From a virus: 37,120 nucleotides of DNA. The notes beneath the pieces are model-generated. The model ran no database searches, was not told the DNA's origin, and was given only the letters and a program-made list of their open reading frames with translations. The position numbers and the translations under genes were made by a program. Below are positions 1 to 37,120 of the stretch, piece after piece. The stretch lies in IMG/VR virus record IMGVR_UViG_3300046002_004981, positions 1 to 37,120 of that record, one strand, 5' to 3'. Numbering within the stretch: the first letter of the stretch is position 1; each line of letters starts with the position of its first letter.

Positions 1-127
1 AAGGCGGTGTCAAGCATTGCCCGTGACATTATCGCTAACTCAAAATTAGCGCTTGATGTGGTTACCGTGCAGAAAAACATGGGCAATGTAAAAGACTTGC
101 CAAGGATGCTGGAAAATGGCGTCTCAT
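1..127. repeat. Terminal overlap, left copy (circular joint)
   Basis: These 127 bases are identical to the last 127 bases of the window (36994-37120). An open reading frame continues unbroken when the ends are joined. The length 127 is the usual largest k-mer of short-read assemblers, so this is most simply the assembly overlap of a circular or circularly permuted molecule, not a biological terminal repeat. The unique genome is 36,993 bp. Confidence 0.93.
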
Positions 128-129
128 AA
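1..129 (+). CDS. 3' part of a 77-aa phage protein that spans the circular joint
   Basis: This is the continuation of the gene that starts at 36889. After joining, the frame runs through codon AAG at position 1 and stops at TAA 127-129, so 43 of 78 codons lie here. The part contains the segment KAVSSIARDIIANSKLALD, a helical stretch familiar from small conserved phage proteins encoded just upstream of HNH-like genes. Its end overlaps the next gene (ATG at 116), which suggests translational coupling. No biochemical function is known to me. The annotation should be made on the circularised molecule. Confidence 0.85.
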   Translation, partial: KAVSSIARDIIANSKLALDVVTVQKNMGNVKDLPRMLENGVS

Positions 130-697
130 ATTTACACCTGAGCAAATTGACTGGTTAACCGCTAATCGTTATGAGCTTAATAATATTGAAGTCGTTAAGC
201 AATTTAATCAACGTTTTGAACTTAGCCTGGTAAAGCACCAAGTAACACAGGCCTGCATCAGACGAGGCATTAAGCACAAAATAAACGGTTTTCAAAAAGG
301 TCAAACGACTTGGAATAAAGGTTTAAAAGGTGTGAATGGCACCAGCTCAACGACATTTAAGAAAGGCCAGATATCCGTTAATTTACTGCCCATTGGTACA
401 GAGCGCCTAACAAAAGAGGGCTACATTGATATAAAGCTTGCAGACCCTAATATCTGGGCGCCTAAGCATCGCTATATATGGGAACAGGCGTATGGAAAGC
501 TTAACTCAAGCCAGATAATTGTTTTTTTATCTGATAACAGACAGGACTTTAGTTTAAGTAATATGGCTTTAATCAATCGTTCAGAAATGGCAACGCTAAA
601 CCGACACGAAAAGTTTGGACAGCAAGCGCCAGAAATCAGAGCGGCATTAATCAACGTGGTTAGGCTGGAACAGAAAATAAGAAGGAGTGCAGCATGA
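116..697 (+). CDS. HNH-family (HNH_3-like) phage protein with degenerate second histidine
   Basis: A 193-aa protein. Residues 6-55 look like a helical DNA-binding segment (FTPEQIDWL, then FNQRF). A linker follows with the FxKGQ/WNKGL motifs usual in phage HNH proteins. A beta-beta-alpha-like end spans about 94-155, with H118 in KHRYIWE. Where relatives usually read V-x-H-x-D-G-N, this protein has VFLSDN, so the second histidine is replaced by F137. Metal-dependent nuclease activity may therefore be lost or altered. It lies in the rightward operon, overlaps the preceding gene by 14 nt and ends in an ATGA overlap with the next. The role may be recombination or DNA processing, which is an inference. 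Confidence 0.75.
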   Translation: MASHKFTPEQIDWLTANRYELNNIEVVKQFNQRFELSLVKHQVTQACIRRGIKHKINGFQKGQTTWNKGLKGVNGTSSTTFKKGQISVNLLPIGTERLTKEGYIDIKLADPNIWAPKHRYIWEQAYGKLNSSQIIVFLSDNRQDFSLSNMALINRSEMATLNRHEKFGQQAPEIRAALINVVRLEQKIRRSAA

Positions 698-852
698 TTA
701 AATCATTTGACGGCCATAGCCTTAACCGAGTGCGTAAAGTGAAATGCCCTAAATGTAGTGGAATATTTACTACGACTGTTCGGATGCGTAAGTATTGCGA
801 ACCGTGTAGCCCAGCTCGCATGAGTGCGCCAAGCTTTGCGGTGACTTTATGA
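694..852 (+). CDS. 52-aa zinc-ribbon-like protein
   Basis: A short reading frame starting at ATG 694, which overlaps the stop of the HNH-like gene (ATGA), and ending at TGA 850-852, which overlaps the next start. It contains a CPKC pair near residue 19 and a CEPC pair near residue 36, spaced as in a four-cysteine zinc ribbon. Many residues are basic, which fits nucleic-acid binding. The end-to-end overlaps on both sides and the preserved cysteines argue that it is real. I do not recognise a named family. Confidence 0.7.
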   Translation: MIKSFDGHSLNRVRKVKCPKCSGIFTTTVRMRKYCEPCSPARMSAPSFAVTL

Positions 853-1013
853 AACTCTACGACTTGCCACGCAACGCCTTATTTAAAATTGTTGGCGATA
901 CATCAAACACAATCCTGAGATTAGAGCGAATCGACGGTATGTTTTCAGTCTGCTGGAATGAACATGGCGAAGTTGTACATATATCCGCAACTGCGGAAGT
1001 GGAGGCTTTATGA
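849..1013 (+). CDS. 54-aa conserved small phage protein
   Basis: The start ATG 849 overlaps the upstream stop, and the stop TGA 1011-1013 overlaps the next ATG at 1010. The product begins MKLYDLPRNALFKI and looks like a compact beta-rich protein (a FKIVGD strand, then LRLERIDGMFSVCWNEHGEVVHI). Small proteins with this beginning occur in other phage early operons, but no function is known to me. The tight coupling on both sides supports expression. Confidence 0.65.
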   Translation: MKLYDLPRNALFKIVGDTSNTILRLERIDGMFSVCWNEHGEVVHISATAEVEAL

Positions 1014-1402
1014 GTAAGGAAAGAGAGTTACTTAAAAGAACTATTTATTTTTTAGAGCCGCTAGATTGGGATGCGAATGTCCAAGACACCTGTCAAGATT
1101 TGATTATAGAAATCACAGCACTACTTGCACAAACTGAGCAAGAGCCTGTTGCTTGGATTTATGAACGCCAAACCGAAGATTTTACAGAGCGGACTTTATC
1201 GGTAGGGTTTGAAAAGAATTTCGATGGAATAACAATACCACTGTACGCATCGCCGCCCAAACGCAAACCGCTTAGCAATGAAGATATAGCCAATTTAGAA
1301 ATTCTATCAAAAACTTTGGATAGTCTTGAATATAGATATGGTTTTATAAATGGTGTTTTGTACGCAGAAAAAGCACACGGTATTGGAGTAGATGATGAGT
1401 AA
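1010..1402 (+). CDS. 130-aa phage protein with EPVAW...PLYASPP segment
   Basis: The N-terminus is a predicted helix (MSKERELLKRTIYFLE). Residues 44-85 then hold a segment of the kind EPVAWIYE ... IPLYASPPKRKPLS, which recurs as a module in many phage early proteins. The C-terminal helix ends GIGVDDE. The start overlaps the upstream stop (ATGA). It is the first of three tandem genes that begin with M-S-K-E; see the 21-bp repeat at the gene junctions. The function is unknown. Confidence 0.7.
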   Translation: MSKERELLKRTIYFLEPLDWDANVQDTCQDLIIEITALLAQTEQEPVAWIYERQTEDFTERTLSVGFEKNFDGITIPLYASPPKRKPLSNEDIANLEILSKTLDSLEYRYGFINGVLYAEKAHGIGVDDE

Positions 1403-1405
1403 AGA
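1385..1405 (+). repeat. 21-bp direct repeat at gene junction, copy 1 (copy 2 at 1731-1751)
   Basis: The 21 bases at 1385-1405 are repeated exactly at 1731-1751. Each copy covers the last codons of one gene (GVDDE), the Shine-Dalgarno GGAG and the start of the next (MSKE). The repeat therefore joins translation end and restart signals and could serve as a site for gain or loss of the gene between the copies. Confidence 0.85.
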
Positions 1406-1748
1406 GAGGGGGTTACTGGAAAGAGTTAGAGCTGGAGATGATGACGGGAATTGGTCTATTAGTCATAGACTGTACAAAGATATCCAAGAACTACTCGCAG
1501 AACATGATCAAGATAAAAAATCGAAAGTTGATTTTCAAACACTTAATGAAATGGGATTAAAACGCTTACAGGTATCTGATAATTTAGTTCTACAAGAAAG
1601 TTGTGCTAAATCACCTACATTAATTTTTGCTGAAAATGGAAATGTAATAGAAATTATAAAGTACAAAAAATTACTTGAAATTAGAAACTTTATTGATGAA
1701 ATTTTAAATTATGCAGATACACCCCAAATAGGAGTAGATGATGAGTAA
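1395..1748 (+). CDS. 117-aa phage protein, MSKE-type paralogous head
   Basis: Begins MSKERGLLERVRAG and ends IGVDDE, like the gene before it, although the middle is different. ATG 1395 is preferred over ATG 1392 because it lies 6 nt after GGAG. The protein is charged and helical with no recognised domain. Base composition is more AT-rich in the 3' half (runs of KKLLEIRNF-type codons). It sits between the two copies of the 21-bp junction repeat, so it could be a recently inserted or exchangeable cassette. The function is unknown. Confidence 0.65.
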   Translation: MSKERGLLERVRAGDDDGNWSISHRLYKDIQELLAEHDQDKKSKVDFQTLNEMGLKRLQVSDNLVLQESCAKSPTLIFAENGNVIEIIKYKKLLEIRNFIDEILNYADTPQIGVDDE

Positions 1749-1920
1749 AGAAATGGATTATGAAATAAAAATTGCAATTCTGCTGGTAACGCTTGGGATT
1801 GTGGCAACATTATGTATAGCACTTGGAACTTCGTATATAGAGACTGTATCTTTAGAGTGCAAAAAGGCATCGTTGGAGAAGAACTTAACGCCCATAGAGA
1901 TTATGGAGCTATGCAAATGA
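1741..1920 (+). CDS. 59-aa single-span membrane protein
   Basis: ATG 1741 lies 6 nt after GGAG. The product has a short charged head (MSKEMDYEIK) and one strong hydrophobic segment at about residues 11-30. A cytoplasmic or periplasmic tail with two cysteines follows (ECKKAS...MELCK). The stop TGA 1918-1920 overlaps the next start. Small single-span proteins are common in temperate phage early regions. Exclusion or host-membrane roles are possible but not shown. Confidence 0.6.
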   Translation: MSKEMDYEIKIAILLVTLGIVATLCIALGTSYIETVSLECKKASLEKNLTPIEIMELCK

Positions 1921-2174
1921 CACCATCTACTTATTTTGGATTGTTAGCTGAGTTTGGAACAGCCCATGTGCCAGTTGTTGAATTAGGAAAAAAGTATTTT
2001 GGCTATAGCGAGTTAGTTGCAAAAAATAATGCAGCAACGAATAAATATCCCTTCCCTGTTTTTAGAATTGGTGTTTCTAATAAATCAACATGGGTGGCTG
2101 ACATTGCGGATGTAGCAAGTTACATTGACAAAGTAAAAGAAAAGGCAAAAAAGGAATATTTACTCGCAAATTAG
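1917..2174 (+). CDS. PrtN / pyocin-activator family DNA-binding protein; candidate excisionase
   Basis: The 85-aa product begins MQMTPSTYFGLLAEFG. It shows the family layout: a helix, VPVVELGKKYFG, a winged part ending PFPVFRIG, and a C-terminal helix VADIADVASYIDKVKEKAKKEY. This is the PyocinActivator family, named for PrtN of Pseudomonas pyocin clusters. ATG 1917 was chosen over ATG 1911 and longer upstream frames because it lies 8 nt after GGAG and overlaps the upstream stop as ATGA. It is directly upstream of seven TGCAC-type repeats and the integrase. That position fits either a local activator or a recombination directionality factor. The latter is inference. Confidence 0.75.
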   Translation: MTPSTYFGLLAEFGTAHVPVVELGKKYFGYSELVAKNNAATNKYPFPVFRIGVSNKSTWVADIADVASYIDKVKEKAKKEYLLAN

Positions 2175-2180
2175 GAAGGC

Positions 2181-2411
2181 TTGCACGATAAATGCACTAT
2201 GCACGATGGTACATTTATCAAGTCTTTGTTTTTAAATGTTATTTAATCTATGTTAGTCCAATCGAGCATGGGGGCAACGCTAAAAGTCCTATTGACTTTA
2301 CCGCTTGTTATCTGTGGGTTGGTTGTATTATCTTTAATCATTTCTTGTCTTTTTTAACTATTTATTGCACTATGCTGCACGATTTATGCACTATGACTTT
2401 TCATCGTGCAT
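2181..2411 (+). repeat. Putative attP: two clusters of TGCAC(G/T)AT arm-type sites
   Basis: No convincing gene lies in 2175-2434. The 8-mer TGCAC(G/T)AT occurs seven times. Three direct copies lie within the 9-mer windows 2181-2189, 2192-2200 and 2199-2207. Three more direct copies lie at 2365-2373, 2375-2383 and 2386-2394, and one is inverted at 2403-2411. The two clusters flank about 157 bp. Two arm clusters around a core, directly before an integrase with an N-terminal arm-binding-type domain, is the classical attP plan. The crossover core between 2208 and 2364 cannot be identified without a host attachment site. The alternative is operator sites for the PrtN-family protein. Confidence 0.55.
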
Positions 2412-2434
2412 TTTTATTCTCATAACGTGCAACT

Positions 2435-3436
2435 ATGGCTTTACCTACAAAAATAAAGAATCGTGATGGCTCGACATCATACAGGATCTTCATATCGCTT
2501 GGCGGTAAACGCGAAAGTAAAACCTTTTCAACTCGCCAACTCTGCATCGACTGGGCAGAAAAAAGGCGTAAAGAAGTTGAACGTGCAGAAGTTCATGGCG
2601 AGAAATCAACACATATTATTTCTGATGTTATCGACCTATACCAAGCAAAGTTTGCTCATAATTATGGGCGCTCTAAAAACTATGACATCGAACGCTTAAA
2701 GAAATATCCAATAGCGGCTATTACGATTGATAAACTAACGGCAACCGATATTATTGAGCATTGTGTTGAGCGTAATAAAGAAGCTAAACCGCAGACCGTT
2801 GGGAATGACGTAATCTGGTTAAAAAGCATTTTATTGACAATGGGTGCTGTAGTTGGTTTTGATTATGATGCGAGTGTATTTGAAAAAGCTTATGTTATTT
2901 TAAATAAGCATAATCTAGTTGCCAAGTCAGATAAAAGAACACGACTACCAACATGGGTTGAAATGCTGAAGCTGACACGTTTTTTTAACCACAGCAAATC
3001 CAGAATACCTATGAAGGATTTAATCTGGTTTGCTTATTTTTCAGCTCGTCGTGTGTCTGAGATTACCCGACTAGAGTGGAATGATAACAACAACGAAAGA
3101 CAGACTGGTATGGTCAGGGATGCAAAAGATCCGCGCAAAAAGAAAGGTAATCATTTGCGCTTCAAGTATGAAAAATCAGCCTGGAAGATTGTATGCGCCC
3201 AGCCAGTCAAAAGTATTTATATTTTTCCATACAATTCAGGCTCTATCAGTACATCGTTTGAAAGAGCCTGCAAATTACTTGGTATAACCGATTTACACTT
3301 TCATGATTTACGTCATGCGGCTGCGACTCGGCTTTTTAGAACATATCAGATTCAAGAGGTGCAACAATTTACATTGCACCGAAACTGGAAAACATTAGAA
3401 CGCTATACCCACCTAAAACCCGAAGATATAGATTAA
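2435..3436 (+). CDS. int: Tyrosine-recombinase integrase
   Basis: A 333-aa tyrosine site-specific recombinase that would integrate and excise the prophage. Residues 1-50 form an arm-binding-type N-terminal domain (KNRDGSTSYRIFISLGGKRE). A SAM-like core-binding domain follows at about 60-165. The catalytic domain contains R206 (ARRVSEI), a lysine in the DPRKKKGN loop near 233-237, H290-x-x-R293 (HDLRH), H315 (TLHRNW) and nucleophile Y324 (ERYTHL). All usual catalytic positions are present, so it is probably active. No clear Shine-Dalgarno precedes ATG 2435, so expression may be low. It lies beside the putative attP. Confidence 0.95.
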   Translation: MALPTKIKNRDGSTSYRIFISLGGKRESKTFSTRQLCIDWAEKRRKEVERAEVHGEKSTHIISDVIDLYQAKFAHNYGRSKNYDIERLKKYPIAAITIDKLTATDIIEHCVERNKEAKPQTVGNDVIWLKSILLTMGAVVGFDYDASVFEKAYVILNKHNLVAKSDKRTRLPTWVEMLKLTRFFNHSKSRIPMKDLIWFAYFSARRVSEITRLEWNDNNNERQTGMVRDAKDPRKKKGNHLRFKYEKSAWKIVCAQPVKSIYIFPYNSGSISTSFERACKLLGITDLHFHDLRHAAATRLFRTYQIQEVQQFTLHRNWKTLERYTHLKPEDID

Positions 3437-3445
3437 GGAATCACA

Positions 3446-3733
3446 ATGAAAACACTAATTGCATTAACACTTATTTTATTAACCAGTTCAGCGCTTGCGG
3501 TTGATATTGTCGATCCGCAAACCGGCAAATACTTGGGGCAATTAGGTGGTAGCCAATACGCACCTAATTCAACTAATAATCCGTATGGGCGTTATGGTAG
3601 CCAGTACAGTCCTGACTCCATTAATAACCCTTATGGCAAGTATGGCAGCCAGTACAGCAATAGCTCGCCAAATAACCCTTATGCTACACAAGCGCCTATT
3701 GTTGTCGATACGAATAATGGTTTTAATAATTAA
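3446..3733 (+). CDS. Secreted protein with three NNPYG-type tandem repeats (candidate moron)
   Basis: A 95-aa protein with a clear Sec signal peptide (MKTLIALTLILLTSSALA, cleavage after ALA near residue 18). The mature part begins VDIVDPQTGKYLGQLGG. It then has three units of about 16 aa with the pattern GSQYxxxSxNNPYGxY, rich in Gly, Tyr, Ser and Asn. Similar short secreted proteins are found in many proteobacterial genomes, but I know no proven function. It is the last plus-strand gene, 9 nt after int, with its own GGAATCACA-ATG leader. That position suits a lysogenic-conversion cargo gene. Confidence 0.75.
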   Translation: MKTLIALTLILLTSSALAVDIVDPQTGKYLGQLGGSQYAPNSTNNPYGRYGSQYSPDSINNPYGKYGSQYSNSSPNNPYATQAPIVVDTNNGFNN

Positions 3734-4179
3734 ACGCCAAATTCCATCAGCCGGGCTAATCTAACAGCTCGGCTTTTTACCTGTTTTGCCCATAAGCTTT
3801 TTATCATGCAATCAGCCGCTTGTGTGTACTCACCCTTACCAATGTGATTAAGCGTCATTTTAAATTTAAGCAACCCAACCACACCCAAGTTATAAGCCAT
3901 ATTAATTAATACATCTTTCCGAATGCTATCAAGATCAGCCCAGAAACTTAACTTTTCAGATAAGTCTTTTTCAATATTATCAATCATCAATTTAAGCAGT
4001 CTCTCACCCTCATGTTGCGGCATACCTTTCGTATGAGCGTGGGCAATCTCTAATGTGCTTAATCGCAGCGGGTTTGCATCCAGGTTATACCCATAAGCAA
4101 TGGTTGAAAATCCACCAGTGCATTTATAGACAGTAGCCGAAAACCCCTCGTCTTTTTTAATGCGCTCGATTAAATTCAT
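3730..4179 (-). CDS. Endolysin, T4-type lysozyme (GH24) with E-C-T active-site pattern
   Basis: A 149-aa muramidase that cuts the glycan strands of peptidoglycan. It aligns with T4 lysozyme (164 aa): E11 in KKDEGF, T26 in FSTIAYG, then YNLG and the C-terminal RAVRLARLMEFG. The residue matching T4 D20 is C20 (VYKCTGG). This E-C-T variant is well represented among GH24 phage enzymes, and T4 D20C is known to be active. There is no signal or SAR segment, so export should rely on the holin. ATG 4179 overlaps the upstream stop (ATGA). The 3' coding end contains the terminator of the convergent plus-strand operon. Confidence 0.93.
   Translation of the reverse strand: MNLIERIKKDEGFSATVYKCTGGFSTIAYGYNLDANPLRLSTLEIAHAHTKGMPQHEGERLLKLMIDNIEKDLSEKLSFWADLDSIRKDVLINMAYNLGVVGLLKFKMTLNHIGKGEYTQAADCMIKSLWAKQVKSRAVRLARLMEFGV
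3749..3778 (+). terminator. Intrinsic terminator of the rightward int operon, inside the endolysin 3' end
   Basis: An 8-bp stem (3749-3756 with 3767-3774, one G-T wobble) and a 10-nt loop are followed by TTTTT on the plus strand. It lies just after the secreted-repeat gene and inside the last codons of the minus-strand endolysin. The two convergent operons therefore overlap with almost no spacer. Confidence 0.7.
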
Positions 4180-4382
4180 ACCCGCCCAATCTTTGTTTCT
4201 ACTACCGTTAAGCGCGTGTCGATTCGTGACAGCTCTTGTCTCAATTCTTTATCTATATTTGTTAGCGTGATATTAATCTCGCCCAACTGCTCATAGATCC
4301 GGCTACCTATCCAGCCGATAATTACAATTAATATTGATACCAGAATGCCGATGATTGTCATTAAGAAATCTGGATCAGCCAT
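4176..4382 (-). CDS. Small membrane-anchored coiled-coil protein of the lysis cassette
   Basis: A 68-aa product beginning MADPDFLM. One strong membrane span covers about residues 8-27 (TIIGILVSILIVIIGWIG). It is followed by a heptad-rich helix, IYEQLGEINITLTNIDKELRQ and onwards, likely facing the periplasm. ATG 4382 is preferred over the upstream GTG 4391 because AGGTG lies 6 nt before it. The start lies inside the previous gene and the stop overlaps the endolysin start. N-terminal anchor plus coiled coil resembles an i-spanin, but it is shorter than usual spanins. A holin or antiholin role is also possible. Confidence 0.6.
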   Translation of the reverse strand: MADPDFLMTIIGILVSILIVIIGWIGSRIYEQLGEINITLTNIDKELRQELSRIDTRLTVVETKIGRV

Positions 4383-4608
4383 TTTTAGCACCTAATGCCC
4401 ATTGTGCAGCTAGTTGTGCAGCAGTATCGAGTGTTAAGGTTGCTAGATTGCCAAATAATTGACGTAGATCATCAACAACTCGTTGATGTTTTTCAGCACC
4501 TGTTAAATGAGTAGCACCGGTTGCATCAAGAACTAAGCGCTTGGCATCGTTCCATAGCGTTCCACCGAGCAAAAGTTTTGCTAGAAAACTAATTAGTGAT
4601 TTTTTCAT
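4375..4608 (-). CDS. 77-aa lysis-cassette protein of unknown function
   Basis: The product begins MKKSLISFLAKLLLGGTLW and has two amphipathic or weakly hydrophobic segments: the first 20 residues and about 52-72 (LFGNLATLTLDTAAQLAAQWALG). It could associate with the membrane, but neither segment is a convincing span. The start ATG 4608 is preceded by the GGGA-loop hairpin that contains its Shine-Dalgarno (4612-4625). It overlaps the lipoprotein-like frame by 20 nt and the next gene by 8 nt. The position between holin and endolysin genes points to lysis. Confidence 0.6.
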   Translation of the reverse strand: MKKSLISFLAKLLLGGTLWNDAKRLVLDATGATHLTGAEKHQRVVDDLRQLFGNLATLTLDTAAQLAAQWALGAKNG

Positions 4609-4822
4609 CTGCTGTCTCCCGACAGTAAATTGACAGCATTAAGCCATCTGGTTTAAGTTGATAAATCCCGTCTAAGGGCGCTATGGTTGGGCCACAAGAA
4701 TAATGCGCCGAACACCCACATAACACCATTAGGCTTAACGCAATTATACCTTTGTTAATGGTTGCGCTGGCTGTAAAAAGAACCCCAACGCACCAAACAC
4801 CAGTGTTAAAGTATTCAGCCAA
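4589..4822 (-). CDS. Lipoprotein-like frame, possible o-spanin; start uncertain
   Basis: The frame carries a lipobox-like sequence after a hydrophobic stretch (NKGIIALSLMVLCGC), with the second cysteine as the candidate lipidated residue, then a short tail of about 42 residues. A small outer-membrane lipoprotein in a lysis cassette would fit an o-spanin. The oddity is the start: the only in-frame start with a full signal peptide is TTG 4822, deep inside the holin gene. The ideal start beside INKG would be an ATT codon. An internal ATG lies only three codons before the cysteine pair. It overlaps both neighbours out of frame, as Rz1-type genes do. Confidence 0.45.
   Translation of the reverse strand: MAEYFNTGVWCVGVLFTASATINKGIIALSLMVLCGCSAHYSCGPTIAPLDGIYQLKPDGLMLSIYCRETADEKITN
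4612..4625 (-). promoter_or_regulatory. GGGA-loop hairpin carrying the Shine-Dalgarno, copy A
   Basis: On the minus strand the sequence CTGTC-GGGA-GACAG forms a 5-bp stem with a GGGA (GNRA-type) tetraloop, and the GGGAG ribosome-binding site spans loop and stem. ATG 4608 follows 3 nt after the stem. It is one of four such elements (others at 6416, 18649 and 23116). This copy lies inside the coding sequence of the overlapping lipoprotein-like frame. Confidence 0.65.
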
Positions 4823-4947
4823 TCTTGCACTGAACCCGCATCGACTTTAACCCCAACCATCGCACAAACCGCAGCAAGTGACGCCATCGTGCCGGGTTGT
4901 TGTAAGTTCTGCTTAAGCCAGATAAAAACGCCTAGTAACTTAGCCAT
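4744..4947 (-). CDS. Putative holin
   Basis: A 67-aa protein starting MAKLLGVFIWLKQNLQQPG. It has two predicted membrane segments: about residues 20-34 (MASLAAVCAMVGVKV) and 44-60 (LNTLTLVFGALGFFLQP). This fits a small two-span holin that would release the signal-less endolysin. ATG 4947 overlaps the stop of the S74 fibre gene (TGATG) and has GAGGTG upstream, so GTG 4950 is less likely. It is first in the lysis cassette. No family name is certain. The assignment rests on topology and position. Confidence 0.65.
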   Translation of the reverse strand: MAKLLGVFIWLKQNLQQPGTMASLAAVCAMVGVKVDAGSVQDWLNTLTLVFGALGFFLQPAQPLTKV

Positions 4948-6413
4948 CACAGCACCTCTAACGCAGCAATACGATCGGTCAATGCGCTTATCATAGTTTG
5001 TTGCTCTTGAGTTGCTTTAACAAGAGCAGCAATGATAGGTCTGCTGAAAAACCCATATAATCCGTCTTGGCCCATTGGCGCAGCTGAGGAGATAATAGGA
5101 GCTACTTGATCTGCAAAAAAACCAATTTCAGTAACAGCATCAACACCTCTATCTTCAATATCCCAAAGCCATTTATAGGCTTTTGGTTGTAATTGCATTA
5201 ATTCGGCAAGACCAGGAATAGGTGCTGTTAAATCCTCTTGTTTTAGTGATGAATCAGAATTTCTATATAGAAAACCAGTATTATTAATCCAGCAATCTGT
5301 TGAACCACCACCAACCCAATGCTCACCTTTTATATTGCTTGTAGCAATTAACGTAGTTCCAGCACTAATAGCACCGTCTGCTACAACACCTGAATTTGTA
5401 GAAATACTCCCAGTAGCAAACAAAGTGTTAGCTTCAACAGCGCCAGATGCTGTAACACTAGCAACATTAAGAGCAGCCGTATAAGTAATGTCACCCGCTG
5501 TTGTCGCATACGAAACCGACAAATTCTCTGGGCTTGTATAACCCCCACTGGAAGCTAGATAAACATATCTTGCGTATGTCGCATTGGTCGCATTGGTGGC
5601 ATTAGTCGCTGACCCAGCAGTTGAAGCATACCCTGCATTAGTAGCATATCCGGCATTAGTAGCTGTAACTGAATTACCAGTACAAGTTCCAGCAGTTCCA
5701 GCACTGGTAGCATACCCTGCATTGGTAGCATACCCTGCGTTAGTAGCATTAGTAGCGTTAGTAGCATTAGTAGCAGTCACTGAATTACCAGAGCAAGCAC
5801 CAGACGATCCTGATGTAGCCGCATAACTCGATACAGCTGTATTAAAGCTTGGATGCGTGGGATCAATAAAGCCATAGTAAGCTGAACTCAATCCAGCATC
5901 TAGCGTAACTGAATCATTAACCAGCGTTACAGTAGTTTTACCAGACGAATAAACCGGCAATATACTAATTGTGGCATAACAAACACCGCCCGATACTGAC
6001 GCCTTTACCCGGCGCGACGCGGTAAATACGCTCGTCTGGTCACCGACTACGCTAAATGATGTTGCGCTAATATAGGTTGCAGTACCTGTGAATAACACCC
6101 ACTCTGAGATAATAGGCGCACTGGTATCATTTACACCGCTTAAGTTATCGACTATTCTAATGACGGTGCCGGTGCTATCTGACAGCACCGCCTTGTAGTT
6201 AATCCCGGCTGTTAACCAGATTGGTGCGTCAGTCTCACCGCGTGCGTTTAGCACAATAGGGCTAGTTTGCGGCACATAACCAGCGCTATCGGTATAAGTA
6301 ACAGATTCTGTGCTACTACCCGCTTGATACCAGGTTAATAGACCACCCGATAAAGGCAATCCGCTGTCGTCTAATTGGGCATCGTTGAAAATTGGTGCAA
6401 GTTTTACGGTCAT
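4947..6413 (-). CDS. Tail fibre with low-complexity NAT/NAGYAT region and C-terminal S74 chaperone domain
   Basis: A 488-aa fibre. Residues 1-100 resemble an adaptor domain found on podophage fibres (KLAPIFNDAQLDDSGLPLSGG, then LNARGETDAPIWL). Residues 206-280 consist of NAT, NAGYAT and TSAGTAG repeats. The end (about 383-488) is an intramolecular chaperone of the peptidase S74 type, with the self-cleavage dyad S386-x4-K391 in SDSSLK. It then reads GLAELMQLQPKAYKW ... EIGFFADQVA and a final coiled coil. The chaperone helps trimerisation and is then cut off. The gene is preceded by hairpin copy B and followed by the lysis genes. Confidence 0.88.
   Translation of the reverse strand: MTVKLAPIFNDAQLDDSGLPLSGGLLTWYQAGSSTESVTYTDSAGYVPQTSPIVLNARGETDAPIWLTAGINYKAVLSDSTGTVIRIVDNLSGVNDTSAPIISEWVLFTGTATYISATSFSVVGDQTSVFTASRRVKASVSGGVCYATISILPVYSSGKTTVTLVNDSVTLDAGLSSAYYGFIDPTHPSFNTAVSSYAATSGSSGACSGNSVTATNATNATNATNAGYATNAGYATSAGTAGTCTGNSVTATNAGYATNAGYASTAGSATNATNATNATYARYVYLASSGGYTSPENLSVSYATTAGDITYTAALNVASVTASGAVEANTLFATGSISTNSGVVADGAISAGTTLIATSNIKGEHWVGGGSTDCWINNTGFLYRNSDSSLKQEDLTAPIPGLAELMQLQPKAYKWLWDIEDRGVDAVTEIGFFADQVAPIISSAAPMGQDGLYGFFSRPIIAALVKATQEQQTMISALTDRIAALEVL
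5574..5798 (-). repeat. Short tandem repeats encoding (NAT)n and NAGYAT units
   Basis: Mostly 9- and 18-bp units built from codons for Asn-Ala-Thr and Asn-Ala-Gly-Tyr-Ala-Thr, arranged in two blocks separated by an SGNSVTATN-type motif that is itself repeated. The repeats stay in frame, so changes in number would alter fibre length without breaking the gene. Confidence 0.85.
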
Positions 6414-6415
6414 GT

Positions 6416-6427
6416 CGTCTCCCGACG
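6416..6427 (-). promoter_or_regulatory. GGGA-loop hairpin carrying the Shine-Dalgarno, copy B
   Basis: Minus strand CGTC-GGGA-GACG: a 4-bp stem with GGGA loop, 2 nt before ATG 6413 of the S74 fibre gene. It lies in the 29-nt gap after the ejection-protein gene. Relative to copies A and D, the fourth base pair has changed on both sides (C-G in place of T-A), which preserves pairing. Confidence 0.65.
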
Positions 6428-6442
6428 TTATGAATGGTTAAT

Positions 6443-8311
6443 TTATCGTCTGTTAGATTGATTTAGAGCGCCATATAAAGCCGCTCGTCCTGCTGATGTA
6501 CTCATGTCAATCGGCCCTGATAATTTGTATTTTTTCATTAAACTTGCTGCATAGGCAGGATCAAGTTCAGCCCTTGCCAAGATGTCAGCAATTTCATTTG
6601 TTCGCCCTGATACGTTTGAAATACCTCTGGTTAATGGCCTTACTATATTAGAAAGCAATCCAGGCTTATCTTTAATATCAGTACCTAGCAATGCTCTAGT
6701 CACATCATCAGCAATCATGTCATTCATTTTCATGTTCTGCATGGTGTTTGAACCTTTTGCCATGCCCTGAGCGCCTCTAGTGCCAGCGGTAGCGGCTCTT
6801 GATGTGTTTTCTATAATTGCTTTTTGATTGGGCGATAGTTTTCCCATTAGCTTTTCATTAAGCGTTTTACCTTTTAATGATGCCGCTGAAAAAGGAAATA
6901 CTTCTTCCTGACTGCCGGATCTATTGCTGACAATACTGGTTTTATTTGTCGCATCTGCCAATAATTTTTTAGCCTCTTTTGATTGTGTTAATTGCCTAAC
7001 ACCAATAGCTTGTGACTTTAAAAACTTCTCAAACTCTGGCTCTGTTTGTGTCAGTGAGTTGGCTAATTCTTTTTTTACATAACCTAAAGCGTGGCCTGCT
7101 TTTGCAATCTGCATAGACTTGGGGTCGTCAAATTTACCTCTAAGCGCATCATCTATGTATTGCTTGAAGTTATAAACTTCATTAAAACCAACATCGCCAT
7201 TAGGTATTTTTTCTAAAGCCGCTTCCAATCCATCAACAATAGCTGGATTTCCTTGGTGCTTTGTTATTGAGCTTTGTAATGAAGCAATGACATTATCGGT
7301 ATTAACGGGTAAGTTTCTTTCTCGCATTGGCATAGATTCTGTGGTTACAAGGCTTTTTAAGTAGTCTTGTTTTCTTGCCAATCTTGAATCAGTGCCTACT
7401 GCTTTATTTGCATAATCTTTTAAGGCTTTAGCATTATTAAATGACCTTTCACTTAGTAATGATGATGATGTTGGGTCATTCTCAACAAACCTTGCCAATC
7501 CAGATATGCCAGCATTTCCAGCTATATCGGACGACCTAGCTTTAAAATCTCTAATGGGATTTACCCCTGAAATATCACCTTGCTCAAGTAATCTTTGTAC
7601 TGTCTCAGCCTCATTCCCTGCTTGTCGATTTAACGTTCTTCCTGCTAATGGCTCTAAATAACCACCTACGCTTTGTGCAACTCTAACACCTGTTCTTGCA
7701 GTAGGCGCCGCCATACTCATTAGGCTACCACTACCCATGCCAGCACCAGCACCGATAACCGCTTGAGTTATTGGAGAAGCGCCGCGATCTTTTGCAACTT
7801 CACTCGCGCCCTTACTTATGGCCGCTGTTGTTGCTGTCTGTATGGGAGCATTGGAGCCAATGATTTTAGATGCAAGAGAAGGTATTCCTTTTAACTTACT
7901 TGCAAAACTTAAAGGAACCGCAAAGCTAGATGCTGTTCTAGCCATCTCCATTGGAATCTTCTCACCACCCTCTGCGGTGGGCATATTAAAATAATCAGCT
8001 AGATTAGTGCCGTATTTTTGAGTATCTATACTTTCTGGTGGCGTTAATGGTGTAACTGGCTTATTGGCAGGAGAGCCGATATTTCCTAAAGCACTGACTG
8101 TGTTATATAGCCCACCTGGTACGGATGCAACACCCTCTAACAACGCCCTGCCACCAAGTCCAGCTATACGACTTATCGTCTCAGGATGCTGCTCTGGCTT
8201 TCCATAAACTTGCGCTTCTATTTCAGATTGCGCTCTAGCTTCATCATAATCATCAGGCACTTCAAACTTGCCCACCTTGCCGTCAGGAAATTGAAACTTA
8301 GCGACTTTCAT
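6443..8311 (-). CDS. Ejection / internal virion protein (622 aa)
   Basis: A long alanine-, glycine- and serine-rich protein placed last in a block of three large genes between tail and fibre genes, where podophages encode proteins ejected with the DNA. The N-terminus (MKVAKFQFPDGKVGKFEVPDDYDEA) is a small beta module often seen at the start of such proteins. Hydrophobic, glycine-rich segments near 145-205 (AAISKGASEVAKD, then VIGAGAGMGSG) could insert in the membrane. The rest is mostly helical. ATG 8311 overlaps the upstream stop as TAATG. No enzymatic motif was seen. Confidence 0.7.
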   Translation of the reverse strand: MKVAKFQFPDGKVGKFEVPDDYDEARAQSEIEAQVYGKPEQHPETISRIAGLGGRALLEGVASVPGGLYNTVSALGNIGSPANKPVTPLTPPESIDTQKYGTNLADYFNMPTAEGGEKIPMEMARTASSFAVPLSFASKLKGIPSLASKIIGSNAPIQTATTAAISKGASEVAKDRGASPITQAVIGAGAGMGSGSLMSMAAPTARTGVRVAQSVGGYLEPLAGRTLNRQAGNEAETVQRLLEQGDISGVNPIRDFKARSSDIAGNAGISGLARFVENDPTSSSLLSERSFNNAKALKDYANKAVGTDSRLARKQDYLKSLVTTESMPMRERNLPVNTDNVIASLQSSITKHQGNPAIVDGLEAALEKIPNGDVGFNEVYNFKQYIDDALRGKFDDPKSMQIAKAGHALGYVKKELANSLTQTEPEFEKFLKSQAIGVRQLTQSKEAKKLLADATNKTSIVSNRSGSQEEVFPFSAASLKGKTLNEKLMGKLSPNQKAIIENTSRAATAGTRGAQGMAKGSNTMQNMKMNDMIADDVTRALLGTDIKDKPGLLSNIVRPLTRGISNVSGRTNEIADILARAELDPAYAASLMKKYKLSGPIDMSTSAGRAALYGALNQSNRR

Positions 8312-9480
8312 TATTCAAACCCCAAAAACTTAAGCTTTCCTTTTGGCTTTGCTTTTTCTTTGTCAACATCTGCTTGTAATGCCGCCCTATCTTCTGCTGT
8401 AAGGTTTTCTGGGTGCTTCATATCTATTTGTATATTTTCATTTCCAACTGGCATTGTGCGTTGTTGGAGATACTCTGGAGGAATACCAACTTGCAATCCC
8501 CTTATGGCGGTTTCTCTTGCGTTTTGTTTATTAGCTAATGTCTCGTCATCGTCATTTGGCTGTGGGAAATATTGCTTTTGTGTGTTTTCAAATTCTTGAT
8601 CGCTTATAGATGCCCCAGTCTCGGGCCTTAAAACGGAATTAGCAAATTGCCTTTGCGCTTGTATTATTTGCCTATCGTTTGCAGAAATAGCTTTGTTAGC
8701 AGCCCATCCAGCTAACGGAACACCTTCCATGCTTTTTGCTATTGTTGTTGCATTTGGGTCGTAATCTTTGCCTATCTTTGTAATAACATCATTTGCTTCA
8801 ATCATTCTCGTGCTGAAATCAATATTTTTTCGTTGCCAATCAAGCAATGGCTTCGGCTCTGCCTGTTTTGGTGGCAATCCAGTCTGACGAGTTTCTCCTG
8901 TTTGCGGATTAACTTGATAAGCGCCGTCTTGCGCTGAACTCCAACTAACAGGTGGTCTTGTTGCATCAGCTCTAGCGCCTGCTAATTCTAAATTCATGGG
9001 GAATAAAGCTTTTTGTTTAGCTACCTCGTAATCAATATCCGCTTGGCTATGCTTCGGCTCGCTATCATAAGCCGCCAGAGTCCTTATCGCATTAATATCA
9101 ATAGGCGTATTAGGATCGTAGGGTTTGCCAAACACTTTGGATAAATGAGGTGCGTAAATATGCCCGACTTGATTAACAATCTGATCGTATTCTGGCGAAC
9201 CCTCCGGTATGCCCTGTGCTTTAGCTTGGGCATTTGATTGCGTTAAAACCGCTTTAGCCATGCCACTGCCGAGCATGACCTTTTGTTGGGTTTGCTTAGT
9301 TTCACCACTATCAAGCTCAAGCTGATCAGTTCTATCTTTCATGGCAAAGTCTTGCGGCGCACGTTGTAGCTTAAGCGCGTTCATTTGATTTTGTTGCACG
9401 CTGCTATTGGCATCAGCATATTCTTTCATGTAATCAGCCATTGATCTGGCTTGTAATACGGGTGGCATTGGGATGTCCAT
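8311..9480 (-). CDS. Internal virion / ejection-block protein (389 aa)
   Basis: A mostly helical, glutamine- and alanine-rich protein with a low-hydrophobicity N-terminal half. A conserved-looking C-terminal segment reads LRPETGASISDQEFENTQKQYFPQ, then GIPPEYLQQR. Segments of this type occur in structural proteins of BPP-1/BcepC6B-like podophages, but I cannot give a function. It lies between the repeat-rich ejection protein and the 622-aa protein, with TAATG coupling to the latter. A role as an internal head or DNA-ejection component is inferred from position. Confidence 0.65.
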   Translation of the reverse strand: MDIPMPPVLQARSMADYMKEYADANSSVQQNQMNALKLQRAPQDFAMKDRTDQLELDSGETKQTQQKVMLGSGMAKAVLTQSNAQAKAQGIPEGSPEYDQIVNQVGHIYAPHLSKVFGKPYDPNTPIDINAIRTLAAYDSEPKHSQADIDYEVAKQKALFPMNLELAGARADATRPPVSWSSAQDGAYQVNPQTGETRQTGLPPKQAEPKPLLDWQRKNIDFSTRMIEANDVITKIGKDYDPNATTIAKSMEGVPLAGWAANKAISANDRQIIQAQRQFANSVLRPETGASISDQEFENTQKQYFPQPNDDDETLANKQNARETAIRGLQVGIPPEYLQQRTMPVGNENIQIDMKHPENLTAEDRAALQADVDKEKAKPKGKLKFLGFE

Positions 9481-9495
9481 AATTAACCTTATTAG

Positions 9496-11076
9496 TTATG
9501 CAAAAGTTTTCATGCTACTGGGGAACATAGAGTTTTGACTCCACATATTGCTATTGCCTAAACTTTGCGTATTAGAGATATTAGGTGCGTTGGTGTAACC
9601 GCCCGATGGCACACTACTACTTCCTCCGCCGCTATTGGCTTTATAGTATCCCATGCCGTCATTAATGCTATTAGTTATGCCTGTCACCATATTGGCATTG
9701 TTTTGCCCTTGCGCCATCGCTAATCCGGCATTGGTATTACCCAGATTTGATGCTGTACCGGCAATATTTGCAGCGCCGGTCATTGAATAATTGCCTTGAG
9801 CGCCTGCCGCTGCTTGCCCGTTATTAGCCATTGTTTGCAAGCGATTAAACGCATTATTTTTGTTGGTTGTATCTCGATTAAACGCACTGTTGTACGCATT
9901 TTCTGAATTATTGAAATTCGAGGTATTTCGATTAAACGCATCATTATAAAATGCTCTAGAATTAGTGGCATTTGATGTATTTCGATTAAACGCATCCATA
10001 TAAGACGCCCTAGAATTAGTGAAATTCGAGGTATTTCGATTAAACGCATCATTATAAAATGCTCGCGAGTTAATAGCCTTTGTCATATTTCGGTCAAACG
10101 CTTTATCATACGAGCCTTGCGCCCTGTCAAATGCTGCTTGATACTCGGTTGACGCCATTCCTTGCGCATAATCATTAACATCCTTAAGCTGTCGCCCAGA
10201 GAGCAAAGAACCCCGCGAAGCCGCTGAATTATTAACACCCTGCATCCCTTGTTCATATCGAAACTGATAGCCTGGGGTTGCTTGCAACTCCTCTAATGAA
10301 TTGACCATCGGTGTATAGCCGGGGTCATTCTTGTACTGCTCCATGCCAAAATCAAGCGACGTCATGGGCGAATAGCCTGGGTCATTCTTGTATTGTTCTT
10401 CACCAAACGCTAAAGACGTCATTGGCGTATAACCTGGGTCTTTCTTATATTGTTCTTCACCAAACGCCAACGAAGTTACTGGTGCATAGCCGGGGTCTTT
10501 CTTATATTGTTCTTCACCAAACGCCAAAGACGTTACGGGTGTATAACCAGGATCTTTCTTATACGACGCCAAGTCATAAGTGTCATTTAAGCTACCCTTT
10601 TTACCCTGCCCTTGATAGGTGTCGCCCTGCTTGGCTTTTAGCGCTTGATACTTAGCAGATAAGCCTTTGTAGATTTCAGACGTTTGCGGGCTGACATCCC
10701 AACCAGAGTTGCCTGTTGCATTTGACATTGAATTAACCCAAGCAGGGTCAAGCTCACTACCTTTTAGAACCTGATCCCACAAAGGATCGCCACTTTGCCC
10801 TAATGCGTAACTCGTTGGCGTGGGTGTTTTAGGCTGATCCAATCCCATTTGATAAGCAAGCTCTCGATTTGCAGAGCCGCCTGTGTCTGCGTAAGGCTGC
10901 ATATCAGCACGCGCCGTACCGACACCTTGCTGTATGGCTCTAGTTGCATTTGCCGCCCCTGCTGCCGCTGCTTTACCGGCTTTGCCATTTGCGCTTGATT
11001 GCATTGCCCCGCTTGCTATTGATCCCGCTGCGCCTACCCCTGCTGCTACTGCTGCTGCTGTTGCAAATCCTGCCAT
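9496..11076 (-). CDS. Repeat-rich internal virion (DNA-transfer-like) protein
   Basis: A 526-aa protein. The N-terminus (about 1-60) is an Ala/Gly-rich hydrophobic helix that could enter a membrane. Five 19-aa units of the DPGYxPxTSLAFGEEQYK type occupy about 172-265. They lead into a unique TPGYQFRYEQGMQGVNNSAA ... LLSG segment (267-295) that is typical of the podophage ejection-block family. Five to six 18-aa units of AFNRNTSNxTNSRAxYxD then occupy about 326-412, and the tail is Asn/Gly/Ser-rich. ATG 11076 has GGAG 7 nt upstream. A head-internal protein released during infection is the likely role. Confidence 0.72.
   Translation of the reverse strand: MAGFATAAAVAAGVGAAGSIASGAMQSSANGKAGKAAAAGAANATRAIQQGVGTARADMQPYADTGGSANRELAYQMGLDQPKTPTPTSYALGQSGDPLWDQVLKGSELDPAWVNSMSNATGNSGWDVSPQTSEIYKGLSAKYQALKAKQGDTYQGQGKKGSLNDTYDLASYKKDPGYTPVTSLAFGEEQYKKDPGYAPVTSLAFGEEQYKKDPGYTPMTSLAFGEEQYKNDPGYSPMTSLDFGMEQYKNDPGYTPMVNSLEELQATPGYQFRYEQGMQGVNNSAASRGSLLSGRQLKDVNDYAQGMASTEYQAAFDRAQGSYDKAFDRNMTKAINSRAFYNDAFNRNTSNFTNSRASYMDAFNRNTSNATNSRAFYNDAFNRNTSNFNNSENAYNSAFNRDTTNKNNAFNRLQTMANNGQAAAGAQGNYSMTGAANIAGTASNLGNTNAGLAMAQGQNNANMVTGITNSINDGMGYYKANSGGGSSSVPSGGYTNAPNISNTQSLGNSNMWSQNSMFPSSMKTFA
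9841..10101 (-). repeat. 54-bp tandem repeat array in the ejection protein gene
   Basis: About five copies of a 54-bp unit encoding AFNRNTSNxTNSRAxYxD, residues about 326-412. Central copies are nearly identical while the outer ones have drifted, which suggests recent expansion by unequal recombination from the middle outwards. Confidence 0.85.
10279..10563 (-). repeat. 57-bp tandem repeat array in the ejection protein gene
   Basis: Five copies of a 57-bp unit encoding YKKDPGYTPVTSLAFGEEQ and variants, at residues about 172-265. The last copy is degenerate and precedes a single conserved PGYQFRYEQG segment. The units therefore look like duplicated versions of that segment's beginning. Confidence 0.87.
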
Positions 11077-11077
11077 G

Positions 11078-11542
11078 TTAGTTCTCCAAAACCTTAGTTA
11101 ATTCATCAATCCACGATATATCGCCGTCATTCATTAATACAGATTCTATTTCAGCTAAATCCGTTAATGGTGTTGCATGTATCGTCGTTAGCACCGTATC
11201 TTCATGAGCAAACAATAATTTCTTTGTATTGGCTTTTGCTTCATAAATAAACGGCGCTTGCACTCTAAACTTGTCATCATCGGTCATAATGGTAATGTCA
11301 CCCTGTGAAATCATTAACAAATGATCTTCGGTATGTACTTTGCCCGTTCCCGCTATGCCTGCGATCATGGTTGCTTCTCTCGCATACATGCCACCGTGAA
11401 TAAAGTTTCTGACCGGAATATCATCGGCAATGTTCTCGCCTTGCGTAAATATCCACTCAACGACTTCTATTTTTTGACGGTTGGACATCGCACTAACATC
11501 AATGGCGTTATTTTTAATAATATCCATAAAGTTAAACTCCAT
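11078..11542 (-). CDS. Cupin-like virion-associated protein
   Basis: A 154-aa protein with a double-stranded beta-helix-like core. Residues about 51-110 read GGMYAREATMIAGIAGTGKVHTEDHL, then SQGDITIMTDDDKFRVQAP, the pattern of a small cupin barrel. Two histidines and a late TTIHAT motif could hold a metal. The family is common in podophage structural clusters. Whether it is structural or enzymatic is not known. ATG 11542 overlaps the upstream stop (TGATG) and is preferred over the GTG one codon earlier. It sits between tail and ejection genes. Confidence 0.7.
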   Translation of the reverse strand: MEFNFMDIIKNNAIDVSAMSNRQKIEVVEWIFTQGENIADDIPVRNFIHGGMYAREATMIAGIAGTGKVHTEDHLLMISQGDITIMTDDDKFRVQAPFIYEAKANTKKLLFAHEDTVLTTIHATPLTDLAEIESVLMNDGDISWIDELTKVLEN

Positions 11543-11760
11543 CACGCCACCCTCTGCATGACAATCGAGCCATTGCGATAAAAGCCATTAACCGGAATAC
11601 CACCTAACGCTGCCGCTGCATCATTGGCGTAATTCTTAAGTGTGACATGACTGGTTGGGATGGAGCTTAAATAGTCAGTGAGTTGTGAGAAATACTGCAC
11701 CCATGCCAGAGGTAATTCACCTTGTATGGGTGTTCGGTCCGGTGGTTGGGGTATCTTCAT
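11542..11760 (-). CDS. 72-aa structural-region protein
   Basis: A short protein starting MKIPQPPDRTPIQGELP and ending in a beta-rich tail, GIPVNGFYRNGSIVMQRVA. Tails of this type occur in other phages beside tail genes and may pack against a trimeric partner. The start overlaps the stop of the gp10-like gene (ATGA) and the end couples to the cupin-like gene. I do not know its function. A minor tail or assembly component is the best guess. Confidence 0.6.
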   Translation of the reverse strand: MKIPQPPDRTPIQGELPLAWVQYFSQLTDYLSSIPTSHVTLKNYANDAAAALGGIPVNGFYRNGSIVMQRVA

Positions 11761-13199
11761 GATTGCAACTCCTGCGCTTCGACTATCGCAGCAATCATCA
11801 CCACCTTAACCGGATCAGTAATACGAAGCTTAAACAGCCAGTCTCTCGACATGCCCAAACGTCGCCACTCAGCGCGGCTCAAATACTGACCAATCTTGCC
11901 AAACGTCGTCCACAACTCTTTGCCCCAAGTATGTCCACCGTCACGGCTGATCTGTAGCATGATAGTAGGATTAGCACCTTGTCCTGAAATCAAGCCGACA
12001 CCGCCCTCCATGTCCAGCCTTAAGCGCCTGATCGTCATATTGTTGCGACTGCTTGAAAAGATATGTCCGCTAGTCAATTCACGTTCAATCGGTAGCCCGT
12101 TATCCGTAATCGCATCAGCATCTAAATAATATAATTGCCCATCGTCGTAATCAGACACAATGTAATTTGTGCCAAAGCCTGCGCCCATGTCACCGGTATG
12201 ACGGCTAATGCCCCATGATTTTAGTTGTGACCATGCGCCTGACTGAAAATCATACAACCATGATTTTCCCTCAGCTTGGAACGTAATCTGATAGAACGCC
12301 CGACCATTGAGATAATAACCAAAGCCGACGGCGTCACTGGGCGTCGCGTAGTTATTGAACAGGTAATCAATATCCACGCTAGAAATGGGTATTAACTGAT
12401 AGCCTTGGAGCTGACATACCGACATAGCGCCTTGTTTATTGCGAAACAGTCCGGTATGAAACCCTAAACAGCGTGCTAATGACCAACGTGCAGCCAGTCC
12501 ACTCTCTGTGGGTGAGCCATTAACGCGCGTGAATGGAAACGCTTGATCGCCGGTATTTGCCCATAATTCAATCGAACTGGTGCCAAACAATGCGAGATAG
12601 CCTTTATCGGCTGCCACTGCGACCAAGTCATCAGGATTAGATTCTGCTGTGGCATAGTTCAGTCCCTGCCAGCTTAAACCATCATAAACAGTGGAAATAT
12701 AAAACTGCCCGGTAGCAATGCGATTAGTGATGAAATAGCCATCCAGGAATGTAACGGTATCAGCCGCGTAAGGTATTGGATTAGCACCTGTCGTTAAAAT
12801 ATTGGTTATTGCATGAGATACCGCATCATAGATATAAGCCGCTGTGCCGGTAACAATACAAAGCTGATGACCAACGCTACCATTATTAGCCATTGACACA
12901 CGCCCTTCAAGATCAGTAATGGAGAGTGTATAGCGTGTTGATGTACCGTCAGCCGCCACAATAAACAGATTGCCACGCTGAACCACACAAAGAATATTGT
13001 AAGCCTCAAACCAGTGCATGCCGCGTGTGGGTGATGCGCCTAAATTGGTAAACAAATTTAAGCCGGGCGTGTTGTAAGCCACTACCTGTGATTTATCAAC
13101 ATCAACTTGCATGTCGTAATACAAATTAAGCCGATGTGCCGCTGTGATGTTAGGCGACTTAGACTGCTGACCGAGGCCGAAAAGCTTAATTTCTGGCAT
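11757..13199 (-). CDS. P22 gp10-like packaged-DNA stabilisation / tail hub protein
   Basis: A 480-aa protein close in size to P22 gp10 (472 aa), which closes the portal channel after packaging. The start MPEIKLFGLGQQSKSPNITAA, then RLNLYYDMQ ... YNTPGLNLFTNLG, is the family's signature beginning. It is followed by beta-propeller-like strands (FLDGYFITNRIATGQFYIS and similar). It lies one gene downstream of the gp4-like adaptor, as in P22-type tail machines. TAATG couples it to the upstream gene. Confidence 0.87.
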   Translation of the reverse strand: MPEIKLFGLGQQSKSPNITAAHRLNLYYDMQVDVDKSQVVAYNTPGLNLFTNLGASPTRGMHWFEAYNILCVVQRGNLFIVAADGTSTRYTLSITDLEGRVSMANNGSVGHQLCIVTGTAAYIYDAVSHAITNILTTGANPIPYAADTVTFLDGYFITNRIATGQFYISTVYDGLSWQGLNYATAESNPDDLVAVAADKGYLALFGTSSIELWANTGDQAFPFTRVNGSPTESGLAARWSLARCLGFHTGLFRNKQGAMSVCQLQGYQLIPISSVDIDYLFNNYATPSDAVGFGYYLNGRAFYQITFQAEGKSWLYDFQSGAWSQLKSWGISRHTGDMGAGFGTNYIVSDYDDGQLYYLDADAITDNGLPIERELTSGHIFSSSRNNMTIRRLRLDMEGGVGLISGQGANPTIMLQISRDGGHTWGKELWTTFGKIGQYLSRAEWRRLGMSRDWLFKLRITDPVKVVMIAAIVEAQELQS

Positions 13200-13645
13200 T
13201 ATCTATTCCAATAATCTGAAATTAACGAACCATTACGCCTAGGCAATAATGTTTGCTTATCATTTACCCCTGACCAAGGTGATTGCCCTTGTAATTTACG
13301 CCATGCTGCATGAGATATCGCTTTCTTTGCAATATCATCGGGCACTCTATCTTCTTCGCCCATTGTCATCAAATTAGCTAGCTGGTTTTCAGACAAATTA
13401 GGAACCATTGTTGGTATTTCTCCATAAGCATCCGTTCCTATGCCTATTTCTGTCGAATAACCACCATCAGGACGCGATACTTCGCCAAAATAGCCAAGCC
13501 CTTTAGGTCTTAATGGGTCTTGTACTTGTGACTCTTGATAGCGATTGCCATACCCATAATCAGGCATACCAGCAGACATACCGACTGGCTGTCTGTATTT
13601 AGCTGTTAATCGTTGTTGCTGCAATAACTCTTTTAAGGTTGCCAT
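13199..13645 (-). CDS. Conserved tail-region protein
   Basis: A 148-aa protein with a Gln-rich helical N-terminus (LKELLQQQRLTAKYRQ). The conserved segment around 49-90 reads GLGYFGEVSRPDGGYSTEIGIG, then EIPTMVPNLSENQL. A helix follows (AKKAISHAAWRKLQGQSPW). This segment occurs in proteins of many phages next to tail or ejection genes. Its biochemical role is not known to me. It sits between the gp4-like adaptor and gp10-like hub genes, so a tail-machine or internal component is likely. Confidence 0.65.
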   Translation of the reverse strand: MATLKELLQQQRLTAKYRQPVGMSAGMPDYGYGNRYQESQVQDPLRPKGLGYFGEVSRPDGGYSTEIGIGTDAYGEIPTMVPNLSENQLANLMTMGEEDRVPDDIAKKAISHAAWRKLQGQSPWSGVNDKQTLLPRRNGSLISDYWNR

Positions 13646-14376
13646 CAGGTTCCCCTGTAGATATTAAAACGCTGCTGACCACTCGCCATTAATGCAGGAT
13701 CAACTTGAGTAGTAATAGGTCGCTTATTAACACGCTTAAGCCCTGCTCTCGCTGTCATGGCTAGGGTTTGAACATCTTGTCCTGCGGTCGTTTGATATTC
13801 AGAGGCTATCTCACAGGCAAGCTGATATTTCATAGCACGAGTGTAACCTGGTGGTAGCGTAATTTGATCGGTTAGATTCGCAAAGCCGACAAATGGCTTT
13901 CTGCTATATAACGTCAGTGTTGAGGCTATCGTTGAGATAGGGTAAAGATATACGGTAGACAATGGAAACGTCTCATCAACGTAAAAGTATTCTGTGTATC
14001 CGGTGGCTAGTGATTTAAGGCGAATAGCGGACCAGTCATCAAACGCCATTTGCTGTACGGGGAAATCAGCACCATTGATAGTTATCGTAGCCGCCTCGAC
14101 ACTAACAGGCCGGTCTGTATTGAAATCACCGCCCAGACCAAGCGAATAGCTGACTTGATTAGGTGTCAGGGTAAATGATTCTTTGGTGATATGACTCAGC
14201 ATCAGCGACTCATTCGACCAGCCGTCAATCATCATATTTAATGCTTCAAGCGCGTCATTGGCTTCTGAAGCAGTTAATACGACGTCATCATTTTTAACTT
14301 GAAGCAAACGCAAAGACGCATTGATAATGTCTAACGCGGTGGTATTGCTGACTAATGAAGTCGCTATTATTGTCAT
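13645..14376 (-). CDS. P22 gp4-like head-to-tail adaptor
   Basis: A 243-aa tail accessory protein that would bind under the portal ring. The N-terminus contains the family helix pattern ALDIINASLRLLQVKNDD, then LEALNMMIDGWSNESLML. Central strands lead to LPPGYTRAMKYQLACEIASEY and a C-terminal helix ARAGLKRVNK. It is longer than P22 gp4 (166 aa), as in related podophages. It lies directly upstream of the gp10-like region. The start overlaps the stop of the fibre-assembly-like gene. Confidence 0.83.
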   Translation of the reverse strand: MTIIATSLVSNTTALDIINASLRLLQVKNDDVVLTASEANDALEALNMMIDGWSNESLMLSHITKESFTLTPNQVSYSLGLGGDFNTDRPVSVEAATITINGADFPVQQMAFDDWSAIRLKSLATGYTEYFYVDETFPLSTVYLYPISTIASTLTLYSRKPFVGFANLTDQITLPPGYTRAMKYQLACEIASEYQTTAGQDVQTLAMTARAGLKRVNKRPITTQVDPALMASGQQRFNIYRGT

Positions 14377-14732
14377 ATCAGGTTGGCCTCTATGAACATA
14401 TCATCCATCTCTGTTTCGGTCTTGCCCAAAGCCGTTAAGACTGCATTTACTAGCGGATGGCTGCGTTCCACTGTGGTTGAATAATCCCACCATATCCGGT
14501 CTGATGGTGTCGTGATAGCCGCTTCGACTTCATCCAGTAGTCCATCATCCAAAAGTGCGAGTCGTGCTTGTCGCATGGTTAGCGTTGGAATAATGACAGG
14601 AGGAATGTCTGCAGGTTCGGGGGTGTTGCCTTCTTCAAGCCATGCGAGGTATTCAACCGAACTTTCGACATTGTGAAATTCACCAGTGCCAATTTTATGA
14701 GCGATTGTGTTGTCACTATTTAATTTATACAT
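14373..14732 (-). CDS. Tail-fibre-associated (XkdW-like) protein
   Basis: A 119-aa protein whose C-terminal half reads LTMRQARLALLDDGLLDEVEA, then WWDYSTTVERSHPLVNAVLTALG. This is a helical module often encoded just after a tail fibre gene and likened to PBSX XkdW. It probably helps fibre assembly or forms a cap. The gene follows the 434-aa fibre gene directly, with GGAG 6 nt before ATG 14732, and overlaps the gp4-like gene. Confidence 0.7.
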   Translation of the reverse strand: MYKLNSDNTIAHKIGTGEFHNVESSVEYLAWLEEGNTPEPADIPPVIIPTLTMRQARLALLDDGLLDEVEAAITTPSDRIWWDYSTTVERSHPLVNAVLTALGKTETEMDDMFIEANLI

Positions 14733-16037
14733 TTATAGCTCCGCATTTGCCGTGAATGAAATTTCCGCATAATAAGCAAACCCTACCGTAGTTGTACCCG
14801 CGCCAGTTGTTTCTAAAATTGTCATGCCATATTTACTGATGCCAAATACAGAAGGTGTTGAGGCTATTGAACTTGGCTGAAGTGATGCTCCACCAGTTAG
14901 CGAGAATGTACTCGGCGTAATTCTTTTTTCAATTTTAAAGGGTATGCTGCCACCCACTGCCGCTGCTGTTGAATTGCATGCAAAAATAACTGGTGTAGCT
15001 CCAACTTCATAATAACGCTGGCACAGTGCCAATTCCATACCAATCGGTCTTTGTTCAAATGGCGTTACGACTGAGCCGATTTCGAGTTGCCAATCACTAA
15101 TAGCAAAAAGTGCTGCGACTGATTGGGTTATTATTGCTGCGATATAAACTTCAACAATTAACCCTAGAGAAGCATCTGTAGCGCCCAGAGTAAAAGTTGC
15201 ACTAAACGCTGTTGGTGTACCTGTGCCATTTGGTATGGTTATTGCTGCTGAAGTTTGAAGAATCGTTACTGCGGAAAAAGTGTCTTTTGTTGTTGTCGGC
15301 TTACTAATTCTTACTTGAATAATTTGTGATGCCCCAGTATTTTGGAAAAATTTACCTGACACTGTGATGGTTTTACTGTTTAAATCAAAACAGTTTGCGC
15401 TTTCAATTCTCTGAGCAAATATAGGTTGTCCAGTTGTAAATGAAGCTGTTATAAAATGACCGAGACCAGACGCAGTTCCAGCAAGAGCTGATGACGAGCC
15501 AGTTGCTGTTATTCCTGTACCGCCTAACACAGACATTAAAACTCTATCAGTAGCATACAACAACGACGCAGTTAATGCCACAGACCCTCGTTGAGCAATA
15601 ATAGCCGAACCATTTATAATCCTATTCCTCAGCCCCGCTAACTGACCGCCATTTAAAGACGAACAAGTGATACCACCACTGGCAGTAATATCTTGAGCGG
15701 CTAATGAGTTTGTTAAGGCAATGTTATCGGCCGTTAATAATCCCGTAAATATAGGGTCGTTTATTGATGATGTTTGACTGTATACATTAATGAATAAATC
15801 AATGTAACTTGCAATTGTTGTGCCATTTTTTTTAACGGCTATGTCGTAACGTCCTGTTGCTATGTAAAAGCTGAACGTGCCAAGCGTATTTGTCAGGATC
15901 ACGTTGTTAGGCGAAAGCCCATCAACATCACTATACGTTGCTTGTACTGCACCAGTTAAATGATTAGTCACTGTGATTTGTGCGCCAATCACTACGTTTC
16001 CTGAGCGGTCCAATATAACGTCTTGGTAATGCTGCAT
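14733..16037 (-). CDS. Second tail fibre / receptor-binding protein
   Basis: A 434-aa protein starting MQHYQDVILDRSGNVVIGAQI, a virion-anchoring domain with one beta repeat (about 1-80). At about 135 it has RNRIINGSAIIAQRGSV, and near 328 FEQRPIGMELALCQRYYEV. These two landmarks flank a jelly-roll-like domain common to phage receptor-binding proteins. It lies far from the S74 fibre, inside the capsid-to-tail stretch with its own chaperone-like gene downstream. The virion may carry two different fibres. AGAGG lies about 6 nt before ATG 16037. Confidence 0.78.
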   Translation of the reverse strand: MQHYQDVILDRSGNVVIGAQITVTNHLTGAVQATYSDVDGLSPNNVILTNTLGTFSFYIATGRYDIAVKKNGTTIASYIDLFINVYSQTSSINDPIFTGLLTADNIALTNSLAAQDITASGGITCSSLNGGQLAGLRNRIINGSAIIAQRGSVALTASLLYATDRVLMSVLGGTGITATGSSSALAGTASGLGHFITASFTTGQPIFAQRIESANCFDLNSKTITVSGKFFQNTGASQIIQVRISKPTTTKDTFSAVTILQTSAAITIPNGTGTPTAFSATFTLGATDASLGLIVEVYIAAIITQSVAALFAISDWQLEIGSVVTPFEQRPIGMELALCQRYYEVGATPVIFACNSTAAAVGGSIPFKIEKRITPSTFSLTGGASLQPSSIASTPSVFGISKYGMTILETTGAGTTTVGFAYYAEISFTANAEL

Positions 16038-16083
16038 ACGCTTGCCTCTGAATAAGTTAGCCGTCCTTGGCTAGGGGTGAATC

Positions 16084-16422
16084 TTAGTCAACCAAAAAGA
16101 ATGGCTTGTACACGACGGCTGTCCAAGTAGCAGAAGCCGGTGGCGTAATAGCCGATAAGGTGTTGTTACGCCATTGCACACTCAAGGTGTTATCAGCAGT
16201 CACTACCGCAGAAGTCAATGACAAGCCTTTTGGAATCACTAACGCATCACGACAAGTAAATGCCACATTGCCATCCGCTAAAGCTAGGCCGGTAAAAGTG
16301 ATGTTCTGTACCGCTGCGGCTGAGTTCGCAGGGATAGCAGTACCACCGTTGATTTGGTGCGTAGCGGTGTAAGTAGCTATAGGCATTGAACCCGATAACC
16401 CGCCATTGTATAAATCTGGCAT
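16084..16422 (-). CDS. Small virion protein downstream of coat (possible head decoration)
   Basis: A 112-aa beta-rich protein (MPDLYNGGLSGSMPIATYTATHQ, then ALADGNVAFTCRDALVIPKGLSLTS). It has a consensus ribosome site AGGAGG 5 nt before ATG 16422, the best in the late region, so it should be made in quantity. High expression and the position next to the coat gene suggest a head decoration or stabilising protein. I do not recognise a named family. Confidence 0.6.
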   Translation of the reverse strand: MPDLYNGGLSGSMPIATYTATHQINGGTAIPANSAAAVQNITFTGLALADGNVAFTCRDALVIPKGLSLTSAVVTADNTLSVQWRNNTLSAITPPASATWTAVVYKPFFLVD

Positions 16423-16438
16423 TGAAGCCTCCTAAGTT

Positions 16439-16461
16439 AAAAGCCCACCATGACAGTGGGC
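16439..16461 (-). terminator. Hairpin with short T run after the coat gene
   Basis: On the minus strand GCCCAC (16461-16456) pairs with GTGGGC (16448-16443) around a 7-nt loop, followed by TTTTAA. It could partly terminate late transcripts or protect the 3' end of the coat message. Confidence 0.55.
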
Positions 16462-16472
16462 AAAATGGGTTA

Positions 16473-17717
16473 TTAACCGCCTACGCGAACCGCAAGCTCT
16501 GGATAAACAGTCTTAAAGCCGTACAGAATATCGAAACGACAAGGCATCATGTCGCTGTTGATGTCGTACTGTCTGACCATACGCATTGATATGCCGTTGT
16601 AATTAGCACGCTCTGACATATCCACACCTTGTGGCAAGATCAAGTCAGCGGTGGCTAAAGTGAACGCATCTTTGTGGAACGCTAAGTTTTGGCTTGAACC
16701 CGTACCACCAATAGCACCCGATGCCAAAATATTGACCGCTGCTGTAGCTGTTGGAGTACCTGAACACGTCGCAAACTGACCAGATGGGATGTAAGCAGGA
16801 TAAATCGGCAATGTGCCAGTTGTAGTGACAGCCGTATCAGCGGTTACTACAAATTGCATCAAACGACCGGTTGACTGTCTGTTTTGCGGATTGATGGCAA
16901 ACACACCAGCGATAGTAGCAATCGTACCTTTAGGCACAGTACCCGCAGTTGTAGTTACAGCAATTGCAGACGCACCCGAAGCAGGCGCAGCAGTTAATGC
17001 AGTCACAGACCCGGCCGCCATGGGTACAAAGTTGCCGACGTTGGCATCCGCTGCCCAATCAAAGCCCAATGTGCTTGCGCCAATGGAGCCTTTCTCGAAG
17101 ATAGAAGATACTCGTGCTTGTGGGTTAAACAGAGCCAGCATAGGTGTAGCTGCTGATACTTGCGATAAAGGATCAAGCACTAAACCGCGTGAATCAATGG
17201 GTACACCTGATTCAGTTAAGATAGCGCCTGCTGTTAGGATTTGACCTTGTACCTGGGCAACGGTTGCAGATCCACCGTTTAATGTACCAGAAGTGCCATA
17301 AGTCGAAGCACCAGCACCGGCATTTACATAACGGTTGATGTCTTTGTAAAGTTGCAAGCCGTCGTAATCAACCTTGTTGGCAATGGTCGCCATCGCAGGT
17401 TTAAGGAATCGAGCTGCAAATTCATCAATGTGAAGGGTCAAGTCGGCTGTTGAGAATGAAATATCAACACCGAATTGTGTATCTAAAGTAATTGGTACAT
17501 AGTTTTCAGTTGAGGCTTCAACTTGAAGCGCTTGACCTGAACGACCTACATAACGAGGGGGCTTTCTAGCATTGACCGTAGCACCGATTTTAGCGCCTGA
17601 TTTGCCGAAAGCATCAGAATATTCTTTGTTTACGTTTTTTGTGAAAGTCAGTTCATTCTGAAGAATCATTAAAGCTTCTTTTTGAATGATCGAACTTGTT
17701 AGTAGGGTATTAGCCAT
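16473..17717 (-). CDS. Major capsid protein (P22 gp5-like coat)
   Basis: A 414-aa HK97-fold coat protein of the P22 type (P22 gp5 has 430 aa). The N-terminus MANTLLTSSIIQKEALMILQ, then KEYSDAFGKSGAKIGATVNARKPP, and the end MPCRFDILYGFKTVYPELAVRV are characteristic. An inserted Ala/Gly/Thr-rich beta domain lies at about 235-330. It follows the scaffold gene after a gap with duplicated hairpins (17744-17806). Abundant expression is expected. ATG 17717 has GGA about 9 nt upstream. Confidence 0.93.
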   Translation of the reverse strand: MANTLLTSSIIQKEALMILQNELTFTKNVNKEYSDAFGKSGAKIGATVNARKPPRYVGRSGQALQVEASTENYVPITLDTQFGVDISFSTADLTLHIDEFAARFLKPAMATIANKVDYDGLQLYKDINRYVNAGAGASTYGTSGTLNGGSATVAQVQGQILTAGAILTESGVPIDSRGLVLDPLSQVSAATPMLALFNPQARVSSIFEKGSIGASTLGFDWAADANVGNFVPMAAGSVTALTAAPASGASAIAVTTTAGTVPKGTIATIAGVFAINPQNRQSTGRLMQFVVTADTAVTTTGTLPIYPAYIPSGQFATCSGTPTATAAVNILASGAIGGTGSSQNLAFHKDAFTLATADLILPQGVDMSERANYNGISMRMVRQYDINSDMMPCRFDILYGFKTVYPELAVRVGG

Positions 17718-17743
17718 AATAAGTTTCCATCTAAAGGGATAAT

Positions 17744-17806
17744 GGCGTCATCACGACGCTGGCTCAATATGAGCAGTCGAACTGGTTTAAGGCGTCATCA
17801 CGACGC
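17744..17806 (-). repeat. Duplicated 16-bp hairpin in the scaffold-coat gap
   Basis: The same 16 bases, GGCGTCATCACGACGC, occur at 17744-17759 and 17791-17806, 47 bp apart. Each forms a 5-bp GCGTC/GACGC stem with a 5-nt loop. A third hairpin, GCTC/GAGC, lies between them at 17762-17774. None has a T run, so they look like RNA-level control or processing structures between scaffold and coat, not terminators. Confidence 0.75.
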
Positions 17807-17828
17807 GAGCCAATTAAACGGTTAAGGG

Positions 17829-18644
17829 TTATCTTTTTCTTTGTGCCTCCCGCAATTTCACATAGTCAGCCATGCTTTGAGCATCAGCCGGATCGGTAAT
17901 AACATTGGAGGTCTTGGCACTCCCTAATGGAGCGATGGGTTTGGGTGCAGTTGACGCGGACCGTTTAGGCTGCTCAACCGATTTGATCGGTACTATTTGT
18001 GCCTCAAGTCGCCCAATATAGCGAGTGGCTTGTGCAGGTGTCATTTCACCCAGTTTGTCCATTTCTTCTGGATTTTTACCCAGAAAATAGGATAACTCGG
18101 CGGGGTTATCGCTTTCTAATAATAACTCTCTGAACGCTGGAACAGTGGTCAAAGGGTGTTGGAAAAATTCAGCTTCGGTAACGTCATAATCGGTATATTG
18201 TTCCCTAGCCTGCTCTTGCATTGTTATAACATCACGTTGCTTTGTCGCGATTATATCATTCTTTTGCTGATTACTAAATATTTGATTAACCTTGTAGTCT
18301 GTCAGTGCTTCAAGGTAGTCTGGATCATAGCGCCCTGCTGGAAAACTATCGGGATCAGGCGCACCATCTTGTAAAACTTTTACCGTCGGGGATTGCGGTT
18401 GTTTTGATGAATTTCGGTATTCATGCAGTTCTTGTTCGAGTCGATCAGCGCGTTCTTGTGCCGCTTGTCGCTCTCGCCTTTCCTCATACTTTTCTTTAGT
18501 GATTGCATCAATACGTTTTTGCACACCTTTGGGGACTTTCTCCTCCTCCGGTTCAATTACTTCATTTTCAATTGGCAAAACTGCATCTGTTTCTGCAATA
18601 TCTTGTGGAGCTTCAATTACTATCGTTTCATCATTCACGGTCAT
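17829..18644 (-). CDS. Scaffolding protein
   Basis: A 271-aa highly charged helical protein (P22 gp8 has 303 aa) encoded between portal and coat genes, the normal place for scaffold. It has an acidic N-terminus (NEVIEPEEEK) and a long coiled coil at about 45-80 (KEKYEERRERQAAQERADRL). The end is basic (YVKLREAQRKR), suited to binding the coat N-arm. It is preceded by hairpin copy C, which holds its ribosome site. It directs procapsid assembly and then leaves or is recycled. Confidence 0.85.
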   Translation of the reverse strand: MTVNDETIVIEAPQDIAETDAVLPIENEVIEPEEEKVPKGVQKRIDAITKEKYEERRERQAAQERADRLEQELHEYRNSSKQPQSPTVKVLQDGAPDPDSFPAGRYDPDYLEALTDYKVNQIFSNQQKNDIIATKQRDVITMQEQAREQYTDYDVTEAEFFQHPLTTVPAFRELLLESDNPAELSYFLGKNPEEMDKLGEMTPAQATRYIGRLEAQIVPIKSVEQPKRSASTAPKPIAPLGSAKTSNVITDPADAQSMADYVKLREAQRKR

Positions 18645-18648
18645 GCTG

Positions 18649-18660
18649 CGTCTCCCGACG
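18649..18660 (-). promoter_or_regulatory. GGGA-loop hairpin carrying the Shine-Dalgarno, copy C
   Basis: Minus strand CGTC-GGGA-GACG, 4 nt before ATG 18644 of the scaffold gene, in a 44-nt gap. It has the same loop and three invariant stem pairs as the copies at 4612, 6416 and 23116. Confidence 0.65.
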
Positions 18661-18688
18661 GGTTAAGCGCCTATTGGCGAGGGTAATA

Positions 18689-18988
18689 CTAAACGACTGG
18701 TGGTACAGTCAACACAACACTCGGATCAATCTCAGGAATAATCTGCACCAAGCCCAAGCCTGACAAAGCCGATTGCCAATCATCTGATCTCACCCACTTA
18801 GGCCAACTCGTATTTACAAGTGCATCGACCTCGTCATTGCTAAAAGGGCCGGATGTAAAGTAATGCGTGACAGGTAGCTGTCCATCTGCTGAGGCTTGTG
18901 CGTTAAAGTATTCGGTTGTGGTTACGTCTTGCGCTTTAGTTCGATCTTCAGCTAAAACGATAATCGTACAGTTAGTAAAATTTGTCAT
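18689..18988 (-). CDS. 99-aa capsid-region protein
   Basis: A small acidic protein (MTNFTNCTIIVLAEDRTKAQD, then WPKWVRSDDWQSALSGLG). It has alternating strand and helix segments and no recognised motif. It is coupled by TAATG to the 561-aa fibre-like gene and precedes scaffold. It may be a partner or chaperone for that fibre-like protein. The function is unknown. Confidence 0.6.
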   Translation of the reverse strand: MTNFTNCTIIVLAEDRTKAQDVTTTEYFNAQASADGQLPVTHYFTSGPFSNDEVDALVNTSWPKWVRSDDWQSALSGLGLVQIIPEIDPSVVLTVPPVV

Positions 18989-20673
18989 TAGAAAGTGATT
19001 CCTGTTTTAGTCGCCATGTATTGTTCGGTTTGAACGACAGAAGCTGTGTCAGATTGTGCGCCCCGAATGATGGCACCGTAGAATTGGCCGTTGAGGAAGT
19101 AACTTGAGTTATTTCTTGCAAATAGATAGAGTGGGTAGTTGCCAAGGTTTCCTGTTCCTTGAGTATTTGAGCTTGTTCCCACTTGACTACTGTTGACTCG
19201 AATCGTTGCTATCGGAGTTGATATTGATGATTCTGTTGTTAAGATATTAGTTATAGGAGGAGTACTAGAGTAAGATGGTGTTTTTACATCTACTCCAGAT
19301 GTACCCATAGTATAAATACCATAATTGCCTATATCTCTAGGTGCTGATAAGAAAAATGATCTTGCGTTTGGCCCAACAGCCACGCTTAATTCCATTACCA
19401 TTGCTAATCCCGAAGCATCACTCAACTTCCGCACCCCAGTCACCACAGTCATCTTATCTGTAGCCGTAAAGTCAATGGAGTTAGTAGACATTGCGCTTTG
19501 TAACCCGTTACATTTGAGATACAGCGGAAATCCTACACTGTCGTAGTCTGATGCTGTGTTGACACGCTGATAGGGTGGTAGTAGTGCGCCTGAGTTTGTG
19601 GGGCGTACATCTGGGTGCCAAATTAATAAATCCGCAGTAGTTGACGTATCTGCTGAACCATCTAAACCTATCTGCATTTGCCCATAGGCTGCATTGGCGG
19701 TTGTTGGCGGTTGTAGTAAAGACCAACTAGGCCCTACTGTAAATAATGTCACAGTAGACGTATATACCATATAAATGGTTTTGGTTGTTCCGTCAGTAGT
19801 TTTTATATAAATAGAATTTGTATTTTGGGCGGCTGTTCCGTACCCACCTTGAAATAATCTTGACATTGCTGTAGCTGGTGTAGCTCCCAAATTTAATTGC
19901 AGTCTAGCTGCTGTTTGAGTGCCATCAGGTGCTATGCCATAATTATTAGTTAGCACAGCAATACTTCCAGTGCCAGCTCCAGTTTTTGTCCAAACCGCAT
20001 CACTAAAATCCTCCGTCTTAGTCAGCAAATTAACCCTCGCACTCAGTATCGGGCGGTTAGCTGGAGCTGCTGGGTTGGCGAAGGCGTGGTTGCCTGCGAT
20101 TTGGCGGACGCTGATGTTGTCGATTGAGCCTGTGAAAGCTGATGAAAAGCAAGCGGCACCTGCATAATTAGGAGATAGGGTTCTTTTTTGAATGTAACAA
20201 GTATATACTCCGTTTGCGCTTATTAACGGCCCGTTATCACCGCTAAATAGAGTTACAGCAACAGAACCTGACACATAGTTAGATACAGTTATTGTTAGCT
20301 TATACCAAGTGTTTATTGCGCCTGATATTGGTTGATAACAGCCAGTACCAATACCGACAGAAGAAGCATTTGCCGTTCCACCAGATATAGTCCAGCTGGT
20401 ATCTAAAGTCCACCCCGTAGTTCCATTACTAAAGTCACCATTAGTCACCAGCTCAGCACCTAGAGCCAGACCTTTCGACTTATCGAGCATCAAGCCGACT
20501 GGTTGATCTGCAACTGTGCCGACCGCAGCCATAGGCGTAACGCCAGTTGAGTCTTGGAATAATGTGGTTAGGTCACTGGGGTCGTACCATGCACCTTGTT
20601 CTCCTTTGGCGAACCATGACAGCGGGTTAAAGCCACCCAAATACTTGTAAAGCTTGTTAAATGGCAATCCCAT
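18988..20673 (-). CDS. Virion surface protein with lectin-like domains (possible head fibre)
   Basis: A 561-aa protein. Its start FNPLSWFAKGEQGAWYDPSD, then LTTLFQDSTGVTPMAAVG, is a virion-associated module seen in many podophages. Residues about 78-190 form a carbohydrate-binding-like beta sandwich (ELVTNGDFSNGTTGWTLDTS). The C-terminal region resembles a concanavalin/LamG-like fold ending in a YLFARNNSSYFLNGQFYGAI strand set. It lies between portal and scaffold, away from the tail genes, so it may decorate the head and bind surfaces or glycans. Position and fold are the only evidence. Confidence 0.65.
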   Translation of the reverse strand: MGLPFNKLYKYLGGFNPLSWFAKGEQGAWYDPSDLTTLFQDSTGVTPMAAVGTVADQPVGLMLDKSKGLALGAELVTNGDFSNGTTGWTLDTSWTISGGTANASSVGIGTGCYQPISGAINTWYKLTITVSNYVSGSVAVTLFSGDNGPLISANGVYTCYIQKRTLSPNYAGAACFSSAFTGSIDNISVRQIAGNHAFANPAAPANRPILSARVNLLTKTEDFSDAVWTKTGAGTGSIAVLTNNYGIAPDGTQTAARLQLNLGATPATAMSRLFQGGYGTAAQNTNSIYIKTTDGTTKTIYMVYTSTVTLFTVGPSWSLLQPPTTANAAYGQMQIGLDGSADTSTTADLLIWHPDVRPTNSGALLPPYQRVNTASDYDSVGFPLYLKCNGLQSAMSTNSIDFTATDKMTVVTGVRKLSDASGLAMVMELSVAVGPNARSFFLSAPRDIGNYGIYTMGTSGVDVKTPSYSSTPPITNILTTESSISTPIATIRVNSSQVGTSSNTQGTGNLGNYPLYLFARNNSSYFLNGQFYGAIIRGAQSDTASVVQTEQYMATKTGITF

Positions 20674-21036
20674 TTAATTCACCTTGATGACATAAGTATT
20701 CGGTGCAATCCAGATAGCTGCAACAATACCGCCAACTGACGATGTTGCCATCAATGAGCCGATAAAGGTAACGCCTGTGCCTGCTGCAATCGTGCAAGTG
20801 CCGGTAGAGGCTTGAATCATCGCAAAGCCAAAGTCTGTACCGATGTTGACAGGGATAGTCTTAGTGAAGTCACTGACTGCGCCATTAATCAGCGTCAAGC
20901 CATTGTCGAACATCGTGCAAGTTGATGATTCAGTTATCGGCGTACTACCGCCGCCAATACCTGATGATGGGTGATCACTACCCGACCTATTTAAAACAGG
21001 CTGATATTGAAACGACTTTTGTATATTAAGTGCCAT
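20674..21036 (-). CDS. 120-aa capsid-region beta-rich protein
   Basis: The product has a basic N-terminus (MALNIQKSFQYQPVLNRSG) and a glycine-rich linker. A compact beta domain follows (TMFDNGLTLINGAVSDFT, then ATGTCTIAAGTGVTFIGS-like strands). Anchor-linker-barrel arrangement and position right after the portal suggest a head decoration or fibre base. It is coupled to both neighbours by TAATG or abutting stops. No family is recognised. Confidence 0.55.
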   Translation of the reverse strand: MALNIQKSFQYQPVLNRSGSDHPSSGIGGGSTPITESSTCTMFDNGLTLINGAVSDFTKTIPVNIGTDFGFAMIQASTGTCTIAAGTGVTFIGSLMATSSVGGIVAAIWIAPNTYVIKVN

Positions 21037-23114
21037 TATTGCGCCTCTTGGAATTGCTGAATAGGTTGTGGTTGTTGTTCTTGTTGCTCAAGCTCTGCAC
21101 TATCATCACCTAGCGTGCTGGTTTGCATCGTGTGCTGTAAATCAGCAATTGCCATCTGATGGATGACGCCAAACTGCTTGTTTGCGATTTCAGCCGTTAC
21201 TTTCATGCGATCAGTTTCAGCTTTGAATATTTCAATCTCAAGCTTTTGTTGTGCCTCATGCTCACCAGACTGGGCTTGTTGCAAGGCTTCACTCATGTGC
21301 TGCATCTGGTCAGCCATCTGATTCATTTGTTGCTCGATTTGCGGGTCCATTTGTGGCTTTGCCTCGCCCTCTTGTTCCGCTTGCTGGATTTGTGGTGGTA
21401 ACATGGCTTTCATGCGCTTGCTGATTTCTTGCGCCCCCGGCCAGTCCATGTTTTTCACAATCAAATCACCAGCAATCTGCAATATGGCAGGATCAGCTTG
21501 TACAAAGGCCATCATACTTTCAGCCGCTTCTTGGCGCTTAGTTGCATAGCTTGGCCCAACAGCAACGGTAACGTCATACTTGCCGACACCGAGGTTATAG
21601 ATTGACTTAATCTCGCCCTGCTCATCCTCTTGCTCTGTTTTAGCTTGTGGTTGATTCGGATCGAGTTGTATGTTCTTAGGCTCACCATCTTCACCGATGA
21701 TTCTGGCGACGCGCTGTGTATCGTAAATCTTGGGGATCATCTCGATCATAATACGACCAGCATGACGCAATGACCGCGCTAGATTGTCGCTAAAGTGAAA
21801 GTTACCCGTTGAAGATTGACGTTGCTGCGAGAGAATGGCTTTACCGGATTGATTGCTTTCATGGTTACCCATCGCCGCATCAAACATACCCATTGTTGCT
21901 TTGATGTCTAGCTCGGCTCTGTTCATCGCAGATTCAAAGCCTGGGTTTGTTCCGGGGGGTTGTTCTCTGCGTGGTGGACCTAAGATATTACCAAGCAATG
22001 AAACAGGGTTATAAGTTAAGACTGACTGGTTGATTCTATTCGCGTTTTGCCATTCTTGTTCGTAGCCATCGAGCTGACCTTCTGCTGCGATGTAAGGTGC
22101 GCGTGGAGCAAGCGCAAGTAGTTCCGCGTTAGCCGATTGAAAGAAATTATAGAGCTTGGCAGGGTCTTTGGCATGTCGTGTCAGTCCGTGCAAGTGTCTG
22201 CGTCCTTCTATCCAGACTTCAGAGCCATAAACAGGAATGACGGGGATAAACGAGGTCGGTAGTTCTGTTTTATCAAGAATCTGATCGCCTGCCAGTTTGT
22301 ACCACTTGCAAATCTTGGTTTCTGATTGGCGTTCTTTCTCAATCATGTGGTGATATTCTTCGGGGATTTCATCCTTCCATGCCGCCGATCCGTCTTGAAG
22401 CAATGCTAATGTTCTTGGCTTGGTGTCAATCACAAAGTATTCGGCAATCCTGACCGCCTCGGTTGAATACCAGCCGACTGAATCGCCGCTACCGTTAGCA
22501 TCCCAGCTAGTGACATCCACATCAGGATAGCTTGCTTCAAAGTCATCGCGCGTCCACTCCTCAACGACAAACGCCCACTTAGCATCGCTACCGTCACACT
22601 CGGTTGATTCTGGGTCAAAATAGACCTTGAAAGGGTCAACACACGGCTTGATGACAATATCTTGGTCAAAGCTTTCAGGGTCACAATAGTCAGTGACTAT
22701 ACGAAAATAACCTAGACCGCTATCAACTTGCCATTCTGCTGCTATATCGTAAACGGTATCAGCACCGCTGACATCTTGGATATGTCGAAGCAAACCTTGC
22801 AACACTTCCGCTGTATCAACATCGGCATTATCATCAACCGGACGACATTGGATTGACGGACGATTCTGACGGATCTCGTTAATAACTTGATTGCGAAATT
22901 GAAACAGCCGGTTAATGGTCAGCATCGGACGTTCTGCACCTGGGCGTTCACGATCACGTTTGACTGACTCAGGCCATTGCTCACCTAAGCGTACAAACTT
23001 GATGTCGTCGAGCCGTTCTTTACGCCCTTTGCTTTCCGAATCAGACGCCATTGCAAAGCGTTTATGAGCCGTTGCAATGAACTTATCCGGTGCTTTCTCT
23101 TTCTTCTTAGCCAT
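21036..23114 (-). CDS. Portal protein (P22 gp1-like)
   Basis: A 692-aa protein near the size of P22 gp1 (725 aa). It forms the ring through which DNA is packed and ejected. Landmarks are the N-terminal RKERLDDIKFVRLGEQWPE, RPMLTINRLFQFRNQVINE, and SGLGYFRIVTDY. The C-terminal helix is rich in Gln and Met (QMNQMADQMQHMSEALQQ), equivalent to the barrel or crown region. ATG 23114 was chosen over upstream ATGs because GGGAG in hairpin copy D lies 5 nt before it. It follows terminase directly. Confidence 0.93.
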   Translation of the reverse strand: MAKKKEKAPDKFIATAHKRFAMASDSESKGRKERLDDIKFVRLGEQWPESVKRDRERPGAERPMLTINRLFQFRNQVINEIRQNRPSIQCRPVDDNADVDTAEVLQGLLRHIQDVSGADTVYDIAAEWQVDSGLGYFRIVTDYCDPESFDQDIVIKPCVDPFKVYFDPESTECDGSDAKWAFVVEEWTRDDFEASYPDVDVTSWDANGSGDSVGWYSTEAVRIAEYFVIDTKPRTLALLQDGSAAWKDEIPEEYHHMIEKERQSETKICKWYKLAGDQILDKTELPTSFIPVIPVYGSEVWIEGRRHLHGLTRHAKDPAKLYNFFQSANAELLALAPRAPYIAAEGQLDGYEQEWQNANRINQSVLTYNPVSLLGNILGPPRREQPPGTNPGFESAMNRAELDIKATMGMFDAAMGNHESNQSGKAILSQQRQSSTGNFHFSDNLARSLRHAGRIMIEMIPKIYDTQRVARIIGEDGEPKNIQLDPNQPQAKTEQEDEQGEIKSIYNLGVGKYDVTVAVGPSYATKRQEAAESMMAFVQADPAILQIAGDLIVKNMDWPGAQEISKRMKAMLPPQIQQAEQEGEAKPQMDPQIEQQMNQMADQMQHMSEALQQAQSGEHEAQQKLEIEIFKAETDRMKVTAEIANKQFGVIHQMAIADLQHTMQTSTLGDDSAELEQQEQQPQPIQQFQEAQ

Positions 23115-23115
23115 T

Positions 23116-23129
23116 ATGTCTCCCGACAT
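23116..23129 (-). promoter_or_regulatory. GGGA-loop hairpin carrying the Shine-Dalgarno, copy D
   Basis: Minus strand ATGTC-GGGA-GACAT: a 5-bp stem and GGGA loop, 1 nt before ATG 23114 of the portal gene, overlapping the terL stop codon. The outer pairs differ from copies A-C but remain complementary. Confidence 0.65.
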
Positions 23130-24346
23130 TACATCCAACTGCCTGATGGTACGTTAACCGCTTGCCGATCTCTGGGCTTGATTACATGCCTGATGCCTTC
23201 GCACGCATAACGCAGAGCATCAATGACATGATTATTCTTATCTTCTAAAATCGGTAGAATCTGCCCGGTCAACGGGTCAGTTTTGTAACTGTACATTGTC
23301 AATTCTTTGATCGTCTCAACGCACCTTGGATGCACGACAATATCAAACGACTTTAGAAACTCAACACCATCATCCACCGAGCCTGCGCCTTTTTTTGCGT
23401 AAGTAATCTTAGGATAACCATGTTTCTGTAAATGACTGATGGTTTCCGGTCTTGCTGAGTCCGCAGTAATAAACCACTTGTCCGACTCTGGCACACGTCG
23501 CAGTAAATCGGGTGTGTTGATAATCTCACAGCCAACCATGACGGCTTCGTGGTCAATGTACAGCAAGTTACCGTCCGCACTACAGCGCACAAATGCTGTC
23601 GGATCAACCGCAAACCCAAAGTCTAAGCCAAGTCTGAATATCGTTCCGGCTGGGCGTTCAAAATCTTGCACCTTCCAGTTACGAAATACTCGCGCTTCTG
23701 AGTTACGCTGATATTCCCCTAACCAGACATGAGCGTATTTATCAGGATCACGCTTCTTGTCGTATTCCATTTCATCGCGCAAGACGTCCGGCAACCAAGG
23801 GTTATCCATATAGTTAGCTTGCACAACAATCGCGTCAGGTGGTGGTGTCTCACCTCGCAACAACACATCAATCGGGTCGCTGTCTTTACTTGGGTTCCAG
23901 CTAAACCACAGCTCGCTGTCCGGCTTTCTGATCGTCGGCCTCAGTAGATCAAGGCTTCGTTGCGATAACGACTGCGCTTCTTCTACCCAAGCAATATCAA
24001 AGCCTTCTAAAGACTTGATTGAATCGCTGGTGTGGTTTTGCATACCTTGAAAGATTATGCGGCCACCGTTTTTAGCCTTAATGACAGACTCTTGCACTTC
24101 AAATAGCGGACTTACACCCAACGCTTCGATCTTGATCTCTAACAGCTTCTTAACTGACTGTGACAAAGACTTTTGAATCTCACGCACACAGACCGCATTA
24201 ATCGGGTTAAGCAAACATGCCTCGATCAACAACTCAGCCATAAAGTGACTCTTGCCACTACCACGACCACCATGCGCGCCTTTGTAGCGACTGGGTTGTA
24301 GTAACGGCTTGAACACTCGTGGTGTGTCAATGTTAAGTTGGGTCAA
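23129..24346 (-). CDS. terL: Terminase large subunit
   Basis: A 405-aa packaging motor and nuclease of the PBSX-type Terminase_3 family. The ATPase has Walker A GGRGSGKS (26-33), a Walker B ending in WVEEAQ (120-125) and WFSWNPSKDSDP near 150. The nuclease half has GLDFGFAVDPTAF near 240, ITADSARPE near 290 and DKNNHVIDALRYA near 375, which supply the acidic residues. The start is TTG 24346, inside the end of terS, with AGGA 6 nt upstream; no ATG fits. Coupled start-up with terS probably sets the subunit ratio. Headful packaging is expected from the P22-like context. Confidence 0.95.
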   Translation of the reverse strand: MTQLNIDTPRVFKPLLQPSRYKGAHGGRGSGKSHFMAELLIEACLLNPINAVCVREIQKSLSQSVKKLLEIKIEALGVSPLFEVQESVIKAKNGGRIIFQGMQNHTSDSIKSLEGFDIAWVEEAQSLSQRSLDLLRPTIRKPDSELWFSWNPSKDSDPIDVLLRGETPPPDAIVVQANYMDNPWLPDVLRDEMEYDKKRDPDKYAHVWLGEYQRNSEARVFRNWKVQDFERPAGTIFRLGLDFGFAVDPTAFVRCSADGNLLYIDHEAVMVGCEIINTPDLLRRVPESDKWFITADSARPETISHLQKHGYPKITYAKKGAGSVDDGVEFLKSFDIVVHPRCVETIKELTMYSYKTDPLTGQILPILEDKNNHVIDALRYACEGIRHVIKPRDRQAVNVPSGSWM

Positions 24347-24605
24347 TGATTGTCCTGGTGATTGCCTTAACGATTAACTCACCGCTGACATTGGCATCAA
24401 CATCAACTTGTTTCGGTAGTATCTTCCCGACCAGCGTCATGAAGGCGTTCGGGTTCTCTATCGACTGTGCAACAAAATAAGACTGACCTCCGACTTCATC
24501 CAGCGCGCCAAGAATCATGTCCTTAATCTCTTGCGTGGTCTTATTCGGTACGCCTTTCTTGCGCCCTCTACCTCTATTTCCCGTAGATTCGCCTATTTTA
24601 TTCAT
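24333..24605 (-). CDS. terS: Terminase small subunit
   Basis: A 90-aa DNA-recognition subunit. A basic N-terminal tail (GNRGRGRKKGVPNKTTQEIKD) leads into helices (MILGALDEVGGQSYFVAQS), then NPNAFMTLVGKILPKQVDV. This layout is common to short phage TerS proteins encoded before Terminase_3 genes. It overlaps terL by 14 nt. An extended -10 promoter at 24640-24645 lies 35 bp upstream, so terS opens the late transcription unit. Confidence 0.85.
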   Translation of the reverse strand: MNKIGESTGNRGRGRKKGVPNKTTQEIKDMILGALDEVGGQSYFVAQSIENPNAFMTLVGKILPKQVDVDANVSGELIVKAITRTIIDPT

Positions 24606-24639
24606 ATCTAAACACTACTTATAGTATTTTCATGATTCA

Positions 24640-24666
24640 ATTATACCATATCTTGTGTTTTTGCAA
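24640..24666 (-). promoter_or_regulatory. Extended -10 promoter before the terminase genes
   Basis: The minus strand shows TTGCAA, a 15-bp spacer and TGG-TATAAT (a consensus -10 with the TGn extension). The expected start is near 24633, giving a leader of under 30 nt before terS. It is the best sigma-70-type site between replication and late genes. Confidence 0.6.
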
Positions 24667-24668
24667 CA

Positions 24669-24848
24669 TTATCGTTGATGTTCTGGCACATGACTATCAC
24701 TGGGCAACTTTGCCCCACAGTCATAGCACCATTTTTGTTTAAAGCTATGTAAAATCATGCAGTATTCATGTTTACATTGCTTTTTTAAATGTGCTGGTAG
24801 ATTAAATAGATTGATTGGTTGCAAATCCAGCATGGGCCAGTTAATCAT
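24669..24848 (-). CDS. 59-aa zinc-binding protein
   Basis: The start ATG 24848 overlaps the stop of the DUF3310 gene as ATGA, and the stop is TAA 24671-24669. The product starts MINWPMLDLQPINLF and contains CKHEYC followed by WCYDCG, a possible Cys/His zinc knuckle. The preserved cysteines and the coupled start argue for a true gene. It is the last gene before the late promoter. The function is unknown. Confidence 0.68.
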   Translation of the reverse strand: MINWPMLDLQPINLFNLPAHLKKQCKHEYCMILHSFKQKWCYDCGAKLPSDSHVPEHQR

Positions 24849-25048
24849 CGGTAAGCGTTCTGTATTTCTCTGTCTAAATACCAGCGTGCTTTTTCCAAGT
24901 CATCAAGTCGCTTATCTTTATGATCTGCCCGGCTAATGTACTTGACGACATTGCCCAGGTTAAAGCCCAGCGCTTTCGCTTCAATAAAGTCTATGGTTTC
25001 AATGCCACCCTGTGTGTAATGCTTGGGGTTGTTAATGATATCTATCAT
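24845..25048 (-). CDS. DUF3310 family protein (T7 gp1.7-related family)
   Basis: A 67-aa single-domain protein with the family core PKHYTQGG at 8-15, IETIDFIEAKALGF, GNVVKYISRADHKD and LDDLEKARWYLDREI. This is DUF3310, whose T7 member gp1.7 acts in nucleotide phosphorylation. Whether such short stand-alone copies are kinases is unknown. It belongs to the overlapping chain of small genes after the replication genes. Confidence 0.85.
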   Translation of the reverse strand: MIDIINNPKHYTQGGIETIDFIEAKALGFNLGNVVKYISRADHKDKRLDDLEKARWYLDREIQNAYR

Positions 25049-25729
25049 TTACTTTCTCATGTTTTGGCGGAGATCCGACATTTGACGCTCTAACTCGATC
25101 ATCTTCTTTTCATCTTCTGAAATTGAATTTTTATCTTTTAACTGTTCCTCAAACTCTATGTAAGCCAGTTCTGCTGTTGTCTTAAGATTTGATACTTTTG
25201 TTGTAATATCTGAAATTAGGGCAAGCAAATCATTAAAAATATCGTTTGTTTTTTCTTCTTTTTTAACTTGCATAGTATCCCCATAAATTTCTTTTGAACG
25301 ACAGAATAGACCGCGTTTTGTTTCTACAATTAAGCCATTAGATACCATTGTATTTAGCCCTATCTGTACAATGTTGGTTGTTAAGTTAACGCCCGTAGAC
25401 CTGGTTATTTCCCTGCCAATTTGCTGAATATTCCAAGGCTCAGACTTTGGCACGACGTCATAAACCTTTTTATAATTGGGTGCTAAATCCATGTAAATCT
25501 CTTTAAATTTATTGGGCATTTTATTTATTTCCTTTTTTCTGTAATAACTCTTCAAAGCTAATTCATTTTTTCTTTTTCTTACCGCTGGAATTTCTTTTCT
25601 TTCTTTATTATATTTATGTAAGCAACTCTTGCATGATGATTCCCATGAGATTCTGCCGTTAATAACTCTTGAATAAAAATATTCTAATAACTTCACCTCT
25701 CCGCATTTATTACATTTCTTTTCATCCAC
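25049..25729 (-). CDS. Zinc-ribbon and winged-helix-like DNA-binding protein
   Basis: A 226-aa product from GTG 25729, chosen because GGAGG lies 7 nt upstream and longer frames lack a ribosome site. Residues 3-40 form a zinc finger (CNKCGEVKLLEYF ... SSCKSC). The middle part is basic. A winged-helix-like region lies near 90-150 (WNIQQIGREITRSTGV, then LNTMVSNGLIVETKRG). The C-terminus is an acidic coiled coil. It may act in replication or transcription control. I recognise no named family. The start overlaps the 35-aa gene by 8 nt. Confidence 0.68.
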   Translation of the reverse strand: MDEKKCNKCGEVKLLEYFYSRVINGRISWESSCKSCLHKYNKERKEIPAVRKRKNELALKSYYRKKEINKMPNKFKEIYMDLAPNYKKVYDVVPKSEPWNIQQIGREITRSTGVNLTTNIVQIGLNTMVSNGLIVETKRGLFCRSKEIYGDTMQVKKEEKTNDIFNDLLALISDITTKVSNLKTTAELAYIEFEEQLKDKNSISEDEKKMIELERQMSDLRQNMRK

Positions 25730-25829
25730 GAGTTTTCCTCCACAGGTCAAATAAGATTGCCGGTGATGCAATGATTAACACGACTGTCAGCAATGCCCGG
25801 ATAATAATCATCTCGATAAAGCGTTTCAT
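25722..25829 (-). CDS. 35-aa single-span membrane peptide
   Basis: A small frame MKRFIEMIIIRALLTVVLII and onwards to a basic end (LWRKTRG). It is almost entirely one membrane helix with positive ends. Its start shares a base with the stop of the 27-aa gene (TGATG) and its end overlaps the GTG start of the next gene, so it sits in an unbroken translational chain. GGTGG lies 5 nt before the start. The function is unknown. Confidence 0.6.
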   Translation of the reverse strand: MKRFIEMIIIRALLTVVLIIASPAILFDLWRKTRG

Positions 25830-25912
25830 CAAGGCCACCGATTCATCTGATACATGACAAACATAAAAATTATCACTGACAAATAAAACGGGATGGAAAA
25901 TAATTCAGTCAT
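25829..25912 (-). CDS. 27-aa membrane peptide
   Basis: Encodes MTELFSIPFYLSVIIFMFVM plus YQMNRWP: one hydrophobic helix with a short basic tail. GGAG lies 9 nt before ATG 25912, which overlaps the stop of the 53-aa gene (ATGA), and TGATG links it to the next peptide. Two membrane peptides in succession suggest a two-part unit. The function is unknown. Size alone keeps confidence moderate. Confidence 0.5.
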   Translation of the reverse strand: MTELFSIPFYLSVIIFMFVMYQMNRWP

Positions 25913-26070
25913 TTCAATAAACTCCGATCTCGTATTCCTGTTTCAGCTAAATGCTTTCGGTACAGTTCACGCTTCTTTGCCATTTGCTTGTTGGTTGGCT
26001 TATAGACTTTGTAGTTTTTTATATACCAAGCTCTTTGGTACGCCTTAATGTCATCGGTTTTTTTAGCCAT
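25909..26070 (-). CDS. 53-aa basic helical protein
   Basis: Starts MAKKTDDIKAYQRAWYIKNY and continues with many Lys and Arg residues (AKKRELYRKH), a likely nucleic-acid-binding helix. TAATG couples it to rusA upstream and ATGA to the 27-aa peptide downstream. Similar short basic proteins (KAYQRAWY pattern) are common beside phage endonuclease genes. Confidence 0.65.
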   Translation of the reverse strand: MAKKTDDIKAYQRAWYIKNYKVYKPTNKQMAKKRELYRKHLAETGIRDRSLLK

Positions 26071-26435
26071 TAAACAATCTCTCTAATTTGCACCAGCATT
26101 TTCCCGCCTGGTATTTTTTCGCATCGAGTCACGCTTAACTGATCGACTTGTTCATCATCCAGCCATACCCCTGCGTGTGTTAACGCATCCAAGCAACTCT
26201 TAATACGATTATCAATGTCATACTTCCTCAGCGTAGGCGCATACAAAGCAATATCGACCATTACCCGACCTGTTAGCGTGTTTAAGCCGATTTCTTTAAT
26301 TAGCCTATTAACGGCCTGCTTAAACTCTGTTCCTTCCTTGCTGATATAAATTTGCGCCCTTCTTCCTATTACTCGATGCTTCCAGTAGTGGTTGATTGAT
26401 GGCGGCCAAGGTAGGGTTAATGTTGTTATGTTCAT
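26070..26435 (-). CDS. rusA: RusA-type Holliday-junction resolvase
   Basis: A 121-aa endodeoxyribonuclease that cuts branched DNA made during replication and recombination before packaging. It has the family's start TLPWPPSINHYWKH and the acidic motif KYDIDNRIKSCLDALTHAGVWLDDEQV. D73, D75 and the DD pair at 93-94 match the metal-binding aspartates. The length matches E. coli RusA (about 120 aa). It lies directly beyond the iteron region and couples to the small-gene chain. Confidence 0.93.
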   Translation of the reverse strand: MNITTLTLPWPPSINHYWKHRVIGRRAQIYISKEGTEFKQAVNRLIKEIGLNTLTGRVMVDIALYAPTLRKYDIDNRIKSCLDALTHAGVWLDDEQVDQLSVTRCEKIPGGKMLVQIREIV

Positions 26436-26442
26436 AATTTTG

Positions 26443-26673
26443 AATTGACATGAATTGACATGAATTGGCAGACTTTTAATGTCAATTTAACCTGTTGATT
26501 AATATAATAAATACACCTATATATATTGAATTGACAAATATATAGCGATACATACCTACCTTGTAATACATTAGGGTATGTATCGGAAGCCTTGCCAATT
26601 TGCCAATTCACCTGTTTTCTTTTTAAAATCATCATGTTAAATTGACATTTTTAATTGTCAATTCATGTCAATT
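26443..26673. repeat. Iteron-like array, candidate replication origin
   Basis: The 8-mer AATTGACA occurs four times on plus (26443, 26453, 26529, 26640) and three times on minus (plus-strand coordinates 26480, 26656, 26666). G-for-A variants lie at 26463, 26593 and 26601, with a near copy at 26682. Three copies stand in 10-bp tandem at 26441-26470. The stretch is very AT-rich and surrounds an 11-bp dyad. It begins inside the last codons of the primase-helicase gene. Iterons, a dyad and AT-rich DNA beside the replication protein resemble an origin. Operators for a regulator remain possible. Confidence 0.55.
26546..26585. repeat. 11-bp perfect inverted repeat inside the iteron region
   Basis: CGATACATACC at 26546-26556 is the exact reverse complement of 26575-26585, with an 18-nt spacer. 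There is no T run, so it is not a terminator. It could be a protein-bound dyad or an extruded hairpin used for primase entry. Confidence 0.75.
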
Positions 26674-28948
26674 CATCATTTAATTGACTATTTATAGCCT
26701 TAAAGACGTTTCTTGGCTTACCTGGCTTCCCTTCACGAGTATTCACCAAAGCGATTAATTCAGCTTTTAGTAGTGACTGGATGACGTCGCCAAGATCTTT
26801 TTCTTTAAACTTGGTAAACGGTGCAACCCGATTCATGTCACGTTCTGAATAACCCGCTTTCTTACTTCTAATGGCTGCCAAAACATCATGCTTGGCTTGT
26901 TGAAATTCTGATCCAACAATGTTCTCCTTAACATCAGTCACAACAGCCAAAGATAACTTATCCATATAACGCACAGCAGTAGTGGCGTGGTCTTCTTCAA
27001 TGGTGGTAGCAAAAGGATTAACAGCCAAAGCAACCGCTAAGGACACCCGGCCCGCAAACTCGCCATAACGACCCACGCAACCTTCTAAGCCTTCTGCTTC
27101 CAGTTCGTTCATCAAGGCCACCATCTTTTCAGCAAAAGCAGTCAGTCTGTTTTCAGCACCTTCTGTTTCATCAATGACAATCACTTCCCCGGTTACTTCG
27201 GGAGAGTTTAAAGAGCAAGAGGCAGGATCATGTTCCATTGCTCGATCATTAATGGCTTTTGACCAGTTGATGATTGAAAGCGGTACAGATAAAGGCCGTG
27301 TTTTTTTAGGTGCAATACGGGGAAGATTGCTTTTACAAGTAATAAAGCGACCAAAGAAACCATCCTTAATCATCTCAACGGTCAGGTTGGAATAAAACGT
27401 GGATGGTGTTGTCATTGATTGAATGGTAATGGCGGGGTTTTTAATGGTTAACGAACCCTCAGTATTTTTTGAAGATCCCAGTGTTGAATAATTCTTTGAG
27501 CGGATATCACCACCTAAACGACCAATACACTCCATTAACGTCGTATTGGCTGACTTACCAATAAAATTACTTTTACTGTTTGAGGCTTCCAAATACATAC
27601 CCAACTCATCAATCACTGAGATGTGCACTGGCTTAGTGTTTAACGTCGATAACACAGCACCGGCTGATGTGTAACCATCACCGGCTAAAAGCTTTTCCAT
27701 ATCACAGGCTTTCAGCACATCCTCAGTAACCCGTTTAATATGTTCTTTACCACAGGCTGTCGGTGCAATGTTTAAAAAGTACAAGGAGGCATAATCATCA
27801 AAGACGGTTTTAAAGCGACGACCCAACATGACTGACACAATGCCAAGCGCTGTTTGAGCTGCAAAGGCCGGTTGTGGAATCTTAGCGGTTGCATTGTAAT
27901 AGTCTTGAATCTCACCTAATACACCAGGGAGCCGTTCGACTTCACTGTAAATGGGTGCATCTGGTTTGATGTACAGTAATTCAGGTGACCAAGTGATTTG
28001 ACTAATCACCGGCTTATTAACCCAACCGGCCTCCATTGCCATTTTAAAAATGGTTGCTTTGGTAATACCGGATAGGCCTTTACGCTTAAAACTGTTCCAG
28101 ACTTTGAGCTGGTCTTTGTAATCGTATTTATCAGAGCGTTGTGACCAATCGCACCACAAATCAAAACCAGCACCACCGCCTAAATCATTCTGTAGAGCCA
28201 TTCCGACTTGATACCAAATATCACGATCAGACGCATCAATAAAAAATAAAGCGGCTTCCAGCTCGATTAATTCACCATCCGATAAAGGAATGGCAGGACT
28301 GACGGCATCATCAGCTAAGACCATCTTAGTGCGCGCTAAATCGCGCAACCAATCCGGTAATGGAGATGCAATCGCACCATTTAAAGGATCACTAGATGCT
28401 TCCCATGTATACGAGCCACCACTAAAATGATTAGAGGGTTCAAGGACAATATAACCATTTGCCTTAACATCAATGCCTTTACCCAATTTACCAGGTAAGG
28501 TTTGATTAGCCGGTAATTGAAAGATTCGATGCTCACCACCACCTCCGGTATATTGCAAAACATCTGATAATAAAGGTCCGTGTTCGGCTTCTATCGTTTC
28601 AATGGTATACATGCCACCATTACGAGGATCTATATCAATGGCACATAAATTGGATGAAGCTAAATGAGCCGCTATATTGGCTTCTGGATAACTACCCCAC
28701 CACTTCTTAATCAGTGCGCGGTCAGTGGTTGCATTGTCTTGTCCTTTAGGCGCTAACTTATGCAGAGGATGCTTGCCTGAATTACTGCAATCTAATTCAC
28801 CGCACGCACATTGACCATCTGCCTTGACATTCCAAAGTGGGAAAATATGCCAGCCTAAAGCCGCATAACGCAACGCATAGCCCAGCCTTGATTCAAGATC
28901 AATGGTTGGCTCTGCATTACTTACGACTAGCTCTATTTGTGCTGACAT
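26663..28948 (-). CDS. Primase-polymerase / helicase replication protein
   Basis: A 761-aa replication initiator. The N-terminal AEP Prim-Pol domain spans about 22-205. It includes a cysteine knuckle (CACGELDC, 47-54), catalytic D105-x-D107 in CAIDIDPRNGG, H140 in GGGEHRIF and GIDVKANGY (D160). A PriCT_2-like part follows at about 226-308. The helicase-like half has a degenerate P-loop APTACGKEH (395-403), where the usual Ser/Thr is Glu, and Walker B VIDELG (446-450). The last codons lie within iterons. It occupies the place of lambda O, after the Cro- and CII-position genes. Confidence 0.88.
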   Translation of the reverse strand: MSAQIELVVSNAEPTIDLESRLGYALRYAALGWHIFPLWNVKADGQCACGELDCSNSGKHPLHKLAPKGQDNATTDRALIKKWWGSYPEANIAAHLASSNLCAIDIDPRNGGMYTIETIEAEHGPLLSDVLQYTGGGGEHRIFQLPANQTLPGKLGKGIDVKANGYIVLEPSNHFSGGSYTWEASSDPLNGAIASPLPDWLRDLARTKMVLADDAVSPAIPLSDGELIELEAALFFIDASDRDIWYQVGMALQNDLGGGAGFDLWCDWSQRSDKYDYKDQLKVWNSFKRKGLSGITKATIFKMAMEAGWVNKPVISQITWSPELLYIKPDAPIYSEVERLPGVLGEIQDYYNATAKIPQPAFAAQTALGIVSVMLGRRFKTVFDDYASLYFLNIAPTACGKEHIKRVTEDVLKACDMEKLLAGDGYTSAGAVLSTLNTKPVHISVIDELGMYLEASNSKSNFIGKSANTTLMECIGRLGGDIRSKNYSTLGSSKNTEGSLTIKNPAITIQSMTTPSTFYSNLTVEMIKDGFFGRFITCKSNLPRIAPKKTRPLSVPLSIINWSKAINDRAMEHDPASCSLNSPEVTGEVIVIDETEGAENRLTAFAEKMVALMNELEAEGLEGCVGRYGEFAGRVSLAVALAVNPFATTIEEDHATTAVRYMDKLSLAVVTDVKENIVGSEFQQAKHDVLAAIRSKKAGYSERDMNRVAPFTKFKEKDLGDVIQSLLKAELIALVNTREGKPGKPRNVFKAINSQLNDELT

Positions 28949-28949
28949 A

Positions 28950-28977
28950 TTGTTTTAAGTTTGTTTTCTGGCATAAT
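28950..28977 (+). promoter_or_regulatory. Possible promoter for an oop-like RNA
   Basis: TTGTTT at 28950-28955, a 16-bp spacer, and an extended -10, TGG-CATAAT, at 28972-28977 on the plus strand. It points away from the primase start and towards the hairpin at 28996-29036. The expected start is near 28984. Confidence 0.45.
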
Positions 28978-28983
28978 CATTCT

Positions 28984-29036
28984 CGTAGTGTTAAGAAAAG
29001 CCTCGAAATCTTTGGTCGGATGCGAGGCTTTTTTTT
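28984..29036 (+). ncRNA. Candidate short antisense RNA with terminator (lambda oop-like position)
   Basis: AAAAGCCTCG (28996-29005) pairs perfectly with 29023-29032 around a 17-nt loop and is followed by eight Ts on the plus strand. Together with the promoter at 28950-28977 this would make an RNA of about 53 nt, complementary to the primase mRNA leader. In lambda, the oop RNA lies between cII and O on the strand opposite to PR; here it lies between the CII-position gene and the primase. On the minus strand the same hairpin has a weaker T run and could attenuate the early operon. Confidence 0.5.
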
Positions 29037-29070
29037 GTTTAAAATTCGCTAGACTATATTTTATTAATTA

Positions 29071-29259
29071 CTACATTAAATCTTCATGGCGTTCCCTAGT
29101 ATCTGAACACCTTTGTTTTCTGAGAAAATTATCACCAAGCTGGAGCAGTGCTAGACGTAAGGTCGCAGACTTGGATAACCCCATCTGCCCAGCTAATTCA
29201 CGCAACATATAAAATTCGGCAGAGTTGAGTAACGTTTCTTCTTTAAAGTCTCGTGCCAT
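29071..29259 (-). CDS. Small ribbon-helix-helix-like regulator in the CII position
   Basis: A 62-aa product whose core, SAEFYMLRELAGQMGLSKSATLRLALLQLG, fits a strand followed by two helices with a GLSKSAT turn, as in Arc/CopG-type proteins. It abuts the Cro-like gene (stop, then ATG with no gap) and precedes the oop-like RNA and primase. It would be co-transcribed with cro from the leftward promoter. An early regulator is likely; CII function itself is not shown. Confidence 0.6.
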   Translation of the reverse strand: MARDFKEETLLNSAEFYMLRELAGQMGLSKSATLRLALLQLGDNFLRKQRCSDTRERHEDLM

Positions 29260-29454
29260 TTATTTACCAAATATGTCGGGGCGGATTTCTTCGCGGGGTA
29301 TGCCGGTTAGTTTTGATATTTCACTCGCTCTTTTAGGAGGTATCTTTGCTTTTCCTCCAAGCCACTCAGATACAACTGGCTGGCTGACACCAATAGCGCA
29401 ACTAAGATCAGTTTGATTCTTGAAGTGAGTGCTTATTCTTTCTAAAACGTCCAT
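29260..29454 (-). CDS. Cro-like / YdaS-type HTH repressor
   Basis: A 64-aa helix-turn-helix protein: FKNQTDLSCAIGVSQPVVSEW, then LGGKAKIPPKRASEISKLTGIPREEIRPDIFG. The PPKRASEI...PREEIRPDIF end is typical of Cro/YdaS-type small repressors. It is divergent from the CI-like gene and is the first gene of the leftward early promoter at 29486-29513. It probably competes for the shared palindromic operators and favours lytic growth. Confidence 0.82.
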   Translation of the reverse strand: MDVLERISTHFKNQTDLSCAIGVSQPVVSEWLGGKAKIPPKRASEISKLTGIPREEIRPDIFGK

Positions 29455-29485
29455 CTAATTTCCGAGGCGTAAAATGTTAAATTCG

Positions 29486-29513
29486 ATTATAGGCTATTCC
29501 TATAAAAAATCAA
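29486..29513 (-). promoter_or_regulatory. Leftward early promoter (PR-like)
   Basis: On the minus strand TTGATT (29513-29508), a 16-bp spacer and TATAAT (29491-29486). The box sequences and spacing equal those of the rightward promoter at 31125-31152, and both are overlapped by the same palindrome. It drives the Cro-like gene and replication genes. Confidence 0.82.
29487..29505. promoter_or_regulatory. Repressor operator, switch region
   Basis: A perfect 19-bp palindrome: TTATAGG-N5-CCTATAA. It covers the -10 and spacer of the leftward promoter. A second, weak site with only one good half (29511-29517) is centred 24 bp away, over the -35. The plus-strand TATAAA (29501-29506) may be the -10 of the repressor's own promoter, so occupancy would control both genes. 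Confidence 0.8.
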
Positions 29514-29551
29514 TAGGTGATTTCTGTTTTGAAAATATAGAAAATGACTAT

Positions 29552-30241
29552 ATGAATACAAACATGAAATATCCTGATTTTGCTAGACGCCTAAGCCAGG
29601 CATGGAAGGAATGTGAAGAAGCGCCTGAAAAGCAAACACCACTTGCTAAATGGCTTGGCTTCTCACAACCAACTGTTAATGATTGGCTAAATGGTAAGGG
29701 CTTGCCGTCGCTTGATACAGCAATAAGACTGGCTATAAAGTTTAATGTTTGTGCTGAATGGCTAGTGACAGGGCGTGGACCAAAATATCCTGGTGAAGAA
29801 GTAAGCCTACAACACTATATAAACGTCGCTGACTTAACTGATGATCAGCGTGCATTAATTAATCAAATGGTGGCGCAATTTACACCCAAAATAACTGAAA
29901 ATAACCCAAATAAAACCTTGACAACCCCAATTGAAAATGTGGGGGGGGGGGGGGTAAACCTGCCAGTCCAACAGCCGCAAGCCCACGATAGACGCGTAAG
30001 CGACCATGACAGCCGGTTAATGCTAAAAGAAATGGCTATCGAGCAGGAACGCTGTGTAATGGAACGTCATCAAGAGGCTTTAATGATTAATGAGCGCTAC
30101 ATTGGTTTGATAAAAGAGAGCTGTAAAAATAATGCCTGCTACTGCGAGCCTCCATGCAAAGATGCCAACGATCACTCACGGACGATGAGTTTTAAGAGTC
30201 TTTTAAGCAGTGCGCAGAATGATAGAAATAAAGAGAGTTGA
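29552..30241 (+). CDS. CI-like repressor with a poly-G tract between its domains
   Basis: A 229-aa product from ATG 29552 (MNTNMKYPDFARRLSQ); ATG 29564 is also possible. ATG 29474 is excluded because it precedes the likely repressor promoter and lies upstream of the operator. The N-terminal HTH domain has TPLAKWLGFSQPTVNDWLNG, then LAIKFNVCAEWLVTGRGP, the form of phage lambdoid repressors. The C-terminal half is charged and helical with a cysteine group (CKNNACYCEPPC) and lacks the S24 peptidase motifs, so RecA-driven self-cleavage is not evident. Between the halves lie 14 Gs (29941-29954). One G fewer makes an immediate TAA, and one more gives a stop after about 11 codons. Confidence 0.82.
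   Translation: MNTNMKYPDFARRLSQAWKECEEAPEKQTPLAKWLGFSQPTVNDWLNGKGLPSLDTAIRLAIKFNVCAEWLVTGRGPKYPGEEVSLQHYINVADLTDDQRALINQMVAQFTPKITENNPNKTLTTPIENVGGGGVNLPVQQPQAHDRRVSDHDSRLMLKEMAIEQERCVMERHQEALMINERYIGLIKESCKNNACYCEPPCKDANDHSRTMSFKSLLSSAQNDRNKES
29941..29954 (+). repeat. Poly-G(14) homopolymer inside the repressor gene
   Basis: Fourteen consecutive Gs encode the end of a Val codon, four Gly codons and the start of the next Val. The length is 3n+2, so the full frame is open only at 11, 14, 17 and so on. At 13 the next codon is TAA. Such tracts slip readily during replication and are also prone to sequencing error. Confidence 0.9.
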
Positions 30242-30267
30242 TGGCAGGATTGGCGTTATACTATATA
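30238..30267 (+). promoter_or_regulatory. Possible promoter for the two-gene membrane module
   Basis: TTGATG at 30238-30243, an 18-bp spacer and TATATA at 30262-30267, immediately after the repressor stop. It would allow expression in the lysogen. The match is modest. Confidence 0.35.
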
Positions 30268-30303
30268 TACAAGAGCTGATTAACAGCCGTAGTCGGGGAA
30301 AAT

Positions 30304-30486
30304 ATGAAACATAATTTTGTTAAGAATTTGATAGATGGAGCCAAGTCTGTTTTAGTTATTTTTTATAGCGATGACTATCAGTACCCAGATAAAAAAGGAT
30401 TTTCAAAAGATATTGGAAAAATATCAGGCGATTTCAAAACCCTTGGCAGGGATATGAGGCGATCTATTAATAAATATCATGGGTAG
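30304..30486 (+). CDS. 60-aa partner protein of the DUF2335 module
   Basis: A short protein: MKHNFVKNLIDGAKSVLVIF, then PDKKGFSKDIGKISGDFKTLGRDMRRSINKYHG. The pattern GF-x-KD-x-x-x-ISGDF-x-x-x-G-x-DMRR is shared by small proteins encoded directly before DUF2335 genes in other phages and genomes. It overlaps its partner by 8 nt. GGGGAAAAT precedes ATG 30304. Expression from the repressor side suggests a role in lysogeny, such as exclusion of other phages, but this is inference. Confidence 0.68.
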   Translation: MKHNFVKNLIDGAKSVLVIFYSDDYQYPDKKGFSKDIGKISGDFKTLGRDMRRSINKYHG

Positions 30487-30856
30487 ATCAACCACCGCCA
30501 AAGTTAGCCGAAGAAATGGCGACTTAACTCTACAACAACATGATTCAGATAGTCCTATCCTTCCAGTTGCCCAGCTTGAACAGCTTAGTATTTTTAAGCC
30601 AGACGCAGTTGATTGGGTAATTCAACAAACACAAATAGAAGCAGAGTACCGAAGAAAAGAAACATTAAGGCTAAACTCTTTTGTTTTAATTGAAAGAATA
30701 ATAGGCCAAGTATGCGCTTTAATTATCGGGATTACTGGTATTATCAGCGGTTCTTATGTAGCCTTAAATGGACAGCCTGGCGCTGGTGGAACAATAGCAA
30801 CAGTAGCATTAACTGGATTGGCAGTAGTTTTTTTAACAGGCAGGACAAAAAAATAA
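30479..30856 (+). CDS. DUF2335-type two-span membrane protein
   Basis: A 125-aa protein. The N-terminal cytoplasmic part has LPVAQLEQLSIFKPDAVDWVIQ, then AEYRRKETLR, the family pattern before the membrane. Two spans follow at about 72-93 (RIIGQVCALIIGITGIISGS) and 103-121 (TIATVALTGLAVVFLTG). This matches DUF2335, a predicted membrane family of unknown function. It is co-translated with the 60-aa protein, lies on the repressor transcript side and is closed by terminators. A superinfection-exclusion or anti-phage role is plausible but unproved. Confidence 0.72.
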   Translation: MGRSTTAKVSRRNGDLTLQQHDSDSPILPVAQLEQLSIFKPDAVDWVIQQTQIEAEYRRKETLRLNSFVLIERIIGQVCALIIGITGIISGSYVALNGQPGAGGTIATVALTGLAVVFLTGRTKK

Positions 30857-31015
30857 TATAATTAATATGTCCCCGCTCTGCTCAGGTATCGGGCTTAAGT
30901 CCTCTTTTGAGGCCGTCATACATAGGAGATTGCAATCCGGTATGATGTCAAATTGAGGCCTTGTATATTAATTTATGCGAGGCCTTTTGCTTTTGTACCA
31001 CCCAAATCGCCCACC

Positions 31016-31039
31016 AAACCGCTTAACTGCGGTTTTTTT
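31016..31039 (+). terminator. Intrinsic terminator after the repressor-DUF2335 unit
   Basis: AAACCGC (31016-31022) pairs with GCGGTTT (31029-31035) around TTAACT and continues into seven Ts on the plus strand. In 30857-31015 there is no gene. That stretch holds a CATAC/GTATG hairpin (near 30917-30945) and two GAGGCC boxes followed by TTTTG (30955-30986), a possible earlier weak terminator. Confidence 0.8.
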
Positions 31040-31108
31040 GTGCCTGTCGAAAAATAAATAACACGCTTAATCAAACACATAGGGTGTTGCGTGGGCTTTT
31101 GTTTGAAA

Positions 31109-31151
31109 ATATAGGAATTGCCTATTGATTAATTATAGGTAAAGCCTATAA
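31109..31151. promoter_or_regulatory. Operator pair at the rightward early promoter
   Basis: Two copies of the repressor palindrome are centred 24 bp apart. 31133-31151 is a perfect TTATAGG-N5-CCTATAA, and 31109-31127 (ATATAGG-N5-CCTATTG) is weaker. The perfect copy lies over the spacer and -10 of the promoter and the weak one touches the -35, as at 29487-29517. One repressor can thus shut both early operons. Confidence 0.82.
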
Positions 31152-31152
31152 T
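31125..31152 (+). promoter_or_regulatory. Rightward early promoter (PL-like twin)
   Basis: TTGATT (31125-31130), a 16-bp spacer, TATAAT (31147-31152). The sequence CCTATTGATT, the spacer length and the operator position match the leftward promoter. It drives the recombination genes and, through the joint, the integrase operon. Confidence 0.82.
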
Positions 31153-31242
31153 ATCCCTCAACACAGCAACAAACGGAAGATTCCCGTCGAAGAATCGCAG
31201 GACGTCGATGAGACACAGACCCTAGCAGCACAGCTCTTTTTT

Positions 31243-31315
31243 TTATAAGACTAAGCATTTTCAGGTTATCGGGGGCTGCCTGATCGTGTTTAGTCTTATA
31301 ACCTTGAAGGGTTAT
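31243..31315 (+). promoter_or_regulatory. Early leader RNA: 12-bp stem with competing hairpin
   Basis: From about 31158 to 31472 no gene is seen; it is a leader. TTATAAGACTAA (31243-31254) pairs perfectly with 31290-31301. Its loop holds a TCAGG/CCTGA hairpin (31261-31265 with 31279-31283). The alternative stem ATAACC/GGTTAT (31298-31303 with 31310-31315) uses the last bases of the long stem, so the two exclude each other. This could switch transcription or serve as an RNA antiterminator. The function is inferred. Confidence 0.5.
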
Positions 31316-31340
31316 CTCCTCGCCATCTGGCACATTGAAA

Positions 31341-31365
31341 CCCTCACTTCGGTGGGGGACTTTTT
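31341..31365 (+). terminator. UUCG-capped attenuator in the early leader
   Basis: CCCTCAC (31341-31347), TTCG loop, GTGGGGG (31352-31358), then ACTTTTT. A stable 7-bp stem (one T-G pair) with a UUCG tetraloop and a T run, 107 nt before the first gene. It implies that transcription must pass or override an early terminator. Confidence 0.68.
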
Positions 31366-31380
31366 GGAGACTTATTACAA

Positions 31381-31438
31381 CTATCTACTCACTCTTAGCT
31401 TAGAGACGCGCACTGGCGGAGTAGATAGCTTTAATAAA
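31381..31438 (+). promoter_or_regulatory. Long-range 10-bp stem just before the first early gene
   Basis: CTATCTACTC (31381-31390) pairs perfectly with GAGTAGATAG (31429-31438). Inside lies a CTCT/AGAG hairpin at 31393-31406 and a GC-rich part, so a branched structure is possible. No T run follows. It ends 34 nt before ATG 31473 and may affect translation or antitermination. Confidence 0.55.
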
Positions 31439-31472
31439 ACGCAGTAAACAATAATAATATTTGGAGAAAACA

Positions 31473-31676
31473 ATGAACACAAAATTATCAAAACTTATCA
31501 CCATCGCCATCGTTTTTATCTTAGGTGCGACTGTCGATCATGTCTACAGCTCAGAAGCTTACACCAAGCTGTTTATCACTCGTAGCGGCACATTTGTCAT
31601 TAAGAACAACCGAATCTATGAATTGGCTGAAATCGAGTCAACATATACACCTATCGACAAGGGGTTAATGAAATGA
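31473..31676 (+). CDS. 67-aa exported or single-span protein, first gene of the right operon
   Basis: Starts MNTKLSKLITIAIVFILGATV: a short basic head and one hydrophobic segment (about 6-22), then a periplasmic-type tail (RSGTFVIKNNRIYELAEIES). ATG 31473 follows TTGGAG with 7 nt. The upstream TTG in frame is ignored. It ends in an ATGA overlap with the next gene. The function is unknown. First-in-operon membrane proteins often act on the host early. Confidence 0.6.
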   Translation: MNTKLSKLITIAIVFILGATVDHVYSSEAYTKLFITRSGTFVIKNNRIYELAEIESTYTPIDKGLMK

Positions 31677-31903
31677 GAAATCTAATCATGAAAGATCAAG
31701 CTAAACGCCAACGTGAACTTGATGAACACGACATGCACTGGCAGGAAGAAGAAGCCAGGATTACACGCGGAAAGATTGCTTTCGCCTGTCTGCTAACGAT
31801 GGTGTTAATCGCGTTGTTAGCGGTTTATGTGCCGGTTGAAGCGGCTACTTCTTGGCAGTCAGTTTCGGATCAATCGCTAGTTGATATGTGGGGTGGGGAA
31901 TGA
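31673..31903 (+). CDS. 76-aa membrane protein with charged N-terminal helix
   Basis: An acidic and basic helix (KDQAKRQRELDEHDMHWQEE) precedes one membrane span at about 35-56 (IAFACLLTMVLIALLAVYVPV) and a short outside tail. ATG 31673 overlaps the upstream stop and its stop overlaps the next ATG (ATGA). No family is recognised. Confidence 0.6.
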   Translation: MRNLIMKDQAKRQRELDEHDMHWQEEEARITRGKIAFACLLTMVLIALLAVYVPVEAATSWQSVSDQSLVDMWGGE

Positions 31904-32103
31904 ACTTAGATGTAATCTTAGATGGCATCGCCTTTAATGTCGATTTCGACTACCAACCGAAAGAAATGGAAACGATGTATCAGCCAGGCTGCAATGAATC
32001 AATAGACGTCACTGGCGTATCAATGCAAGGCATTGAAGTAGGGGAAATTATCAACCCTTACTGGATAGATAGAATTTCTGAAAACTTAATGGAGATGTGC
32101 TAA
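31900..32103 (+). CDS. 67-aa conserved small phage protein
   Basis: Starts MNLDVILDGIAFNVDFDYQP, a beta-hairpin-like beginning. It continues with MYQPGCNESIDVTGVSMQGIE, then INPYWIDRISENLMEMC. Proteins of this pattern are common in phage early regions and lack a known role. ATG 31900 follows GGGTGGGGA and overlaps the upstream stop. Confidence 0.65.
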   Translation: MNLDVILDGIAFNVDFDYQPKEMETMYQPGCNESIDVTGVSMQGIEVGEIINPYWIDRISENLMEMC

Positions 32104-32285
32104 TGAGATTCGACGTTGATATGACCGTTAACGGCATGATTCTTTCGATAACAAACATCTTTGCATCATCAAAAGAAGATGCGATTGAGAAAGCTAAAAA
32201 AGACGCTTTGCATATGGGTTATGCAATTACTACAAAAATTAAAGTGAGGAAGAAACGTGAACACCACGATCAAGTTACTTGTTAA
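32103..32285 (+). CDS. 60-aa small phage protein
   Basis: Starts MRFDVDMTVNGMILSITNIF, then a helix FASSKEDAIEKAKKDALHMG and a basic end (IKVRKKREHH). The strand-helix layout and the basic tail could bind nucleic acid. The start shares a base with the upstream stop (TAATG). It overlaps the next small gene by 29 nt. The function is unknown. Confidence 0.58.
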   Translation: MRFDVDMTVNGMILSITNIFASSKEDAIEKAKKDALHMGYAITTKIKVRKKREHHDQVTC

Positions 32286-32427
32286 ACGGGTTAGATACCT
32301 TGAGGGCGTGATTGATTGCCAAAAAGGTATTTATCCACAGCGTACTACTCGTTATTACTTAGCGGGATATTCCGAGCAATACGCAAAAGATCAGATTTTA
32401 AACGAATTAACTGAACCAGCATTCTAA
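32257..32427 (+). CDS. 56-aa small phage protein (GTG start)
   Basis: GTG 32257 lies 7 nt after GAGGA. The product, MNTTIKLLVKRVRYLEGVID, then PQRTTRYYLAGYSEQYAKDQILNEL, is basic and helical. It overlaps the previous gene in another frame, and its stop lies 38 nt before the recombinase gene. The good ribosome site argues that it is translated. The function is unknown. Confidence 0.55.
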   Translation: MNTTIKLLVKRVRYLEGVIDCQKGIYPQRTTRYYLAGYSEQYAKDQILNELTEPAF

Positions 32428-32465
32428 AACGAAAGCGAAGAAAAAACAATTCTAAGGAGTTAAGC

Positions 32466-33338
32466 ATGTCATTTACCTTTCAAAAAGCAGAACGAAAAAA
32501 ATCAAGGTTACGCCTTGGACTGACCGGCCCAAGTGGTAGCGGTAAGACCTACGGAGCCTTACAAATAGCCAGCGGTATTGGTGGCAAGATTGCTGTTATT
32601 GATACCGAAAAAGGCTCAGCTTCATTATATTCCACAATGGCTGAATTTGATGTATTAGAACTGTCAGCACCCTATACGCCGGAACGCTTCATAGAAGCCA
32701 TTAACGCGGCTGAAAATGCGGGTTATGACATTCTGATTATAGATTCAATCACCCATGAATGGAATGGCTCTGGTGGCTGTCTTGAATTAAACGACCAGAT
32801 CGCCCAGTCAAAATATCGCGGTAATACCTGGAGCGCTTGGAACGAAACCACCACACGGCATCGCGCGTTTTTAGACCGCATGATGCAATCAAAGATGCAC
32901 GTTATTGTAACTGTTCGCAGTAAAACCGAAACGGCCCAGCAAGAAAGTATTACCGGTAAAAAGTCGGTGGTTAAGTTAGGCATGAAGGCTGAACAACGCG
33001 ACGGGGTTGAGTATGAATTAACTACTGTTCTTGACATCATCCACGATGGACATTATGCGGTTGCCAGTAAAGACCGGACCGGCTTGTTTGTAGACAAAGA
33101 CCCGAAAGCGATTAGCGTAGAAACCGGCAAGTTATTACTGGCTTGGTTAGATAGTGGTATCGAACCAGAAAAAGAAGAAGTAGAAGCAACGCCCGACTTT
33201 TTATCTATGTTGCAAGCGTGTACATCAATGCTTGAATTAGGTACTTGTTGGCAATTAATCCCCAATGAATTGAAAAAAACCTACGAACAAACCAAAAACG
33301 AACAAAAACAACTTTTAACAACTAAGGAAACTATCTAA
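32466..33338 (+). CDS. Sak4-like RecA-fold recombinase / phage nucleotide-binding protein
   Basis: A 290-aa ATPase of the AAA_24 / Sak4 type. Walker A is GPSGSGKT (21-28). VIDTEKGSASLY (44-55) and Walker B ILIIDSITHEW (89-99) follow, then VIVTVRSKTE. Sak4 proteins anneal single strands and work with a partner SSB, which here is the next gene (one-base overlap). It would promote phage recombination and repair of replication forks. The C-terminus (about 245-290) is a variable helical tail. AGGAG lies 7 nt before ATG 32466. Confidence 0.85.
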   Translation: MSFTFQKAERKKSRLRLGLTGPSGSGKTYGALQIASGIGGKIAVIDTEKGSASLYSTMAEFDVLELSAPYTPERFIEAINAAENAGYDILIIDSITHEWNGSGGCLELNDQIAQSKYRGNTWSAWNETTTRHRAFLDRMMQSKMHVIVTVRSKTETAQQESITGKKSVVKLGMKAEQRDGVEYELTTVLDIIHDGHYAVASKDRTGLFVDKDPKAISVETGKLLLAWLDSGIEPEKEEVEATPDFLSMLQACTSMLELGTCWQLIPNELKKTYEQTKNEQKQLLTTKETI

Positions 33339-33838
33339 TGGCTAATTTATCAGCACTATTCGGCAACAAAGCATTTAACCCGATGGACGTGGAAGAACTG
33401 GAAGTCGGTTTTGAACCCGTACCCAAAGGCATTTACTCGATCATCATCACTGACTCTGAGTTAGCGCCCAACAAAGCAGGAACGGGAACCAACTTAACCT
33501 TAAAGTTGATTATTCAAGACGGTAAAGCAAAAGGCCGTACCCTGTTTGACAATCTTTGTGTTGTCCATAAAAACGAGATTGCCCAACGTATTGCCCAAAC
33601 TCGTATGAAACAGATCTGCACCGCGTTGCATATTGGGGAAGTTAAAGACACTTCACAATTTCACGACAAACTGATGAAGGTTAGCGTTGATGTTGAGTTA
33701 GACGAGTACGGTACGAATAAACGTAATGATGGTGTCAAAGTCTATCGAAATGCCATTAAAGCCTATGAAGGCTCTGCTAATAAGCAAGCTTTAGCGGCTG
33801 TGGGTATTGAAGAACTAGAAGAAGATATGCCTTTCTGA
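33338..33838 (+). CDS. DUF669-type single-stranded-DNA-binding protein
   Basis: A 166-aa protein with a beta-barrel-like core (GFEPVPKGIYSIIITDSEL, then GTGTNLTLKLIIQDGKAKGRTLFDNLCV). It carries an acidic tail ending EELEEDMPF, the tip by which SSB proteins dock partner enzymes. The family DUF669 regularly accompanies Sak4-like genes. It probably coats ssDNA and loads the recombinase or the RadD-like helicase. It abuts or overlaps both neighbours. Confidence 0.83.
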   Translation: MANLSALFGNKAFNPMDVEELEVGFEPVPKGIYSIIITDSELAPNKAGTGTNLTLKLIIQDGKAKGRTLFDNLCVVHKNEIAQRIAQTRMKQICTALHIGEVKDTSQFHDKLMKVSVDVELDEYGTNKRNDGVKVYRNAIKAYEGSANKQALAAVGIEELEEDMPF

Positions 33839-34059
33839 TGGACCAAGAGCGACGAATATTTTTAGCTGTTCAAACGTATGTTGACGGACGTAAGGTTATC
33901 AGGCGTTATTCGCCTGATAGTCCACTTGAGAATAAGCATTTTCAAGAGCAAACCAACGAAGCAAAAGAATGGTTAAGAAAAGCGGATTGGCCTCTATGGA
34001 CAGATAGATTTTATATACCCGATAGCGAACCTTTTGAGATTGATTATGTATCAACTTAG
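33838..34059 (+). CDS. 73-aa protein between SSB-like and helicase genes
   Basis: A charged single-domain protein: MDQERRIFLAVQTYVDGRKV, then YSPDSPLENKHFQEQ and PLWTDRFYIPDSEPFEI. The start shares a base with the DUF669 stop (TGATG) and the 3' end overlaps the helicase gene. Position in the recombination block suggests an accessory factor. No family is recognised. Confidence 0.6.
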   Translation: MDQERRIFLAVQTYVDGRKVIRRYSPDSPLENKHFQEQTNEAKEWLRKADWPLWTDRFYIPDSEPFEIDYVST

Positions 34060-35722
34060 AGATTATCAGCAACCAGAACCCATCTGGGATTATTTCAGAG
34101 CAAGAAAACAGGATAATTCAACCTGTAATCCTTTGGTTGTACTACCCACAGGAGCCGGTAAAAGCTTGGTTATTTCTGCTTTGGTTAAGGACATGATTGA
34201 GCGCTTCGGTGGACGTCGTGTTCTTATCCTGGCACACCAAAAAGAATTGTTAACGCAAAACTTTGAGAAGCTTAAATCAACCTATCCTGAATGTGATCCG
34301 GGTATTTATTCCGCTTCCCTGGGAAAGAAGCAAACCAATAATAAGGTGTTGTTTTGTGGCATCCAGTCGGTCCATAACAAAGCGCATAAATTAGGTGATT
34401 TCTCACTCATCATTATTGATGAATGTCATTTGATACCTAAAAGCGGTGTTGGCATGTATCGAGGGTTTATTAATGAAATGAATAGACTCTGCGGAAAAGT
34501 GCCGGTAATTGGTTTAACCGCCACACCTTACCGCTTGGACAGTGGTTATCTACATAAAGGAGATGGCGCGTTGTTTACCGGCATTGCTCACGAAGTCAGT
34601 ATTAATGACTTATTGGCACAAGGTTATTTATCACCGTTAACGACCAAGAAAGTCAGTTTTATTATTGATACCAGCTCTGTTAAAAAACGTGGTGGTGAAT
34701 TTATCGACAGTGAATTGATGGCGGTGGTAGATCCGTTAACGGAAAGCGCTTTATTAGATGCACTACCCAAAATAGGCACACGAAAAACAGGCTTGGTGTT
34801 TTGCATCACGGTAGAACACGCCAACCATGTCAGCGCTTATCTTAATGAGCTTGGAATTAGTTGTGCGGTGATATCAGGCCAGACCAAGCGAGCTGAACGT
34901 GATTTTTTACTGGATGCGTTAAAGAAAGGTGAGATTCGTTGTTTGGCTAATGTGAATTGCTTAACGACAGGGGTTGACGTTCCCAACATTGATTTTTTAA
35001 TCATGTTAAGGCCGACGCAATCACCTGGGCTTTATGTGCAAATGGGCGGACGTGGTATGCGTTTAGCTGAGTCAAAGTTTGATTGCTTGGTGTTGGATTA
35101 TGCAGGGAATATAAACCGGCATGGACCGATTGATGCCATTACCGTTAGAGAGAAAAAAACTAAAGGTGATGACGGAGAAGCGCCCGTTAAATCTTGCCCT
35201 GAATGTGAAAGCATTGTTCATGCTGCCCGTCGTGAATGTCCTGATTGTGGTTATGAGTTTCCACCACCAGCGTTCAAAGTGGAAAAGACAGCCAGTCGGG
35301 AGGCTATCTTAACCCAAGATTATGAACCAGAGTGGCGAGCAATTAGCCGGGTAACTTATGCCAGAAATGCAGGCAGAGACGGCAAGCTTGACACCATGCG
35401 TGTTGATTATTGGGATGATGAAGGCTTGTTTCCTATTCGGGTTGCCAGTGAGTTTGTGTGTGTGTTTCATCCAATGGGGTTTCCAAGAGAGATGGCTATT
35501 AGGTGGCTTAAGAAAAGAAGAATAGCAGGAAGATACGAAGAAAATATATTTTGCAATGTTCCTGGGCTTTTGGGTGAGATATATGAAGAAGAACCATTAA
35601 GAACAGAAATTATTGAGAGTTGTAGGCAATATTGCACTCCAAGCCGCCTACTCTTAGACACGCGCGGTAAGTTTGCCAAGATACTAGATTATGATTTTAG
35701 ACAGTTAGAGGAAGCAGCATGA
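34046..35722 (+). CDS. RadD-like SF2 DEAD/DEAH helicase
   Basis: A 558-aa helicase from ATG 34046 (MYQLRDYQQPEPIW). Motif I is PTGAGKS (34-40), motif II DECH (125-128) and motif III TAT (158-160). GLVFCITVEHANHV opens the second RecA-like domain, and motif VI QMGGRGMR follows. A four-cysteine zinc finger, CPEC...CPDC, is near 385-402. Length, DECH box and zinc finger match RadD (YejH) and related phage helicases that act on recombination intermediates and bind SSB tails. The in-frame TTG 34034 is less likely. Its neighbours are the SSB-like and Sak4-like proteins. Confidence 0.85.
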   Translation: MYQLRDYQQPEPIWDYFRARKQDNSTCNPLVVLPTGAGKSLVISALVKDMIERFGGRRVLILAHQKELLTQNFEKLKSTYPECDPGIYSASLGKKQTNNKVLFCGIQSVHNKAHKLGDFSLIIIDECHLIPKSGVGMYRGFINEMNRLCGKVPVIGLTATPYRLDSGYLHKGDGALFTGIAHEVSINDLLAQGYLSPLTTKKVSFIIDTSSVKKRGGEFIDSELMAVVDPLTESALLDALPKIGTRKTGLVFCITVEHANHVSAYLNELGISCAVISGQTKRAERDFLLDALKKGEIRCLANVNCLTTGVDVPNIDFLIMLRPTQSPGLYVQMGGRGMRLAESKFDCLVLDYAGNINRHGPIDAITVREKKTKGDDGEAPVKSCPECESIVHAARRECPDCGYEFPPPAFKVEKTASREAILTQDYEPEWRAISRVTYARNAGRDGKLDTMRVDYWDDEGLFPIRVASEFVCVFHPMGFPREMAIRWLKKRRIAGRYEENIFCNVPGLLGEIYEEEPLRTEIIESCRQYCTPSRLLLDTRGKFAKILDYDFRQLEEAA

Positions 35723-36045
35723 CACCCATTGATTATGTAAAGCGCTTTACGGCTGTATGTAATCAATACAGTCATCAACCATCAATTGTATGGGCGCATT
35801 GTGGTGAAGAAGAACACCAGGTGCTTTGTGATAATGAGGGTGAAGAATGGGATTGGTTTGAGATATGCCTAACCTTATGGCAACGACCAACAATGGTATG
35901 GGATCAGGTTAATACTGCTTTACCGGCTATTAGTTGTGAGAGTTGTTGCCACTATACAAAAGAACCGGATTGGTGCGGTAAGCATGAAAAAAGCATACCC
36001 GCCACTTTTGATAAAAATAATGCCTGTAAAGGATGGAATTTATGA
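35719..36045 (+). CDS. 108-aa protein with cysteine-rich tail
   Basis: The N-terminal helix MTPIDYVKRFTAVCNQYSHQ is followed by strands with EEWDWFEICLTLWQ. A tail CESCCHYTKEPDWCGKH ... NNACKGW could bind zinc. ATG 35719 overlaps the helicase stop and the end overlaps the Gp157-like gene. The function is unknown. Co-translation suggests a link to the recombination set. Confidence 0.6.
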   Translation: MTPIDYVKRFTAVCNQYSHQPSIVWAHCGEEEHQVLCDNEGEEWDWFEICLTLWQRPTMVWDQVNTALPAISCESCCHYTKEPDWCGKHEKSIPATFDKNNACKGWNL

Positions 36046-36527
36046 ATACATCGCTCTATGAACTGACGACCAGTTACATGCAAGCACTGGATTTTTTAAC
36101 AGATCCAGAAAACGAAATAGATCAACAAACCGCTATTGATACGATTGAAAGCCTTGACGGAACAATTGACGACAAGATGCTGAACTTAGGGCGCTTCATC
36201 ACTAGCATTGAAGCCCAAGCAGATGCTATCGAAGCCGTTGAAAAACGTCAACGAGCTAGACGTCAATATCTAGTTAAAAAAGCTGTTTGGTTGCGTGACT
36301 ATTTAAACGATGCCATGACGACCACAGGCAAAGATAAAGTCTCAGCTAACGATATTGTTATCAAGCTCGCTAAGCTACCAATATCAGTGCAGGTTGATGA
36401 TGAATCTATGATTCCTGATGAGTTTTGGCGCATAGAAAGAAGCATAGATAAGATATTAATCAAGGCTGCTGGTGGCTGTGCCGGTGTCCGTATCGAAAGC
36501 GCAGGCTTTAGGGTGGCGATAAGATGA
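36042..36527 (+). CDS. Siphovirus Gp157-like protein
   Basis: A 161-aa protein from ATG 36042 (MNTSLYELTTSYMQALDFL), 8 nt after AAGGA. The family layout is an N-terminal helix, an acidic segment, a long coiled coil (about 50-95: IEAQADAIEAVEKRQRARR), LRDYLNDAMTTTGKDKV and a beta end with VPIS-type strands. Gp157 family members were linked to phage resistance in Streptococcus phage work, but the mechanism is unclear. They usually sit in recombination and replication blocks, as here. Confidence 0.82.
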   Translation: MNTSLYELTTSYMQALDFLTDPENEIDQQTAIDTIESLDGTIDDKMLNLGRFITSIEAQADAIEAVEKRQRARRQYLVKKAVWLRDYLNDAMTTTGKDKVSANDIVIKLAKLPISVQVDDESMIPDEFWRIERSIDKILIKAAGGCAGVRIESAGFRVAIR

Positions 36528-36889
36528 TGGATCATCTAATTACACGCAGAGAGATAGCGCAACTGCTAGGCATATCAATTGCCCATGTCGGTGTAATGGA
36601 TGACAGGGGGTTACTCCCCTGCGGTTCATCTGATTATGTTGATCCTAAAGAAATGTGCCGGGGTAAGCCATCAAAGTTTTATGACCGAGAAATCATGTTG
36701 GACTGGATTGAACGACGTAAAGCAGCAAAGTATAAAGTTACTTCTGAAAAGCCTGGAATTAGTTTTAAGCAAGTCTTTTCAGGCCAGTTTGAGCGTAGAG
36801 AATTGAAGAACCGATGGGGATTGAAGAAACTGTGTGCTAAGCATAGCAACGCGAAAACCGTCACTGTTCAAGTTATAGGGGAATGGTAG
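36524..36889 (+). CDS. MerR/excisionase-like HTH protein
   Basis: A 121-aa protein with N-terminal winged HTH features (HLITRREIAQLLGISIAHVGVM, then DDRGLLPCG and FYDREIMLDWIERRK). A basic tail follows with LKNRWGLKKLCAKH. The overlap with the previous gene (ATGA) and with GTG 36889 (TAGTG) keeps it in the operon. It could regulate late genes or recombination. The exact role is unknown. Confidence 0.68.
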   Translation: MMDHLITRREIAQLLGISIAHVGVMDDRGLLPCGSSDYVDPKEMCRGKPSKFYDREIMLDWIERRKAAKYKVTSEKPGISFKQVFSGQFERRELKNRWGLKKLCAKHSNAKTVTVQVIGEW

Positions 36890-37120
36890 TGAATAATTTA
36901 AGCAAACTAAATGATGTGTTATTCGATCAGCTTTTAAGATTGACGGATGACAGCATCAGTGATGATTTTTTAGCAGAAGAAATCAACCGAAGCAAGGCGG
37001 TGTCAAGCATTGCCCGTGACATTATCGCTAACTCAAAATTAGCGCTTGATGTGGTTACCGTGCAGAAAAACATGGGCAATGTAAAAGACTTGCCAAGGAT
37101 GCTGGAAAATGGCGTCTCAT
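36889..37120 (+). CDS. 5' part of the 77-aa protein that spans the circular joint
   Basis: GTG 36889 shares one base with the upstream stop (TAGTG). The product starts MNNLSKLNDVLFDQLLRLTD, a helical protein with an acidic middle (DDSISDDFLAEEINRSKAV). On the linear window it runs off the end without a stop; the stop lies at 127-129 after joining. Small helical proteins of this type precede HNH-like genes in several phages. The function is unknown. Confidence 0.82.
   Translation, partial: MNNLSKLNDVLFDQLLRLTDDSISDDFLAEEINRSKAVSSIARDIIANSKLALDVVTVQKNMGNVKDLPRMLENGVS
36994..37120. repeat. Terminal overlap, right copy (circular joint)
   Basis: Identical to 1-127. Remove one copy when closing the genome. 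Confidence 0.93.

Follow-up and report, generated by a model that had tools for sequence, protein, structure and literature searches.

The DNA analysed here (the window, 37,120 bp) is the whole of IMG/VR record IMGVR_UViG_3300046002_004981. It belongs to an uncultivated temperate P22-like podovirus that encodes a P22-like portal, an integrase and a Prim-Pol primase, and the gene of interest is its lysogeny repressor. This CI-like gene lies on the plus strand at 29552..30241 and specifies 229 amino acids from an ATG at 29552; the product carries a CI/Cro-class HTH DNA-binding domain (Pfam HTH_3, E 4.7e-7, above its cut-off) and matches the PHROG transcriptional repressors. The longest open reading frame begins further upstream (29474-30241) and stays open through a tract of consecutive Gs, reading ...TPIENVGGGGVNLP.... 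The ATG at 29552 is the likely start because operators occupy part of the region upstream of it, and it is homologous to the start in a related contig, L002. A divergent Cro/YdaS-like HTH gene (Pfam YdaS 4.4e-12, P22_Cro 5.1e-7) occupies the minus strand at 29260..29454.

The repressor has two halves joined by a linker. The DNA-binding half (29552..29890), made up of the HTH and one following helix, has a different HTH in its place in one relative, L004. It is followed by conserved linker DNA (29903..29940), the G tract (29941..29954) and a C-terminal tail (29955..30241), all on the plus strand, the tail including a predicted long helix and a Cys cluster, CKNNACYCEPPC. In a structure model with a mean pLDDT of 60, residues 8-73 form the HTH, 97-110 a helix and 150-193 the long helix, while residues 111-149, which contain the glycines encoded by the tract, are unstructured. 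On this low-confidence model the G tract would sit in an unstructured linker. The initial annotation had seen no S24 self-cleavage motif, and a domain search of the repressor likewise found no S24 peptidase domain, the mark of the autocleaving, inducible subclass. Phage_CI_repr scores above its cut-off in the relatives L009, L022 and L051.

The palindrome TATAGG-N5-CCTATA, with up to two mismatches allowed, occurs at only four sites in the window. Two of these flank the repressor start, opposite the Cro/YdaS-like gene: a predicted operator upstream of the repressor (TATAGGCTATTCCTATA, 29488..29504) and an operator-like site with two mismatches at its start (TATAGAAAATGACTATA, 29536..29552). 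The remaining predicted operators, TATAGGAATTGCCTATT (31110..31126) and TATAGGTAAAGCCTATA (31134..31150), lie 24 bp apart, after a terminator-like hairpin and before a rightward gene block, and this pair likely adjoins the early promoter. A spacing of 24 bp recurs in several immunity types. The locus has, as judged from sequence alone, the divergent Cro-like gene and the operators at both its own and the early promoter that would be expected of a lysogeny repressor. The assignment of that role through cognate operators at two control regions is well supported, while repression itself is inferred, with no assay.

A close relative (L007) has flanking DNA about 96% identical to the window, a different HTH half, and sites of the form AATACTATAGTATT at the matching places, its early-promoter operator copies having been swapped in a stretch of DNA that otherwise remains closely similar. 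The swap of operators with the HTH half between close relatives thus involves two places about 1.6 kb apart (29488-29552 and 31110-31150). Other HTH classes have sites of their own, TATACG-N4-CGTATA in L016, L023, L032 and L057 and ATACATTGATGTAT in L045. Operators and HTH half vary in concert, which is what immunity types should do.

Downstream of the repressor and on the same strand are a small gene (30304..30486), conserved in L004 and L015, and a membrane protein gene of the moron class (30479..30856; PHROG 3996, E 8.2e-19), which is possibly cotranscribed with the repressor. By inference, early stops in the repressor might affect the genes downstream, the membrane protein gene among them. 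Both small genes (30304-30856) recur in L015, which is otherwise a different kind of phage. Elsewhere in the window, the end of the primase gene contains direct repeats of TGAATTGACA (26441-26467) and, some 200 bp away, inverted copies of them (26656-26676, reverse complement TGTCAATTCA).

The G tract itself comprises the last base of a GTG codon, four GGG codons and the first base of GTA. Its position, 14 Gs at 29941-29954 in frame inside an HTH repressor gene, is exactly as the initial annotation had given it. No other run of at least eight G or C exists in the 37-kb window, where the second-longest G run is six; the seven overlapping matches to G8 compare with a mean of 0.24 and a maximum of 2 in dinucleotide shuffles. 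Since GGG makes up only 11% of the glycine codons in the window, four consecutive GGG codons after GTG have a probability of about 3e-5. The full repressor frame is available only at 3n+2 Gs, and 13 Gs would bring an immediate TAA, both as had been proposed from the sequence. The further claim that 15 Gs lead to a TAG also stands (the frame reads GKPASPTAASPR and then TAG), although the stop comes after 12 codons and not about 11. The C-terminal tail is lost in the -1 and the +1 frame alike.

About 25 further IMG/VR contigs with related repressors were collected by searches independent of the tract and by two DNA-pattern scans. In these repressors the HTH halves and the tails are of several kinds and meet at a single conserved, tract-bearing linker. 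Many of the alleles came from a DNA pattern that requires at least 9 G, but tract-blind scans agree with it. Searches at the protein level, with the repressor or with its tail as query, take no account of the tract; they brought up five contigs that have 11-14 G (L002, L003, L004, L009/L061 and L062), as well as L063, which is truncated within a run of at least 17 G, L064, which begins just after the linker, and L065, which has tandem repeats at the linker. Scanning with an HTH half of an unrelated kind gave nine contigs; eight were already known and have at least 10 G, and the ninth stops some 50 bp before reaching the tract. The initial annotation had held that a switch would be refuted by homologues whose linker lacks a G run altogether, and none emerged among the readable linkers from the tract-independent scans: all have at least 10 G, except that of L065, where non-triplet tandem repeats stand instead. 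No member of the family, only generic HTH matches, came from scans of genome contigs or from tblastn searches of phages and plasmids. L017 (24 G), L036 and other pattern matches were excluded as unrelated genes or contig-edge artefacts. Two of the related phages have G runs outside the repressor. In L060 a 9-G run (9165-9173) lies in a gene resembling a DNA cytosine methyltransferase (GAPHIRQRLYWVA motif), which is possibly a second repeat-switched gene, and in L057 8-G runs are part of a long unit that is duplicated just 3' of the repressor tail, its copies (1575 and 1870) about 295 bp apart.

What these repressors have in common is the linker. Directly before the tract the window reads CTTGACA (29917-29923), ten bases, and AAAATGT (29934-29940), and the consensus CTTGACA-N10-AAAATGT-Gn (as a DNA pattern also CTTGACA-N10-AAAATGTGG) is found, sometimes with a near variant of CTTGACA, in all relatives, while the parts on either side are of several types. 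CTTGACA was considered as a promoter -35 element and rejected, since the matching -10 would land in the G tract. In cross-type pairs the linker DNA is far more similar than the sequence upstream of it; for example, L060 and L032 are 73% identical over 405 aligned bases and 100% over the last 55. The invariant columns among nine proteins fall mostly inside the linker motif KxLT...NVxxGGV. Several HTH classes have tails in common, and tails likewise combine with several HTH classes, so that the linker forms the joint between differing halves.

A comparison of tract length and frame among homologues, as the initial annotation had suggested, revealed that lengths differ between phages and that some break the frame. 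Both sides of the tract can be read in 18 distinct alleles, which range from 8 (L074) to 14 G. In 14 of them the length is 8, 11 or 14 and the frame is kept; the other four are out of frame, with 10 G in L045 and 12 G in L059, L031 and L052. Compared with a chance share of one third, this excess (p = 1.4e-4, the relatedness of alleles being ignored) indicates that the frame is selected, yet broken states exist. The alleles come from related phages and are not independent, and lengths in assemblies may be off by one or two. Contig 27896_89, whose tract of at least 17 G is cut by the contig end, was left out of the count. L045 and L059 are identical over the 450 bp that precede and the 250 bp that follow tracts of 10 and 12 G, respectively. 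As they are only about 97% identical over their whole overlap, they are different phages, and as both are out of frame, the pair demonstrates a change of length and not a switch between on and off. Tract length can also be the same in near-identical phages that come from different samples (14/14 in L026/L040, 11/11 in L042/L009), and no 13- or 15-G twin of any 14-G allele is present among the relatives found. L020 (15 G) and L057 (14 G) were dropped as a length variant, the difference amounting to one substitution five bases from a contig end.

In L065, whose tail is homologous to that of the window repressor, about 11 units of AGCC followed by 8.4 units of CGAGC occupy the same place in the linker, and the frame is open throughout. 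Neither unit length is a multiple of three, and glycines and G-structures are absent, so the common factor is frame-shifting instability and not G or glycine. Though it rests on sequence comparison, this replacement is the strongest indication that frame instability is what is retained. Two contigs (39.5 and 41.8 kb) start and finish inside the tract, and another two stop no more than 30 bp away from it, where 0.10 contigs would be expected over 26 contigs. Mixed tract lengths would cause such breaks, but so, equally, could poor reading of G runs or the presence of one linker in several co-resident phages.

We consider it likely that the linker of this lysogeny repressor houses a conserved hypermutable contingency locus, that is, a site of phase variation whose repeat is under selection; slippage within populations, its reversibility and its effect on repression are inferred. 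A repeat in every readable linker from the tract-blind scans, variation in its length and the existence of frame-breaking alleles lend support to the earlier proposal of a candidate phase-variable repressor switch. The locus has what such a switch calls for: a non-triplet repeat in a coding region, its length setting the frame; retention of that repeat at the linker despite divergence of the surrounding sequence; and lengths that differ between close relatives, in and out of frame, although neither member of the pair with identical flanks is in frame.

Part of this evidence could also be read as the trace of recombination, with HTH halves and tails exchanged at a flexible glycine linker, the G tract travelling along and slippage being incidental. 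The likeness of linker DNA in cross-type pairs and the several combinations of HTH classes and tails do point to a recombination joint, which is compatible with a contingency locus, and both can hold. As a substitute for one it is unlikely, since a glycine linker does not need GGG codons only, a homopolymer of ten or more is costly, out-of-frame alleles exist, and L065 keeps the instability with quite different repeats and without glycines. It is more improbable that sequencing or assembly produced the pattern from a single fixed in-frame length, with odd lengths and contig breaks as errors. G runs are hard to read, and contig 43409_1144 begins with low-quality C/G runs, but errors would not give rise to a tract that is present in many samples at in-frame lengths of 8, 11 and 14, nor do they fit the agreement between near-identical phages from different samples or the lack of 13- and 15-G twins of 14-G alleles. 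The pure error alternative is weakened by these points, in the absence of raw reads.

Long homopolymers also promote slippage in expression, and programmed slippage by RNA polymerase or the ribosome would yield long and short repressors simultaneously from one fixed DNA length, even from 10- or 12-G alleles. We give this very little credence, as the variation in length is present at the DNA level and the tetra- and pentanucleotide repeats of L065 are poor substrates for it, yet good ones for replication slippage. That a DNA or RNA structure regulates the gene is scarcely credible: 11-14 G could, by inference, form a two-tetrad G-quadruplex, but neither the 8-G allele nor the AGCC and CGAGC units of L065 fit such a structure.

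If the repressor is indeed phase variable, slipped-strand mispairing would alter the G count during DNA replication. Genomes with 3n+2 Gs would make a complete repressor with both its DNA-binding half and its tail; any other length would bring a stop codon immediately behind the tract or a few codons later, leaving the DNA-binding half without its tail. The tail may aid oligomerisation or sense a signal, and its loss is inferred to weaken or change repression, a step for which the release of the lytic programme by C1 slippage mutations in a marine phage-plasmid provides a precedent (PMC10090143). The short form, which retains the HTH and one more helix, might still repress, though presumably less well or differently. 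A fraction of genomes would then enter or leave lysogeny randomly and heritably. Many repressors that recognise different operators would share this linker and repeat, recombination having joined their parts at that point. The fuller picture, a transferable hypermutable linker that has been kept through exchanges of HTH halves and tails, was once replaced by another non-triplet repeat, and drives random, heritable switching between lysogeny and lytic growth without SOS, is one that we favour with less assurance.

Regulation and DNA damage are the usual explanations of the lysis-lysogeny decision. A mutational switch conserved in the repressor would, if real, amount to genetic bet-hedging for lysogeny that continually generates both virulent and lysogenic variants, and the shuffling of immunity types (HTH and operators) would be linked to a common switch cassette. 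Such repressor genes may get annotated as broken. The open-licence literature yielded no phase-variable phage repressor beyond that of PMC10090143, and no conserved repeat switch in a phage repressor.

In that study of a marine Roseobacter phage-plasmid, short-repeat indels in a C1-type repressor gave lytic mutants, and the authors suggest a reversible lysis-lysogeny switch (PMC10090143). Slippage in a C1-type repressor releasing the lytic programme is the likeness to the present case. The phage-plasmid repeats are short and ordinary (for instance A5 to A4) and lie within the HTH region or the promoter, whereas here a long conserved repeat occupies a fixed site in the interdomain linker, with natural alleles that keep and break the frame. 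In Campylobacter phages, receptor-binding proteins vary in phase through poly-G tracts (Sorensen et al. 2021, Cell Rep 35:109214; described in the review PMC11868660). The likeness lies in a hypermutable G tract in a phage gene that diversifies the phage population; there the tract is in a receptor-binding gene and affects host range, and here it is in a lysogeny repressor, at a conserved linker common to different repressors. Like other CI-type repressors without S24, the present one has an HTH_3 or Phage_CI_repr half, a divergent Cro-like gene and paired palindromic operators; unlike them, it has a tail of unknown family behind a repeat-bearing linker. There is also a parallel in kind of repeat with the simple-sequence-repeat contingency loci of Neisseria, Haemophilus and Campylobacter, which have non-triplet repeats (poly-G, tetra- and pentanucleotide) in reading frames. 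Those loci are mostly surface and restriction-modification genes; what would be new here is the placing of repeat-driven phase variation, itself known, in a phage immunity repressor.
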